Positions 1 through 64,000 of a stretch of 64,000 bases of DNA are shown here, in pieces. This DNA is from Synechococcus sp. C9 (GTDB taxonomy: Bacteria > Cyanobacteriota > Cyanobacteriia > Gloeomargaritales > Gloeomargaritaceae), in contig NZ_JALAAD010000001.1 in NCBI RefSeq assembly GCF_022984075.1, forward strand, positions 1,654,455 to 1,718,454. The letters are read 5' to 3'. Both the position numbers and the translations under genes were made by a program. The notes beneath the pieces are model-generated. The model was not told the origin of the DNA. It saw only the letters and a list, made by a program, of their open reading frames with translations, and did no database searches. Positions within the stretch are counted from its first letter, which is position 1; each line of letters opens with the position of its first letter.

Positions 1-659
1 TTCTGATTGTTAATCGCATTGATCACCTCCTGGGCGGTTACCCCCCGGGCGGCCAGGGCATCGGGATTCAGCCAAATCCGCATGGCGTACTGCCGTTGTC
101 CCGCAATGGTGACTGCCCCCACCCCATTCAGGCGTTTGATTTCATCCGTAATATAACGGTCAACGTAATTGCTTAAAAATGTGTTGTCGTAGATAAATTC
201 CCCTTGCTCGTTTTTCTCGGAATAAATCCCGTAGGCAATCGTGATACTGGGGGATTGTTTGGTGGTGGTCACCCCGGTACGGTTCACGGATTCCGGTAAC
301 TGGGGTTGGGCGGTTGACACATTGTTTTGCACCAAAACCTGGGCGATATTGGCATCAATTTCCACCGGAAAAGAAACATTAATCGTAGCATTGCCCGTAC
401 TATCCGTATAGGAAGACATATACAACATATCTTCCGTGCCATTGATTTGCCGTTCCAAAACCGTGGTCACATTATCGGTGGTGGTTTGGGCATCCGCCCC
501 TTGGAAATTCGCCGTTACCTGCACCTGTTTGGGAGCCAAATCCGGCAATTTTGCCAGAGGTAACAGGGGAATGGCGATCCCCCCCAGCAAGATAATCAAC
601 AACGAGCAAACCGTGGTCAGTACCGGGCGTTTGATGAAACCAGCGGCAAGATTGAACAT
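1..659 (-). CDS. RND efflux transporter (AcrB/HAE1 type), N-terminal part, cut by window edge
   Basis: Inner-membrane pump subunit of a tripartite drug or metal efflux system. The minus-strand frame opens with ATG at 659 and runs to the window edge without a stop, giving 219 residues. It begins MFNLAAGFIKRPVLTTVCS, the usual cytoplasmic start plus first membrane helix of hydrophobe/amphiphile RND pumps, followed by the PN1 porter domain (QVQVTANFQGADAQTTTDNV region, then ERQINGTEDMLYMSS, matching the AcrB pattern of ITQNMNGIDNLMYMSS). The adaptor gene ends 8 bases upstream, so the two form one operon. Substrate cannot be told from this fragment; a TolC-like outer-membrane partner is not in view. 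Confidence 0.93.
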   Translation of the reverse strand, partial: MFNLAAGFIKRPVLTTVCSLLIILLGGIAIPLLPLAKLPDLAPKQVQVTANFQGADAQTTTDNVTTVLERQINGTEDMLYMSSYTDSTGNATINVSFPVEIDANIAQVLVQNNVSTAQPQLPESVNRTGVTTTKQSPSITIAYGIYSEKNEQGEFIYDNTFLSNYVDRYITDEIKRLNGVGAVTIAGQRQYAMRIWLNPDALAARGVTAQEVINAINNQ

Positions 660-667
660 GAATCAAC

Positions 668-1909
668 TCAGGGGGTAGGGTTGGTCGCAGTCTGGGCGGT
701 GGGACGGATCGGGGCACCATCCACCAACCCCAACAAGCCGGAGACAATCACCTGTTCATTCGGCTGTAAACCGGAGCGGACTTGGTACTGTTGCCCCTGG
801 ATGGCTCCCAACTGCACCGGTTTTTTGCGGGCCACGGGGCGGCCCTCTTGCTCCCCTACGGTGAAGACAAAGGCTTGGGCCCCCACGGGGGTGACGGCGA
901 CCACAGGCACCAATAAACCCGGTTGCCGGTTCCAGACCAGCCGAGCCTGCACATATTGTCCATCCCGCAGTTGTCCCTGGGGATTGCGAAATTGCGCCTT
1001 GGTGAGAATGGTTTGTGCGCCCGTATCCACCTCTGGAGAAATGAAATACAATCGCCCTTGGGACAGGCGTTCACCGGTATTGGGGTCTTCTAAAATCACC
1101 GGCAAGTCCCGGCGCAGTTGGTTCAAGCGGCTGGTGGGCACGGCAATCCGCAAATCTAGCACATCATTTCTCACAATTTGGGTGATCTGTTGCCCGGTCT
1201 GGACAAAATCCCCTACCCGCAGGGGAATATCCGCCACCATGCCATCAATGGGAGACAAAACCGCCTTAAAATCAAAACTCACCCGGGCCGTACCCGCATT
1301 GGCCTGGGCTTGGCGCAAATTGGCATTGGCCTGTTCCAGGGCGGCTTCGGCGGCTTTCACCTGATCCGCTGTGGCTTTCAAATTCGCCTGCGCCACTTCC
1401 AAATTTTTGGTGGCCGTGTCCTTGGTTTGTTGGGCAATGACCCCTTCCGCCAACAATTCCACCGCCCGTTTGTACTCTAATTTTTGTAACTCTAGGGTGG
1501 CTTGAGCGGCATTCTGTTGGGAACGAGCCGCCCGCAAATTCGCCTGCGCTTGGCGCACCCCATCCTGAGCCGCCTGTACCCCAGCCAAGGCCCCCGCCAA
1601 TTCTGTGGCGGTCTGATCCGGCTCCAAACGGGCAATGACCGTCCCGGCGCGCACCTGTGCCCCATTGGTCACGGGAATTTGGGTAATCCGGCCGTTGATT
1701 TGGGGACGTAGGGAGACCCGCGCCAGGGCTTCCAAATTGCCGACAAATTGGGAACTATCCTCCAATAGACCGCTTACCACTTCCTGGGTCTTGACGGGGA
1801 TTTCCCTGGGACCAGCGGCTTTTTTGGTGCTACAGGCGGCGGTGACGAAGACCAATAGGCTCAAAACCCCGCCCCATGCTCCCCGTTTCCAGGTTTTCAT
1901 AATCCCCAC
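668..1909 (-). CDS. RND efflux periplasmic adaptor subunit (MFP/HlyD family), lipoprotein
   Basis: Periplasmic adaptor linking the RND pump encoded just downstream to an outer-membrane channel. 413 aa. The N-terminus has a positively charged start, a hydrophobic stretch and a lipobox ending VTAAC at about residue 26, so it is probably a lipoprotein. Next come the beta-barrel/lipoyl half (RPQINGRITQIPVTNGAQV), a long Ala/Gln-rich alpha-hairpin (about residues 85-210), the second lipoyl half (SPIDGMVADIPLRVGDFV) and the membrane-proximal domain. Family and length are typical of MexA/AcrA-type proteins. Transcribed first in the operon, 8 nt before the pump gene. Confidence 0.93.
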   Translation of the reverse strand: MGIMKTWKRGAWGGVLSLLVFVTAACSTKKAAGPREIPVKTQEVVSGLLEDSSQFVGNLEALARVSLRPQINGRITQIPVTNGAQVRAGTVIARLEPDQTATELAGALAGVQAAQDGVRQAQANLRAARSQQNAAQATLELQKLEYKRAVELLAEGVIAQQTKDTATKNLEVAQANLKATADQVKAAEAALEQANANLRQAQANAGTARVSFDFKAVLSPIDGMVADIPLRVGDFVQTGQQITQIVRNDVLDLRIAVPTSRLNQLRRDLPVILEDPNTGERLSQGRLYFISPEVDTGAQTILTKAQFRNPQGQLRDGQYVQARLVWNRQPGLLVPVVAVTPVGAQAFVFTVGEQEGRPVARKKPVQLGAIQGQQYQVRSGLQPNEQVIVSGLLGLVDGAPIRPTAQTATNPTP

Positions 1910-2029
1910 ATGACCGACAACATACCTCAGTTACTATAACAAAGGGGTTCCTTGGTTTCCCGGTTTGCCGTAGTTTTCTTAATCAAATGTTTTGCATCCT
2001 ATGATCTATCGCCATCTCAGAGGTTCCAT

Positions 2030-2232
2030 GTGAGCCATCAGGTTACCCAGAACCAGAATGGGGCGGTGCCCTGCGACCCTTGCTCTTTTCGGTATGAAAT
2101 TTTGCTCACAATTCAGGTGTAATTGCTATGTGTGAGTCATCAGGTTACTCAGAACCAGAACGGGGCGGTGCCCTGCAACCCTTGCTTTTTTCAATATGAA
2201 ATTTCACTGACAATTCAGGTGCAACTGCCATA
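2030..2232. repeat. Two tandem degenerate copies of the dispersed core-hairpin repeat
   Basis: The intergenic region 1910-2381 holds two diverged copies of the about-100-bp dispersed element in direct tandem, period 102 bp (the motif GGTTAC.CAGAACCAGAA recurs at 2041 and 2143). Each has the G/C core GGGGCGGTGCCCTGC. The outer ends are decayed (TTGCTATG and TGCCATAA). Nothing else is recognisable in this intergenic stretch. Confidence 0.8.
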
Positions 2233-2381
2233 ACAAACTGTTCCTATTCCCAGAATTGCCTACCCTCCGCCGCTTCAGCCCAGCAAAATCCTGAAAATCA
2301 TCCCCAATTTGGTTCCCAAAGGTCAGGTCAACCAGCCGAGAAGTGGCATAATCAACCTGAAGACCAGTTGGGGTCAATCCA

Positions 2382-3359
2382 GTGGCGAAACCCGTGGTAT
2401 TGGTGGGGGATATTGGCGGGACAAATACCCGTTTTGAACTGTTGCGTCTGGCTGACCCCCCCCAAGTTCTGCTGGTGCAAAATTACCAAAACGATGACTA
2501 CCCGGATTTGGGTGCCATTGGTCGGGAGTTTTTGGGTCAAAGCCCTGTTTCGCCGGATTTGGCCTGTTTGGCTGTGGCTGGCCCTGTGGAAGATAATTCT
2601 ATGAATTTAACCAACCGGGGTTGGCGGGTGAGCGGATCGGAGTTGGCAACACAGATGGGGATTCCCCACGTCCATCTGATCAACGATCTGGAGGCGGTGG
2701 GCTACGGGATTCGCTTTCTCCATCCCCAGGACTGGGTGGTACTCCAGGAAGGAACGGTTGTCCCCCAGGCGCCGATTGGGGTGGTGGCGGCGGGCACCGG
2801 GTTGGGGGAATGTTTTCTCACCTGGGATGGACAGAAATACCGGGTGTGGCCTTCCGAGGGGGGGCATACGGATTTTGCGCCCCGCAATGACCGGGAGTTG
2901 GGGTTATGGAAGTATTTACAATCCCAGTTTGGTCGGGTGTCGGCGGAGCGGGTCGTCTCGGGGCCAGGGTTGTGGAATATCTACAGCTATCTCGCCCAGG
3001 TTTTTCCCGAACAGGCACGCCCGGAAATTTTAGCGGCTAAGAACCCAGCTTTGATTACCGAGAATCTACACGACCCCCTGTGTAGCCAAACGGTAGATAT
3101 ATTCGTGGCGAATTATGGCAGTGAAGCGGGGAATCTTGCCCTCAAACTGCTCGCCCGGGGGGGGATTTATTTGACAGGTGGGATTGCCCCCCGTTTGGTG
3201 GAGCGGTTTCAGCAGGGAGGATTTATGCGGGCGTTTTTGGATAAGGGGCGGATGGGGCCGTTGTTGGTTAGCATACCGATATTTTTGGTAACAGCGACCC
3301 GGGTGGGTTTATTGGGGGCAATTGAGGCGGCACGGCAATATATTAAAGATTCTGGCTAA
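2382..3359 (+). CDS. glk: Glucokinase
   Basis: ATP-dependent phosphorylation of glucose to glucose 6-phosphate in the cytoplasm. 325 aa, the usual length of bacterial-type glucokinase (Pfam Glucokinase, ROK-unrelated). It shows the phosphate-1 loop VLVGDIGGTNTRFELL at residues 5-20, the sugar-binding segment LINDLEAVGYGI, the adenosine/phosphate-2 loop GVVAAGTGLGECFL, and SEGGHTDFAPRN with the sugar-binding E-GGH. Start is GTG at 2382. Stands alone between repeat-filled intergenic regions. Confidence 0.95.
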   Translation: MAKPVVLVGDIGGTNTRFELLRLADPPQVLLVQNYQNDDYPDLGAIGREFLGQSPVSPDLACLAVAGPVEDNSMNLTNRGWRVSGSELATQMGIPHVHLINDLEAVGYGIRFLHPQDWVVLQEGTVVPQAPIGVVAAGTGLGECFLTWDGQKYRVWPSEGGHTDFAPRNDRELGLWKYLQSQFGRVSAERVVSGPGLWNIYSYLAQVFPEQARPEILAAKNPALITENLHDPLCSQTVDIFVANYGSEAGNLALKLLARGGIYLTGGIAPRLVERFQQGGFMRAFLDKGRMGPLLVSIPIFLVTATRVGLLGAIEAARQYIKDSG

Positions 3360-3410
3360 AATGACCTAGCCATCTTACTCGTTAGCCTGTGTGCTGGAGG
3401 TATTTAACCA

Positions 3411-3465
3411 ACAGAAACTCTACAGAACCAAGTACGGGGTATTACCCTGCGACCCTTGACTTTCT
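3411..3465. repeat. Degenerate remnant of the dispersed core repeat
   Basis: A weak copy reading CAGAACCAAGTACGGGG then CCCTGCGACCC, the same core as other copies in the window, but without recognisable terminal arms. The 3360-3893 gap otherwise contains only the two family-B copies listed next. Confidence 0.55.
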
Positions 3466-3582
3466 AAACATAAAAAAATATAGAATTTTGAGAGTTTTAA
3501 TTTACTAATGATGGCATGGAACATAATTTTAACAAACCCCTCTCTGTGAAAGGATTTTGGATGTTTATCGCAGTACAACATC

Positions 3583-3702
3583 AGGCACCTCTATCTATGG
3601 ATTTTTGTACTTACACGGCGGGCTTGGAAGCCCCATTCTCCCGTTGGCAATTATCAATAATGCAGGGGTCATTCTCAATAGCCATGAATTAATAGAGGTG
3701 CC
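3583..3702. repeat. Family-B type small repeat element (divergent interior)
   Basis: Begins GGCACCTCTAT and ends TAGAGGTGCC, a 10-bp terminal inverted repeat shared with other family-B copies. The interior lacks the usual G/C core. Shares the ends, not the centre, of the family, which suggests end-dependent mobility. Confidence 0.6.
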
Positions 3703-3714
3703 CATCATTATTTA

Positions 3715-3842
3715 AGGCACTTCTAAAAATAGGTCGCAGGGGCGTAGCCCCCGTCAAAGAAGCACCTGCGGTGTATGGTTCTCGATAGTATAGGTATTCT
3801 AGCGAGATAACCTTCCAGTAGTGCAAATAAATAGAGGTGCCC
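3715..3842. repeat. Family-B small repeat element
   Basis: Starts AGGCACTTCTAAAAATAGG, carries the core GTCGCAGGGGCGTAGCCCCC, and ends AATAAATAGAGGTGCCC. Same architecture as the copies at 43395-43504, 46515-46632 and 55903-56011. No ORF. Confidence 0.75.
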
Positions 3843-3893
3843 TTTATTTACTTGAGACTCTCAGAATTTTTATTCACAATTCAAGCGAAATTA

Positions 3894-4484
3894 CTACAAC
3901 TTTTGAACATTACCCAGCCGGAGCAAACTTTGCCGCTCCTGGTTATTCAATTCTCGCCAACACCCCGGTGCCAAGTCCTGCAAATGTAATTCACCGATTG
4001 CCACCCGCACCAATCGCAGGGTCGGATAGCCCACGGCTGCGGTCATACGGCGCACCTGGCGATTCCGTCCTTCCCGCAAAGTCAGGCGCAACCAAGTGGT
4101 GGGGATATGGCGGCGAAAGCGAATCGGCGGGTCTCGGGGCGGCACGTCCGGCTCCTGGGGCAACACCTGCACCACTGCTGGTCGAGTCATGTAGTCTTGA
4201 ATCCGCACGCCCTGGCGCAACTCAGCCAACGCCTCCGGGGTCGGACACCCTTCCACCTGCACCCAGTAGGTACGGGGATGACCATAGCGGGGGTCGGTCA
4301 ACCGATGTTGCAAACGCCCATCATTCGTCAAGAGCACCAACCCTTCGCTGTCATAATCCAACCGCCCAGCGGCATACACCCCCGGCACCGGCACATAATC
4401 CTTGAGCGTGGGTCGCCCTTGGGCATCCTGAAATTGACACAACACCCGATAGGGCTTGTTGAGGAGTAAATAGCGGTATTTCAT
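3894..4484 (-). CDS. rRNA pseudouridine synthase, RsuA/RluE family
   Basis: Converts a uridine in rRNA to pseudouridine. 196 aa, lacking the N-terminal S4 domain, as in RluE. Starts [18 protein letters not shown]. The catalytic motif is [17 protein letters not shown] at about residues 40-56, with the invariant Asp in GRLDxDSEG, and the C-terminal motif is [20 protein letters not shown]. Length and lack of S4 favour RluE-like (23S U2457) over RsuA, but the target is inference. It ends 3 nt from the convergent boundary of the repeat region and its ATG lies just downstream of anmK on the same strand (3-nt gap), so the two may be cotranscribed. Confidence 0.9.
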
Positions 4485-4487
4485 GCC

Positions 4488-5627
4488 CTACAATTCCGTA
4501 ATTTTTCCCAATAAAACCGGTCGTTTGGCACCCGTAACCGCTGGGATATTCGTAGGTTTATAATCAATTCGTTCCGAAGCTAAAATTGCAAATGCGAGGG
4601 CTTCTTTGCTATCAGGATCAATGCCATAGTTGGTGCTGGTGGACACAGGAATTGGATGAAATAGTTGGGTTAATTCTCGCATCAAAACCGGGTTATGCAC
4701 CCCACCGCCGCTGACAATCACTTCCGTAATCGGTTGGTGAGGGTAAATCCACCGTTCGTAGTGAGAGAAAATCGCCATTGCCGTAAAGCGGGTCACCGTC
4801 GCAAACAGGTCATACCAGGAACGAGGCGAACCGGGATTGGTATGGTTCATTAATTCCTGCACAAATAGTCCACCAAACTGTTCCCGCCCGGCGGATTTGG
4901 GGGGTGGTTGCTGTAAAAAAGGATGCGCCATTAAATCATCTAACCATGCTTGGCGAACCTGCCCTTGAGCCGCCCAAGCCCCATCCCGATCCAGCCGCAT
5001 TTGCCCCCGACTAAACAGGCTGGCTAATTCATCCAAAACCATATTCGCCGGGCCACAATCCAAAGCCATAACCGCCTGACCATCAGCGACCAAAGTAAAA
5101 TTAGCAATTCCCCCTAAATTCAAAGCCAACACCGGGCGGTGCAAATAACCAAATAACTGGGCATCCACATAGGGAACCAACGGGGCACCACTCCCCCCCA
5201 CCGCCACATCATGAATGCGAAAATCCGACACCACCGGACAGCCAAATGCCGCCGCCAAAAAAGCCACTTCCCCTAATTGCCAGGTAACTTTTTGATGCTC
5301 ATGATAAATAGTTTGCCCGTGACTGCCAATTAAATGCAATTCCGTTGGAAAATCGGCTAAAATCTTCGCCAACGCCTCTCGAAAAGCTTCCCCAATCTGG
5401 CGATGCCAATGGGCAATTTGGGCTACATTTCCTTGGGTTTGCATTAGGGAAAATCGCAGGGATTCGGGATAGGAAATGGTTTGCGCTGTGAGCCAGTGAC
5501 ATTGCCAAGGCTGGGTCTGAATTTCACAAATACATACATCAATCCCATCCATCGAAGTACCGGACATCAGCCCCGCCACCCGTCGTTTGGTTAACTGCTG
5601 CACCTCAGTTAATTTCCACATCCCCAA
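4488..5627 (-). CDS. anmK: Anhydro-N-acetylmuramic acid kinase
   Basis: Phosphorylates and opens 1,6-anhydro-MurNAc from recycled peptidoglycan to MurNAc-6-phosphate, the substrate of MurQ. 379 aa, normal length. It shows the nucleotide-binding start GLMSGTSMDGIDVCI, the sugar/phosphate loop LNLGGIANFT, the catalytic region ALDCGPANMVLDELAS, and VSGGGVHNPVLM near the C-terminus. The start codon overlaps the 3' end of murQ by 23 nt, so translation is probably coupled. An ATG two codons inside is also possible. Confidence 0.96.
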   Translation of the reverse strand: MGMWKLTEVQQLTKRRVAGLMSGTSMDGIDVCICEIQTQPWQCHWLTAQTISYPESLRFSLMQTQGNVAQIAHWHRQIGEAFREALAKILADFPTELHLIGSHGQTIYHEHQKVTWQLGEVAFLAAAFGCPVVSDFRIHDVAVGGSGAPLVPYVDAQLFGYLHRPVLALNLGGIANFTLVADGQAVMALDCGPANMVLDELASLFSRGQMRLDRDGAWAAQGQVRQAWLDDLMAHPFLQQPPPKSAGREQFGGLFVQELMNHTNPGSPRSWYDLFATVTRFTAMAIFSHYERWIYPHQPITEVIVSGGGVHNPVLMRELTQLFHPIPVSTSTNYGIDPDSKEALAFAILASERIDYKPTNIPAVTGAKRPVLLGKITEL

Positions 5628-6519
5628 TCACCCGCCGTAAATGCCCTTGCGCTTCCTGAAGTAACTGTTGGGCGGTGGCAAAATCTACCCCCCGATGATA
5701 CATCACCACTGCTGTTTTCACTTGACCTTGCGCTGTGACTAATAATTCCCGTGCCGCCGATAATTCTAACCCGGTTAAATATTGGACAAATCGTGTGCCC
5801 CGTTCCCACAATTTGCTATTGGTTGCCCGCAAATCTACCATCAAATTTCCATAGACTTTACCCAGTTTAACCATCACTGAAGTACTTAGCATATTCAAAA
5901 CTAATTTTGTCGCTGTCCCCGCTTTCATCCGGGTTGAACCGGTGAGAATTTCTGCCCCTACGGGTAATAGGATCACTTGATCCACATCAATGAGTTTTGC
6001 ACCTTCAGGATTACACGTAATGAAAACCGTAGGACTGCCTAAATTACCGGCATATTCCAGACCTGCCAACACATAGGGCGTAGTGGAACCAGCGGCAATG
6101 CCACACAGGACATCCCCGGTTTGAAACCCCCGTTTTTGCAAATCCAGCACCGCCTGTTCCCGGTTATCTTCCGCCCCCTCGACTGCCTGGATCAAAGCCA
6201 ATTCTCCCCCGGCGATCACCCCCTGCACCATGCGCGGATCGGTGGAAAAGGTGGGGGGACATTCGGCGGCATCCAACACCCCCAAACGCCCACTGGTACC
6301 CGCTCCCAAATAAAACAGGGAATAGCCCTGGGCAAGCTGTTGCCAAATCAATTCAGCGGCGGCGGCAATGGCAGGAATCGCTTGTCCGACCACCATCGGC
6401 ACCTGTTGATCCGCCTGATTAATGATGTGCAAAATTTCCACGAGGGAATGTTGATCCAGATTGGCACTGGCTGGGCAACGTTGTTCGGTCAACAAATGCC
6501 CTCGATAGGTCAAAGACAT
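5605..6519 (-). CDS. murQ: N-acetylmuramic acid 6-phosphate etherase
   Basis: Cleaves the D-lactyl ether of MurNAc-6-P to give GlcNAc-6-P and lactate. 304 aa with one SIS domain. Motifs: YLGAGTSGRLGVLDAAECPP (phosphosugar loop) at about residues 70-90, GIAAGSTTPYVLAGLEYA, and ILTGSTRMKAGTATKLVLNM. Upstream gene of the murQ-anmK pair. With nagZ at 38.5 kb it makes up a muropeptide recycling route. Confidence 0.96.
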   Translation of the reverse strand: MSLTYRGHLLTEQRCPASANLDQHSLVEILHIINQADQQVPMVVGQAIPAIAAAAELIWQQLAQGYSLFYLGAGTSGRLGVLDAAECPPTFSTDPRMVQGVIAGGELALIQAVEGAEDNREQAVLDLQKRGFQTGDVLCGIAAGSTTPYVLAGLEYAGNLGSPTVFITCNPEGAKLIDVDQVILLPVGAEILTGSTRMKAGTATKLVLNMLSTSVMVKLGKVYGNLMVDLRATNSKLWERGTRFVQYLTGLELSAARELLVTAQGQVKTAVVMYHRGVDFATAQQLLQEAQGHLRRVIGDVEIN

Positions 6520-6589
6520 AGACGTTTTGGGAAGCGCAGGAACAAATTAGTACTTATTTATTAAACCATTGTTGGGGTCAGTCTGCATG

Positions 6590-6687
6590 GAATAGGGGTC
6601 GCAGGGGCACCACCCTTGTACTTGGTTCTGCAAAATTTTTGTATGCCTACGGCACGCCAGCTAACGTCAATCCAGTAGCATTCCTAT
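6590..6687. repeat. Dispersed core repeat, hybrid arms
   Basis: Contains AGGGGTCGCAGGGGCACC and TACTTGGTTCTGCAAAA, then an arm GTATGCCTACGGCACGCCAG and an end resembling the family-A terminus (CAGTAGCATTCCTATA). The same unusual right arm occurs at 11010-11066, so these two copies share a sub-type. Confidence 0.7.
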
Positions 6688-6706
6688 ATTTACATTCATA
6701 ACCAAT

Positions 6707-7597
6707 TTAATAACCGATGGCAGTCAGAAATTCCTGCACTTTTTCCCAACTATAGGCAATTAAATCCGCCCGGTCGCTATTGATAGAAACCAAACCCGTT
6801 TGTGCCCGGAACCAAGTCCTTTGCCGCTTGACCAACTGACAGGTGTGTTTGATAATCAGTTCTTCTGCCGTTTCTAAAGAATAATCCCCCGCTAAATAAT
6901 GGCTAATTTCTTGATAACCAAGGGTTTTTAATAGGGGTAAATCAGCCCCATATTTCACCTGTAATCGCTGGGTTTCCTGAACTAATCCCAGGGCAAGCAT
7001 TTTGCGGGTACGTTGGCGAATTCGGTGCGGCAGTTGTTCGCTGTCTAAATATAAATATAGAACTGGATAATCGGGAATTTTTTGCCCCTGGAGTTGGGAT
7101 AGGGGTGTCCCCGTCACGTAATACACTTCCAAGGCACGCAGGGTACGCACCGGGTCATGGGGATGGATTTTGCTGGCACTCGCTGGGTCAATCTGCTGGA
7201 GCCATTCATACCGCTCCCGTTGACTATAAGTAGATAACTGCTGACGCAATTCCGGTTGGGGTGCTACCGGCGGAATACATAGTCCCCGAGTCACCGCCTG
7301 TACATACAGACCACTTCCACCCACCAACAACGGGATTTTCCCCCGCCCCTGCATCTGGGCAATCACCCCCTGGGCTGACCGCTGATACTGGGCAACCGTC
7401 ACCGGGCTGGTGGGAGCCACCCAGTCAATCAAATAGTGGGGAACCTGGGCTTTCTGCAACGGGGTGGGCTTGGCAGTGCCAATATCCAACTCCCGATAGA
7501 CCTGTCGGGAATCGGCATTAATAATGACACTGTCTAACTTTTGTGCTAAAGCAATCCCCAATGCGGTTTTCCCTGTCGCTGTGGGACCACTGATCAC
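6707..7597 (-). CDS. miaA: tRNA dimethylallyltransferase
   Basis: Adds a dimethylallyl group to A37 of tRNAs reading UNN codons. 296 aa. It begins at the P-loop itself: MISGPTATGKTALGIALAQ, then INADSRQVYRELDIGTAKP and PHYLIDWVAP, and VGGSGLYVQAVTRGL. The only standard start in frame is GTG at 7597. Upstream in frame lie ATC, TTA, GCT, CTG and ATC, then a stop, so the protein is at most about a dozen residues longer if a non-standard start is used. Most family members have several residues before ISGPTATGKT. Divergent from gyrB (136-nt gap). Confidence 0.95.
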   Translation of the reverse strand: MISGPTATGKTALGIALAQKLDSVIINADSRQVYRELDIGTAKPTPLQKAQVPHYLIDWVAPTSPVTVAQYQRSAQGVIAQMQGRGKIPLLVGGSGLYVQAVTRGLCIPPVAPQPELRQQLSTYSQRERYEWLQQIDPASASKIHPHDPVRTLRALEVYYVTGTPLSQLQGQKIPDYPVLYLYLDSEQLPHRIRQRTRKMLALGLVQETQRLQVKYGADLPLLKTLGYQEISHYLAGDYSLETAEELIIKHTCQLVKRQRTWFRAQTGLVSINSDRADLIAYSWEKVQEFLTAIGY

Positions 7598-7694
7598 GAT
7601 TAAAGCCAGGATTGCACCCCCTAACGAAAATTTGCCTTATTTCCATTCTGAGGGAGCTTTTAGGCGTTTTGTGCTAAAATTTGAGCAGATTTAA

Positions 7695-9668
<1,974 letters not shown>

Positions 9669-9717
9669 CGCTTATCTAAACCATCTCTCTAAACATAGGT
9701 TGTAAGGGCACGCTAGG

Positions 9718-10804
9718 CAGTAGTGTTGAATGTTAACGAAAGGGTGGAAAAGGGAGACTAAAAATGGTATTTTAGATTGGTAGAAACCACGAGTAACAGT
9801 ATTTTTATGAGACGACAAATTCAGGGACTTATCAAGCCCTTGCTGAACCTTCTTCCCAAAAACGACTATCCAGTCTTGGATACTCGCTTGTTTGTACTCA
9901 TATGGATGCACTTCATTTTAGATGCAAGAGTCGCCACCATGCGGGGCTTATTCTTCCTCTTGAATCATCTCAATTTTAAAGTTGACATATCAACGTTTTC
10001 TAAGGCGTGTAAACATCGTAGCACCGAGCCGTTTCAAGTGATCCTAAGAGAACTGCAAAAACGGCTTAAACATCATCAAGGTGAATTTAAGCACTTATTC
10101 CCATTAGATTCTACCATTATCACCCTGACCAGCAAATTATTCTGGCACTACAAGCAGGTAAAATTGACGCTTGGCCTGGATATAAATGAGGGCAATATCG
10201 GTGACGAATCAATTATATTTGGAAAGACTAATGACCATAAAATTGGGCATCTTGTGATTGGGACGATACCTGAGAATGCCGTTGGTATCATGGATAGGGG
10301 TTTTGCTTCCTGGAAATTAATGGACGAAATGTGTAAACGAAATACATTGTTTATTGTGCGGATTAGAAATAATATGAAGTTGCAACCTGACAATCCGGAT
10401 ATTCGGGTAATTCAATTTTTTAATGAAGAGGAAAACACAGAATATAGGCTAGCGACTAACGTGACTTCGATGACGGATGAAGAGATTTGTTCAGCCTATC
10501 GTTTGCGCTGGCGAATTGAGTTGCTTTGGAAGGCACTAAAGATGCACTTGAAATTGGATAGAATCATTACCAAGAATGAGAATGGTGTGCGGCTACAGAT
10601 TTATGCCGTATTGATTGGTTATCTAATTTTAAGATTGCTGGAGATAGGTCACAATAAGACCTATGAATTGATTGACAAGTTGCGATATTTACAAATAGAA
10701 ATAGGCCGACACTGTAGCTTCATGGAACTCGTAGGGGTAGAGCCGCTCGTAGGATAACCCTGACCCCTTATGTTAAGTTTTATTACGGACATTCAACACT
10801 ACTG
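9718..10804 (+). mobile_element. IS4-family insertion sequence, copy 1 (1087 bp)
   Basis: Complete element with 16-bp perfect terminal inverted repeats CAGTAGTGTTGAATGT and a 9-bp target duplication CACGCTAGG (9709-9717 and 10805-10813). Encodes one transposase. The transposase translation is identical to those of copies 2 (24777-25863) and 3 (32317-33403), and all three elements are the same length, so transposition was recent. This copy lies 49 nt after the gyrB stop and breaks no gene. Confidence 0.96.
9777..10757 (+). CDS. IS4-family transposase (copy 1)
   Basis: DDE transposase. 326 aa from TTG at 9777, or 316 aa from ATG at 9807 (MRRQIQGLIKPLL), which may be the true start. Catalytic residues: first Asp in FPLDSTIITLTS, second Asp in GIMDRGFASWKL, Glu in the IS4 signature YRLRWRIELLWKALK, which fits Y-x2-R-x3-E-x6-K exactly. 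Insertion with 9-bp target duplication also fits IS4. A/T-rich relative to neighbouring housekeeping genes. Confidence 0.95.
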   Translation: MVETTSNSIFMRRQIQGLIKPLLNLLPKNDYPVLDTRLFVLIWMHFILDARVATMRGLFFLLNHLNFKVDISTFSKACKHRSTEPFQVILRELQKRLKHHQGEFKHLFPLDSTIITLTSKLFWHYKQVKLTLGLDINEGNIGDESIIFGKTNDHKIGHLVIGTIPENAVGIMDRGFASWKLMDEMCKRNTLFIVRIRNNMKLQPDNPDIRVIQFFNEEENTEYRLATNVTSMTDEEICSAYRLRWRIELLWKALKMHLKLDRIITKNENGVRLQIYAVLIGYLILRLLEIGHNKTYELIDKLRYLQIEIGRHCSFMELVGVEPLVG

Positions 10805-10832
10805 CACGCTAGGGATTTGGTTTTTCCGAATA

Positions 10833-10928
10833 TAGCAATCCTAAATGAGAATGGAACAGGGGTCGCAGGGGGCACCCCCCGCCCTTGGTTCTGCGGAATT
10901 TTTGTTTGTCAATCAAGTAGGATTGCTA
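10833..10928. repeat. Family-A MITE-like element
   Basis: 96 bp, ends TAGCAATCCTA and TAGGATTGCTA as an 11-bp inverted repeat, flanked on both sides by TA (10831-10832, 10929-10930). The centre holds the shared core GGTCGCAGGGGGCACC. No coding capacity. TA duplication suggests mobilisation by a Tc1/mariner-IS630 type transposase that is not in this window. Confidence 0.85.
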
Positions 10929-10956
10929 TACTTGAGCAGGATGACTAAAGGGTAGC

Positions 10957-11066
10957 TCTATAAATTCAAAGTTAGCGGTCGCAGGGGCACTGCCCCCGTA
11001 CTTGGTTCTGGAAACTTTGTGTATGCCTACGGCACGCAAGCTAATGTAAATCAAGTAGGATTGCTA
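10957..11066. repeat. Dispersed core repeat, hybrid arms
   Basis: Left arm TATAAATTCAAAGTTAGCG, core GTCGCAGGGGCACTGCCCCC, right arm GTATGCCTACGGCACGCAAG ending in the family-A terminus TAGGATTGCTA followed by TA. The left arm recurs at 23760 and, inverted, at 46497-46515. After it, 11067-11238 contains no feature I recognise apart from the spoIID-like leader region. Confidence 0.75.
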
Positions 11067-11238
11067 TAGGTTTTTATCGAGGGTAAAGAACTAAATTTTA
11101 TTTAACATAATTACTCGATTTCACCCTGATGTACTTATGTTTTTCATTTCACCCACTATCCCTGGGGTGGTAGTCGGGGCAAATGAATCCTGCTATACTT
11201 TTTGGGGGCTTGCCCGTTAATCTACGGAATTTCTTAAG

Positions 11239-12378
11239 ATGCTGTTGCTTTGGATGCGAACCACAGTTGGCGTCATTCTGGCGGGGCTGACCCTTGCCGG
11301 GGGTGTTGCCTCGGCTACGGAACTACGGGTGGGCATACAACAGGGCGCAAAAACCGTGCGGGTAGGGGCTTCTGGCAATGCCGTCGTTACCGATGGGTCA
11401 GGGCGAACCCTGGGCACGTTACCCCCCATGTTGGGTTTTGTGGCGCAGGTGCAGGGGGGGCAGGTCGTACTGCACACGTTTCGGGGACGGGACTTGTGGG
11501 TGCGTCCGACGGACAATAGCTTTGTCTTCATCAGCGATGATTGGTACCGGGGGCGGTTGCGCTTGGTGGCTCGCCCGGATGGACTGCTGGCGGTCAACCA
11601 TGTCCCCCTGGAGGAATACCTGTACAGTGTGGTCGGCTCGGAAATGTACCCCTTCTGGCCTTTGGAAGCCCTGAAAGCCCAGGCGGTAGCCGCCCGTTCC
11701 TTTATCCTGTTCCGGTTGCGCCGCCCGGCAGACCCGGATTTTGATGTGGGGCGCACCGTGACGTGGCAAGCCTACAAGGGCTACAGCCGGGAATCCGACA
11801 GCACTCGGGAAGCGGTAACTGCCACCACCGGGCAAGTGGTGACCTATCGGGGGCAAATCATCGAAGCTGTCTATCACGCCGCCTCTGGGGGACACACGGA
11901 AAACGTAGAGGATATTTGGTCCGCCCCCCGTCCGTACCTGCGGGGAGTGCCGGATTTTGACCAGGAAGCCCCCGTTTATAGTTGGCAAAAAACCTTTACC
12001 CAAGCGGAACTCAGCCGCCTACTGCCAGGGGTCGGGCAAGTGACCAGCTTGACCCCAGTGCGTACCACGCCCCAGGGACGGGTGGTGGAGATGCGGGTGA
12101 CCGGCACGACAGGAACTAAAACCTTTACCGGCTCGGAGTTGCGCCGCCTCCTTGACCTCCGTAGTACCCTGTTTCAAGTCACCCCCACCCGGGGAGATGT
12201 TGCCAGTACCAACCCGGTGAATGCCCCCGACGGCAGTTTTGAATTTCAGGGGCGGGGATTTGGGCACGGCTTGGGCATGAGCCAATGGGGAGCCTTTGGA
12301 TTAGCACAACGGGGTTACAATTACCAGCAAATTTTGCAGTACTATTACCAGGGTACCGAAATTAATTCGACCCGTTAG
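11239..12378 (+). CDS. SpoIID/LytB domain protein
   Basis: Exported protein, probably a cell-wall lytic transglycosylase-like or amidase-enhancer factor. 379 aa. N-terminal signal peptide [20 protein letters not shown] with cleavage near ASA at about residues 25-27. SpoIID core: [20 protein letters not shown] (the conserved Glu and E-M-x-P-xW), [31 protein letters not shown], and the C-terminal [19 protein letters not shown]. SpoIID of Bacillus denudes glycan; the cyanobacterial role is unknown. Its 3' end overlaps convergent mutS by 17 bp. Confidence 0.92.
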
Positions 12379-14938
12379 GGGCAAACAGGGGCAATTCTCC
12401 CTGGGTGTTTTGTGAATGAACCCCATGATTTTGTAATCCTAAAGTAATTTGGGAATGCTGTTCAATGCGATGCATAATTTCCCTGGCTCGGTTAATCACC
12501 ACCGGCGGCAAACCCGCTAACCGCCCCGCTTCAATCCCATAGGAGCGATCCGCCCCCCCTGGTTGTACCTGATGCAAAAACACAATTTGATCCGCCAATT
12601 CCTGCACCACCACCTGATAATTAGCGACGTTTTTGAGGGTATTGGCTAATTCATTCAACTCGTGATAATGGGTGGCAAAAATACCCCGACACCGGAGATA
12701 AAAAGCTAGGTATTCTGCTACCGACCAGGCAATCGCCAAACCATCAAACGTCGCCGTCCCCCGCCCAATTTCATCCAAAAGTACCAACGAGCGGTCAGTC
12801 GCATGGTGCAAAATATTCGCCGTTTCGCACATTTCCACCATAAACGTAGATTGTCCGGTCGCCAGGTCATCCACCGCCCCCACCCGGGTGAAAATCCGGT
12901 CACAAATGCTGATTTTTGCCTGTAGGGCTGGGACAAAACTGCCGATCTGCGCTAATAATTGAATCAACCCCACCTGCCGCAGATAACAGCTTTTGCCACT
13001 GGCATTTGGACCCGTTAAAATCATCAAATCTGTGCCCATACCGAGATGGGTATCATTGGGGACAAAACACCCCGCCGGTAGGAGTTGTTCCACCACCGGA
13101 TGCCGCCCCTGTTTGATGGTCAATTCCCGCCCAGTGACAATTTCCGGTCGCCGATAATTGTACATCACCGCCACGTCCGCCAACCCCGCCAAAACATCTA
13201 ACGCCGCCACCTTTTGCGCCAGGGGACGAATCAATTTTTCATGCAACGAAACCGCCTGACGTAGTTGCAAAAACAGTTCATATTCCCGTTGATTGATTTC
13301 CGTTTGCAGGGTGAGAATCCTAATTTCCCGTTCCTTTAATTCCGGCGTAATATATCGTTCTTCATTGGTCAGGGTTTGCTTGCGAATATAATTTTCCGGT
13401 GCCTGTTCACTTTTCGCCCGGGTGATGCTGATATAGTAGCCAAAAGTTTTATTAAAACCCACTTTTAATGTGGCAATCCCGGTGCGGATTTTCTCCGTAA
13501 CTTCCAATTGAGCAATCCAGTTTTGATCCTCAACAAGGGTTTGTTTCAGATGATCCAATTCCTGATCCACCCCCGGTCGAATCAGACCCCCCTCGGTCAA
13601 GGTAATTGGCGGCGTTTCCACCAAAGACTGCCGTAACCGCTCTCCCAGGGCTTCTAGTTCCGGCGGTACAGTTTGTAAATCTTGTAAGTATGAAGAACGA
13701 ACCTGATCCAGCACTTGTGCCAACCGTCCGACCGCCAACAACGAATCCGCCAAAGCCAATAAATCCCGAGCGTTTGCCGTTCCCGCTTGCACCCGCCCCA
13801 AGAGGCGTTCCAGGTCATAAATTTGCTTAATATGTTCCCGCACCCGCTGGCGCAATCCTCCCTGATCCACCAGTTCTGCCACCGTATCCAACCGGGCACC
13901 AATCGCTTGGGCATCCAACAGAGGTTGCAGTAGCCACCGCCGCAGTAACCGTGCCCCCATCCCCGTCAACGTCCGGTCAATCGCCCAAAGCAAGGAACCG
14001 TGAAATGCCCCCTCCCGCACGGTTTGGGTCAATTCCAGATTGCGGCGAGTTTGCTGGTCTAACCGCATATACTCACTGACAAAATAAGTACGAGGTAATT
14101 GCAATCCGGTTTGATAGTGCCCCTGATTATTCGCCAAATATCCCAACAATCCCCCGGCGGCTTGTACTGCAAGTGGCAGTTGGTCACAACCGAGACCTTC
14201 CAAGGATTTAAGCCCATAGGTTGCTAATAAAGTCTGGCGGGCATTAGCGCCCTGAAACAGTCGCTGGGGCTGTAAGGTGTAAGTAAACTGTATGGGCAAA
14301 CCTGCGGGAATTTTCCCTGCACTTTCTCCCGGTCGCAACAAACCCACTAAATCGGGTGTTTCCACAGGGATAATAATTTCCGCCGGTTGAATGCGTAATA
14401 ACTCCTGGGTCAATACTTCCATCCCCTGGGTTTGGGTCAACCAAAATTCCCCGGTAGAAATATCCGCATACGCCAATCCCCAATGTTCCCCATGCAAGAC
14501 TAGAGCACACAAAAAATTATTTTCTCGGGCGGGTAATAGGGCTTCTTCAAGTAAGGTTCCTGGGGTAAAAACTCGGGTCACTTCCCGCCGTACCATCCGC
14601 CGTTCTCGCTCAGCAATAGCGGCATCTTCCGTTTGATCACAAATCGCCACGGCATACCCTTTTTTGAGGAGTTGATTGGCGTACCTTTCTAAAGCGTGTT
14701 GGGGCACACCCGCCATCGGCACTTTACCAATTTCTTTACCCCCATGTTTACTGGTCAAATAGAGTTCTAATTCCCTGGCAATCGTAATCGCATCCTGAAA
14801 AAAGGTTTCATAAAAATCCCCAACCCGGTATAGTAATAGGGCATGATTATATTGATCTTTAACCTGGCAATAATGCCGCAACATATCCACCAATTGTTCC
14901 CGGTCAACCTGTTGATAATTACTATTTTCCAGCATCAC
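12362..14938 (-). CDS. mutS: DNA mismatch repair protein MutS
   Basis: Recognises mismatches and recruits MutL. 858 aa, full length. N-terminal mismatch-recognition domain includes [13 protein letters not shown] (the Phe-x-Glu of MutS1). Walker A is [17 protein letters not shown] at about residue 620; Walker B region [20 protein letters not shown]; then [12 protein letters not shown]. The GPNASGKS form (Ser for Met) is common in cyanobacteria. Third gene of a radical SAM-mnmE-mutS cluster (46-nt gap after mnmE). Confidence 0.98.
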
Positions 14939-14984
14939 CGTAACCCCTTGTTCTCTATCCCATTATAATCCCTGTGGTTGAGAC

Positions 14985-16352
14985 TTATTTACCGATACAA
15001 AATTTACTAAAAATGCGGTCAAGGACGGGTTCTGTAATATCCTCGCCGGTGATGCTACCCAAGGCTTGGATGGCGGTGCGTAAATCAATCGTCCAAAAAT
15101 CAATGGGTAATCCCTGGGCAATCGTCATTTGCATATTTTCTAAGGCTTTTTGAGTGGTTAATAAAGCAGTTTGTTGCCGCTGGTTAATGGTATAGGTCAG
15201 ATTTGTTTGTTGTACCGTCCCTGCTTGCACCAGAGCTAATAATGCGGTTTCTAATTGGTCAATCCCCGTTTGATGCACCGCTGATGTGTAAATTATGGGT
15301 TTTATTGCTAATGGCATCCTGGGCAATTCGGTCACCAAATCTATTTTATTCATCACTACGATTACCCTTTGGCTATCTAATTCCTGATAGAGGGTGGCAT
15401 CCTCAGAAGTCCAGCCGGTCAACGCATTAATAACTAAGAGAATTACATCAGCTTTTTGGATTGCTTTTCGGGAGCGTTCAATGCCAATTTGTTCTACGGG
15501 GTCATCGGTCGCCCGAATCCCAGCGGTATCCAAAATCTCCACCGGTATGCCCTGCACAACTAAATAGGCATCCACCACATCTCTGGTTGTACCTGGTAAA
15601 TCCGTGACAATGGCTCGGTCAGTTTGGCTCCAAGCATTTAACAAACTCGATTTGCCCACGTTGGGACGACCAACAATTGCTACTTTAATTCCCCGGCGCA
15701 ATAGTTCACCCCGTTCGGCAGTTGCTAATAGTTGATTTACCTGTATTAAAATGTCAGAAATTTGTTTTCGCACCCACTCAATATCTAACTTGGGCAAATC
15801 CTCATCAAAATCAATTCGAGCTTCTAATTCCGCCAATAAATCCAAACATTGACTCCGTAAACTACGAATCTGTTGACCCAATTTTCCCTGCAAAACTGCT
15901 AGAGCATTTTCCGCCGAAGCCGTTGATTTTGCCCCTACCAAATCGGCAATTGCTTCCGCCTGAGTCAAATCCAATCGCCCGTTCAACACAGCACGCAGGG
16001 TAAATTCCCCTGGACGGGCTAACCGTGCCCCCTGTTCAATACATAAATGCAGGACTTTTTGTACCGTGATCATTCCCCCATGACAGTGAAATTCCACCAC
16101 ATCTTCCCGGGTATAGGAACGGGGAGCCAGCATCAACAAAAGCAATGCTTCATCAACAATTTGCCCGCTTGAATTTTTCACATAACCGTATAAAATTCGA
16201 TGACTTTCCCAAGTTTGTTTCCCTGGGGCATGAAAAATCGTTTGGGCAATTTTCAAGCTATCAACACCGGACAAACGCACGATGGCAATACTTCCCTGCT
16301 CAGGAGCAACCGCTGTCGCAATCGCCGCAATCGTGTCCCCTAAATTTAACAT
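14985..16352 (-). CDS. mnmE: tRNA-5-carboxymethylaminomethyl-2-thiouridine GTPase MnmE
   Basis: With MnmG modifies wobble U34 in certain tRNAs. 455 aa. N-terminal folate-binding domain ([20 protein letters not shown]), helical domain, inserted G domain with G1 [15 protein letters not shown]2/G3 [10 protein letters not shown] and ILDTAGIR, G4 MNKID, and the C-terminal FCIGK, the C-[IL]-G-K box that activates the substrate. Start overlaps the upstream radical SAM stop (TAATG), so coupled. Confidence 0.97.
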
Positions 16353-18928
16353 TAATGACTGCGAAAAATTAACTTTTCTCGATGAATATGAATCAGATTA
16401 ACACCTGGGGAGCCAATCTTTTGAAATAAAAATAGCACATGGTCAGGATGGAGGGATTGACCATCGTTACTCCAAGCCCCTTCGTAAAGGATTTCTGCTT
16501 GGTTACCAGCAAGTTTAATAAGTTCTAAATGATGTAATTTGTCTCGTAAATTAATCCGCTTGGGTTTACCACTTTTGGTTTGCCCTTCCCACCATAATTC
16601 TGAGGTAGCTAGGATTTGATGTACCCATGCTTCCCAATCGGCTGTTACTGAAGCGTCATCTACAGCAAAGGTCAACCGATATTGGGTAGCAATCAAGGAT
16701 TGGGTATTGGATGGACAATTTACGGGAATTTCCGTAATTTCATACAGGGGAATATCCGCCGGTAATTGGGCTTTTAATTGTTCTAAAAACTCTTGGGGAT
16801 CGCAGGTTTTATACAATTCAAAATCAATAATTTCACCCGCACTGGTTGCCCCCAGTGGTAAGGCACTTGCAGGCATTAATCGTGCCCCCGGATGAAACCC
16901 TTCACTGTAGGAAATGGGTAAATTGGCTCGCCGAATTGCCCGGTCAAATAAACGCACCAAATCCAAGTGACTTAACAGTGCCAATTCCCCTTGTTTGCCA
17001 AATTTTAGGCGTAATCTTTGCACCCGTTGGGTAGGAATTCTGGTCGTAACTTTTTCCTTGGGCAAGGGCGGCGGTGGCACCACCACATTATGACCCAAAT
17101 CAATCCCACACACCCCACAATGGGAGCATCCTTCAAATGAACAATCCGGTACGGTGGCAGTTGCTAATGCCCGTTGCAAGTCATCTACCAGCCACTTTTT
17201 ATCAATGCCCGTATCCAGATGATCCCAAGGTAAACTTTGGGTGAGTAACTGTTCATAATCTACGGATTCAAACCACTGTCCCTGTTCAATCGTGCGATAT
17301 TTCCAGGTTAAATTTGATTCCTCAATCGCTTGCGACCACGCCGCATAAGCCCGTTCTAAAGATTCCCACCAGGCATCCATGCCCGCTCCCAATTCCCATG
17401 CCCGCTGAATCACTTTTCCCAGGGAGCGATCCCCCCGTCCTAAAAAATCTTCCATTGCGGAAATGCGTACATCCGTAAAATTGGCTTTGAGATGGCGAAT
17501 GAACTTAAATTCTTGTTTGAGTAATTCCTGTTTGCGGATAAATTCAGCAGTCGCTACGGAATGCCATTGAAAAGGCGTATGGGGTTTGGGAGTAAAATTA
17601 GAAATCGTCACATGAAAACCTAAGGGTTTTCGTCCTGCCCCTCGACATTCGCGCTGGAGCCATTTTAAGGTTTCGGCGATGCCCACCACATCCGCATCCG
17701 TTTCGCCGGGCAAACCAATCATAAAATACAGTTTGACCCGATCCCAACCCTGTTCCCAAGCGGTTTTTACCCCCCGCAAAAGTTCCTCGTTGGTTAACCC
17801 TTTATTGATAATGTCCCGCAGGCGTTGAGTGCCCGCTTCCGGTGCAAAAGTTAACCCCCCTTTGCGAGTGCCGCCAATAATTTCTGCAATATGTTCATCA
17901 AAGCGATCCACCCGCTGGCTGGGTAGGGATAAACTTACCGGTTGGTCGTGTAATTTCTGCTTAATTTCTAACCCCACCGCCGGTAGGGATAGGTAATCGG
18001 AACAACTCAACGATAGTAGGGAAAATTCATTAAATCCGGTCGCTCGCATCCCCTGTTCAATGGTTTGAATCACCGTTTCCGGTGCCACATCCCGTGCCGG
18101 TCGGGTGAGCATTCCCGGCTGACAAAAACGGCATCCTCTGGTGCATCCCCGCCGAATTTCTACCGTTAAGCGGTCATGCACCGTTTCCACATAGGGCACC
18201 AACCCGATGCCATAGGCAGGAATCGGGGTCGCCACCCGTCGCAGGATTTTTTTCGGGACATCAGGGCGTAAAGGCACCACCGCCCCATCCGGTTGGGGGG
18301 CATAAAATTCGGGCACATACACCCCTGGAATTTGCGCCAAATCCAGTAATAATTCTCTGCGAGATAAACCCGCCGCTTTCCCCTCTTGAATAACCAAACC
18401 AATTTCTGGCAGTAATTCTTCCCCGTCCCCGAGGGCAAAAAAATCGAAAAATTCCGCATAGGGCTCCGGGTTGCCAGTTGCCGTTGGTCCCCCTGCAAAA
18501 ATCAAGGGATAATCGCCATTGCTCCGGGCGTGACTGGTTAGAGGAATGCCTGCCAAATCGAGCATTTCCAGGATATTGGTGGCACCCAATTCATAGCTTA
18601 AACTGAAGCCAATCAGGTCAAATTCCCGTAAACTCCGGCGGGATTCCACAGCAAACAGGGGGGTCTGGGTTGCCCTTAATTTGGCGGCGAAATCCGGTGC
18701 GGGTAAATAGGCTCGGTCACACAATTGATCCGGTTGGGCGTTGATAATATTGTAGAGAATAATATGCCCTAGATTTGATGCCCCCACTTCGTACAATTCG
18801 GGGTAGCTTAGTACCCAATGTACCTGGGCTTTGTCCCAAGGTTTGTGAATGGCTCCCAGTTCTTGCCCTAAATAACGGGCGGGTTTACTAACATCTGAAT
18901 TGAGTAAGGAGGTAACGGCTACAGGCAT
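16352..18928 (-). CDS. TIGR03960-type radical SAM protein fused to a DUF2344 (TIGR03936) domain
   Basis: 858 aa. An N-terminal B12-binding-like half (about 1-230) precedes the radical SAM core with the [4Fe-4S] motif [14 protein letters not shown] (C-x3-C-x2-C) at about residue 260. [17 protein letters not shown] and [14 protein letters not shown]-like segments follow. From about residue 620 comes the TIGR03936/DUF2344 domain ([37 protein letters not shown]). Cyanobacteria carry the two as one fusion, other bacteria sometimes split them. The reaction is unknown; linkage with rnase G/rplU elsewhere and with mnmE here hints at RNA or ribosome modification. First gene of the cluster. Confidence 0.9.
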
Positions 18929-19071
18929 CAGTTATTCCCACCGAGTATTTTGCTTGATTGGTATTTTAATGGTTCTCATCCGTGCTGTTCTTTATTTTTG
19001 GTGATCCATTTGCGTAAAATAGGAAATTAGCGTGTATCCATACCTAGTATAACCTGAGAAACTCGGACAGC

Positions 19072-19365
19072 ATGGCGGATCGTGAGGACTTGAACCGGCG
19101 ATTGGAACGGTTAGCCGTCAGTCGCCAACAATCCTGGGAAGCGGTACGGGAGGCGCAAGCCTTGGTACGGGCAGGCATCGCCAACTTTGAGAACCGCCCC
19201 CCCCGCTGGGCGAAACCTGCTCCAGTATCCCCAAAAACTACTCCCCCCCTTCCTACTCCTCGCCCTTGGTACGAGCGGCTATCCCCCCGGTTTTGGCAGG
19301 CACTCCCGATTTTTATCGGCACGGTTTTGGGCTTACTGTTGGCGGACTGGTGGGGGGCTTGGTAG
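19072..19365 (+). CDS. Small hypothetical membrane-anchored protein
   Basis: 97 aa, family not recognised. Charged helical N-terminal half (DREDLNRRLERLAVSRQQ, likely short coiled coil), Pro-rich linker at about 45-65, and a single C-terminal transmembrane helix (FWQALPIFIGTVLGLLLADWW). A tail-anchored layout with cytoplasmic N-terminus is likely. The stop codon TAG is followed at once by the purN start, so the pair is cotranscribed. Divergent from the radical SAM operon. Confidence 0.7.
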   Translation: MADREDLNRRLERLAVSRQQSWEAVREAQALVRAGIANFENRPPRWAKPAPVSPKTTPPLPTPRPWYERLSPRFWQALPIFIGTVLGLLLADWWGAW

Positions 19366-19986
19366 GTGGACGTTTTGACCGTACCGGAGCATTGCCCGGA
19401 CTACCGGGGGGAACCCCTGCGCTTGGGGATTTTAGCGTCGGGAAATGGGAGTAATTTCACCGCTATTGTGGAGGCGATTTCTGCCCAAACATTACCCGCT
19501 GTGATCACAGGGGTGATCTACAACAATCCGGGGGCAGGGGTGGTGCAACGGGCGCAAGCGGCGGGGGTCAAAAGTCACCTGGTCAACCATCGGGATTATC
19601 CCGACCGGGAGAGCTTTGATCAGGATATTGTCAGTACATTGAAAAATTGGGGCACTGAGTGGGTGGTCATGGCGGGGTGGATGCGGCAGGCGACTGAGGT
19701 GTTATTACAGCCGTTTGGGGCGCAGGTGTTGAATATCCATCCCAGTTTGCTTCCGGCGTTTCCAGGCATCAAGGCGGTGGAGCGGGCGTTAGCGGCGGGG
19801 GTGAAAATTACCGGCTGTACGGTGCATCGGGTGGTCTTGGCGGTGGACAGCGGGCCCATCATTGCCCAGGCGGCGGTGCCAGTTCTACCCGGGGATACGG
19901 TCGCCAGTTTGCACGCTCGGATTCAACAGCAGGAGCATCGGTTGTATCCCCAAGCGATTCTTTGGGCGGCGGTGGGAAATTCCTGA
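19366..19986 (+). CDS. purN: Phosphoribosylglycinamide formyltransferase (GAR transformylase)
   Basis: Third step of purine synthesis, using 10-formyl-THF. 206 aa. Motifs: LGILASGNGSNFTAIVEAI (phosphate loop), catalytic LNIHPSLLPAFPGIKAVERA (Asn, His), and GCTVHRVVLAVDSGPIIAQA with the catalytic Asp. GTG start at 19366 directly after the upstream stop. The first 15 residues are not conserved and the true start could be a little later. Confidence 0.96.
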   Translation: MDVLTVPEHCPDYRGEPLRLGILASGNGSNFTAIVEAISAQTLPAVITGVIYNNPGAGVVQRAQAAGVKSHLVNHRDYPDRESFDQDIVSTLKNWGTEWVVMAGWMRQATEVLLQPFGAQVLNIHPSLLPAFPGIKAVERALAAGVKITGCTVHRVVLAVDSGPIIAQAAVPVLPGDTVASLHARIQQQEHRLYPQAILWAAVGNS

Positions 19987-20036
19987 CGGGGCGTTTATAC
20001 TGAAGTGTGGTAGCCCCTGCCTTTGAGGTCACACCC

Positions 20037-21218
20037 ATGACAATGATTAAAACCCGCACCGACCCGATGGTGATCAACTTCGGTCCGCATCATCCCTCCA
20101 TGCACGGGGTGTTGCGCCTGATGGTCACCCTAGACGGGGAAAATGTGATTGACTGCGAGCCGGTATTGGGATATTTGCATCGCTCGATGGAAAAAATTGC
20201 TGAAAACCGGACGGTGGTGCAGTATTTGCCCTACGTGACCCGGTGGGACTACCTGGCGACCATGTTTACCGAAGCGATCACGGTGAATGCGCCGGAAAAA
20301 TTGGCGGATGTGCCGGTGCCCAAACGGGCGAGTTATATCCGGGTGATCATGCTGGAATTGAGCCGGATTGCCTCCCATTTGCTCTGGCTTGGCCCTTTTT
20401 TGGCGGATGTGGGAGCGCAAACCCCATTCTTTTACATCTTCCGGGAACGGGAAATGGTCTATGACCTGTTTGAAGCCGCCACCGGGATGCGGATGATGCA
20501 CAATTACTTCCGGGTGGGGGGGGTCGCCGCCGATTTGCCCTACGGTTGGGTGGATAAGTGCGAGGATTTTTGTAACTATTTCCTGCCCAAGGTGGACGAG
20601 TACGAGCGGTTGATCACGGATAATCCGATTTTCCGCAAACGGGTGCAGGGGGTGGGCACGCTTTCCCGGGAAGATGCGATCAATTGGGGGATGTCGGGGC
20701 CGATGTTGCGGGCTTCTGGGGTGAAATGGGATTTGCGGAAGGTGGATCACTACGAGTGTTACGACGATTTTGACTGGGAAGTGCAGTGGGCGACGGATGG
20801 GGATTGTTTTGCCCGCTATGTGGTGCGTCTCGGGGAAATGCGGCAGTCCGCCAAAATTATCCAGCAGGCGTTGAAGGGCTTACCCGGTGGACCCTATGAA
20901 AATTTAGAAGCCAAGCGGATCAGCAGTGGCCCGAAATCCGAATGGGGTGGCTTTGATTATCAATTTATTAGCAAAAAATCCTCCCCGACGTTTAAGATTC
21001 CCAAGGGCGAGCATTATGTGCGGGTGGAGGCGCCCAAGGGGGAATTGGGGGTTTATATCCTCGGGGATGATAGTGTGTTTCCTTGGCGGTGGAAAATCCG
21101 TCCACCTGGATTTATCAATTTGCAGGTTTTACCCCAGTTGGTGCGGGGGATGAAGGTGGCAGATATTATGGCGATTTTGGGCAGTATTGACATCATTATG
21201 GGTGAGGTGGATCGCTAA
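20037..21218 (+). CDS. ndhH: NDH-1 subunit H (49-kDa subunit)
   Basis: Peripheral-arm subunit of the thylakoid NAD(P)H-quinone/ferredoxin-plastoquinone oxidoreductase complex. The ATG at 20037 gives 393 aa, the usual cyanobacterial length; an in-frame upstream start at 20007 would add ten non-conserved residues. Starts [20 protein letters not shown] and continues with MHGVLRLMV and [15 protein letters not shown]. Its stop overlaps the ndhA start (TAATG). Confidence 0.98.
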
Positions 21219-22336
21219 TGGAAACCGGGATTGATTTACAGCACTCATTCGTCCAATGGCTGGAAGGGGTGGGGGTCACGCCGGGGTTGGCTCATGCCCT
21301 GTGGTTGCCCTTGCCGATGGTGTTGGTGCTGACGTTTGCGACCCTGTGGGCGTTGGTGGCGACTTGGTTGGAGCGGAAGGTGTCGGCGGCGGTGCAACAA
21401 CGGATTGGGCCGGAGTATGCGGGGCCGTTGGGGATGCTGATCCCGATTGCGGATGTGGTGAAGTTGTTGGTTAAGGAAAATGTGCGCCCGGCTAAGGCGG
21501 ATGGTTGGTTATTCTCCCTGGGGCCGGTGGTGGTGGTGATGGCGGTGCTGTTGGCCTATGTGATCGTGCCGTTTGGTCATAACATTGTCATTACGGATTT
21601 GGGGGTGGGAATTTTCCTGTGGATTGCCATTTCCAGCATTGCCCCGATTGGTTTGTTGATGGCGGGGTACGGTTCCAACAATAAGTATTCCCTGTTGGGG
21701 GGACTGCGGGCGGCGGCGCAATCCATTAGCTATGAGGTGCCTTTGGCGTTGGCGGTGTTGGCGGTGGCGATGATGTCCAACAGCCTCAGCACGATTGACA
21801 TTGTGGATCAGCAGACGGGCTATGGCATTTTGGGCTGGAATGTGTGGCGGCAACCGGTGGGGTTTGTGATCTTCTGGATTGCGGCTTTGGCGGAATGTGA
21901 GCGTCTGCCTTTTGATTTGCCGGAGGCGGAGGAGGAGTTGGTGGCGGGGTATCAGACGGAATATACGGCGGTGAATTTCATGCTGTTTTACGCTGGTTCC
22001 TATCTCAATTTGGTCTTATCCTGCCTTCTGGTGGCGGTGCTGTACCTGGGGGGTTGGGAGTCGCCGGTGTCGGTGGATGCCCTGGCGGGTTGGCTGAATT
22101 TGAGTTTGGACAATCCCCTGGTGCAGGTGATCGCCGGGATGTTGGGGATTACGATGACGCTGATTAAGGCGTATTTCATGCTCTTTTTAGCCATTCTCCT
22201 GCGCTGGACGGTGCCCCGGGTGCGGATTGACCAGTTATTAGACCTAGGTTGGAAGTTCCTCCTGCCGGTGGCTTTGGCGAATTTGCTGATGACGGCGGCG
22301 TTGAAGCTGACTTTTCCGGGGGTGTTTGGCGGTTAG
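21218..22336 (+). CDS. ndhA: NDH-1 subunit A (membrane subunit 1)
   Basis: Membrane subunit at the junction of NDH-1 arms, contributing to the quinone site. 372 aa with about eight transmembrane helices. Signature [20 protein letters not shown]-like segment is seen as [20 protein letters not shown] at about 45-65, and [20 protein letters not shown] at about 225. Overlaps ndhH by 1 nt. The usual cyanobacterial downstream genes ndhI-ndhG-ndhE are absent here. Confidence 0.98.
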
Positions 22337-22445
22337 GTCTGATGGAGGGATGGCGCAACGGTTAGATTGTCACGGAACCTGGGAATGCTGGTGGGGGCGT
22401 TGCCTTTCCTGAATTTCCGGGAAGTTGAATAGGGATTGGGAAGCG

Positions 22446-22811
22446 ATGAATTCTGAGCAATTTGATCAGATTAACCGCTTGTTTCAATTAACCTTTCAAA
22501 TTGGCGACCGTTTGGGGTGTGAGTCTTCTGATCCCGCCCAGTTGTTACTGACCAATCAGCCTAGTTTAGACGCAAGCCGCATCTACTTCCCTGCGGATTA
22601 CACCTATGAAGTTCTGGATGCGGAAGTGTGGAATGATTATATGACTGAGGTATCGCCCTTAGCAGAAATAGCCGACATTTTGCAAGCCTATCCCCTCACC
22701 TATGGTATTTATCGTCAAGATGCGGTGTCTTGGTGGGTCTGCGCTTTTTGGTTGAGCCAAGAGGGCTTGGGAATGAACGTGCTCTTACGGGCACACCGAG
22801 TGGAAACTTAG
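22446..22811 (+). CDS. Hypothetical protein
   Basis: 121 aa from ATG at 22446 (an in-frame TTG at 22425 would add seven residues). Not recognised. Soluble, acidic and rich in aromatic residues, no signal peptide. Starts MNSEQFDQINRLFQLTFQIG and ends in a Trp-rich segment (DAVSWWVCAFWLSQEG). Lies 109 nt after ndhA and just before the IS5-type element, so it could be cotranscribed with ndhHA. Confidence 0.6.
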   Translation: MNSEQFDQINRLFQLTFQIGDRLGCESSDPAQLLLTNQPSLDASRIYFPADYTYEVLDAEVWNDYMTEVSPLAEIADILQAYPLTYGIYRQDAVSWWVCAFWLSQEGLGMNVLLRAHRVET

Positions 22812-22833
22812 CAGTTTCATCAAGTTCGGAATA

Positions 22834-23735
22834 TAGAACCTGTTTGCAATCATTTTAAGCGATTCTACGTAGGATTAAGCGTATGGCACAAATTCTGATT
22901 TTTGTTTGACTTGTCTTGATTAAGCCTTCACAGTTTTTCCATAATACTCTGCATTGATTTATCCACGCATTGGTTCTTTCTACTATCCATCGCTTCGCAA
23001 TCACCACAAATCCTTGCTTCTGTGGATTCTCTTTCTTCGATTTGGCTTTCTGTTCCGGTGTAATTTTTTTTGATATCTCAATGATTATCTTATTCCGCAA
23101 AAGTGGTTCCATTTTTTCTATCTCTTCTTCTAAATATCTTTTTTGATAGCCGTTATCTAGTAAAATTGTTACCTCTTGAGGCAGTTCTAAAAAGAATTGT
23201 TTATGCTCTCTTATTATTTCTAATAATCCATGATTGTCGCTCAGGCTTGCTTTACTACATAAGATAAAGTAGGGATTCCCTAAAGTATCCACCAATAAAT
23301 GCCGTTTGATTCCGTTAGTGCATTTATAGTGACAAAATCCTTTCGTTTCAATGCCTGCTGTATCTGTGTTCTTCACACACATAGAGTCCCCTATGAGCAA
23401 GCTAGGATATTCTTTTTTTTAATCTCTCTCTTTCAATTTTCTCCAATGCTACCAATACCCTTTCCCAAGTACCATTATTTTGCCATCGCCGAAACTGAGA
23501 GTACACAGTCTGCCACTTGGGGAAATCTCGAGGTAAGTCTCGCCATTGACAGCCATTTTTGAGCTGATACATGATGGCATTCACGATGGCATGCCTTGAA
23601 ACTACATGCTTTTTTGTCTTACTCTTTGGTAGATATTGGTCTAAAATCTCAAATTGTGATGCGCTTAAATTGGTTGTGTATGTCATTGCTCTACCTGTAA
23701 TTTCTTTCTCCCAGTATAATTGCAAACAGGTTCTA
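22834..23735 (-). mobile_element. IS5-family insertion sequence (IS427-like), about 900 bp
   Basis: Inverted ends TAGAACCTGTTTGCAAT (from 22834) and ATTGCAAACAGGTTCTA (to 23735), flanked on both sides by TA. A TA duplication and a two-frame transposase are features of the IS427 group of IS5. It sits 22 nt after the hypothetical gene and breaks no recognisable gene. Confidence 0.88.
22855..23686 (-). CDS. IS5-family transposase in two frames (predicted frameshift or slippage at A8)
   Basis: The first frame (start ATG 23686, stop near 23402) encodes the helix-turn-helix half: YQLKNGCQWRDLPRDFPKWQ. The second (23400-22855) encodes the catalytic half: first Asp in LIGDSMCVKNTDTAG, second in ILLDNGYQ, Glu in KRWIVERTNAWINQ. 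The frames meet at a run of eight A (about 23412-23419 on the opposite strand) in TTA AAA AAA A. Reading seven A joins the two as one DDE protein of about 275 aa, the arrangement known from IS427-type elements. Could equally be a simple inactivating indel. Confidence 0.85.
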
Positions 23736-23747
23736 TACAGTCTCTGA

Positions 23748-23867
23748 GGGGCACCTCTACCAATTCAAAGTTAGCGGTCGCAGGGGGGCACCCCCGCCCT
23801 TGGTTCTGGCTAATATGGGTCTTCCCACGATGGGATTGATGATTGGTTCAAATCAATAGAGGTTCCC
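23748..23867. repeat. Family-B element with hybrid left arm
   Basis: Starts GGGCACCTCTACCAATTC and ends ATCAATAGAGGTTCCC, with the inner arm TTCAAAGTTAGCGGTCGCAG also found at 10960. Immediately followed by another partial family-B end (CAAATAAATAGAGGTGCC, to 23929). Confidence 0.7.
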
Positions 23868-23932
23868 AATAAAGAATGGGGCTTTCAGATACCTTGTGGA
23901 AGTACACGAGCAAATAAATAGAGGTGCCACCA

Positions 23933-24029
23933 TAGCAGTCCTAAATGAGAATAGAATAGGGGTCGCAGGGGCACCGCCCCCGTCCTTGGTTCTGGGAAAT
24001 CTCTGTTCACTAATCAAGTAGGATTGCTA
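23933..24029. repeat. Family-A MITE-like element
   Basis: 97 bp, TAGCAGTCCTA to TAGGATTGCTA, core AGGGGTCGCAGGGGCACC. TA follows on the right; the left flank is CA, so the duplication has decayed on that side. Confidence 0.82.
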
Positions 24030-24155
24030 TAGAAGGTTATTGTCATAACACAATTGCTTTTTTAGAATGGGTGAGACACCGGTGCAAATGCAAACACATT
24101 GTCATCATGCGACCCACGGGTCCAAGGGATGATTGCCAACCATGACCTGGGTGCG

Positions 24156-24260
24156 GTGCGCAAACTTGAGCTTAAATAGCTGGTGCTGTGCGACCTGCCG
24201 CCAGGGGAGATGGTGGAATTTTTTACGTTGCAGTGGCTCATCCACACCATACCACACTAA
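24156..24260 (+). pseudogene. Gene fragment, copy 1 of a 105-bp repeated coding remnant
   Basis: In frame it reads VRKLELK-stop-LVLCDLPPGEMVEFFTLQW and ends IHTIPH-stop. A homologous segment at 36544-36648 aligns codon by codon with about 85 of 105 identical bases, most differences being in third positions, so both derive from a protein-coding gene. This copy has an internal TAG. Parent family not recognised. The methyltransferase gene starts 12 nt later. Confidence 0.65.
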
Positions 24261-24272
24261 CCAGGAGGAGTA

Positions 24273-24776
24273 ATGGACCCCCAACGCTATTTGACGCTGG
24301 TTAAAAAGAGCCTGCTCAACGAAATCTATCTGGAAAACGAACTGCGCCTGCTTTACATCTTTAGCCAGTTGGCGGCGCAACAGCCGGTGGATGCTACGGT
24401 GGTGCGTGAGATTCGACAACGCCTACCGCAGGGGTTTGCCCAAATCAGGCAGGCACGGCAGGAGGGTAAGCCCTGGTGGAATGCCCAGATCAAGCGACCC
24501 GACGGCACGCTGGGGGTGATCAGTCTGCGGAATGTGTGCGAGTTTTCTCACACGATGATTGGCCGCAAACGCCTGGATAACATCGAATGGTGCCTTGACC
24601 GCATTCGCGAGGAGCACATTGCGGGTGACCTGGTGGAAACGGGGGTGTGGCGGGGCGGGGCGTGTATTTTCATGCGGAGTTATCTGGAAGCCTATGGGCT
24701 ACCGGAGCGGCGGGTGTGGGTGTGCGACAGCTTCGAGGGATTGCCGGTGCCCGCCCAACCTGAAGATGCCGGTTAC
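24273..24776 (+). pseudogene. TylF-CmcI methyltransferase fusion, 5' part interrupted by IS4 copy 2
   Basis: First 168 codons of a gene split by the insertion sequence at 24777-25863. Starts ATG at 24273 after AGGAG (24262). Contains the TylF/macrocin O-methyltransferase start of the Rossmann fold: [20 protein letters not shown] (SAM-binding E-TGVWRGG) and [12 protein letters not shown]. As it stands it terminates two codons inside the IS (TAG at 24780). Joining it to the part from 25873, after removal of the IS and one copy of the 9-bp duplication, restores an uninterrupted 505-aa frame. Likely acts on a sugar of a glycan or secondary metabolite. Confidence 0.9.
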
Positions 24777-25863
24777 CAGTAGTGTTGAATGTCCGTAATA
24801 AAACTTAACATAAGGGGTCAGGGTTATCCTACGAGCGGCTCTACCCCTACGAGTTCCATGAAGCTACAGTGTCGGCCTATTTCTATTTGTAAATATCGCA
24901 ACTTGTCAATCAATTCATAGGTCTTATTGTGACCTATCTCCAGCAATCTTAAAATTAGATAACCAATCAATACGGCATAAATCTGTAGCCGCACACCATT
25001 CTCATTCTTGGTAATGATTCTATCCAATTTCAAGTGCATCTTTAGTGCCTTCCAAAGCAACTCAATTCGCCAGCGCAAACGATAGGCTGAACAAATCTCT
25101 TCATCCGTCATCGAAGTCACGTTAGTCGCTAGCCTATATTCTGTGTTTTCCTCTTCATTAAAAAATTGAATTACCCGAATATCCGGATTGTCAGGTTGCA
25201 ACTTCATATTATTTCTAATCCGCACAATAAACAATGTATTTCGTTTACACATTTCGTCCATTAATTTCCAGGAAGCAAAACCCCTATCCATGATACCAAC
25301 GGCATTCTCAGGTATCGTCCCAATCACAAGATGCCCAATTTTATGGTCATTAGTCTTTCCAAATATAATTGATTCGTCACCGATATTGCCCTCATTTATA
25401 TCCAGGCCAAGCGTCAATTTTACCTGCTTGTAGTGCCAGAATAATTTGCTGGTCAGGGTGATAATGGTAGAATCTAATGGGAATAAGTGCTTAAATTCAC
25501 CTTGATGATGTTTAAGCCGTTTTTGCAGTTCTCTTAGGATCACTTGAAACGGCTCGGTGCTACGATGTTTACACGCCTTAGAAAACGTTGATATGTCAAC
25601 TTTAAAATTGAGATGATTCAAGAGGAAGAATAAGCCCCGCATGGTGGCGACTCTTGCATCTAAAATGAAGTGCATCCATATGAGTACAAACAAGCGAGTA
25701 TCCAAGACTGGATAGTCGTTTTTGGGAAGAAGGTTCAGCAAGGGCTTGATAAGTCCCTGAATTTGTCGTCTCATAAAAATACTGTTACTCGTGGTTTCTA
25801 CCAATCTAAAATACCATTTTTAGTCTCCCTTTTCCACCCTTTCGTTAACATTCAACACTACTG
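24777..25863 (-). mobile_element. IS4-family insertion sequence, copy 2 (1087 bp)
   Basis: Same 16-bp ends as copy 1, inserted in the opposite orientation, with 9-bp duplication GCCGGTTAC at 24768-24776 and 25864-25872. It disrupts the TylF-CmcI methyltransferase gene. Confidence 0.97.
24824..25804 (-). CDS. IS4-family transposase (copy 2)
   Basis: Protein identical to copy 1, with intact DDE residues and YREK signature. No inactivating change is visible, so the element is probably still active. Confidence 0.95.
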   Translation of the reverse strand: MVETTSNSIFMRRQIQGLIKPLLNLLPKNDYPVLDTRLFVLIWMHFILDARVATMRGLFFLLNHLNFKVDISTFSKACKHRSTEPFQVILRELQKRLKHHQGEFKHLFPLDSTIITLTSKLFWHYKQVKLTLGLDINEGNIGDESIIFGKTNDHKIGHLVIGTIPENAVGIMDRGFASWKLMDEMCKRNTLFIVRIRNNMKLQPDNPDIRVIQFFNEEENTEYRLATNVTSMTDEEICSAYRLRWRIELLWKALKMHLKLDRIITKNENGVRLQIYAVLIGYLILRLLEIGHNKTYELIDKLRYLQIEIGRHCSFMELVGVEPLVG

Positions 25864-25872
25864 GCCGGTTAC

Positions 25873-26886
25873 GACTTTAGCAAGGAGAAGTTCCCCATTC
25901 TGGCAGTGTCACTAGAGGAGGTGCAGGAAAACTTCCGGCGCTACGACCTGTTGGACAACCGGGTGGTCTTTGTCAAAGGGTGGTTTCGGGACACCTTGCC
26001 TCAACTGCCGGTGGAACGTATTGCCCTACTGCGGCTGGATGGCGACCTGTATGAGTCCACCATGGATGCGCTGAATGCCCTTTATGACAAGGTCGTTCCC
26101 GGCGGTTACATCATTGTGGATGACTATGGGGATTTTGAACCGTGCCGTCGGGCAATTCATGAATTTCGGGAGACCCGCAACATCAGTGACCCCATCAAGC
26201 GCATTGACTGGGCAGGGGCGTTTTGGCGCAAAGGGGGGCAGTCCCAGCCGGTACGCAGTTTTGCCACGGCGCTGTGCCCGAAAAACCTGCATGAGATTCA
26301 AGCCGCCACCCATCGCTACACTTGGCGGGAGGTGGGGTTGTGGAAAAATCCCTTTGATTTTGCCAATTACTGGCGGTTGGTGTGGCAGTTCCAGCCGCGC
26401 ACGGTGATGGAAATTGGTTCCAAGTTTGGCGGCAGTGCCCTGTGGTTGGCGGAGATGATGGAACTCTATGGCATTGATGGGCAGGTGGTTTCGGTGGACA
26501 TTACCCCACCGGAGGGCGTTACCCATCCCAGGGTCACGTTCCTGCTAGGGGATGCTGGGAATTTGGCACCGACTTTGACCCCGGAGCGCCTGACCGCCTT
26601 GCCGCACCCGTGGCTGGTCATCGAGGATTCGAGCCATGTCGCTGACCACTGCCTGGCCGCTATTAGTTATTTGGATCAATTTATGCAAGCGGGGGATGTT
26701 TTAGTAGTGGAAGATGGCATTGTGAGCGACTTGGGCATTGCCGAACGGTATGAGGGCGGCCCCAACGTGGCGGTGCAACGGTTCATCAGCGAACGGCCTG
26801 GGCAGTACCGCCTGCTCACGGAGTATTGCGACTTTTGGGGGCAAAACGTCACTTGGAATCCCAACGGCTACTGGCTCAAGCAGTGA
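25873..26886 (+). pseudogene. TylF-CmcI methyltransferase fusion, 3' part
   Basis: 338 codons continuing the frame broken at 24776. The first about 120 codons finish the TylF domain (LLRLDGDLYESTMDALNALY, then GGYIIVDDYGDFEPCRRAIH, with the metal-binding Asp residues typical of TylF). The rest is a second methyltransferase domain of the cephalosporin hydroxylase/CmcI (rhamnosyl O-methyltransferase) type: VMEIGSKFGGSALWLAEMM, VIEDSSHVADHCLAAI, GDVLVVEDGIVSDLG. A remnant could be translated from GTG at 25906, giving an intact CmcI domain. Followed 98 nt later by the glycosyltransferase gene. Confidence 0.9.
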
Positions 26887-26984
26887 GTCCGGCAAGGGAT
26901 GGTGCGAGGGGTTCAGGTATGTTATGACTGGTGCAACTGCTTTGGTCAAAGGGATAAATTTGCAATCCGTTCCGTAGGAAACCA

Positions 26985-29810
26985 ATGGGTCGCAAGAAAA
27001 ATAAACAAAACAAACCAAAAGCGGCGCAAGGGACACCCCCGCCTGCCACCGCCGAGGGACTCCAACAGGCGATTGCACGCCAGGATAGGGCCAGCCTTAG
27101 GACCCTGGCCGATGTCTTCCACCGTGCCCATCAACATAAACTGGCACTGCAAGCCCTGGATGCCCTCGAAGCGCTGGGCGACCAAGACCCCATTGTCATC
27201 AAGAAGCGGGCGCAGATTTTCATCAAGTATGGTGAGGTGAAAAGGGCTATTGCGCCTTTGCAACAGTTCCTCGAAACTGCACCGGACGACATCCAAGCCA
27301 AGGGCTTGTTGGCCGAGGCCCTTTATCTCTCTGGTAACAAAGAAGCGGCGGTCGAGGTACTGCGTAGCGTCGTGGCGCACTGTCCTGACGACGACAAAGC
27401 CAAGGGAAACTTGGTGATCTGGCTTGAAGAGACGGGACGGCGAGATGAAGCAGAAGAGCTTTTGGCTACGCTAATTACCAAGGCTCCTGACCACGTTTTA
27501 AATCAGCTCTACTGGCCGCTGGTTGCCCTGGAGCGTATCCCTGCCAGCGAAGCGGTACACCAGGCGATGCTGGAGCGTTTCATGGCCCACATTGCAGATG
27601 TCCGAGATTGGGCAAAGACACGGAACGAAGCAGAGCGACGGTCATTTCCGCATCCCTATAGATGGGGCCCCTTTGCTTTGGCTTACTACCCCGGCGACAT
27701 TACCCCTTATCTGCGGGACTGGGGGGAAATGATCGCCACCCTCTACCCCCCTACGCCAGTGCCCCATCCACCTGTGCGGGAACGACTGCGGCTGGTGATT
27801 CTAACCACTGTGTTCCGTCGTCAGTCTGTGTGGTTCATACTGCTACGCAACCTTATTGGCTATCTTGACTGCCACTTTTTCGAGTTGGTAGCAATTAGCC
27901 TTGCTCCCTCGGAAGATGACCAGACTGCTTGGCTCAAGGAACGCTGTGCCCGCTACTACGGCAATCGCCCCAGTGGTTGGGAAGACCTGCTCCAGCGAGA
28001 GGCACCCGATGTGCTGTTCCTACCCGATACGGCCATGAATGATGTCAGTGTCGGGGTGGCCGCACGCCGCTTTGCCCCCTTGCAGGTGACGACGTGGGGT
28101 CATCCGGTCAGTTCGGGGCTTCAGACGGTGGACCTCTATTTCAGTGGCACAGCCCTGGAACCCCCGGATGCGGCGACCCACTACATTGAACGGTTGGTGC
28201 GCCTGCCGGGTACGGGTGCCTGTACCCCTAACGCAACGCTCGTGCCTGCCCCTCTTCCTGAAGCCCTAGCTACGCACTTTGCCGATGGCCGTCCGGTGGC
28301 CCTGGTACCTTGTTTGTCCTTCAAGCTCGTCCCCGCCGATGACTCCCTATGGGTGCGCCTGGCCCAGACCTACCCCACCCTCAAGCTCCTGTTCTTTCGC
28401 CAAAGTGATTTCGGCAGAATGGGCACCGCACCGCTCGAACGCATCACGGCAGCACTGACGGCGGCGGGTGTGGACGTGACCCAGCAGATGGTCGTCCTGG
28501 AGTTTCAACCGCCCCAAGTCTTCACCACCCTTCTCTCACGGGCTACCCTCTACCTGGATGTGCCCAGCTTTTCCGGCTACACCACCGCCTGGCAGGGGGT
28601 CTTTGCGGGCATCCCGATTGTCACGCTCAAGGGGCGTTTCTTACGCCAACGGCTGGCCGCAGGACTGCTGGAAACCATCGGGTGTGCCGACACGGTGGTG
28701 GAGAACCTGGATGCCTACATTGCCAAGGTGGGGGAACTCATCGAGGAGTGGCAACAGCGTCCAGAAGCCTATGCCGCCCGGCGTGCCCGGATTCAAGCCG
28801 CCGCCCCCTTGGCCTGCAACGATGTGCGGGTGGTGCGGGGATTTGAGCGGGTACTTCTGGAGGAACTGGCTGAGCGGGGCAACCCCACTGCCCTAGCGTT
28901 ACTGCCCCAGCACCGTGCCACTTACCCGGACTACCACTACGAGCGGGAACAGGGCTGTGTCGTCGCTCCACCCCGGCAGGATACACCCGACAAGAGCGCT
29001 GTTGCTGAACCCCTTGCTACCCCCTGTCTGCAGGAGTTGCCGATGAGTAGCTCATCCGAGTCCGACGCCGTACCCAACCAGTTTGCCCCCACACCCGTCC
29101 ACGGCTTGATGCCACCCACCACACCATCACCCCCAGGAGCAACATCTGTGAGTAACCCCGCAACCCCTGGCAATGCCACCCCACCCGTCTGGCGACTCCT
29201 TGACCAAGACCTACACCTGACCACGCTCTCGCACACCTATGCCCCAGTGGGACTTCTCCAGATGATTCCGGCGGCACCCAGGGCGGTTTTTGACCTTGGT
29301 TGTTTCGTCGGTGCCACGGGTCGTTGGCTCAAAGGGCAGTTCCCGGGGGTCAGGGTGGTGGGGGTCGAACTACTCCCGGCGGCGGCGGAGAAAGCCCGTG
29401 CCGATTACGGCCAGGTGTTCACGGGACGCTTTGAGGAGATTGACCTGGCACCGCTCACTGGTCAGTTTGACACCATCATCGCCGCTGATGTGCTGGAACA
29501 CCTCTACCACCCGTGGCAGTCCCTCGAACGGCTTAAGACCCTGCTGGCTCCAGGTGGGGCACTTTATGTAAGCCTACCCAATGTGCGGAACCTACGTGTC
29601 CTGGAGGGGCTAGCCCTGGGGGACTGGCTCTATGCGGGGGCTGGGATTCTGGACATCACCCACCTACGCTTTTTTACCCGTCGCAGTGCGCTACGGATGC
29701 TCAGCGAAACGGGCTGGCAGGTGCAGGACGTGCGTGCTAACCTCGACCCCCAGCTGAAGGGGATGATCGAAGGCCGTGACCTGAACGCTTATGTATACTC
29801 CACGTTGTAA
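26985..29810 (+). CDS. TPR - GT41-like glycosyltransferase - class I methyltransferase fusion
   Basis: 941 aa in three parts. Residues about 20-230 are TPR-like helices (HKLALQALDALEALGDQDP). About 260-640 resemble the catalytic C-terminal half of O-GlcNAc transferase/SPINDLY proteins (GT41): DVPSFSGYTTAWQGVFAGIP with the Thr-Thr and the following IVTLKGRFLRQRLAAGLLE. A Pro/Ser-rich linker (about 670-730) leads to a SAM methyltransferase: AVFDLGCFVGATGRWLKGQF, ADVLEHLYHPW, LAPGGALYVSLPNVRN. Likely glycosylates and methylates a protein or glycan. Lies 98 nt after the broken TylF-CmcI gene in the same direction, so the two probably formed one unit. Confidence 0.85.
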   Translation: MGRKKNKQNKPKAAQGTPPPATAEGLQQAIARQDRASLRTLADVFHRAHQHKLALQALDALEALGDQDPIVIKKRAQIFIKYGEVKRAIAPLQQFLETAPDDIQAKGLLAEALYLSGNKEAAVEVLRSVVAHCPDDDKAKGNLVIWLEETGRRDEAEELLATLITKAPDHVLNQLYWPLVALERIPASEAVHQAMLERFMAHIADVRDWAKTRNEAERRSFPHPYRWGPFALAYYPGDITPYLRDWGEMIATLYPPTPVPHPPVRERLRLVILTTVFRRQSVWFILLRNLIGYLDCHFFELVAISLAPSEDDQTAWLKERCARYYGNRPSGWEDLLQREAPDVLFLPDTAMNDVSVGVAARRFAPLQVTTWGHPVSSGLQTVDLYFSGTALEPPDAATHYIERLVRLPGTGACTPNATLVPAPLPEALATHFADGRPVALVPCLSFKLVPADDSLWVRLAQTYPTLKLLFFRQSDFGRMGTAPLERITAALTAAGVDVTQQMVVLEFQPPQVFTTLLSRATLYLDVPSFSGYTTAWQGVFAGIPIVTLKGRFLRQRLAAGLLETIGCADTVVENLDAYIAKVGELIEEWQQRPEAYAARRARIQAAAPLACNDVRVVRGFERVLLEELAERGNPTALALLPQHRATYPDYHYEREQGCVVAPPRQDTPDKSAVAEPLATPCLQELPMSSSSESDAVPNQFAPTPVHGLMPPTTPSPPGATSVSNPATPGNATPPVWRLLDQDLHLTTLSHTYAPVGLLQMIPAAPRAVFDLGCFVGATGRWLKGQFPGVRVVGVELLPAAAEKARADYGQVFTGRFEEIDLAPLTGQFDTIIAADVLEHLYHPWQSLERLKTLLAPGGALYVSLPNVRNLRVLEGLALGDWLYAGAGILDITHLRFFTRRSALRMLSETGWQVQDVRANLDPQLKGMIEGRDLNAYVYSTL

Positions 29811-29838
29811 AAGTCTTGTTTAGCCTAAATAATAGTCT

Positions 29839-30759
29839 CTATCTTCCACGACGTAAGCTCTTTTGATACTCTCTAGCCTCCCTCCAGGGCATGACTTGAT
29901 AGCCCTCAGAACGGCTCTTATCCACTACCTTAACCAAAGGCTCCGTTCCCATCGTGCTTAGGTAGCGGCGGGGGATGTCAAGGCAGAATCCCTGAGCAAT
30001 GGCCTCAGCGTACCAGCGGTCAAACTCATCCATCTCAGGTACAGGTGCCTCCAAGGGTACGTTCGGTTCCGCCCCATCTCGAATCATCTGTAGGAGGCAA
30101 CCCGCAGGGTTCTCCACCACATGCTGCGAGCGGTACTGCTCAAAGGCTTCAATTGCCAGCATGACTTTCTCTGGCTTGTGTTGCTTAATCTCACGCTGGA
30201 GGCGTACACCGAGCTTTACACCCAAAGTTTCTAGCTTCTGTACAATGTCTGGATCAATGTCTGAGGCGGTGCTGGGGGCTACCGCTTGGAGTGCCACAAC
30301 CTTGGAGGTGGGGCGAGGCTCAGTGAACTGCCGCAACAACTCCCGCAAGCGTTCTACCTCATCGCGCAACTCAAAGATTTCCGCAACATGCCCTCGGTAC
30401 AGTTCGTTCTGGCGCTTTAGCTCCTGAATCTCAGCCTCTAGCTCTTTGATACGCTTGCGGGCGACCTCATGCAGGGTCTTGAGGCTGTATGGCCCAGGTT
30501 CAGCTTCTTGAGGTAAGGGGGCAAGCTGATGAGATTGTTCCTCGCGAAGCGACTGAATGTAGTCCTTGACTTCCGGCCATTTGTAGAGATAGCTGATAGA
30601 AACTTGAGCAACACGAGCAATAGCTGCAAAGGTGATGGTCTTGCCCTGTTGCTGGAGCGTCCGTACCGCCTCAAACACCTGTTGCCGCTTCTGCTCTTTG
30701 CGTTGCTGTTGTGCCTGGCGGAGCGTTTCAGTCTGCTTCTCACGGTTGCCTCTAGCCAT
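29839..30759 (-). CDS. TnpC-like (DUF6262-like) DNA-binding coiled-coil protein
   Basis: 306 aa. N-terminal helix-turn-helix segment ITFAAIARVAQVSISYLYKW (about residues 42-61), as in Tn554 TnpC and DUF6262 proteins. A coiled coil follows at about 95-145 (IKELEAEIQELKRQNELYRG, then ELRDEVERLRELLRQ). The C-terminal 150 residues include VVENPAGCLLQMIRDG, a pattern seen in replication or partition-like helical domains. Known TnpC is only about 125 aa, so the C-terminal extension is unusual. Last gene of the module, overlapping recombinase C by 8 nt; role probably accessory to recombination. Confidence 0.7.
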   Translation of the reverse strand: MARGNREKQTETLRQAQQQRKEQKRQQVFEAVRTLQQQGKTITFAAIARVAQVSISYLYKWPEVKDYIQSLREEQSHQLAPLPQEAEPGPYSLKTLHEVARKRIKELEAEIQELKRQNELYRGHVAEIFELRDEVERLRELLRQFTEPRPTSKVVALQAVAPSTASDIDPDIVQKLETLGVKLGVRLQREIKQHKPEKVMLAIEAFEQYRSQHVVENPAGCLLQMIRDGAEPNVPLEAPVPEMDEFDRWYAEAIAQGFCLDIPRRYLSTMGTEPLVKVVDKSRSEGYQVMPWREAREYQKSLRRGR

Positions 30760-32316
30760 GAGCCACCTCCCTGAGTTGTGGTAGCCACTGCTTCATCGCT
30801 TCCACAGTCGCTTTAGCCTCCTCGTAGGACAGCTCTGCGCCTGCTGTCTTTGCTTGTTCCATACGCTGTACTTCGCTTTGGTACTGCCGCTCGTAAAGGG
30901 GCAACTTGCCAGTGCTGGGTCGGAAACTACTACAGCCGTAGCACTTGGGGTAAAGGTTGTGAGGGCAGGGAGTCTTGGGGTCAAGAGCGCAATGGCCGTA
31001 GACGGTAAGACGGGGGTTTATCTCAATGTCTAACTCATGGGCTTTAGGGTTTTTCAGCAGGCTCTCGGGCAGGGATTGCCAGGGCAGGAACTTGTTGTCG
31101 GGGTTAAGCAGTAGCTCTTGGAAGGGGAGGTCAGCCGTTGCAACCTGCTCACGAGTGGGTGGGGCGTAGTGCTGAAAGGTTGTTGTGCTGGAAACATGGT
31201 CAGCGTAGAGTTGGGCTGCTTCTATCCCGTGCTTGACCCGTATCTCTTGGAGGCGGCTAGAGCGGGTGATTCGACCCGTGAAGTGGGGTTGTTGACCGTT
31301 GCTGTCCCGAATGTCCTCCGCTTCAATGAGATAGCGAATCGCTCGCACCATTGGGTTAACATCAGCATTTGTCTTAGGTGGTTCTGGGAGAGGTTTAATA
31401 CGGCTGAATTTCGGGTAAGAACCTTTTTTGAAAACCCTGAAGTGGCAGAACAGGTAATTGTAGTCTGGGCCTAAGGTCTGTCGTATCCAAGCTTGCTGTG
31501 CTTCAATGATGCGCCGGATTTCACGGTTAGCTGGAATCTGATGCCAACGTTTGGTCTTCTGCTGAAAGAAACGGATGTACCACTTGCTGTTTTCCGCAAC
31601 GAGGCAGTCAAACTGCATCTGGCAGACATCACCGGGTCGTGCGGCTGTGTACTCCTGAACCAAGTAGTGCCTTGCTAGTGGCTCTGGTAATTTGTGCAGG
31701 TGCGACTTGATAGCAGAACGAGTGGGTTCATCCAACCATACGGGGTCATCATGACGAATCTTGGGAAAGTCTCTGCGTTTAACTAAGGCTTCAGCCTCAA
31801 GGCCAGCCCAACTCAAAAACTCCTTAAGCTGATAGAGCTTTGTGTATACTGTTCGCCCTTTTATGCTTTGCCAAGCATCAATCAGGTTCAGAATGTCACT
31901 GCGCTTGATGTCTTGCAGTGATGAACATTTTCTTTGCTTAAGCACTTCGCCCAACTGTCCCAGCACAGCACGGATGGCACGGATTTGGGATGTTGAAGAA
32001 TATACTTGAGCTTTGAGTAGGTAGTGCAAATACTGTTTTGCCTGCAAGCAGAACCAATCAGGTTCAATGCCATCAAAAGTAAGGAGTCGGTAGTAGGGCT
32101 TTTCATAGAAGTGCCGCAAGTCCCAGGTATTAGCGGCAAAGTCAAACGGGAGTAGTTCTTGCAACTTCTGCCTACCCTGCCAGTTGTATTGAACGGTAGC
32201 TGAAGGCTCAAAAATTATCTTGCAATAGCGACATCTGCCGTACCCTAGATCGTTACATTTGTAAATCCATCCCCTTTGACCCCTTGAACCAATGCCAGTA
32301 CAAAGAGGGTTAGGAC
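30752..32316 (-). pseudogene. Tyrosine recombinase C, 3' part (catalytic), separated from its start by IS4 copy 3
   Basis: Continues in frame from 33404 after removing the IS and one 9-bp duplication; the joined gene is 673 aa. Codons just after the junction give a zinc-finger-like stretch (CPNPLCTGIGSRG, later YKCND and RCRYCK). The catalytic domain has box I Arg in AARPGDVCQMQF, then RITRSSRLQEIRVKHG where H-x-x-R should be (reads R-x-x-R), ADHVSSTTTFQHY with His and the probable nucleophile Tyr. The C-terminal Cys cluster (GHCALDPKTPCPHNLYPKC, then YGCSSF) is typical of Tn554 TnpB-type proteins. A TTG at 32164 could allow translation of the catalytic part alone. Confidence 0.82.
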
Positions 32317-33403
32317 CAGTAGTGTTGAATGTCCGTAATAAAACTTAACATAAGGGGTCAGGGTTATCCTACGAGCGGCTCTACCCCTACGAGTTCCATG
32401 AAGCTACAGTGTCGGCCTATTTCTATTTGTAAATATCGCAACTTGTCAATCAATTCATAGGTCTTATTGTGACCTATCTCCAGCAATCTTAAAATTAGAT
32501 AACCAATCAATACGGCATAAATCTGTAGCCGCACACCATTCTCATTCTTGGTAATGATTCTATCCAATTTCAAGTGCATCTTTAGTGCCTTCCAAAGCAA
32601 CTCAATTCGCCAGCGCAAACGATAGGCTGAACAAATCTCTTCATCCGTCATCGAAGTCACGTTAGTCGCTAGCCTATATTCTGTGTTTTCCTCTTCATTA
32701 AAAAATTGAATTACCCGAATATCCGGATTGTCAGGTTGCAACTTCATATTATTTCTAATCCGCACAATAAACAATGTATTTCGTTTACACATTTCGTCCA
32801 TTAATTTCCAGGAAGCAAAACCCCTATCCATGATACCAACGGCATTCTCAGGTATCGTCCCAATCACAAGATGCCCAATTTTATGGTCATTAGTCTTTCC
32901 AAATATAATTGATTCGTCACCGATATTGCCCTCATTTATATCCAGGCCAAGCGTCAATTTTACCTGCTTGTAGTGCCAGAATAATTTGCTGGTCAGGGTG
33001 ATAATGGTAGAATCTAATGGGAATAAGTGCTTAAATTCACCTTGATGATGTTTAAGCCGTTTTTGCAGTTCTCTTAGGATCACTTGAAACGGCTCGGTGC
33101 TACGATGTTTACACGCCTTAGAAAACGTTGATATGTCAACTTTAAAATTGAGATGATTCAAGAGGAAGAATAAGCCCCGCATGGTGGCGACTCTTGCATC
33201 TAAAATGAAGTGCATCCATATGAGTACAAACAAGCGAGTATCCAAGACTGGATAGTCGTTTTTGGGAAGAAGGTTCAGCAAGGGCTTGATAAGTCCCTGA
33301 ATTTGTCGTCTCATAAAAATACTGTTACTCGTGGTTTCTACCAATCTAAAATACCATTTTTAGTCTCCCTTTTCCACCCTTTCGTTAACATTCAACACTA
33401 CTG
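32317..33403 (-). mobile_element. IS4-family insertion sequence, copy 3 (1087 bp)
   Basis: Same ends as copies 1 and 2; 9-bp duplication GGTTAGGAC at 32308-32316 and 33404-33412. Inserted into the recombinase C gene in the same transcriptional direction. Confidence 0.97.
32364..33344 (-). CDS. IS4-family transposase (copy 3)
   Basis: Protein identical to copies 1 and 2, all catalytic residues intact (PLDST, GIMDRG, YRLRWRIELLWKALK). Confidence 0.95.
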   Translation of the reverse strand: MVETTSNSIFMRRQIQGLIKPLLNLLPKNDYPVLDTRLFVLIWMHFILDARVATMRGLFFLLNHLNFKVDISTFSKACKHRSTEPFQVILRELQKRLKHHQGEFKHLFPLDSTIITLTSKLFWHYKQVKLTLGLDINEGNIGDESIIFGKTNDHKIGHLVIGTIPENAVGIMDRGFASWKLMDEMCKRNTLFIVRIRNNMKLQPDNPDIRVIQFFNEEENTEYRLATNVTSMTDEEICSAYRLRWRIELLWKALKMHLKLDRIITKNENGVRLQIYAVLIGYLILRLLEIGHNKTYELIDKLRYLQIEIGRHCSFMELVGVEPLVG

Positions 33404-33869
33404 GGTTAGGACATTCCAAGTCTGCTTGATAGTTGTAGATGTAAGCAGGATTTTCACAGGAGAGGAAAGTGTATTGACCACAGGAGTTGCATCCAAGACG
33501 GACACCATTAACACTTCCGTGCGCGAAGTAAGCCTTAGTAAGTCTTCCTTGATTGCATTGTGGGCAGGTAAACTCACCTTGGTAGTCTTGAAGCCAATCC
33601 ACTTCAAGAATCCCATTGAGTGTTTGATGCCTTGAAATCGGCAGATGCTTACGCTGGCTTGTACATGAGAGGTAAGTGTACTGACCGCAGGAGTTACATT
33701 CAAGCCGAACACCATTAATACTTCCGTGTGCGAAGTAAGCCTTAGTAAGTCTTCCTTGATTGCATTGTGGGCAGGTAAACTCACCTTGGTAGTCTTGCAG
33801 CCAATTCACTTCAAGAATCCCGTTGAGCGTTTGATGCCTTGAAATCGGCAGGTGTTTACGCTGACTCAT
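33404..33869 (-). pseudogene. Tyrosine recombinase C, 5' part with two tandem zinc ribbons
   Basis: 155 codons from ATG at 33869 to the IS insertion point. Two near-identical 69-residue units in tandem (first residues 2-70, second 71-139), each with FTCPQCNQGRLTKAYFAHGS and a second pair NSCGQ preceded by C, i.e. C-x2-C ... C-x2-C, likely binding one zinc. After the second unit, YNYQADLECPNP leads into the next finger beyond the IS. The start overlaps the recombinase B stop region by 14 nt. Such an N-terminal zinc-ribbon array is not part of standard Tn554 recombinases as I know them. Confidence 0.85.
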
Positions 33870-35325
33870 GTTGATTTTCCTCCCGTACTTTTTGCAGTTC
33901 CTTTAATCCTTGCAGGCGATTGTTTACAAGTTCCAGCAACCTTTGAATCTCGGTTACGCGCCGCTCTTGTTGAGCTATTTGGGCACGTTCAAGGTCAAGC
34001 TCCATTTGTTGCTTATCTGCCTCTAGTTGTGGAATGTCTGCTTCTGTAACTCGGTGATGGGTGCAACTTAGGCAGGCGTAACGGTACTGGCAATCGCCCA
34101 ACATACTGGGGCGATGGCACTCACCAAGGGGAGTCGTAACCTTCATCAGGTCAGCTAACTTTTCGTAGCGTTGCTTGCGGGGCTTGTAGGTGGTTACCCG
34201 CCCGTACATGTCCACGTATCCCTTGGTTTCTGCCTGTTTCTCTAGCCGTTCTAAAGACCGCTTACGATAATGAGGCAACATGTCGAGGGAACCATGCCCT
34301 AAAACCGCAGCAATGTACTCGTCTTCAACTTCACAATGTGCCATCACACTGGCCTTGGTGCGACGAAACATGTGGCTGGTGAGGGGGAAAGGCTTGCCAT
34401 GCTTGTCCTTAAGGTTGGCAACCTCCCTAAACGCTTTGAGCCATAAGTGAATTACCGTAAACGACAAGGGGCTAGGCTCATAAACAGGCTCAACTTGAAA
34501 ACGCCCTCCTACTTCTGCCCCGTCCTTAAATGCTGTGGATGTTTTACAGAAAAGTTTGTTGAACTGAGAATCCTTGCCAAACTGTTCGTCCAAAAAACGC
34601 TGCTGCTCTTGCACTAACTCGGCAACGAGAGGATGCACCTGGAAATAACACCACTGCTTCCGTTTGGCCACCCAGCGTAGTAAAAACCAGTGCTCTCCTT
34701 CCTGCTTGAGGCAATGGCGCGGCATGAGCAACATCTCGTTGATGCGGCACCCTAAAGCAATTTGCAACCGAAACAGGCGTTCCAAGGGCTCAGGAAAAAG
34801 GTCAAGTTGCTCGTAGATTTGGTGCAACACCTCTTCAGGAATAGTTTCCACCTTGGGCGTTGGGTTTTTCATTCGTATGGGGGTAAACGGTAGGGTCAAC
34901 CAACCCTCCTCTGCCCAAAGGCGTGTTGCAAATACCAAGGTTCTGTGCCGATTCCCCTTGTCAGCCTCTGAGATGAACGTTTTCAGGAGACTGTCTGTGA
35001 TGCCTGCGGGTTGGCTGTAGCCATGAGCCAGCAAGAATTCATTGAGGCAGGCTAAGCAGAGGGTATCGATAATGATTCGTTTGGCTGAACACTTCTCTCG
35101 AACTCGTGCCTTCGCCGTAAGTTTGGTTAAATAATTCAGCCAAGGAAGCGTAATGCGCGTGAAATGAACGTTCCTTATGGCGTGGACACGACAATACTCT
35201 TCGTCGAAGCCCAATGCTGTTAGTGGCCAGACATCTTGTTGCATCAGCGGGTCACTGCACCACTGACTACCTAGTTCTGATTGCTTAACTCGTTCATGCA
35301 GGTCAGCTAAAAGTACAGCACTCAT
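33856..35325 (-). CDS. Tyrosine recombinase B (TnpB-like)
   Basis: 489 aa. Catalytic residues of the phage-integrase fold are visible: box I LQIALGCRINEMLLMPRHC (Arg), SHMFRRTKASVMAHC (H-x-x-R), AAVLGHGSLDMLPHYRKRS (LGH and nucleophile Tyr). The tail carries a Cys/His cluster (CQYRYACLSCTHHRV) followed by a long coiled coil (QQMELDLERAQIAQQERRVT), as in Tn554 TnpB-like proteins. ATG overlaps the recombinase A stop by 4 nt (ATGA). Confidence 0.88.
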   Translation of the reverse strand: MSAVLLADLHERVKQSELGSQWCSDPLMQQDVWPLTALGFDEEYCRVHAIRNVHFTRITLPWLNYLTKLTAKARVREKCSAKRIIIDTLCLACLNEFLLAHGYSQPAGITDSLLKTFISEADKGNRHRTLVFATRLWAEEGWLTLPFTPIRMKNPTPKVETIPEEVLHQIYEQLDLFPEPLERLFRLQIALGCRINEMLLMPRHCLKQEGEHWFLLRWVAKRKQWCYFQVHPLVAELVQEQQRFLDEQFGKDSQFNKLFCKTSTAFKDGAEVGGRFQVEPVYEPSPLSFTVIHLWLKAFREVANLKDKHGKPFPLTSHMFRRTKASVMAHCEVEDEYIAAVLGHGSLDMLPHYRKRSLERLEKQAETKGYVDMYGRVTTYKPRKQRYEKLADLMKVTTPLGECHRPSMLGDCQYRYACLSCTHHRVTEADIPQLEADKQQMELDLERAQIAQQERRVTEIQRLLELVNNRLQGLKELQKVREENQHESA

Positions 35326-36434
35326 TGCTCTTCCTCCCCATCCATAAAACTTTCTAAACTCATCTCATCAAGTACATGGCTGTAGATGTCTTTGGTGGTG
35401 CTGATGGAACGATGCCCCAGCAATTGCTGCACATACTGGTCGAGGTAGCCCTGTTGCAGCATCCGTGTGGCAAAAGTGTGGCGGAACAGATGTGGGTGCG
35501 CCTTGATGCCAGTACGACTGTGCAATTCTTCAAAGAGCTTGTTCAGTCGCACAAGGCTCATGGGCTGGCCTCGCTGCTCGCCCTCTAAGGAGACAAACAG
35601 CATTCCGTGACCGAGCTGTTCCGCTTCGGGCGGATACTCCTCCAGCAGGTACGAACGCAGCATCTCTTGCACAGTACAGCGGTTGTGCAGGATAGGTACA
35701 ACTCGCTCAGTTCCTTTCGCCCAGGCACCGTTGGGATTATCACGCCGGACAACACGCAACCGCCCTGTCACATCCACATCCTGAACATCAATCAGATGCA
35801 ACCCCAGTAGCTCGCCACGGCGCAGACCCGTCTCACGTAAGAGCATCACAATCAGCTTGTCGCGGTAGCAGAGGCACCCTTCAACCAGGCGCACGACATC
35901 CGCATCACTGAGGCAACCAGGGAAAACCTTGGGTTCTTTGAGCTTGAGCCGCTTACGACGCTCCGGCCCGCTCTTGATGATGCCCCGTAGGAAGCCGCCA
36001 CGCTTGCCCCAGCCGTGAGCAAGCTTGATAAATCGCTTATCGTCAATCCGCCCCTCCGCCGCATGAAACTCGTACAGCCCTTGAATGGCGGTCATCGCCT
36101 GGTTGACTGTCTTGGGGCTACGCTTGGAAACTCGCTCCCTTAAGGACTCGTGGATGACCTCTACATCACCCCCGAGCAAATACCAGTTTACGAAGTCGGC
36201 CAACTCATCTAGTCCAACACCATCCCAGCTCAAGGCTTTGTACTCCAGCCACCGCCAGTAATCCACCAAGCGGTAAGCGTAGGTTTCGACCGTGTTGGCC
36301 GCTAACCCTCGCTTCCGGCAGTAGTTCAGAAATCTCTGAATTGGTTCAACGGGCAAACAGGTCTTGGAGTCAAATACACAACGAAAGCGCTCACCTGTGG
36401 CGGGGTCAATCGCTGTCTCTACGGTCACACTCAT
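35322..36434 (-). CDS. Tyrosine recombinase A (TnpA-like)
   Basis: 370 aa, close to Tn554 TnpA in length. N-terminal core-binding SAM-like domain (RFLNYCRKRGLAANTVETYA), then the catalytic domain: LRETGLRRGELLGLHLIDVQ (Arg), HPHLFRHTFATRMLQQG (H-x-x-R), QQLLGHRSISTTKDIYSHV (LGH, nucleophile Tyr). First gene of the module; the promoter presumably lies in 36435-36540. Confidence 0.9.
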   Translation of the reverse strand: MSVTVETAIDPATGERFRCVFDSKTCLPVEPIQRFLNYCRKRGLAANTVETYAYRLVDYWRWLEYKALSWDGVGLDELADFVNWYLLGGDVEVIHESLRERVSKRSPKTVNQAMTAIQGLYEFHAAEGRIDDKRFIKLAHGWGKRGGFLRGIIKSGPERRKRLKLKEPKVFPGCLSDADVVRLVEGCLCYRDKLIVMLLRETGLRRGELLGLHLIDVQDVDVTGRLRVVRRDNPNGAWAKGTERVVPILHNRCTVQEMLRSYLLEEYPPEAEQLGHGMLFVSLEGEQRGQPMSLVRLNKLFEELHSRTGIKAHPHLFRHTFATRMLQQGYLDQYVQQLLGHRSISTTKDIYSHVLDEMSLESFMDGEEEQ

Positions 36435-36543
36435 TACACGTCAAAGAATCTAAGACACATATAGCCTAGCACATAAAATCCCGTTGTTGTTGTTCTTTTT
36501 TCTTTGTTGTGTAGTAAGATATTGGAGTCTATAGAAGAATACG

Positions 36544-36648
36544 GTACGCAACATCCAACTCAAAAATCTGGTGCTACGTGACCTACCGCCAGGGGAGACG
36601 GTGGAATTTTTTACGTTGCAGTGGTTCATCCGTGCTATACCACAATAA
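36544..36648 (+). pseudogene. Gene fragment, copy 2 of the 105-bp repeated coding remnant
   Basis: Reads VRNIQLKNLVLRDLPPGETV followed by EFFTLQWFIRAIPQ and a stop. No internal stop, unlike copy 1 at 24156, but upstream in frame a TAG stands four codons before, so this is a truncated 3' end of a gene. The recombinase module and island lie between the two copies, which are in the same orientation. Confidence 0.65.
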
Positions 36649-36650
36649 CG

Positions 36651-36752
36651 ATGGGCACGATCATTTTCTCTGCGGATTTGGCTCTCTACCAGGCCAAGTC
36701 CCAGGGACGTAATCAGGCGGTTTATCAGGATATGCCCCCGGCAGTGGGTTAA
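36651..36752 (+). pseudogene. C-terminal remnant of a GGDEF-domain (diguanylate cyclase) gene
   Basis: A 33-codon frame from ATG at 36651 reads SADLALYQAKSQGRNQAVYQ, the characteristic C-terminal end of GGDEF domains (ADxALYxAKxxGRN), then stops at 36750-36752. The GGEEF active site and everything upstream are missing. It is the leftover of a diguanylate cyclase gene cut during the rearrangements that built the island. Confidence 0.8.
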
Positions 36753-36803
36753 CCCGGAGTACAATGGTCTAGGTATATTGACGCTGTTGTTGAGATAGAT
36801 GTC

Positions 36804-38108
36804 ATGGTAGCCACCGTTTGGAATACGACCGAATCCCAGCGCATTTTTAACGAAGCCCAACAGTTGATGCCGGGGGGGGTGAGTTCCCCGGTGCGGGCAT
36901 TTAAGTCGGTGGGGGGCCAGCCCATCGTCTTTGAGCGGGTGCAGGGCGCCTACGCCTGGGATGTGGATGGCAATCGCTACATTGATTATGTGGGCACCTG
37001 GGGGCCAGCCATCTGTGGTCATGCCCATCCCGAGGTGATTGAGGCGATTTGTGCGGTGGCGCAACAGGGGACGAGTTTTGGGGCACCTTGCCGCTGGGAA
37101 AATGTGTTGGCGGAAATGGTGATTGCCGCCGTGCCCAGTATTGAAATGGTGCGGTTTGTGAATTCCGGGACGGAAGCCTGCATGGGCGCCCTACGGTTGG
37201 CACGGGCGTTTACGGGTCGGGAAAAAATTATCAAATTCGAGGGCTGTTACCACGGCCATGCGGATATGTTCCTGGTCAAGGCGGGGTCGGGGGTGGCGAC
37301 CTTGGGACTGCCGGATTCGCCGGGGGTGCCCAAATCCGTGACGGCGGCGACCTTGACGGCTCCGTACAACGATCTACAGGCGGTGGCGGACCTATTTGCC
37401 CAGTATCCCGAAGCAATTGCCGCGGTGGTGCTAGAGCCAGTGGTGGGGAATGCCGGGTTTATCCTGCCGGAACGGGAATTTTTGGTGGGACTGCGGGAAT
37501 TGACCCAGCGGTATGGGGCGTTGCTGGTGTTTGACGAGGTGATGACCGGGTTTCGCATCCGCTATGGGGGGGCGCAGGCATACTTTGGCATTACCCCTGA
37601 CCTGACGACGCTAGGGAAAATCATTGGCGGTGGTTTGCCGGTGGGGGCGTATGGCGGACGTAAGGACATTATGCAGATGGTGGCACCGGCGGGGCCCATG
37701 TATCAGGCGGGCACCCTGTCGGGAAATCCCTTGGCGATGACGGCGGGGATCAAAACCCTGGAATTGCTCCAGCGGCCGGGGGTGTACGAGCAGTTGGAAC
37801 GGGTGACATCCCGGTTGGTGCAGGGGTTGCAGTCCATTGCCGATGAACTGGGGCATCCCATGTGTACGGGCAGTTTGAGCGGGATGTTTGGCTTTTTCTT
37901 TACCCAGGGGCCGGTGCACAACTACGAACAGGCCAAGACCTCAGATGTGCAGAAATTCAGCCGATTTCATCGGGGGATGCTGGAGCGGGGGATTTATCTG
38001 GCACCGTCCCAATTTGAGGCTGGATTTACCAGTCTGGCGCACACGGAGGCGGACATTGACCAAACCCTGGCGGCGGCACGGGAGGTACTCAGCACTTTGC
38101 CCCGCTGA
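36804..38108 (+). CDS. hemL: Glutamate-1-semialdehyde 2,1-aminomutase
   Basis: PLP enzyme making 5-aminolevulinate, the precursor of chlorophyll, heme and bilins. 434 aa, full length. [18 protein letters not shown] at the N-terminus, [27 protein letters not shown], and the PLP lysine in [17 protein letters not shown]. Stop overlaps the next start (TGATG). First of a four-gene overlapping set hemL-yqgF-nagZ-pstA. Confidence 0.98.
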
Positions 38109-38509
38109 TGCCAGGGATTTTGGGGTTTGATCCCGGTCGGGATAAATGTGGGGTGGTTCTGCGCTCTGCCCAGGGGGAATGGCTGGTACAACGGGTGGTG
38201 CCAGCGGCGGAGGTGCTGGAAGTTCTCAGTACTTTATGCCAACAATATCAGCCGGAGGTGCTGGTAATGGGGGATCAGACGACCCACAAACAGTGGCGGC
38301 AACGGCTCCGGGAAGTTTTGCCCAGGGTGCCGGTGGTGACGGTGGACGAGCGGTACAGTACCCAGGAGGCGCAAAAAAAATACTGGGAATTGTATCCGGC
38401 GCAGGGGTGGCGGCGGTTTTTGCCTGCGGGTCTGCGGCCTTTGCCCCGGCCGGTGGATGATGTGGCGGCCCGGATTTTGGTGGAACGGTATTGTTCCCAA
38501 TCCCCGTGA
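38108..38509 (+). CDS. RuvC-fold nuclease, YqgF/RuvX-like
   Basis: 133 aa. Starts [20 protein letters not shown] with the first catalytic Asp in FDPG, then VLVMGDQTTHKQW, VTVDERYSTQEAQ (Glu) and PRPVDDVAARILVERY with the C-terminal Asp pair. This is the cyanobacterial variety of the YqgF/RuvX family, linked with pre-16S rRNA 5'-end processing; a Holliday-junction role has also been suggested. It overlaps hemL and nagZ by one or two bases, so translation is coupled. Confidence 0.85.
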   Translation: MPGILGFDPGRDKCGVVLRSAQGEWLVQRVVPAAEVLEVLSTLCQQYQPEVLVMGDQTTHKQWRQRLREVLPRVPVVTVDERYSTQEAQKKYWELYPAQGWRRFLPAGLRPLPRPVDDVAARILVERYCSQSP

Positions 38510-40050
38510 TGGTGGGGCGGCGGTTACTGCTGGGGGCACCCCCAGGGGTGATTGGGGAGGATGCCCTGGCGTTGTTACGGCGGACGGGGGCGATGGGGCT
38601 TGTCCTCTTTCGCAGTAATTTGACCCAACCGGCGCAACTTCGCCAACACCTGACCTGGTTGCGGGAGTGCCTGGGGCGACCAGTGGTGATTGCCATTGAC
38701 CACGAAGGGGGGCAAGTCATGCGCCATCTGGAAGGCACTGCCCCTTGGCCGGGGAATTATGCCCTGGGGCGGGTGGCGGAGCAGGATGTCCCCCAAGCGG
38801 AACGGTGGGCGGAGCAGGTGGGCTGGGAGTTGGGGCAAGAACTGCGGGCCCTGGGGATTGGCTGGAATTTGGCACCGGTTTTGGATGTGCTGGGCGAACA
38901 ACCGAATCCGGGCTTGGGCGGGCGGGCGTTTGGGAGCGACCCGGAGGTGGTGACCCGCTTGGGGCTGGCGATGGTTCGGGGACTGCAACAGGCGGGAATT
39001 GTCCCCTGCGGCAAACATTTTCCGGGGTTGGGCTGGGCCCAGGTGGACCCCCATCACACCCTGCCCCGTTTGGATTTAAGCCCATCGCAACTGGCGGCCC
39101 ATTGGCAACCCTTTCGGGCGGCGATTGAGGCCGGATTGCCCACCGTGATGACCACCCATGTACTGGTGCCAGCCTTAGATACTGAAAATGTCATGACGTT
39201 TTCCCAACACACCATCCAAACCCATCTGCGGGGTGAGTTGCAGTTTACCGGGGTGTGTGTGAGCGATGATTTACAAATGGGAGCCATGACGGACTGGGGA
39301 ACGATGGCGGACATGACCCTGAAAACCCTACAAGCCGGGCACGATGTGGCGCTGGTGGGGGCGCAGGCGGAGGATTGGCAGGCGGTGCTGGGGCGGTTAT
39401 CCGAGGCGGTTGACCAGGGGGCACTGCCTGAATTGGAAGCATCCCTGCAGCGGATTGCCCACCTAATGAGCCAAGCGGACATTGCCCAGGTATTGCCCCC
39501 GACCCAGGATTGGCAACCGGCGACCCTGCTGGCGGCAGAAATTGCTCAGGCGGCGGTGCGGGTGGTGCGAGACCCCCAGGGTTGGTTGCCGGTGAAATGG
39601 CCGGTGCGGTTGTATCTCCCGGATGTGACCCCAGTGGCGGATTGGGTGCTGTTTGAACCCTGTTGGTTTGCTCCGGCCCAGATGGCTGACCTGCTGGGCG
39701 TACCAACGGCTGAAATTGTCATGACATTCTTAGACGCAACGAGGGTTTGCACCAGTACGAGGGAGGCCGGAGATACTAAAGCTGGCGATGATTGTGCCGC
39801 TGATGTTTTTACAACTAATGTACTGATTTTATACGATGCTCTGCGGTATCCTGGACAGCGGCGGGTGTTGGAGGAATTGGCGCACCAGGGGCAACCGTTG
39901 GTGGTGGTATTGGTACGCAATCCTGGGGATGTCCATTTGGTACCGGCAGGGGTGACGGTGGTGGATGCGGCGGGATTTCGTTCTCCCCAGGTACAGCAGG
40001 TGGGGCGGGTGTTGCGAGGTGAGCCGTGGCATTTCTGCGCTGGTGGGTGA
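38509..40050 (+). CDS. nagZ: Beta-N-acetylhexosaminidase, GH3 family (NagZ-like)
   Basis: Removes GlcNAc from muropeptides or glycosides. ATG at 38509 overlaps the upstream TGA, giving 513 aa. GH3 motifs: AIDHEGGQVMRH, GWNLAPVLDVL, GKHFPGLGWAQVDPHHTLP (the NagZ K-H-F-P-G and Asp-x-His dyad, with W-A-Q in place of the more usual D-T-x), VSDDLQMGAM with the nucleophile Asp. Longer than the about 340-aa Gram-negative NagZ because of a C-terminal domain of about 170 residues, as in many cyanobacterial and Gram-positive members. Its end overlaps pstA by 25 nt. Confidence 0.92.
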   Translation: MVGRRLLLGAPPGVIGEDALALLRRTGAMGLVLFRSNLTQPAQLRQHLTWLRECLGRPVVIAIDHEGGQVMRHLEGTAPWPGNYALGRVAEQDVPQAERWAEQVGWELGQELRALGIGWNLAPVLDVLGEQPNPGLGGRAFGSDPEVVTRLGLAMVRGLQQAGIVPCGKHFPGLGWAQVDPHHTLPRLDLSPSQLAAHWQPFRAAIEAGLPTVMTTHVLVPALDTENVMTFSQHTIQTHLRGELQFTGVCVSDDLQMGAMTDWGTMADMTLKTLQAGHDVALVGAQAEDWQAVLGRLSEAVDQGALPELEASLQRIAHLMSQADIAQVLPPTQDWQPATLLAAEIAQAAVRVVRDPQGWLPVKWPVRLYLPDVTPVADWVLFEPCWFAPAQMADLLGVPTAEIVMTFLDATRVCTSTREAGDTKAGDDCAADVFTTNVLILYDALRYPGQRRVLEELAHQGQPLVVVLVRNPGDVHLVPAGVTVVDAAGFRSPQVQQVGRVLRGEPWHFCAGG

Positions 40051-40901
40051 ATTGCCTGCTGTCGTGGCTGGTGGGCATGGCGGTGGCGGCGGCGGTCGGG
40101 GTGCTGGGCTGGGTGGTGGGCTATGTGGTGTATCGGGGCGGGACGCAACTCCTGCGGGGGGGGTGGGAAATTTTCACGGAGGTGCCCCCTGCGCCCTTGA
40201 GTGGGAGTGGGGGGTTGGGGCCGGCTTTGGTGGGCAGTGGGATTCTCATTACTTTAGCAGTACTGATGGCTCTGCCCGTGTCGGTGTTGGCGGCTTTATA
40301 CTTGCAGGAATTTTGCCCCTGGCCGGGACTGGTGCGGCTGTTGACCCTGGGGTTGGATGTTTTGGCGGGGATTCCATCCATCATGGCGGGGGTGTTTATT
40401 TTCGGCGTGGTGGTGGTGCCTACCCAGCGGTTTTCCGTCGTGGCGGGGGGGTTGGCTTTGGCGATCCTGATGCTCCCGATTTTCACCACGGCAACTCGGT
40501 TGGCCTTGGCGGGCATACCGGCGGAAATACGGGACGGGGCGTGGGCCTTGGGGGCCACCCGCTGGCAGATGGTGACGGGAATTTTATTGCCCCAGGCGTG
40601 GCCGGGAATGGTGAGTGGCTTAACCTTGGGGGTTGCCCGGGCGGTGGGGGAAACGGCTCCCCTCTTGTTTACCGCCCTATTTTCCTCCCATTATTTGCCC
40701 CTGAGGGAATTGGGTGTTCGTGCCCTCGGCACCCAACCCCTGGCTTCATTGCCGGTGTTAATTTACACCTTTGCCATGTCCCCTTTTGCCAATCAACAGG
40801 ATTTAGCTTGGGCAGGGGCGTTGGTGTTAATTATTTTTATTTTGGGGTTAAATGTACTGGCATATTGGTATCAATTGGTTCAACGATTTTCTCAACAATG
40901 A
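40026..40901 (+). CDS. pstA: Phosphate ABC transporter permease PstA
   Basis: One of two membrane subunits of the Pst phosphate importer. 291 aa with six predicted helices; GTG start inside nagZ. EAA-type loop: EIRDGAWALGATRWQMVTGI, with LPQAWPGMVSGLTLGVARAV and GETAPLLFTA as in PstA. pstS, pstC and pstB, normally adjacent, are absent here, so this gene must work with subunits encoded elsewhere, or be a stray copy. Confidence 0.92.
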   Translation: MAFLRWWVNCLLSWLVGMAVAAAVGVLGWVVGYVVYRGGTQLLRGGWEIFTEVPPAPLSGSGGLGPALVGSGILITLAVLMALPVSVLAALYLQEFCPWPGLVRLLTLGLDVLAGIPSIMAGVFIFGVVVVPTQRFSVVAGGLALAILMLPIFTTATRLALAGIPAEIRDGAWALGATRWQMVTGILLPQAWPGMVSGLTLGVARAVGETAPLLFTALFSSHYLPLRELGVRALGTQPLASLPVLIYTFAMSPFANQQDLAWAGALVLIIFILGLNVLAYWYQLVQRFSQQ

Positions 40902-41000
40902 AACAGATAAATAAAATTATTTTTCATCAGAGGAAATTTGAATGGATTGAATATCAAGAATAATTTGGTTATCTATCCCAACCCTGTAGCCTAAATTCTA

Positions 41001-41522
41001 TAGCAATGCTACTTAATTAGTGAGCAGAAATTCCCCAGAACCAAGGACGGGGGCGGTGCCCCTGCGACCCCTATTGCATTCTTATTTGGTTTATTTGGTA
41101 TTGCCATAACAATGCTACTTAATTAGTGAGCAGAAATTCCCCAGAACCCAAAACGGGGGCGGTGCCCCTGCGACCCCTATTGTATTCTTATTTGGTTTAT
41201 TTGGTATTGCCATAACAATGCTACTTGATTAGTGAATAGAAGTTCTCCAGAACCCAAGACGGGGGCGGTGCCCCTGCGACCCCTATTGTATTCTTATTTG
41301 GTTTATTTGGTATTGCCATAACAATGCTACTTGATTAGTGAATAGAAGTTCTCCAGAACCCAAGACGGGGGCGGTGCCCCTGCGACCCCTATTGTATTCT
41401 TATTTGGTTTATTTGGTATTGCCATAACAATGCTACTTGATTAGTGAATAGAAGTTCTCCAGAACCCAAGACGGGGGCGGTGCCCCTGCGACCCCTATTG
41501 CATTCTTATTTGGTATTGCTAT
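41001..41522. repeat. Five tandem copies of a family-A-derived repeat (106-bp period)
   Basis: Direct tandem array; the motif AATGCTACTT recurs at 41005, 41111, 41217, 41323 and 41429, i.e. every 106 bp. Each unit has the core CGGGGGCGGTGCCCCTGCGA and an inner spacer TTCTTATTTGGTTTATTTGG. Copies 3, 4 and 5 are almost identical. The outer left end TAGCAATGCTA and right end TATTGCTA correspond to family-A termini. The rest of 40902-41824 contains only a degenerate core near 41565 and the pyk leader. Confidence 0.92.
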
Positions 41523-41824
41523 ATTATGGCTATACTGAATTTAGAATTAAGTGTTACAAGGGCAGTGCTATCCCGTATTGGTTCTACAAAATTACGGTTT
41601 CTTAAATGCCAAACGAACGGGCGGGATTGCCATATCTATTCTGAAATTAACTAGAAATGCCTGCGTAACCTATCCAGCTAAGGTTAACTATTGATTAATC
41701 AAAACTTAACCTGATAATCGCCAGCAATCTTTAGCTTTTCTTTCCCCCTTTGACCCCAACGCAACGCAAAACCTGTGTTAATTTAACGGTGGATGAACTG
41801 CTACTATTTACCCCCATACCGACG

Positions 41825-43249
41825 ATGAAACCCTTAATTCATCACACCAAAATTGTTGCTACCATTGGCCCGGCGAGCAATTCCCCCGAGGTGATGCGGC
41901 AGATGTTGCGGGCGGGGATGAATGTGGCACGGTTGAATTTTTCCCATGGTAAGTACGAAGACCACGCCCAATGTATTGCCAACCTCCGGGCGGCGGCGGC
42001 GGAGTTGGATTTACCCCTGATGCTGTTGCAGGATTTGCAGGGCCCCAAAATCCGCGTGGGGGATTTACCGGCGACGGGGCTGGACTTGGCGGATGGGATG
42101 GGTTTGACCCTGGTGCCCCTCGGTCAGGAGGACGGCCAGCCGGACACGGTGGGCATTGACTATCCCTATGTGGCGGAGGAGGCTACCCCCGGTACGCCGG
42201 TGCTGTTGGATGATGGACTGCTGGAATTGCGGGTGGAGCGGGTGCAGGGAAATAAAGTACAATGTACTGTTGTTAAAGGAGGCACTCTAAAAAGTCATAA
42301 GGGGGTGAATTTCCCCACTTTGAACCTGCGGCTCCCGGCGATGACGGAGAAGGACAAACGGGACTTGGAATTTGGTTTGGCTCAGGGGGTGGATTTAATT
42401 TCCCTGAGTTTTGTGCGCCGACCGGAGGATGTGCGGGAATTAAAACAGATGCTCCAGGAACGGGGGGCGAACCTGCCCGTATTAGCCAAAATTGAGAAAC
42501 CCCAGGCGGTAGAAAATTTGGAAGCCATTATCGCCGAATGTGACGCAGTGATGGTGGCTCGGGGGGATTTGGGGGTAGAAATGAGTCCCGAAAAAGTGCC
42601 CCTGATCCAAAAACGGATCATTCACCTGTGCAACCAACGGGGCATTCCCGTGATTACCGCCACCCAGATGTTGGAGAGCATGATCCACAACCCCCGTCCC
42701 ACCCGAGCGGAAGCCAGCGATGTGGCCAATGCGATTATTGACGGCACGGATGCGGTGATGCTCTCTGGGGAATCTGCCGTGGGACGATACCCAGTGGCCG
42801 CCGTGGAAATGCTGGCACGGATCGCAAAGGAGGTGGAACCGGCGGTGAAATTTACCAACTACCCGGCCAACCACAGTGATGATGTGGATGCGGTGGTGGA
42901 GGCACTTCACGCCATTGATGATACATTAGATTTACAATGTATTGTTGTTTTTACCAATTCGGGCTACACGGCCAGATTGGTGGCGGCGGAACGTCCCCAT
43001 ACGCCGATTGTGGCTTATACTCCTGATCCACACATTTACCATCGTTTAAGTTTGTATTGGGGGGTGCGCCCAGTGATTACCCGCTGGTTTACGGACAATG
43101 TGATGGATGTGCTGAAAGAAATGGAAAAAGATTTAATTCAGCGGCAGTATGTGACCCCAGGGGATAAGGTTTTGGTGATTACGGGGATTCCCTTCGGACA
43201 GGCAAAAACCACTAATTTCCTCAAAATTCACACCATTGGTGAGGATTAA
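41825..43249 (+). CDS. pyk: Pyruvate kinase
   Basis: Last step of glycolysis, PEP + ADP to pyruvate + ATP. ATG at 41825 (MKPLIHHTKIVATIGPASNS) gives 474 aa, normal for the short bacterial form; an in-frame TTG at 41750 would add 25 non-conserved residues. Motifs: RLNFSHGKYEDH, LAKIEKPQAVENL (signature Lys), MVARGDLGVEM, SGESAVGRYPVAAV. It lacks the extra C-terminal PEP-utiliser domain of the long cyanobacterial isoform. Confidence 0.97.
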   Translation: MKPLIHHTKIVATIGPASNSPEVMRQMLRAGMNVARLNFSHGKYEDHAQCIANLRAAAAELDLPLMLLQDLQGPKIRVGDLPATGLDLADGMGLTLVPLGQEDGQPDTVGIDYPYVAEEATPGTPVLLDDGLLELRVERVQGNKVQCTVVKGGTLKSHKGVNFPTLNLRLPAMTEKDKRDLEFGLAQGVDLISLSFVRRPEDVRELKQMLQERGANLPVLAKIEKPQAVENLEAIIAECDAVMVARGDLGVEMSPEKVPLIQKRIIHLCNQRGIPVITATQMLESMIHNPRPTRAEASDVANAIIDGTDAVMLSGESAVGRYPVAAVEMLARIAKEVEPAVKFTNYPANHSDDVDAVVEALHAIDDTLDLQCIVVFTNSGYTARLVAAERPHTPIVAYTPDPHIYHRLSLYWGVRPVITRWFTDNVMDVLKEMEKDLIQRQYVTPGDKVLVITGIPFGQAKTTNFLKIHTIGED

Positions 43250-43282
43250 AGGATACTGGTAAAATTATTAAAGACACCTCTA

Positions 43283-43379
43283 TAGCAATCCTACTTGATT
43301 AGTGAACAGAGATTCCCCAGAACCAAGGACGGGGGCGGTGCCCCTGCGACCCCTATTCTATTCTCATTTAGGACTGCTA
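43283..43379. repeat. Family-A MITE-like element
   Basis: 97 bp, TAGCAATCCTACTTGATT to TTTAGGACTGCTA, core GACGGGGGCGGTGCCCCTGC; TA on the left flank. Thirty-three bases after the pyk stop. Confidence 0.85.
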
Positions 43380-43394
43380 TGTTTATTGCCACCA

Positions 43395-43504
43395 CTGGCA
43401 GATTACTTCGTTAAAATGCCCATATTAAGGCTATCGAGAACCTACACCGCAGGTGCTTCTTTGACGGGGGCTACGCCCCTGTGACCCATTTTTAGAAGTG
43501 CCCT
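43395..43504. repeat. Family-B element (inverted orientation)
   Basis: Ends CCATTTTTAGAAGTGCCC, inner GACGGGGGCTACGCCCCTGT and CCGCAGGTGCTTCTTTGACG, closely matching the copies at 3715 and 46515. 43505-43650 holds nothing recognisable. Confidence 0.75.
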
Positions 43505-43650
43505 TAATTAAAATTGCAAAATAACCCAGAAATTTCGCAACCAAAAGGTATCCTGAATTACATGGGGCAATAGGGGACAAAATGAGTGCATTTTTAATAA
43601 TTTCTGGTGGTTCATCTACGGTCATTTTCGGGAGTTGTTTTTGAGTTTAT

Positions 43651-44370
43651 TTATAATTTGGTGGCAATCGCTATGATAGAAATGCCAAATGGGTAATTGA
43701 TGTATGGCAATAAATGCCGTTCAGAAGCAAAAATAAATTTGAGCATTGAGTTTAACCAGGGAGAAACCTTGGGAATTGTTACCCTGGGGTCAGCCGTTTT
43801 ATTCCTGTCCATATATTTTTTGATCGTCGCTGGCAGAAACAAAAAAGTATTATAAAAACTCATTTTTTGGATATGGAAACCACTACATTGCAAAGCTCTT
43901 TTTAATGAACTAGGAGTATAACGACGATAGTGATGATTGATGACATCATGCTGGCTCCATAGCCAAGGATAGGCTGGAACTGTAATGACGACCGACCCTT
44001 GCGGAAGTAAATATTCATGTACTTGCTTGAGTAACATAATGTCATCTTCCACGTGTTCAATAACATCGAGTAATAGGGCAATTTGAAAACTTTGTTTATT
44101 GGCATCTAAATCAGTTAAGTTACCGCAAAAGACCTTCTGTAATCCCCTTTTTTTGGCATACTCAACTGCCAGGGCAGAGCTATCAATTCCTACCGCTGAG
44201 CATAGGTTATTTAATTTTTGGAGCATCATCCCCGTACCACAACCAACATCTAAACCTTGTCCCTGTTTATCAAGTACACAAAAATGCTTGATTAAATGTA
44301 AAACGATCACAGCACGTCCTTGAAACCACCAGTGTTCAGCTTCCAATTCATAATGTAAGTAATATAGCAA
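43651..44370 (-). pseudogene. Class I SAM methyltransferase, first codons displaced by a family-A element
   Basis: SAM-dependent methyltransferase of the UbiE/Methyltransf_11 type: GLDVGCGTGMMLQKLNN, LLLDVIEHVEDDIMLLKQV, LLPQGSVVITVPAYPW. The remaining frame begins YYLHYELEAEHWWFQGRAVI, with a possible TTG start at 44370 lying inside the element at 44365-44461. Removing the element and one TA joins this frame to ATG GAT GAA GCT CTA at 44474-44460-equivalent, giving an N-terminus MDEALYYLHYELEAEHWWFQ. From the old ATG the present sequence reads MDEALYSNPK and stops. So the gene is disrupted, or reduced to weak initiation from the element. About 240 aa. Confidence 0.85.
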
Positions 44371-44461
44371 TCCTACTTGATTGACGAACAGAAATGCTCC
44401 AAAACCAAATACGGGGGCGGTGCCCCTGCGACCCTTGTTCTATTCTCATTTAGGATTGCTA
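44365..44461. repeat. Family-A MITE-like element inserted in a methyltransferase gene
   Basis: 97 bp, TAGCAATCCTACTTGATTG to CATTTAGGATTGCTA, with TA duplicated at 44363-44364 and 44462-44463. Core TACGGGGGCGGTGCCCCTGC. Interrupts the methyltransferase gene after the fifth codon. Confidence 0.92.
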
Positions 44462-44711
44462 TATAGAGCTTCATCCATTTTTAGCACACCTTTATTACTT
44501 TTTAGAATCATTATCGCAATTTACCTACCGCCTTGGCTTGAAACCCTGTCCTCCCTATGAGTTTATCAATGCCTATGGGGGTGAAATTTCCTCTCAGCCT
44601 AACGTTTCGTCCCCATTACCTTTGGGTGGAATGAGGATCGCAATGTCCTGAAAACGGTGACACATCATCCCTTAAAATAAGATTTGGTAGGCATTTATGG
44701 ATAGGTACTAG

Positions 44712-46322
44712 GTGACAGAATCCCTTGTCCTAGCAGCGATAGACGTTGGTACCAATTCAATTCACATGGTGGTGGTGCGGATTCAACCCCAGATTCCCGC
44801 CTTCACAGTCATGGCTAGGGAGAAGGAAACCGTGCGCCTGGGGGAACGCTGTCCCCAGACCGGGAATCTCACCCCAGAGGCGATGGCCAGGGCGTTGGAT
44901 GCTCTACAACGCTGTTTGACCCTTTCCCGAATTCATCAGGCGGAAGTCACGATTGCCGTTGCCACTAGTGCGGTGCGGGAAGCTCCCAACGGTGCGGAAT
45001 TTCTACAACGGGTCGCCGCCGAAACCGGTTTGGTGGTGGATTTGATTTCTGGGGTGGAGGAAGCCCGCTGTATTTATCTCGGGGTGTTGTCTGGAATGGA
45101 GCTCGATAGGAAAAATCATATTGTCATTGACATTGGCGGCGGTTCTACGGAATTAATTTTGGGCGATGGGGGTGAACCCCAGTATCTTAGCAGTACAAAA
45201 GTGGGGGCAGTACGCCTGACCCAGGAGATGATCACCACCGACCCAATCAGCAATGCCGAGTATGAGTGGTTGCGCGCCTATCTGCAGGGGATGTTGGAAT
45301 GGCCGACCCATGACCTGCGCCAGCGATTGCACCGCCAAACCGTACCAATGATCGGCACCTCCGGCACCATTGAGGCTTTATTTCTCCTGCACGCCCAGAT
45401 GACGGGTTCCCCACCACCACAACCATTACAAGGGCAAAAACTCACCCGTACGCAAGTGCAAAACCTGGTACAAAAATTACGTTATTTGAATGATCAACAA
45501 CGCCGGGAGCAGTTACATATACCCCCCAAACGCTCAGAAATTATCCTGGCTGGGGCGATGATTTTACAGGAAACGATGAACTTGCTAAATTGCGACCACA
45601 TCATTTATTGTGAACGGGCATTGCGGGAAGGGATTATTGTCAATTGGATGCTCAATCATGGGTTGATCGCTGACCATTTGCGCTATCAAAGTTCTGTACG
45701 TCAACGCAGTGTTTATAAACTAGCGGATAAATACCGAGTGCGTTTAGATCATGGTAAGCAGGTGGCGGATTTAGCTCTAGAATTTTTTGACCAAACCCAA
45801 GGGATTCTTCATACGGGGGATAGTTTAGAACGGGCTTATTTGTGGGCGGCGGCGATTTTGCACAATTGCGGGCATTTTATTAGCCACGATGCCCATCACA
45901 AACATTCCTATTACTTAATCCGTTACGGGGAATTGCTGGGCTATACGGAAAACGAAATTGAAATCATTGCCAATATTGCCCGGTACCATCGCAAAAGTTC
46001 CCCGAAACGCAAACATGAAGGCTATGCCTGTCTGGATAAGGCGAGCCGAGGGATTGTGGAGCGACTGAGTGCTTTTTTACGCATTGCTGTTGCCCTGGAT
46101 CGTCGCCAAATTGGGGCAATTGAGCATCTGGAATGTCGGGTAGAGCCTCCCAATTTGCACTTATATTTGTATCCCCAAGAACCAGGGGATGACTGTGCGC
46201 TCGAATTATGGAATTTAAGTTATAAAAAAGCCTGGTTTGAATCCCTATTTAATCTGAAAGTCAACCCCCATCTGGCTACCCCAAACGTTACTAAACAGAA
46301 AAAATTATCAGGGCATTTGTGA
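44712..46322 (+). CDS. ppx: Ppx/GppA-family phosphatase (exopolyphosphatase)
   Basis: Hydrolyses terminal phosphates of polyphosphate and possibly pppGpp. 536 aa. Actin-like ATPase-fold motifs: VLAAIDVGTNSIHMVVVRI at the N-terminus, VATSAVREAPNGAEFL, VIDIGGGSTELILGD, MIGTSGTIEALF. C-terminal HD-like domain: LWAAAILHNCGHFISHDAHH and HYSYYLIRYGEL-like segment (HKHSYYLI). Start GTG at 44712. No partner gene in the operon. Confidence 0.94.
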   Translation: MTESLVLAAIDVGTNSIHMVVVRIQPQIPAFTVMAREKETVRLGERCPQTGNLTPEAMARALDALQRCLTLSRIHQAEVTIAVATSAVREAPNGAEFLQRVAAETGLVVDLISGVEEARCIYLGVLSGMELDRKNHIVIDIGGGSTELILGDGGEPQYLSSTKVGAVRLTQEMITTDPISNAEYEWLRAYLQGMLEWPTHDLRQRLHRQTVPMIGTSGTIEALFLLHAQMTGSPPPQPLQGQKLTRTQVQNLVQKLRYLNDQQRREQLHIPPKRSEIILAGAMILQETMNLLNCDHIIYCERALREGIIVNWMLNHGLIADHLRYQSSVRQRSVYKLADKYRVRLDHGKQVADLALEFFDQTQGILHTGDSLERAYLWAAAILHNCGHFISHDAHHKHSYYLIRYGELLGYTENEIEIIANIARYHRKSSPKRKHEGYACLDKASRGIVERLSAFLRIAVALDRRQIGAIEHLECRVEPPNLHLYLYPQEPGDDCALELWNLSYKKAWFESLFNLKVNPHLATPNVTKQKKLSGHL

Positions 46323-46332
46323 CAATACAATA

Positions 46333-46429
46333 TAGTAATCCTATGCGATTAACAAACAGAAATTCTCCAGAACCAAGGACGGGGGCGGTGTCCCTGCGAC
46401 CCCTGTTCCATTCTCATTTAGGACTGCTA
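46333..46429. repeat. Family-A MITE-like element
   Basis: 97 bp, TAGTAATCCTA to TAGGACTGCTA, with TA at 46331-46332 and 46430-46431. Starts 11 nt after the ppx stop. Confidence 0.85.
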
Positions 46430-46431
46430 TA

Positions 46432-46515
46432 GTAATTCTATGGGATTAACGAACAAAAATTCTCTAGAACCAAAGACGGGGGTGCCCCCCTGCGACCGCT
46501 AATTTTGAATTTATA
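46432..46515. repeat. Dispersed core repeat, hybrid arms
   Basis: Adjoins the previous element: family-A left end TAGTAATTCTATGGGATTA, core AGACGGGGGTGCCCCCCTGC, then the different right arm GACCGCTAATTTTGAATTTA, which is the inverse of the arm at 10957. Confidence 0.72.
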
Positions 46516-46632
46516 CTAAACCACTTGAAGGTTATCTTGCTGAAATGCCCATACTAATGCTATCGAGAACCATACACCGCAGGTGCTTCTTTGGCGGGGG
46601 ATACCCCCTGCGACCTATTTTTAGAAGTGCCC
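46515..46632. repeat. Family-B element (inverted orientation)
   Basis: Contains CATACACCGCAGGTGCTTCT, GGCGGGGGATACCCCCTGCG and the end CTATTTTTAGAAGTGCCC. Together with the two elements before it, three repeats fill 46333-46632; the remainder up to 46768 shows nothing recognisable. Confidence 0.75.
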
Positions 46633-46768
46633 ATTAGTTAAAACCATTAATATCCCAAACCAGGAAGCAATTTTCGTATGTATCCCCATCCCCAAGGACG
46701 GCTATCCCTACTGCCTCTTGGCGGTAACTCTCTTACCATAAAAGTAGTGATGTTCTCAAACAATTACC

Positions 46769-47458
46769 ATGTTTTATCTTGACCCGTTGTACTTAATCTT
46801 TGCGATACCCGGACTGCTCTTGGGGTTGTGGGCACAATTTCGGGTACAATCGGCTTTCCAAGAATACTCTCAAGTGGGAACCCGTCTGACCGGTGCCCGT
46901 GCCGCCCGGATGTTGTTGGACCGCTATGGGTTGCACGGTGTCCGAGTGGAACGGGTGGATGGTTTCCTGAGCGACCATTACAACCCCCTCACCCGGGAAT
47001 TGCGCCTGAGTCCGACGGTCTATGATGGGGCAACGGTCGCCTCGGTGGGGGTAGCGGCGCATGAAGCGGGTCATGCCATTCAACACGCGGAGGAGTATAT
47101 CCCCCTGCAATTTCGGTCGGCGATTGTCCCCGGCGTGGTCGTGGGGAGTTGGTTGGGACCGTTGCTGTTTTTCGTGGGGTTTGTTTTCAGTTCCCTGCGG
47201 GTGCTGGCTTGGGTGGGCGTGGGGGTATTTGCCCTGGTCGCCCTGTTTTCCCTGGTCACTCTGCCGGTGGAGTTTGATGCCAGCCACCGGGCGAAAAAAC
47301 TGCTGGTGTCCGAAGGGATTTTAGACACCCAAGAAATGACCGGGGTGAATGCGGTGTTGAATGCCGCCGCTTTGACCTATGTAGCCGCCGCCGTGCAAGC
47401 GGTGATGAACCTGCTATACTACGTCTTTCTGCTGACCGGGAGTCGGCGCAACGATTAA
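46769..47458 (+). CDS. YugP-type zinc metallopeptidase (Zn_peptidase_2), membrane
   Basis: 229 aa. N-terminal transmembrane helix (LYLIFAIPGLLLGLWAQF), metallopeptidase motif VAAHEAGHAIQHAEEYI (HExxH, residues about 96-112), two or three further helices (LGPLLFFVGFVFSSL; VLAWVGVGVFALVALF; C-terminal AAVQAVMNLLYYVFLL), and LPVEFDASHRAKKLLV typical of the family. Substrate unknown. Its stop overlaps convergently with the LpxB-related gene by 4 nt. Confidence 0.9.
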   Translation: MFYLDPLYLIFAIPGLLLGLWAQFRVQSAFQEYSQVGTRLTGARAARMLLDRYGLHGVRVERVDGFLSDHYNPLTRELRLSPTVYDGATVASVGVAAHEAGHAIQHAEEYIPLQFRSAIVPGVVVGSWLGPLLFFVGFVFSSLRVLAWVGVGVFALVALFSLVTLPVEFDASHRAKKLLVSEGILDTQEMTGVNAVLNAAALTYVAAAVQAVMNLLYYVFLLTGSRRND

Positions 47459-48618
47459 CCCCGGCAAAGTTGATAGAGGGCTTGGGCAATTCCTAATGCA
47501 CCACCGCCCCTGCCCACCCGTTCCCAACCGTTCTGCTGGCATTGGCGCCGGTAATCCGGGTTCTCCATTGCCCGCACTGCCCATTCGGCGGCTAACCGTA
47601 ACTCAGTTGCTCCCGCCACGCCCCGTCCTACGGTTTGGACAGAGCAACCCAACAAACGCATCTGCGCCTCGGCAAACCGATAGGTAAATTGGGGACCCCG
47701 CCCAGGAATTTGGATCACCGGTTTCCCCAACCCCACCGCCTGCTCAATTGCGGTTCCCGCCATGCCCACCACCACCCGACTGGCATGGAGAATATCCACA
47801 AACCGATCCCAGGCGCAATGCACGACCCCCGCAGGACAACGTAATTCCCCCGCCTGATACCGCCAGCCCCGTTGCATCGCCAATTCCATTAACAACTCAT
47901 CCGTAAAGCCAGATACTAATGCCGCCCACACCTGCACCTGCGGACGTAGGGTAAATAACTGTTCACAAAAACCTAACAAAAGCTGGAAATTGTCCTCCGC
48001 TTCCGGCAACCGACTGCCGGGCAACAGGGCAACTACCGGCTGATTATCCCCATCCAAAAATGTGCCCGTCGGTTCCAGACCATCCATGATCGGATAACCG
48101 GCAAACACCGCCTTGTCCATGCCCCGTTTTTGCAACTGTTGCGCCGTGAATTCATCCCGGGTAAACACTTGTAAACAGCGGGGTGCGGTCAACCCCCACC
48201 AGGTCAGCCCCGGTAATTTCAACTCCCCCTCGTAATAACTCGAAGTAGATACAATAAACGCCGCATAGGGTCGCCCCGACAGGCGGGCAAAACCCAAGGG
48301 CACCCCATCCCCCACCGCCACCAGCAGGTCACAGGTCGCCGCCACCCGTCGTAATGCCTGCCACTGCCGCCAAGTCAACGCCAATAACCCACCGCCCACA
48401 TCCCGCACCAGCAACCAGGGATTCATGTAAAAAATGCCCCCGGACGGCAGACTACGGGTGGGGGCAATGATGGGAATGCCCAACCGGCGGTAGGCTTGTC
48501 CCTCCCCCACCATCGGCAAAGCGAGTACCTGGGCGCCCAGATTTTGGCAGGCGTGGGCAATCAAACTGGCATTTAAGTCCTCCCCGTGCCCATTGCTGAG
48601 AAATAAAATGGTGGTCAT
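47455..48618 (-). CDS. Lipid-A-disaccharide synthase-related protein (TIGR03492)
   Basis: GT-B fold glycosyltransferase-like protein, 387 aa from ATG at 48618 (MTTILFLSNGHGEDLNASLI); an in-frame ATG at 48657 adds 13 non-conserved residues. VALLPGSRLPEAEDNFQLLL and VVGMAGTAIEQAVGLGKPVI resemble the nucleotide-sugar site of LpxB. The family is conserved in cyanobacteria and plastid-bearing lineages, separate from true LpxB; its substrate is unknown. Confidence 0.85.
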   Translation of the reverse strand: MTTILFLSNGHGEDLNASLIAHACQNLGAQVLALPMVGEGQAYRRLGIPIIAPTRSLPSGGIFYMNPWLLVRDVGGGLLALTWRQWQALRRVAATCDLLVAVGDGVPLGFARLSGRPYAAFIVSTSSYYEGELKLPGLTWWGLTAPRCLQVFTRDEFTAQQLQKRGMDKAVFAGYPIMDGLEPTGTFLDGDNQPVVALLPGSRLPEAEDNFQLLLGFCEQLFTLRPQVQVWAALVSGFTDELLMELAMQRGWRYQAGELRCPAGVVHCAWDRFVDILHASRVVVGMAGTAIEQAVGLGKPVIQIPGRGPQFTYRFAEAQMRLLGCSVQTVGRGVAGATELRLAAEWAVRAMENPDYRRQCQQNGWERVGRGGGALGIAQALYQLCRG

Positions 48619-48771
48619 GGGTGTAAAATAATCCCCATCATTTATACTAAAATCCATTCTGGGTCAATTAATCAGCTATTCCCATAGGATGCCACTTGAT
48701 AATACCAGTGTGGTGAACCCATGTTCCAAAGAATCAACAATTACTATCCTAAATTCAATTAGGGTTGCGCC

Positions 48772-49857
48772 ATGACCTATTTTCCCCCCAAACAACCCAC
48801 ATTTAATTATTTACACCATCTGGTACTCATGTATGGGGATGCCCAACACCCCTGGACCGTGGATGACTTGAGTTTTTATGTCGCCCATCAATCGTTACCC
48901 GGAACATGGCAGGATTGGTTATTTGACTCTTTTTTGTTTTTGAATATTGCCAGTAAAAATAAACGGGATTACCGGGCAGATATTAATCTAGGTACAACAA
49001 TGAGTGGGGAAGGGGATTTTTTTGCCGCCTGTTCTCCCCAACCAGCGGGAGTCGCAGAATGGGAAGAATTACTAGACTTTTACAGCGATGCGGTGCAAAC
49101 CCTAAACCAAACCATCAAACAACTCATTCCCCACATTAATACTCCCTTGACCCATCAACGGAATGCGGTGTTGATGATCCCCTACCCCCACATTACCCAG
49201 GTGAATTTTGGTCGTTCCGGCTGGAATTTTTCCACCCAAGGACAGAATTTAGACCAGGCTACCCGCAGTCGTTTAAGTGCCTGTCAATGGTTTATTGAGG
49301 AATTACAAAAACGCTTACCCCCCTGTGAATATGTGCATATTTTGGGGGTTTATTGGATGTTTGAAACCGTATTTCGCAGTTGGGAGGTGGATGACCATTG
49401 GTTGCTAAAAGAATTACGTCCATTCATTCATAAAATGGGATATAAATTTCTCTGGATTCCCTTTTATAGTACCTATAATATCCACCTGTTAGATGACTAT
49501 CAAAACTATTATTTTGACCTGGCTTTTTTGCAACCCAATTATATGTTTTATCAACGGGGGGTCAATTTAGCCCAAGCCGCCCAAGCCGCCCAAAAACGCC
49601 AAGCCGGTTTAGAAATTGAATACTACTTAGAATTGGATGAACCTATTGCTGTCCAAGGGGAACGTCACCAGCGGTTCCGAGAATATTTGGATGGGGGAGT
49701 GACCTATGGGTATATGCGAGAATCCGCCTGTGCCTATTTTTTAGGACAAAAATCCTTAGAACGCATGGTCAGCCATCCTGACCCCCAAGAACGGGAATTT
49801 TATCAGGATATTTATCACTTTATCCGGGGCACCTATACCCCCAAATCCCTACGCTAA
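48772..49857 (+). CDS. DUF4855-like hypothetical protein
   Basis: 361 aa, cytoplasmic, no signal peptide. Starts MTYFPPKQPTFNYLHHLVLM. Segments VLMIPYPHITQVNFG, HKMGYKFLWIPFYSTYN, and YFDLAFLQPNYMFYQRGVN resemble the DUF4855 family, which looks like a TIM-barrel glycosidase-type fold. Family recognition is from these motifs only. Function unknown. Followed 21-28 nt later by a small conserved gene, then serS. Confidence 0.65.
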   Translation: MTYFPPKQPTFNYLHHLVLMYGDAQHPWTVDDLSFYVAHQSLPGTWQDWLFDSFLFLNIASKNKRDYRADINLGTTMSGEGDFFAACSPQPAGVAEWEELLDFYSDAVQTLNQTIKQLIPHINTPLTHQRNAVLMIPYPHITQVNFGRSGWNFSTQGQNLDQATRSRLSACQWFIEELQKRLPPCEYVHILGVYWMFETVFRSWEVDDHWLLKELRPFIHKMGYKFLWIPFYSTYNIHLLDDYQNYYFDLAFLQPNYMFYQRGVNLAQAAQAAQKRQAGLEIEYYLELDEPIAVQGERHQRFREYLDGGVTYGYMRESACAYFLGQKSLERMVSHPDPQEREFYQDIYHFIRGTYTPKSLR

Positions 49858-49884
49858 ATTAGAGACACTGATTATTCCTTGATC

Positions 49885-50301
49885 ATGGCACCAGAATCCG
49901 TCCCCACCGAGATTTTACTCAACCAGTCCGCCCAACCCTTGGGGGAATTTTTACTCCCTGACCGTCCCCAACCCGGCAGTCCGGTGGAGGTGAACGGGCA
50001 ACTTTATACCGTCCTCGAACGGCGGCATCGCTACCACTACCGGGGCGGTCGTTACCAACTACACAAGATGGCACTGCTGGTACAGGTCGCCCACCCTGAC
50101 CGGAATCGTTGGCAGGGGCGATGGATCATTGGGGATGGTCGTTGTCAATATAATGCCCTATCAGAATTAGTACGTTGTGCCGTCAATCCCTCTGGTCCTT
50201 GTCGGGGCTGTCCGAGTTTTGTGCCCGCTTCCGATACAATCAGGAATGGTGCAGAGGGGAACCATCGTGCTAGACCTCAAACTGATCCGAGAACAGCCTG
50301 A
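49885..50301 (+). CDS. Small conserved cyanobacterial protein, DUF6464-like
   Basis: 138 aa from ATG at 49885. Centre [20 protein letters not shown] is the most distinctive part; then [17 protein letters not shown], a Cys-containing end that could bind a metal. Resembles cyanobacterial DUF6464 proteins, with low certainty. Its last 35 nt overlap the start of serS, so the reading frame may in fact be somewhat shorter in function. Confidence 0.55.
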
Positions 50302-51538
50302 ACTGGTGGCGGAACGATTGGCGACCCGGCACGGGGAAGTTAATGTGCAACCGGTGCTTGACCTAGATGAACAGGTGCGTTCCCTGGAGAAACAACGCTC
50401 CCGTCTGCAAGCAGAAAGTAATGACATTGGCAAGCAAGTTGGGCAACTCCTGCGCTCCGGCGGTGCGGAAACCACTGTGGCAGACCTGCGGCAACGGGGG
50501 CAAGAACTGAAACAAATTTTGGCAGACCTAGAGCAACAGGAGCGAGAACTGCGGCAAAAATTAGAAGCATTATTATTACAATTGCCGAATTTGCCTGCGC
50601 CGGATGTGCCACCGGGCAAAGATGAAACCCAAAACATTGAACGCTCTCGCTGGGGAGATGAATACAAATCAAAAATAGACGTTTTACCCCATTGGGAAAT
50701 CGCAGAAAAACTGCGCCTATTTGAAACAGAACGGGCTACCAAAATTGCCCAAAGTCGGTTTGTGACCCTGTGGGGGGCGGGGGCGGCTTTAGAACGAGCC
50801 TTAATTCAATGGATGTTATATCACCATATTCAACGGGGTTACATTGAAGTTTTGCCCCCTTTTTTAGTGAATAGCCAAGCCCTCACGGGTACGGGACAAT
50901 TACCTAAATTTAGCCAGGAAAGTTTTGCCTGTCGGGAGGATGATTTATGGTTAATTCCCACCGCTGAAGTGCCCGTGACTAATTTATATCGGGATGAAAT
51001 TTTAAGTGCGGAACAATTGCCCATTTATCACTGTGCGTGGACTCCTTGTTTTCGTCGGGAAGCGGGTAGTTATGGGCGGGATACCAGGGGTTTGATTCGT
51101 TTACACCAGTTTAATAAAGTGGAATTGGTGAAAATTGTCCACCCGGAAACCTCTGCCCAAGAACATGAGCAATTGGTACGGGATGCGGCGACCCTTTTAG
51201 AAGCATTGAAACTGCCTTACCGAGTGGTTGAATTATGTACGGGGGATTTGGGATTTGGGGCACAAAAATGTTATGACCTAGAAGTTTGGTTGCCCGCCCA
51301 GAAAACCTATCGGGAAATTTCTAGTTGTTCCAATTTCGGGACTTTTCAAGCCCGTCGGGCTGGGATTCGTTATCGGGAACCGGGGAAAAAGGGTACGGAG
51401 TTTGTCCATACACTCAATGGTTCGGCTTTGGCGGTAGGGCGAACGATGGCGGCGATTTTGGAACAGTATCAAACGCCCGATGGTCAGGTTAACATCCCGG
51501 AGGTATTGCAACCCTTTCTCGGTCGGGAAATCCTATGA
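50267..51538 (+). CDS. serS: Seryl-tRNA synthetase
   Basis: Charges tRNA-Ser. The GTG at 50267 ([20 protein letters not shown]) is preceded by GAGGGGA at 50253-50259 and gives 423 aa, typical; ATG at 50246 is possible but would absorb the Shine-Dalgarno. N-terminal coiled-coil arm at about 25-110 ([20 protein letters not shown]). Class II motif 2 [22 protein letters not shown] and motif 3 [19 protein letters not shown]. Ends by 4-nt overlap with the AI-2E transporter gene. Confidence 0.97.
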
Positions 51539-52554
51539 AATTGGGAGAGTGGTTTGGCTTATTGATCCTCATTATTGCCCTTTATATTCTGTGGGAAATT
51601 CGTTATCTTTTACTGTTAGTTTTTGCCGCAGTTTTAGTGGCAGTAGCCTTGGATGGGGTGGTTAATTTCCTAAAGCGTTGGCGGATTTCCCAGGGGATGG
51701 CGATTGGACTGACCCTATTTGCGTTACTTGCTATTATTATTATGCTGTTTACCTTAATGGTTCCCCCCTTTAGTAAGGAATTTGAAGAACTGATTAAACT
51801 GTTTCCCAAGGGGTTTCAAGCGGTGGCTCGTTGGTTAGAAAAATTACAACTCCAGATTTTTGGAGAAACCCTGTTTAATTTTGCAACCAATGGGGATTTG
51901 CTTCGCCAGCTACAAGCCTTTGCCAATCCCTTACTTAGCCGGGGAATTAATTTCTTTTTTGATACGTTGGGCGGGGTGCTTTCTACCCTTTTAATCTTGG
52001 TTTTGGCTGTCATGTTTCTCGCTGACCCAGCCGCCTATCGCCAGGGCTTTATTCGCATCTTTCCCTCGTTTTATCGCAATCGGGTGGACACTATTCTCAA
52101 ACGTTGTGAAGTGAATTTGCGGGCATGGATGTTGGGAACACTGACGGCGATGTCGGTGGTGGGGATTCTCAGTTTTATTGGTTTATCCTTGTTGAGGGTG
52201 CGTTTGTATTATGCCCATGCCTTAATTGCGGGATTGTTTAATTTGATCCCCAATATTGGTCCAACCTTAAGTGTCATTCCCCCGACGGTGATTGCTTCCT
52301 TAGATGCTCCTTGGAAAGCGATTGCAGTGGTCATTTTATATTTTTGTATCCAACAAACCGATGCCTATTTTGTGACCCCTTATGTCATGTCTCAACACCT
52401 GGAATTGCCCCCAGCATTAACCTTGATGGCACAAATTTTTTTCACGACTTTTTTGGGATTACCGGGACTCATTTTAGCCTTACCTTTGATGGTCGTATCC
52501 CGGGTGTGGATTGAAGAAGCTCTGATAAAAGATATATTAGACCGTTGGAAATAA
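51535..52554 (+). CDS. AI-2E family transporter (UPF0118 membrane protein)
   Basis: 339 aa, about seven or eight transmembrane helices. Start helices [20 protein letters not shown], a long hydrophilic segment at about 80-140, then [20 protein letters not shown] and the C-terminal [19 protein letters not shown], both typical of the family. Substrate not known in cyanobacteria; members have been linked to autoinducer-2 release or Na+/H+ exchange. ATG overlaps the serS stop (ATGA). Confidence 0.92.
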
Positions 52555-52562
52555 GGGGCATA

Positions 52563-54263
52563 TTATTTCGGTGTAGATTGCCGTAACCAGGCTTCAATTC
52601 CTTGCGCTAAAGTTTGGGCAAGTTGGATTTGGGCGGTGGGGTTGACAATCCATTCAAATTCCTGGGGATGGATCATAAAACCCAATTCCAAAAGAACCGC
52701 TGGACAGACGGTGGGACGGGTCAGGGCAAGGTTATTCCAAAAAATTCCGTAGCTGGGACGTTGGGCATTTTTAGTTAAGTAATGATGCAAAAATACGGCT
52801 AAATGATGGCTTTGTTGGTGATACCAAAAGGTGCCAATTCCTTGGGTACCCCAGGCATCTCCCGCATCGGGCAAAGCGTTGTAATGAATACTTAAAGCCA
52901 GGTGGGGTTCCTGAGTTTGAATCAGGCGTACCCGCTCTGCCAACCCCACATCCACATCGGTGGTACGGGTGAGGATGACTTCTGCGCCCCGGTGCCGCAG
53001 GCGTTCTGCCAATAGTAGGGACATCTGCAAATTCACCTGCTTTTCCGGTGTGCCATCGGGTCCCAAGGCTCCCAGGTCTTCCGTACCCCCATGACCGGGG
53101 TCGAGCAGGATTTTGATGCCCGTGAGGGAATGGGTGCGTAACGGCGGTGGGTGGCGGAGGGCTAAAATGAGTACATTGTCCTGATAATGAACCCGGTAGC
53201 CCCAGGACTGATCCGTCTGCAAATAAAAGCTGTAGCGAATCTGCCCAGGGTGCGTTTGTTGCCAGGTAAAGGTGCGAACCGCCGCCCCGTCATCCAGGCG
53301 AATCGTATCCGTTTGGGCGGTCGTGTGCCAGAGGGTCAGATGCACAACCCCCGGCTCCTGGTGAATGGTAATGGGAATCGGGGTGCTCAAGGGGAAATGA
53401 ATTTCTGTCCAGTCCCGCCCCAGCCGACTCCGTACCCCCCGCAGAATCGCTTGGGGTGGAGAGGTGGTGATGTGGGTGGTCAGGTGCCGTCGGTGCAACC
53501 ACCCCCCGTACCGCAATTGTACCCACTCCCCCGCCTGGGCAATCACCTGGTCCTGGGTGCCCGCAGGCAAGGGCGTTAATCGGGAATAATCTGTACCTGA
53601 GCCGGTACGGGCAATGCCTTCTTCGCTTAAGGTTGCCACCTCAAACCGATTGGGGTCAAGAATCCGCACCCGCCCCGGACTCTGCCAGGTTTGACTGCCG
53701 TAAATCAACTCCGGTTGTCCCCAGTCGCCCGGTTGTCCAATTCGCAGACATCCTTGGTATTTTGTACTATTATTAACTGGGGAATTACCAGATGGGTTAA
53801 TCAGTACGGCATCATTACCCAGGGGGGGCATGGTGGGCACGGGGAACAGTTCGGTTTGCCATTGCCCCAAACGCAGTTTTACCCCTTCGGTGGGGGGCAG
53901 TGCCGCCTGAAAGCACAGGGGTTCTCCCGGCAGGGAAGCCACATCCACCGTCGGCACCAGGGGCGTGGCTGGTTCGGGGGGCAAAGTGCGGCGGATATGC
54001 AGGGTGAGGGTTTGCGTCCCGGCTTGTATCTGCACCCGATTCTCCCCCAAAGCCAGGGGGATGCTGGGGGCAAAATGACCGGCGGGGGAGCGCAAAATCA
54101 CTTCCCCATTCACCCGCACCGGTTCCGAGGGGTTGTGCGTACCGATGAGAAAAATCTGCGGGGCGGTGGTTTGGTGCCCATCGGGGGGATAGACTACCTG
54201 GAGCGCCGCCACCGGGGTTGCCCCCACCAGCAGGATTCCCGCCAGAATGAACCCACGGGTCAC
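52563..54263 (-). CDS. N-acetylmuramoyl-L-alanine amidase (Amidase_3) with N-terminal extension
   Basis: Cell-wall hydrolase cutting peptide stems from MurNAc. 566 aa. Signal peptide MTRGFILAGILLVGATPVAA; a long beta-rich N-terminal region (about 25-380, cell-wall targeting or AMIN-like) and a C-terminal Amidase_3 domain. Zinc ligands: His in KILLDPGHGGTEDLGALG, Glu in PEKQVNLQM, His in ALSIHYNALPD; catalytic Glu in LLELGFMIHPQEF. GTG start overlaps the cpcG stop (TAGTG). The domain pattern is close to cyanobacterial AmiC-type amidases involved in cell separation and septal pores. Confidence 0.92.
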   Translation of the reverse strand: MTRGFILAGILLVGATPVAALQVVYPPDGHQTTAPQIFLIGTHNPSEPVRVNGEVILRSPAGHFAPSIPLALGENRVQIQAGTQTLTLHIRRTLPPEPATPLVPTVDVASLPGEPLCFQAALPPTEGVKLRLGQWQTELFPVPTMPPLGNDAVLINPSGNSPVNNSTKYQGCLRIGQPGDWGQPELIYGSQTWQSPGRVRILDPNRFEVATLSEEGIARTGSGTDYSRLTPLPAGTQDQVIAQAGEWVQLRYGGWLHRRHLTTHITTSPPQAILRGVRSRLGRDWTEIHFPLSTPIPITIHQEPGVVHLTLWHTTAQTDTIRLDDGAAVRTFTWQQTHPGQIRYSFYLQTDQSWGYRVHYQDNVLILALRHPPPLRTHSLTGIKILLDPGHGGTEDLGALGPDGTPEKQVNLQMSLLLAERLRHRGAEVILTRTTDVDVGLAERVRLIQTQEPHLALSIHYNALPDAGDAWGTQGIGTFWYHQQSHHLAVFLHHYLTKNAQRPSYGIFWNNLALTRPTVCPAVLLELGFMIHPQEFEWIVNPTAQIQLAQTLAQGIEAWLRQSTPK

Positions 54264-55027
54264 TACCGCCGCCGGGGCACTTTCGCCAGGAAGTCCAGTT
54301 CGCTGACCGTTACCACCGGTTTGGTTTGGGGGCGGGTGTCCACCGACCGGGCGAGGGTGCGGTATTGTTGGGGGTCACCGGCTTGGGGGAATAATTTGAC
54401 CCGTTCCTGCGCCCGTTTTTGGTAGTAACGAATCATGACGTGGTTCCAGTCAATTTGACCGATGCCTTCCTTCGCCCGATAATCACTGCCGTAGCGGGGG
54501 GTGACTAAATTGAAGGGACGACCTGCCATGCGGCGGCGTTGGTACGGCACGGTTTGATCCCCGAAATTTTCCGTGTATTCGTCGCTGTCCACCAATTCGT
54601 TGACAAAGCCATTGAACCCCTGGGTGGCGATGCGAATGGACCAGGCAATAGTTTCACTTTGATTGTACGCTTGACGACCTAAAATCCGCCGCAAACACAC
54701 ATCCACCAGCCGATAATTATTATTCGTTGCCACCACCAAGCGGTAGAACGGGTCGGACTGCGCCAAACCCCGGATGAAATCCCGCACCGTGATCGCCCGA
54801 TTTTTCAACTGGGATTCCAGCGTCACCTGGCGACAGGATTTGAGGATCACGTGTTCGCTAAAAATTTGTCGGTAAGCCGCCCAAATCAGCCCGGACATCT
54901 CATCGGCACTGCCCACATCCTCCAGGCGGTAAATTCGGGGACTATCTTCGTTCAATTCAGCCCGACCAAAGTTCCGTACCCGATGGTTTTGGGTCGTGGG
55001 TCGGTAGGCGAGCAAAGGTAAGGTCAT
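54263..55027 (-). CDS. cpcG: Phycobilisome rod-core linker polypeptide CpcG
   Basis: Attaches phycocyanin rods to the allophycocyanin core. 254 aa from ATG at 55027 ([20 protein letters not shown]); another ATG at 55042 adds five residues. One PBS linker domain (about 20-190): [60 protein letters not shown]. The length matches CpcG; no C-terminal transmembrane helix is visible, so it is the soluble CpcG1 type, not CpcL. Cotranscribed with the amidase by a 1-nt overlap, an odd pairing. Confidence 0.95.
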
Positions 55028-55141
55028 GATCACCAACTCCATCTCAGGGGTTTCCTTCAGCGTAGGCTAAGGGGTTCCCTCTAGTCCTCGAAAGTAACGT
55101 AATGTTAAGTTTTTTCTCAGTCGGGGGCACACCACCGTTGA

Positions 55142-55753
55142 TTAATCACCAGTCATCTGTGACGACGGCTCAGGCAATTCCACCTCTTCATAGACCAACG
55201 CCAAGGGGCACTGAAAATCCAGACTCACCAATTCTAAAATGGGATTTTCTTCATTCTCCACATCGTCCGGGTAACCAGTCAGTTCCCATTTGCCCGCACG
55301 GGTTTTGCGATAACAGTCTATGCCCACCTGCTCGGAGTCAATTAATACATATTCCTGGAGGGTGGCAATGCGGCGGTAAAATTTGAATTTGTCGCCCCGG
55401 TCAAAACCAGCGGTACTGGGCGAGAGAACTTCAACAATTAACTTGGGATATTGCAACACCTCTGTGGCTCGGTGGTCCCGTTCATCACAACTCACCACCA
55501 AATCGGGATAAAAATAGGGACCTTTTGCGGCAACTCTAACCTTGACATCTGTAGCATATACTTTACATCCAGTGCCTCGTAACTTACTCCGTAATATGCT
55601 AATGAGATTGACGGTAATGGCATTATGGGCGAGTGTCCCGCCCGCCATCGCATAAACTTCACCATCAATGTATTCATGTTTGATGGGTTGTTCCCTTTCC
55701 CATGCCAAATACTCATCCGGTGTTAAACCTCTCGCTTGCGGGTTGGCAATCAT
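55142..55753 (-). CDS. Uma2 family endonuclease-like protein
   Basis: 203 aa PD-(D/E)XK-fold protein, a family amplified in cyanobacteria. GLTPDEYLAWEREQPIKHEY at the N-terminus, IDGEVYAMAGGTLAHNAITV, PDLVVSCDERD, and LIVEVLSPSTAGFDRGDKFK with the catalytic E-V-L-S-P-S-T and Asp. Biological role unknown; often near mobile elements. Confidence 0.92.
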   Translation of the reverse strand: MIANPQARGLTPDEYLAWEREQPIKHEYIDGEVYAMAGGTLAHNAITVNLISILRSKLRGTGCKVYATDVKVRVAAKGPYFYPDLVVSCDERDHRATEVLQYPKLIVEVLSPSTAGFDRGDKFKFYRRIATLQEYVLIDSEQVGIDCYRKTRAGKWELTGYPDDVENEENPILELVSLDFQCPLALVYEEVELPEPSSQMTGD

Positions 55754-55902
55754 CCCTGACCTCCATTGGCGGTGAAGTTCTCTTTCATTTATTTATTGTC
55801 TCAATTTTTGCAAGATATTGCTCAAGGAAAAAGGGATCGTTTCAGTGCTATAGTCATACTAACAATAATTCTATCAGATACCTGTGAAATGGGCTATCAA
55901 CA

Positions 55903-56011
55903 GGGCACTTCTAAAAATGGGTCGCAGGGGCACTGCCCCCGTCTTGGTTCTTGATAATATGGGCATTTCAGCGAAATAATCTGCCAATGGTGACAATAAA
56001 TAGAGGTGCCC
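55903..56011. repeat. Family-B element, well preserved
   Basis: 109 bp: GGGCACTTCTAAAAATGGGT, core CGCAGGGGCACTGCCCCCGT, then TGGTTCTTGATAATATGGGC and end AATAAATAGAGGTGCCC. Best-defined family-B copy in the window. The rest of 55754-56137 holds only the SDR gene leader, with AGGAG (56114) about 18 nt before its ATG. Confidence 0.82.
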
Positions 56012-56137
56012 TTATTTTATTTCCATACCCGTGCGGTGGATAATGTATCTAGGATGGATGGTAGTTTTTTCCCATGCCGCCGTTAACCCCGCCCGAACGA
56101 TTGGCACCCATGCCCTATTCCCATCAGGAGAATCCTC

Positions 56138-56842
56138 ATGCAAGATAAGTACGTTTTAATTACGGGGGGCACCGGGGGTTTAGGGAAAGCCGTGACCCGG
56201 CTGGTTTTGGAAGCTGGTGCCGCTGGTGTGACCCTCCCCTACCGCAGTCAAGCAAGTGTGGATGAATTGAAAACGGAATTGACCCCCGAGGCATTTCGCC
56301 GCTTGCAATTGGTGCCCGTGGATGTGAACGATGAACAGCAAGTGACCGCGATGGTGGATGCCATGCCCCGTACCGATGCCCTGATCCATTTGGTCGGGGG
56401 GTTTCAGATGGGAGCAACCCATGAATTTAGCTTCAGCGATTGGCAACAACAGATGGATCAAAACCTGAATAATACATTTCTTTTGTGCAAACATTGTCTG
56501 CGGCGAATGCGGGCGCAAGGCTATGGTCGCATTGTCACCGTTGGTTCTCGGGGGGCGGTACAACCGGGGGCAAATCTGGCGGCTTATTCCGCATCCAAAG
56601 CGGGGGTGGTGGCATTGACCCAGGCGATTGCCCAGGAAACCCGTGACCGGGACTCGGATATTACCGCCAATGTGGTACTGCCCAGCGTGATTGATACCCC
56701 CAAAAATCGCCAGGATATGGGGCACGAAAATGCCTGGCAATGGGTAACTCCTGAATCTTTGGCGGGGGTGATTGTCTTTCTGGCTTCCCCGGCGGCTAAG
56801 GATATTCGTGGGGCGGCAATTCCCGTCTATGGCAAGGCATAA
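56138..56842 (+). CDS. Short-chain dehydrogenase/reductase (SDR)
   Basis: 234 aa NAD(P)-dependent oxidoreductase. N-terminal cofactor motif LITGGTGGLGKAVTRLV (T-G-G-x-G-G-x-G), catalytic Ser in VTVGSRGAVQPG, Tyr-x3-Lys in AAYSASKAGVVALTQ. Classic SDR length. Substrate not predictable. Stands alone. Confidence 0.93.
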   Translation: MQDKYVLITGGTGGLGKAVTRLVLEAGAAGVTLPYRSQASVDELKTELTPEAFRRLQLVPVDVNDEQQVTAMVDAMPRTDALIHLVGGFQMGATHEFSFSDWQQQMDQNLNNTFLLCKHCLRRMRAQGYGRIVTVGSRGAVQPGANLAAYSASKAGVVALTQAIAQETRDRDSDITANVVLPSVIDTPKNRQDMGHENAWQWVTPESLAGVIVFLASPAAKDIRGAAIPVYGKA

Positions 56843-56914
56843 CCATGACTTTAACCAAATCCGGGGACGGCACCCAGAAATTCAGGATTTCTTAAATATA
56901 AAAAATCTCAAAAT

Positions 56915-56965
56915 TCACAAAGGGCACCCCCCGCCCTCGCTTCTGGATAATAAATTATGGCTACG
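56915..56965. repeat. Degenerate core repeat
   Basis: CACAAAGGGCACCCCCCGCC followed by CTCGCTTCTGGATAATAAAT, a decayed core without clear ends. The 56843-57061 gap shows nothing else. Confidence 0.5.
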
Positions 56966-57061
56966 TCACACAGGCTATGGGTTGGCTCAAATAATCAAAT
57001 AATCAATAGAAATGCCCCAAATTAACTCACAATTCCAATGGGATTGCCATGTTTGAGATCG

Positions 57062-57817
57062 CTATAACTGTCCGAGCAGGGGATGGGTTTGGGGAATGAC
57101 GCGCACTTGTTGGACGTATGTTTGAGCAAATTTCTGCCAAGCCAATACCTGCCCTGGGGTGGGCGCTGGACTGGCGGGACGGGGGGTAACGGGTTGCAAA
57201 ATGACCAAAATTTCTGGGTCAATGGCTTGAATCATCCCCAACGCTTCGCCCAATTCTGAGGTTTGGGTGTGTTGATCTACGATGATTTTCACAAAAATTT
57301 CCACCCCTGCCCCTACCGCTTCGGTGAGAAATGCTTGATGGGCATGGTGATGATTTTCCCCACTGACACTGGGCAGTTTGTAGTCCATTGCAATGATATG
57401 CACCCAAGGCAACACCTGGGCTAATTCCTGGGGGCGATGTCCGCCCGTTTCCAAATAGATGGGTAGGGGAATTTGAGTGGTGAGTGTGGGTAAAAATTCC
57501 GCTAAAAAATCCGCCTGGAGCAGGGGTTCCCCGCCAGTGATGCTAATCGCTTGATGCCGGAGTCCCTGGGCTTGGTGGGACAACCAGGTGAGCATTTGCG
57601 CTCCGGTGACTGGATTGGTAACCGGCTGAAAATCCCGTTCGCCCGGGGTAAGTTCCACCCGCCCCTGTCCCTGGGGTCGCCAAGTGTGGGCACTATCACA
57701 AAATCGGCATCGCAGGTCGCAACCGCCCAGGCGCAGAAAAATCTGGCGTTCCCCCAAGTACGGACCTTCCCCCTGGATGGCGGAGAAAATCTCGACGAGG
57801 TTGGCGGTTTGGCTCAT
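57062..57817 (-). CDS. queE: 7-carboxy-7-deazaguanine synthase (QueE-like radical SAM protein)
   Basis: Radical SAM step in queuosine and other 7-deazaguanine synthesis. 251 aa. Begins VEIFSAIQGEGPYLGERQIF; iron-sulfur motif GGCDLRCRFCDSAHTW (C-x3-C-x2-C); then ITGGEPLLQADFLAEFLPTL. Its ATG overlaps the DUF3011 stop by 4 nt (ATGA). queC, queD and queF are not in view. Confidence 0.93.
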   Translation of the reverse strand: MSQTANLVEIFSAIQGEGPYLGERQIFLRLGGCDLRCRFCDSAHTWRPQGQGRVELTPGERDFQPVTNPVTGAQMLTWLSHQAQGLRHQAISITGGEPLLQADFLAEFLPTLTTQIPLPIYLETGGHRPQELAQVLPWVHIIAMDYKLPSVSGENHHHAHQAFLTEAVGAGVEIFVKIIVDQHTQTSELGEALGMIQAIDPEILVILQPVTPRPASPAPTPGQVLAWQKFAQTYVQQVRVIPQTHPLLGQL

Positions 57818-58719
57818 TTGCGAACGAGAAACTCCGCTTCACACCCCTGGGTGACCCAGATGCCCTGGTTGTCAAAGCCCCAGGTTTGATTTTGGCGGCA
57901 GGGACGGTTGGTGAGTTGCCGTTGCAGGAGCACCCCCCGGCGGGTATTGGCGGGACAACGGACGTAGGTGCCATTGCGGGAGCGGCACACCACCAGGACA
58001 TCCGTCGGCGGAATGTCCGTATTCCCTTTGGCGACCAAAAATTCGCCCCGACAGCCGCTGGTCACCCAAATACCCCGGTTGTCATAGCCCCAGGTGCGAT
58101 TTTGCAGGCAAGCCGCCCCACTCAACTGCCGCCGTAGGGTGACGGTCGCTTGGCGGGTATTGATCGGACAGTCCACCCGGCGGTTATTGGTGGACTCACA
58201 GCGCACCACCTGTTCCTGTTGGGCGGGCGGTTGGGGACTGCTGGGGCTACCAGAACCAATGCCCACCAAAAATTCGCCAGCACAGCCCTTATCCACCCAA
58301 ATCCCCTGCTTTTCAACCCCCCAGGTGCGATTTTCGATGCAACGGGTATCACTGATTTGCCGGGCGAGGCGCACCCCACCCCGGGTGTCAATCTGGCAAA
58401 ACTGATATTTGAAATTCAGGGAACGGCAGGTGAGGGTGGTGGGCCCGGTGGCAATGCGAAACACTGCCCGACAGCCCCTGTCCACCCAAATCCCCTGGTC
58501 ATTCACGCCCCAGGTGCGATTTTCCACACAACGGGCATCACTCAACTGCCGTTGCAGGGTCACCCCCCCACTGGTATCGGTCGCACAGGTGGTGTATCGG
58601 TTATTTTGCGACTCACAGGTGATGGTGCGGTCCGATTGGGCAACGGTTTCGGTGGACACAAACAGCATCTGCGCCCCGGTAAAACCCGCCATGAGTGCCA
58701 GCGATAGCCACGTTTTCAC
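57814..58719 (-). CDS. Secreted protein with four DUF3011 repeats
   Basis: 301 aa. Signal peptide MKTWLSLALMAGFTGAQMLF with cleavage near VAQ (about residue 28). Four tandem Cys-rich repeats of about 62-65 residues, each with the pattern C-(E/R)-S-x-N-N-R, LxRQLS(D/G)xxC, xNRTWGxxxxGIWVxxGC and FLV. Six-Cys pattern suggests disulfide-bonded modules in the periplasm or outer surface. The family is widespread in proteobacteria and cyanobacteria with unknown function. Overlaps queE by 4 nt. Confidence 0.88.
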   Translation of the reverse strand: MKTWLSLALMAGFTGAQMLFVSTETVAQSDRTITCESQNNRYTTCATDTSGGVTLQRQLSDARCVENRTWGVNDQGIWVDRGCRAVFRIATGPTTLTCRSLNFKYQFCQIDTRGGVRLARQISDTRCIENRTWGVEKQGIWVDKGCAGEFLVGIGSGSPSSPQPPAQQEQVVRCESTNNRRVDCPINTRQATVTLRRQLSGAACLQNRTWGYDNRGIWVTSGCRGEFLVAKGNTDIPPTDVLVVCRSRNGTYVRCPANTRRGVLLQRQLTNRPCRQNQTWGFDNQGIWVTQGCEAEFLVRK

Positions 58720-58757
58720 GCTCAGTCCCCCCTAACGACACACCATCAGTTTACGGT

Positions 58758-59279
58758 TTAATTCCGCACCGATCCATCGGGTAAACGGGTGTTTTTGTAA
58801 ATCACTTCGGTAATAAAGGCTTGGTTCAGGATCGCCCCACTCAGATTAGTGCCGGTCAAATTGGTGTTGACCAAGACGGCACCGGTAAGATTGGCACCCT
58901 GGGCATTGGCACCGGTTAAATTCGCTCCCACCAGACTCACCCCCCGCAGATTCGCACCCGTGAGATTTGCACCACTTAAATTCGCCCGGTATAAACTGAC
59001 GTTACTCAAATCCGCCCCACTCAAATTCGCCCCACTCAAATTGGCACGACTCAAGGCGGTACGGTTCAAATCCATTTCCCCGGCTCCCAGCTTTGCCCCA
59101 CTCAGATTGGCGCCACTCAGATTCACCCCCAGCAGGTTCAGTCCCCGCAGGTCCGCTCCCTGCAAATTACAATTCACACATTCCCGGGTATTTTTCAGCC
59201 GTTGTACCGCCTCCGGTTGCGCCTGTACGGGCAGAGCCGCCAAACCCAGTGCCACCATGACCCAAGCGAGCATTCTCAT
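58758..59279 (-). CDS. Secreted pentapeptide-repeat protein
   Basis: 173 aa from ATG at 59279 (MRMLAWVMVALGLAALPVQA, a signal peptide). A short RECVNCNLQGADLRG entry is followed by about 20 pentapeptides A(N/D)LSG/A(N/D)L(T/R)G, forming a right-handed quadrilateral beta-helix. C-rich NLQGADL entry is common in cyanobacterial lumenal or periplasmic members. Role unknown. 38 nt downstream lies DUF3011, both exported. Confidence 0.93.
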   Translation of the reverse strand: MRMLAWVMVALGLAALPVQAQPEAVQRLKNTRECVNCNLQGADLRGLNLLGVNLSGANLSGAKLGAGEMDLNRTALSRANLSGANLSGADLSNVSLYRANLSGANLTGANLRGVSLVGANLTGANAQGANLTGAVLVNTNLTGTNLSGAILNQAFITEVIYKNTRLPDGSVRN

Positions 59280-59307
59280 GGAAAAGCCTCTCCAGTCCTG
59301 TTGGTTT

Positions 59308-59853
59308 TCAGGGTACACCTTCTGCTGGTTTCTTTAATAGGATAATCCGATCCTGTTGGTCCGTCTCCGTCAAACACACCCGCACCGCCTCCTCCCGGGA
59401 TGTGGGCACCACCTTGCCGGTGAAATCAGGATGAATGGGCAATTCCCGATGCCCCCGGTCCACCAGCACCGCCAACCGTACCACCCGGGGTCGCCCGTGA
59501 TCCTTAATCGCCTCCAACGCCGCCCGTACCGTCCGACCGCTGTAAATCACGTCATCCACCAGCACCACCACCCGCCCGGTAATGTCAAACGGAACCTGGG
59601 TAGCAGCAGGGGTGCGGGCACCAATCCGGTCTAAATCATCCCGGTAAAAGGTAATATCCAAGGCTCCCACCGGCACCCGTACCATTTCCCACTGCTGAAG
59701 ATTGTGCGCCAGCCGTTCAGCCAGGGGTACGCCCCGGGTGTGGATGCCCAGCAAACATAAATCTGCCAACTGGGGGGTGGCTTCCACCACTTGGGCAGTC
59801 AGCCGATTCAGGGTACGCCGCAACTCTTCCGCCGAAAATAATTCAATCTCCAC
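59308..59853 (-). CDS. pyrR: Bifunctional pyr operon regulator/uracil phosphoribosyltransferase PyrR
   Basis: 181 aa. PRPP-binding motif [20 protein letters not shown] at about residues 95-115, N-terminal [20 protein letters not shown], and [16 protein letters not shown]. In Bacillus PyrR binds pyr mRNA to cause attenuation; in cyanobacteria regulation is uncertain and UPRT activity is likely. Transcribed leftwards with the pentapeptide gene 28 nt downstream. Confidence 0.95.
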
Positions 59854-59898
59854 AGCGTACCAGGATGGAATAGCCTAAATTGCCGGGAAACTTGGGAA

Positions 59899-59992
59899 GA
59901 CCCGGAGGCCACGCCTGTCGCAAGCATCCCTTAGTGCTGCTTCCTTCCGGTTCTGACACGGTTCAGGCGTTGAAACCGCATGGTTCCAGGTC
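59899..59992 (-). ncRNA. ffs: Signal recognition particle RNA (4.5S, small bacterial type)
   Basis: Minus strand. About 94 nt whose two ends pair (GACCTGG with CCGGGTC). The apical loop region holds the conserved CCGGAAGGAAGCAGC, with GGAAG of the GGAA tetraloop and the symmetric internal loops typical of SRP domain IV. TATGAT stands 7 nt upstream (60000-60005) as a possible -10. Confidence 0.9.
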
Positions 59993-59999
59993 ATCTTTG

Positions 60000-60005
60000 A
60001 TCATA
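60000..60005 (-). promoter_or_regulatory. Candidate -10 box of SRP RNA
   Basis: TATGAT on the minus strand, 7 nt before the inferred RNA start. No convincing -35 at 16-18 nt spacing. Confidence 0.4.
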
Positions 60006-60076
60006 GCGTTTTTTCCCGTGTTTGGGGGAGGTTTGTGCTAAATTAGGGAGCAGATGTATCACTTGGGGTAAAACCT

Positions 60077-60283
60077 ATGCTGTTCAACGAGTTAAGCCCC
60101 TTGGTGCAGGAATTTCTCCAGCAACCGACTGCTTTTTTGGGCGGATTTGTTTCCGGGTTATTGGGGTTGGATTTACAGGAAGACCCCTTGAAATCCTGGT
60201 TAGAGCGGCAAACTTCCACCCAAAGCCCTCCGCCGTCCTCGCCGCCCCCGACCTCAGGACCGCAACGAATTGCCATCGATTAG
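60077..60283 (+). CDS. Small conserved cyanobacterial protein
   Basis: 68 aa. Starts MLFNELSPLVQEFLQQPTAF, one amphipathic-to-hydrophobic segment (LGGFVSGLLGLDL) and a Pro/Ser-rich tail. Strong start-to-start spacing from the SRP RNA suggests an independent gene. Function unknown. The tail overlaps the convergent GT2 gene by 30 nt. Confidence 0.6.
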   Translation: MLFNELSPLVQEFLQQPTAFLGGFVSGLLGLDLQEDPLKSWLERQTSTQSPPPSSPPPTSGPQRIAID

Positions 60284-61255
60284 CACGGGCGGTTCCCCTC
60301 CCACCACCTCCCGTACCCGGTAAATGGGTCGCCCCTGGGATTCGTGGTAGGTACGCATCAGCAGTTCCGCCAGCAGACCAAAACAAAACAGTTGCAGTCC
60401 GGCAATGACCGCCAACCCCGCCAAGAACAACAGGGGGCGTTGCCCGATACTTTGACCCAAACCGATTTTGAGGAACAGCAGATATATTCCCAAGCCCAGC
60501 CCCAACCCCAAGAAGCTCAAACCCAACAGTCCAAAAACGTGCATCGGGCGGGTGAGAAACCTTTTCATAAAAGCAATGGTCAGCAAGTCCATCATCACCC
60601 GGAAGGTTCGTCCCAGACCGTACTTACTTGACCCAAACCGGCGGGGGTGGTGGCGCACCGGCAATTCCGCAATCCTCGCCCCTTCGATGTACGCCAAAGC
60701 GGGGAGAAAGCGATGCAATTCCCCATAGAGATTCATATCCTTCAGCAATTCCCGCCGGTAGGCTTTGAGGGTACAGCCGTAGTCATGCAGTTTCACCCCT
60801 GTCACCTGACCAATCAACCAATTCGCCACCCGGGAGGGAAGCAGACGGGTCAGCCCATGATCCTGCCGGGCTTGCCGCCAACCACTCACCAGGTCAAAGC
60901 CCTCGTCCAACTTCGCCAGCAGGCGGGGAATATCCTGCGGGTCGTTTTGCAAATCCCCATCCAACGTCACCACCACCGCTCCCGTCGCCTGGTCGAAGCC
61001 CGCCGCCATTGCCGCCGTTTGCCCGTAGTTGCGCCGTAAAATCACCACCTTCAGGTCATAGCGTTCCTGAGCCAAATGCCGCAGTCGCTCGGTGGAACCA
61101 TCCTGGGAGCCATCATCCACACAAATCAATTCATAATCCAAACCCGCCTCGGCTAATACCCCCGCCACTGCAGGCACCAGATGGGGAATATTCTCCACCT
61201 CGTTATAAATCGGCACCACGACGGAAACCTGTCGCATCCCTTGTCCTAAAATCAT
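60254..61255 (-). CDS. Family 2 glycosyltransferase, dolichol/undecaprenyl-phosphate mannose-synthase type
   Basis: 333 aa from ATG at 61255 (MILGQGMRQVSVVVPIYNE; ATG at 61237 also possible). Catalytic GT-A domain: CVDDGSQDGSTERLRHLA, VVTLDGDLQNDPQDIPRLL (DxD), and LHDYGCTLKAYRRELLKD; LNLYGELHRFLPALA-like segment follows. Two C-terminal transmembrane helices at about 235-260 and 268-300. Matches GtrB/DPM1-like enzymes that load glucose or mannose onto a lipid carrier for wall or surface glycan. Confidence 0.9.
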   Translation of the reverse strand: MILGQGMRQVSVVVPIYNEVENIPHLVPAVAGVLAEAGLDYELICVDDGSQDGSTERLRHLAQERYDLKVVILRRNYGQTAAMAAGFDQATGAVVVTLDGDLQNDPQDIPRLLAKLDEGFDLVSGWRQARQDHGLTRLLPSRVANWLIGQVTGVKLHDYGCTLKAYRRELLKDMNLYGELHRFLPALAYIEGARIAELPVRHHPRRFGSSKYGLGRTFRVMMDLLTIAFMKRFLTRPMHVFGLLGLSFLGLGLGLGIYLLFLKIGLGQSIGQRPLLFLAGLAVIAGLQLFCFGLLAELLMRTYHESQGRPIYRVREVVGGEPPVLIDGNSLRS

Positions 61256-61329
61256 CACAATTATTGTATCCCCAGAGCCGCACCTAGCCTCTTCCCAGCG
61301 GTGAACGGTTAGATACTCAAAATCAAAGG

Positions 61330-61416
61330 TTCCAGGGCACCGTCCCGCATTTGATTCTATGGAATCTCTGCTGTTCTTGTGTTTCGTTCTCATGTTTTGA
61401 ATAAATAGAGGTGCCC
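61330..61416. repeat. Family-B remnant at the CRISPR trailer end
   Basis: Contains a decayed core (AGGGCACCGTCCCGCATTTG) and the perfect family-B end AATAAATAGAGGTGCCC, which abuts directly on the last 11 bases of a CRISPR repeat (61417-61427). The upstream half of that CRISPR repeat is not found on the other side. Confidence 0.7.
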
Positions 61417-61466
61417 TTGATTGAGACTTGCCATCGTCGCCACCGTCACACCCTCCCTAATCGCTT
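61417..61466. other. Truncated CRISPR repeat remnant and an extra spacer
   Basis: TTGATTGAGAC at 61417-61427 equals the final 11 bases of the array repeat, and 61428-61466 is a 39-nt stretch of spacer size before the first full repeat. This is the broken-off end of an originally longer array. Confidence 0.8.
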
Positions 61467-63279
61467 GTTTCAGTCCCGTTGACCGGGATTAATTGATTGA
61501 GACCCCAACTAACGGGCTTGGACAGGGAAATAGGTGGAGATGCGTGTTTCAGTCCCCTTGACCGGGATTAATTGATTGAGACCTAATTTCCTGTAAATTT
61601 AAGTTCATCGCTGGCTTAGTTTCAGTCCCGTTGACCGGGATTAATTGATTGAGACCCAGTATAAACATTGTTGGTGGCATAAGAGGCGGGGTTTCAGTCC
61701 CGTTGACCGGGATTAATTGATTGAGACCCCAATAGCCCGCACACCAGGGCATTAGCGGTTGATTGTGTTTCAGTCCCGTTGACCGGGATTAATTGATTGA
61801 GACCGTTCCCAAGTCGTGAGAGAGAGAGCCGATGGCGTGTTTCAGTCCCGTTGACCGGGATTAATTGATTGAGACCCGGGTTTTATGCGTTTGAAATTGA
61901 CGTGACTTTCAAGTTTCAGTCCCGTTGACCGGGATTAATTGATTGAGACTCGTCAGAGCATCGTTCCCTATTGCCGCCAATTGGACGTTTCAGTCCCGTT
62001 GACCGGGATTAATTGATTGAGACCCGATTGACGTGTAACCGGGAATCTTCTATCAAAAACGTGTTTCAGTCCCGTTGACCGGGATTAATTGATTGAGACT
62101 CCCCTGTTTCACCAAAATCGTTATAGGTTGGACAAGTTTCAGTCCCGTTGACCGGGATTAATTGATTGAGACTCGTTTGGATTTCCCGTTTCCAGCCGCC
62201 CCGAATAAGTTTCAGTCCCGTTGACCGGGATTAATTGATTGAGACTTTGCCTACCATGTTGCCCTAATTGAGTGGTCTGGTGTTTCAGTCCCGTTGACCG
62301 GGATTAATTGATTGAGACATTTGGAACCTTACAGGAGGTGGCGAGCATGAGTCCCCGTTTCAGTCCCGTTGACCGGGATTAATTGATTGAGACTCACAAA
62401 ATTGCCACCCGCCATAGAGATAAGGCTCGTTTCAGTCCCGTTGACCGGGATTAATTGATTGAGACCCGTTGCGCCTCCCGCTCCCCCGCCGTCGTGTTTT
62501 CGTTTCAGTCCCGTTGACCGGGATTAATTGATTGAGACACATCAGGCGTGACATCAGGCGTGACATCCGTGACAAGTTTCAGTCCCGTTGACCGGGATTA
62601 ATTGATTGAGACTTTGCCTACCATGTTGCCCTAATTGAGTGGTCTGGTGTTTCAGTCCCGTTGACCGGGATTAATTGATTGAGACATCCCCGATGGCGTA
62701 TTGACTGGCGGTGGGGGTGATGTTTCAGTCCCGTTGACCGGGATTAATTGATTGAGACGACGGATGCGGATAATGACCTGTTATGCGAGAGCTTTGTTTC
62801 AGTCCCGTTGACCGGGATTAATTGATTGAGACCTGTAGCCCCCGCAGAATCTGCCTTAGCCCGTTCACCCGTTTCAGTCCCGTTGACCGGGATTAATTGA
62901 TTGAGACCCAATAAACTTTGGACTTTGGTTAGCCCGGTAGGTGCGTTTCAGTCCCGTTGACCGGGATTAATTGATTGAGACTCCCGCAACCTACCACCTG
63001 CGCTATGGCGGGGGGTCACGTTTCAGTCCCGTTGACCGGGATTAATTGATTGAGACGCCAAAACCTTCCGCTTTGACCCTAATCGCCTCTCCAGTTTCAG
63101 TCCCGTTGACCGGGATTAATTGATTGAGACTTCCCGTGCCAGTTCGAGGTGGCTGGTCGGGCAACGGTAGGTTTCAGTCCCGTTGACCGGGATTAATTGA
63201 TTGAGACTGGATGTTGGGTCCCCCGGCGGTGGGGTCTAGGTTGTTTCAGTCCCGTTGACCGGGATTAATTGATTGAGAC
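61467..63279 (-). CRISPR. CRISPR array, 25 repeats of 37 nt and 24 spacers, type I-D-like
   Basis: On the plus strand each repeat begins GTTTCAGTCCCGTTGACC and ends AATTGATTGAGAC; 37 nt. Spacers are 35-42 nt. All copies look identical except repeat 2 (61546), which has one C for G change. The inverse reading ends CGGGACTGAAAC, and contains TAATCCCGG, like the type I-D repeat of Synechocystis 6803. With the degenerate repeats at the left and cas2 at the right, the leader lies at the right and the array is transcribed leftwards. Spacer 11 (62246-62281) is identical to spacer 16 (62613-62648). Confidence 0.97.
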
Positions 63280-63485
63280 GGCACAGGCTAGAACCCACAG
63301 CAGGAAGGCGTTCCAAGCTACATTTTGGCAGACCTCCGGCAATCGGTGAGTTTTGTTACTACTTTGTTTACCGTTTCTGGCAACAAAGTTGAAAAAGTAT
63401 TGATTTTTCCAGGTTCTGGGGCTTTTGGCAAACCTCCCAAGGATTTTGACCTTGCTTGGGTTTGCCAAAATAACATCCATTTCTA
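63280..63485 (-). promoter_or_regulatory. CRISPR leader region
   Basis: A 206-nt A/T-rich non-coding stretch between the last repeat and cas2. Holds two copies of TTTTGGCA(A/G)ACCTCC exactly 100 bp apart (63323 and 63423) and an inverse copy GGGTTTGCCAAAA at 63458. Probably includes the promoter for leftward array transcription. Confidence 0.7.
63423..63470 (-). terminator. Strong hairpin between cas2 and the CRISPR leader
   Basis: TTTTGGCAAACC at 63423-63434 and GGTTTGCCAAAA at 63459-63470 form a perfect 12-bp inverted repeat, with further pairing inside (CCAAGG and the CCTTGG region). It lies 16 nt past the cas2 stop. It may end the cas transcript or serve as a binding site; no U-run typical of an intrinsic terminator is clear. 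Confidence 0.5.
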
Positions 63486-63779
63486 TCATAAGATAATTGC
63501 CCCCTCTTGTCGCGGCTTTTCCGACCCGTAAGTAATAGTTCGTTTCACTGCCCCTGCATCCAAAACATAAATTCTGATTGAATCCTCGTCAGATTTAATC
63601 AATTTTTCAATTTGAGTTTGTAGTTTACTAAACTGTACAGCAGTCAAAAAGCACTCAAACACACTATACTGTGTCCATTTTCCATAACCCGATAGTAATT
63701 TATGCAAACGATTACGCCGTTTATTTGCTGGCTTACTATCCGGTAAATCATAAATAATCAAATAGAACAGTGTAGTCAC
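63486..63779 (-). CDS. cas2: CRISPR-associated endonuclease Cas2
   Basis: 97 aa, forms the Cas1-Cas2 spacer integrase. Starts GTG at 63779 (TTLFYLIIYDLPDSKPANKR), with the family Asp in IIYDLPD and RRNRLHKLLSGYGKWTQYSV, then FECFLT. Separated from the cas1 stop by 3 nt; same operon. Confidence 0.95.
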   Translation of the reverse strand: MTTLFYLIIYDLPDSKPANKRRNRLHKLLSGYGKWTQYSVFECFLTAVQFSKLQTQIEKLIKSDEDSIRIYVLDAGAVKRTITYGSEKPRQEGAIIL

Positions 63780-63782
63780 ATT

Positions 63783-64000
63783 TTAACGTAAAATAAGAGG
63801 TTGATACGCAATATTTTCTTGTAAATGTCGTGCCATAAGTCTAGCTTGAAGTTCAATTGCTCGCCGATAGGTACAGCGATACTCAAATACTGGATGCTTA
63901 AATTCATCGCTCATTTTGCGTTCAAACGCTTGTAAAAAAGACTTTCGAGCATTTTCTGAAAGGCGATAAGCTCCTAAACTTTCACTAAAGTCTTGGCGTT
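63783..64000 (-). CDS. cas1: CRISPR-associated endonuclease Cas1, C-terminal part, cut by window edge
   Basis: 72 residues ending at TAA (63783-63785): AYRLSENARKSFLQAFERKM, HPVFEYRCTYRRAIELQARL, then ARHLQENIAYQPLILR. This is the C-terminal helical lobe of Cas1 as in type I-D and III-associated proteins. The rest and the other cas genes lie beyond the window. Confidence 0.92.
   Translation of the reverse strand, partial: RQDFSESLGAYRLSENARKSFLQAFERKMSDEFKHPVFEYRCTYRRAIELQARLMARHLQENIAYQPLILR

Follow-up and report, generated by a model that had tools for sequence, protein, structure and literature searches.

Within the 64,000-nucleotide stretch of the Synechococcus sp. C9 genome analysed here (the window), a pstA-like gene and the pyruvate kinase gene pyk are separated by five head-to-tail units of a short repeat at 41001-41521, the first four 106 bp long and the fifth 97 bp; the evidence below identifies the units as MITEs. 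The name pstA was assigned to the left-hand gene from its protein family and context, and its DNA was matched in five congeners. The features of the locus are as follows.

40026..40901, plus strand: pstA-like gene (ABC transporter inner-membrane protein), an open reading frame left of the array; BPD_transp_1, PF00528, 1.4e-7
40999..41000: left TA target duplication, by direct reading
41001..41106, plus strand: unit 1, 106 bp, type A, retaining the outer left end TAGCAATGC
41081..41098, plus strand: 9-bp near-duplication cttatttgg-tttatttgg, the unit 1 instance of a feature present in units 1-4
41103..41110: first of four identical junctions GC-CATA-AC, at which a right end abuts a left end with a 4-bp spacer
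41107..41212, plus strand: unit 2, 106 bp, a hybrid of unit 1 and units 3-4
41213..41318, plus strand: unit 3, 106 bp, middle type
41319..41424, plus strand: unit 4, 106 bp, identical to unit 3
41425..41521, plus strand: unit 5, 97 bp, the standard length of a single MITE, retaining the outer right end TATTGCTA
41522..41523: right TA target duplication, by direct reading
41825..43249, plus strand: pyk (pyruvate kinase), right of the array; PK, PF00224, 7.6e-118
43281..43380, plus strand: lone member of this MITE family, 3' of pyk

TRF describes the array as a repeat at 41000-41514 with a period of 106, 4.9 copies, 97% match, no indels and a score of 918. The identity of the array with itself at a lag of 106 is 0.964 over 415 positions, against at most 0.354 when 40 base-shuffled versions were compared at ten lags between 60 and 150. 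Together with the gene calls, these results bear out the original prediction of five tandem copies between pstA and pyk. The period of exactly 106 bp that it also gave holds for four units and fails for the last, which is 97 bp long because it does not contain the 9-bp near-duplication. It was right, too, that copies 3 to 5 are almost identical, as units 3 and 4 are the same and unit 5 departs from them by one base before its right end; unit 1 differs from unit 3 at nine bases and unit 2 at six. The three remaining junctions lie at +106, +212 and +318 from the first.

The core of the repeat was matched 267 times in the C9 genome at up to three mismatches, and a reversed-pattern control gave 0 matches. 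A consensus of 30 clean copies, chosen for ends within two mismatches, is 101 bp long, counting a flanking TA on each side, and has inverted TATAGCAATCCTA (13 bp) at both of its ends. To read the target site, the flanks of 28 single copies were joined as if the element were not there, and 27 of these were searched in the congener G002, a different species of the same genus. A match across the joined flanks was obtained for 6 of the 27. At five of these empty sites (L017, L025, L028, L082 and L086) there is a single TA where the C9 genome has TA-element-TA, and the sixth (L085) is too diverged to read; the counterpart of L082 is perhaps a paralogue, because L082 sits in an IS630 copy. Four copies (L009, L012, L016 and L034) are filled in both genomes, and 17 have no collinear match in G002, for causes that the count does not separate. 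The empty sites therefore define the element as TAGC...GCTA, 97 bp in its standard form, with duplication of a TA. Among the copies with both ends recognised, a set that includes the array units and copies of relatives and excludes 62 of 165 cores, the base before the left TATA is C or A in 93 of 103 and the base after the right TATA is T or G in 87 of 102, so that the preference outside TATA is palindromic. No open reading frame of 50 or more amino acids lies wholly inside a unit; one of 53 amino acids begins in unit 5 and exits the array.

The units are thus short and without a transposase gene, have terminal inverted repeats and a TA duplication, occur in many dispersed copies, and match an autonomous type of element at their ends. 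Each is a MITE of the IS630/Tc1-mariner type, and what had been called a MITE-like repeat is confirmed as such by its ends, its TA duplication and the matching IS630 element described below. Searches of plasmid and phage collections for related DNA gave no match to the array repeat, and neither did a search for the tandem-core pattern in a genome contig collection that may omit records near the window genome. Several members of the family (L009, L016, L018, L025, L028, L040 and L070) carry, by eye, extra palindrome-like inserts at fixed places, namely GCTTGCGTGCCGTAGGCATAC and its variants and ACACCGCAGGTGCTTCTTT, which points to a mosaic build. Nostoc has small dispersed repeats nested within other repeats, with which these insert-bearing members may be compared.

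A search of three genomes for PF13358 located IS630-family elements. One of these, of 1,132 bp (C9 genome, C1:2734232-2735363), has the same 13-bp ends as the MITE and the domains of IS630/Tc1-mariner elements, DDE_3 (PF13358, 4e-13) and HTH_23 (3.3e-10). Its left 30 bp agree with the right end of the MITE at 27 of 30 positions, against 19 to 21 in the other three end comparisons, and the same comparison for the left end of an IS630-family element in G004 gives 25. The GC-rich core of the MITE is absent from the ends of the C9 element, the ends alone having been compared. The G004 element, which has the same ends, is 1,151 bp long, and the C9 element is 81% identical to it over 1,109 bp; an element with these ends in G002 is interrupted by a MITE copy. 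We infer that the IS630-family element of the C9 genome is the likely source of the transposase that moved the MITE. It may itself be inactive, given that its transposase lies in two frames, with the HTH and DDE parts meeting at a run of A (by eye). A related transposase was found at 14 loci in named genomes, of which 10 were examined for ends. The exact 13-mer TATAGCAATCCTA stands on both sides of the transposase match in 7 of the 10 (G002, Phormidium tenue, two Nostoc, Microcoleus, Iningainema and Scytonema); the Xenococcaceae and Okeania loci have one-base variants, and at the Tolypothrix locus a single end was seen. These cyanobacterial IS630-family elements have their ends in common with the MITE and differ from it in being full-length elements.

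MITE copies were also seen inside IS630-family sequences related to the partner element, at L210 (G002 C1:958600-961600) and at L082/L199 (the C1:1750429 region of the C9 genome); insertion of this kind would disable those copies as a source of transposase. Another insertion sequence in the window (9718-10804), which we take to be IS4-like, was considered as partner of the MITE and dropped, as its ends, CAGTAGTGTTGAATG, differ. It is flanked by an apparent 9-bp duplication, CACGCTAGG, is repeated in G002, and has a copy at C1:772744-773830 of the C9 genome (L164) that interrupts a usp-like gene beside pgk.

Further repeats were noticed as well. A second element type, GGGCACCTCTA...TAGAAGTGCCC, has the GC-rich core in common with the MITE and different ends, and seemingly makes a 4-bp target duplication (TTAT; TGTA, with TGTG at the site in the C9 genome). 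Two of its sites are empty here and filled in G002 (window 48642 region, G002 C1:2703333-2703440; window 14970 region, G002 C1:2515107-2515216). A single core is seemingly shared by two types of element that differ in their ends and in their duplications. At 2029-2228 of the window another repeat forms a row of two units (102 bp); its core is shortened, GGGGCGGTGCCCTGCGACCC, and its ends differ. A direct duplication of 207 bp with 92% match lies at 33456-33863. A CRISPR-like array occupies 61467-63279, where 25 repeats of 37 bp alternate with 24 spacers of 35-42 bp; with up to one mismatch allowed, none of the spacers contains the MITE stem on the plus strand.

Head-to-tail rows are a habit of this MITE family. 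In the first 1.82 Mb of the C9 genome, 141 cores with at most two mismatches form 19 neighbour pairs within 150 bp, in 12 clusters, and the array between pstA and pyk has the largest core count of the 12. Random placement of the cores in 2000 trials gave a mean of 1.6 pairs and a maximum of 7. All 19 pairs are on the same strand and none on opposite strands. A check of the core listing against 90 cores in inspected stretches found two missing, both with three mismatches; when the listed three-mismatch cores are included there are at least 23 pairs and at least 14 clusters, with no inverted pair among the matches listed. In a few pairs the distance falls below the length of an element (76 and 88 bp, and also 69 bp with three mismatches), and some clusters are therefore not clean rows. 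Long palindromes are unstable, and this is perhaps why inverted neighbours are missing.

Abutting junctions tell the same way: once identical junctions are merged, 18 of 18 with readable orientation are head-to-tail. A further 13 candidates gave no readable orientation, and several of the loci had been chosen for their likeness to the array. The spacers at the 18 junctions measure 4 bp (nine), 6 bp (five), 8 bp (three) and 9 bp (one), and with spacers of 6, 8 or 9 bp in 9 of 18, slippage on a 4-bp repeat alone is insufficient. Among the relatives, TRF found rows of about two units at four loci of G002 and a row of about four units at one locus of G004.

How the array grew can be read from the units themselves. 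Unit 2 matches unit 1 at five diagnostic sites on the left and units 3-4 at three on the right, and has one private base; one T is common to units 2-4 and absent from both end units. From the identity of units 3 and 4, the identical junctions and the hybrid make-up of unit 2 we conclude that unequal exchange or slippage within the array made it grow, as originally predicted. All four junctions share the 9-bp near-duplication, the same two base changes and GC-CATA-AC, and are therefore not of separate origin, and the outer flanks of the whole array (TA...TA) are those of a single insertion. The simplest account would begin with a founding pair and one junction, followed by internal unequal exchange or slippage. 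We propose that a single MITE, or a pair of abutting copies, entered the interval between pstA and the present pyk. On each side the element end and the duplicated TA together make TATA, and on this 4-bp direct repeat slippage or unequal exchange could produce a head-to-tail duplicate with a single TATA between the copies. In this account a slip of 9 bp brought the inner unit to a length of 106 bp. One junction arose, a single time, and unequal exchange within the array raised the number of units to five, as read from the shared junctions, the matching units and the hybrid unit.

The founding pair may have come about in either of two ways, by TATA-mediated duplication or by a second insertion. 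Over 82 bp, units 1 and 5 have an identity of 90%; other copies of the family have a mean pairwise identity of 81%, and 9% of pairs reach 90%. Unit 1 has an identity of 0.89-0.94 with its neighbours and 0.927 with some copies elsewhere (two, in G002). Being as close to distant copies as to its neighbours, it perhaps belongs to a founding pair made by two separate insertions.

An alternative is that every unit is a separate transposition, each one targeting a terminal TA of a copy already in place; the ends of the element offer the preferred targets C-TA-T and A-TA-G, so that insertions accumulate. The target preference does fit both TA steps of the TATA end, spacers of 6 and 8 bp are compatible with TA-targeted insertion, the abutting dimers L106, L137 and L138 are as dissimilar as random members of the family (TRF match 82-85%), and the end units of the array are 90% alike. 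However, separate insertions do not account for a near-duplication and two base changes shared by all four junctions or for an array flanked overall like one insertion, and insertion at TA should yield both orientations, whereas 12 of 12 clusters are same-strand with no inverted pair. We therefore consider it improbable that the array was built in this way. That its copy number is an artefact of assembly, with reads that do not span the array, is very improbable: 0.5 kb of near-identical units is difficult for short reads, but units 1, 2, 5 and the pair 3/4 can be told apart, which limits the doubt to the number of identical units 3/4, and the same genome has rows of three to five units at several places, and G004 one of about four.

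It had also been suggested that the array could change pyk expression, and for this we found no support. A consensus scan gave two promoter-like sites in the array against 3.0 in shuffles, and one terminator-like site, on the minus strand, against 1.2. A single unit folds ordinarily (z -0.58 and +1.15), and a search of the array against Rfam returned no match. By consensus scans and single-unit folds, then, neither promoter, terminator nor conserved RNA structure rises above chance. Leaving the repeat aside, alignment with G002 upstream of pyk is limited to the final ~100 bp, which start near 41725, some 200 bp past the array. A terminator, insulator or protein-binding array selected for the expression of pyk or pst would suit the position between two genes, upstream of pyk, and the GC-rich, hairpin-like core GGGGC-GGT-GCCCC in each unit, one stem of which is the terminator-like site just mentioned. 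Set against this are the chance-level sites, the ordinary folds and the empty Rfam result, as well as the comparison with relatives (G002 has no array at pyk or pstA, and the 6-kb pstA-usp stretch of G004 has no core) and the scatter of the other clusters across the chromosome; we regard such a function as highly unlikely. Most likely, the array is selfish DNA that plays no part for pyk. The joint reading, namely an IS630/Tc1-mariner-type MITE that inserted at TA and grew into an array in place, most likely as selfish DNA and without a role for pyk, is one that we hold with good confidence.

The array stands at a place where gene order has changed. In four congeners (G001, G003, G004 and G006) pstA is followed by a usp-like gene and then by pgk, names that were assigned from sequence. 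This link is broken both in the C9 genome, where the array and then pyk follow pstA, and in G002, where a single copy and then another gene follow it; G005 gave no match to pstA. G002 has no array on the pstA side or the pyk side and one core at each; in G004 the 6-kb pstA-usp stretch yielded no core of the family. Short variants of the core stand beside usp in the C9 genome and in G002 (by eye). These two genomes also have the two highest core counts of the seven in the genus: at up to two mismatches there are 219 cores in C9, 320 in G002, 126 in G004, 20 in G005, a genome that is 83% complete, and none in G001, G003 or G006. In a sample of the class, 10 of 388 genomes have any match to the core, which is otherwise rare. 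The core was also observed in another cyanobacterial family, with 12 matches in G089, 15 in G289 and 3 in G305 (L120, L121 and L122), and in G289 a right end, ATTTTTAGAGGTG, closely resembles that of the second element type; its presence there hints at old age or transfer.

The MITE copies at the four broken ends of pstA and usp suggest that the element had a part in the rearrangement. A reciprocal junction for the joint between pstA and pyk was not found: the G002 partner genes lie at C1:179001 and C1:957423 of the C9 genome, and stretches of 5.0 and 4.5 kb there contain no core at up to four mismatches. A handful of C9 copies followed by eye were located at synteny breaks with G002. The general claim that copies sit at synteny breaks was not borne out, as 10 of 27 single copies are collinear in G002 (six empty, four filled), and we retain only the local statement that gene order is broken at pstA, where the array stands. 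A broader possibility, which we put forward tentatively and think rather doubtful, is that TATA at the MITE ends seeds satellite growth and that the rows and copies then serve as sites at which gene order breaks, as at pstA in C9 and G002, the genomes richest in copies within the genus. If each insertion seeded growth, the family would have two routes of spread, transposition and head-to-tail duplication in place.

Comparable elements have been described in other bacteria. The Repeat Unit of Pneumococcus (RUP) is 107 bp long, occurs in high copy number with a target duplication, and has ends that resemble IS630-Spn1 of the same genome (PMC3049150). It is like the present MITE in size, copy number, target duplication and IS630-like ends of its own genome, and unlike it in host and sequence; rows of whole RUPs do not appear in the passages available from these sources. 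BOX, RUP and SPRITE are described as bunched together and as inserting into one another (PMC10969869). Tandem units are described in these passages for BOX (boxB). MITEPlu5, an ERIC-related element of Photorhabdus, is 123 bp long with 552 complete copies, and shares with our MITE ends related to IS630-type transposons and a TA target duplication (PMC6267812). It is reported to have a very strong secondary structure, whereas the unit studied here folds ordinarily, and the tandem copies in Photorhabdus that appear in the same passages are those of a phage repeat rather than of MITEPlu5, whereas here it is the MITE itself that is tandem (PMC6267812). Nezha, proposed to be mobilised by ISNpu3-like elements (PMC3049150), is likewise a cyanobacterial MITE, and is likened to the present one by description rather than by sequence. 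As far as these passages go, RUP and MITEPlu5 are close parallels of this MITE. In a literature search of partial coverage, no title on this MITE family in Gloeomargarita was among the matches listed.

What was a vague MITE-like repeat is now defined by its ends, its target site, a probable source of transposase and a row whose units can be read. An IS630-type MITE is an ordinary kind of mobile element; the habit of forming head-to-tail rows is unusual. The findings also caution against interpreting the array as a regulator of pyk. The lineage is of interest as one of the near relatives of plastids. Within it, the rule of a single orientation, which holds over 12 clusters, makes this family a clean case of a bacterial MITE that may be becoming a small satellite.
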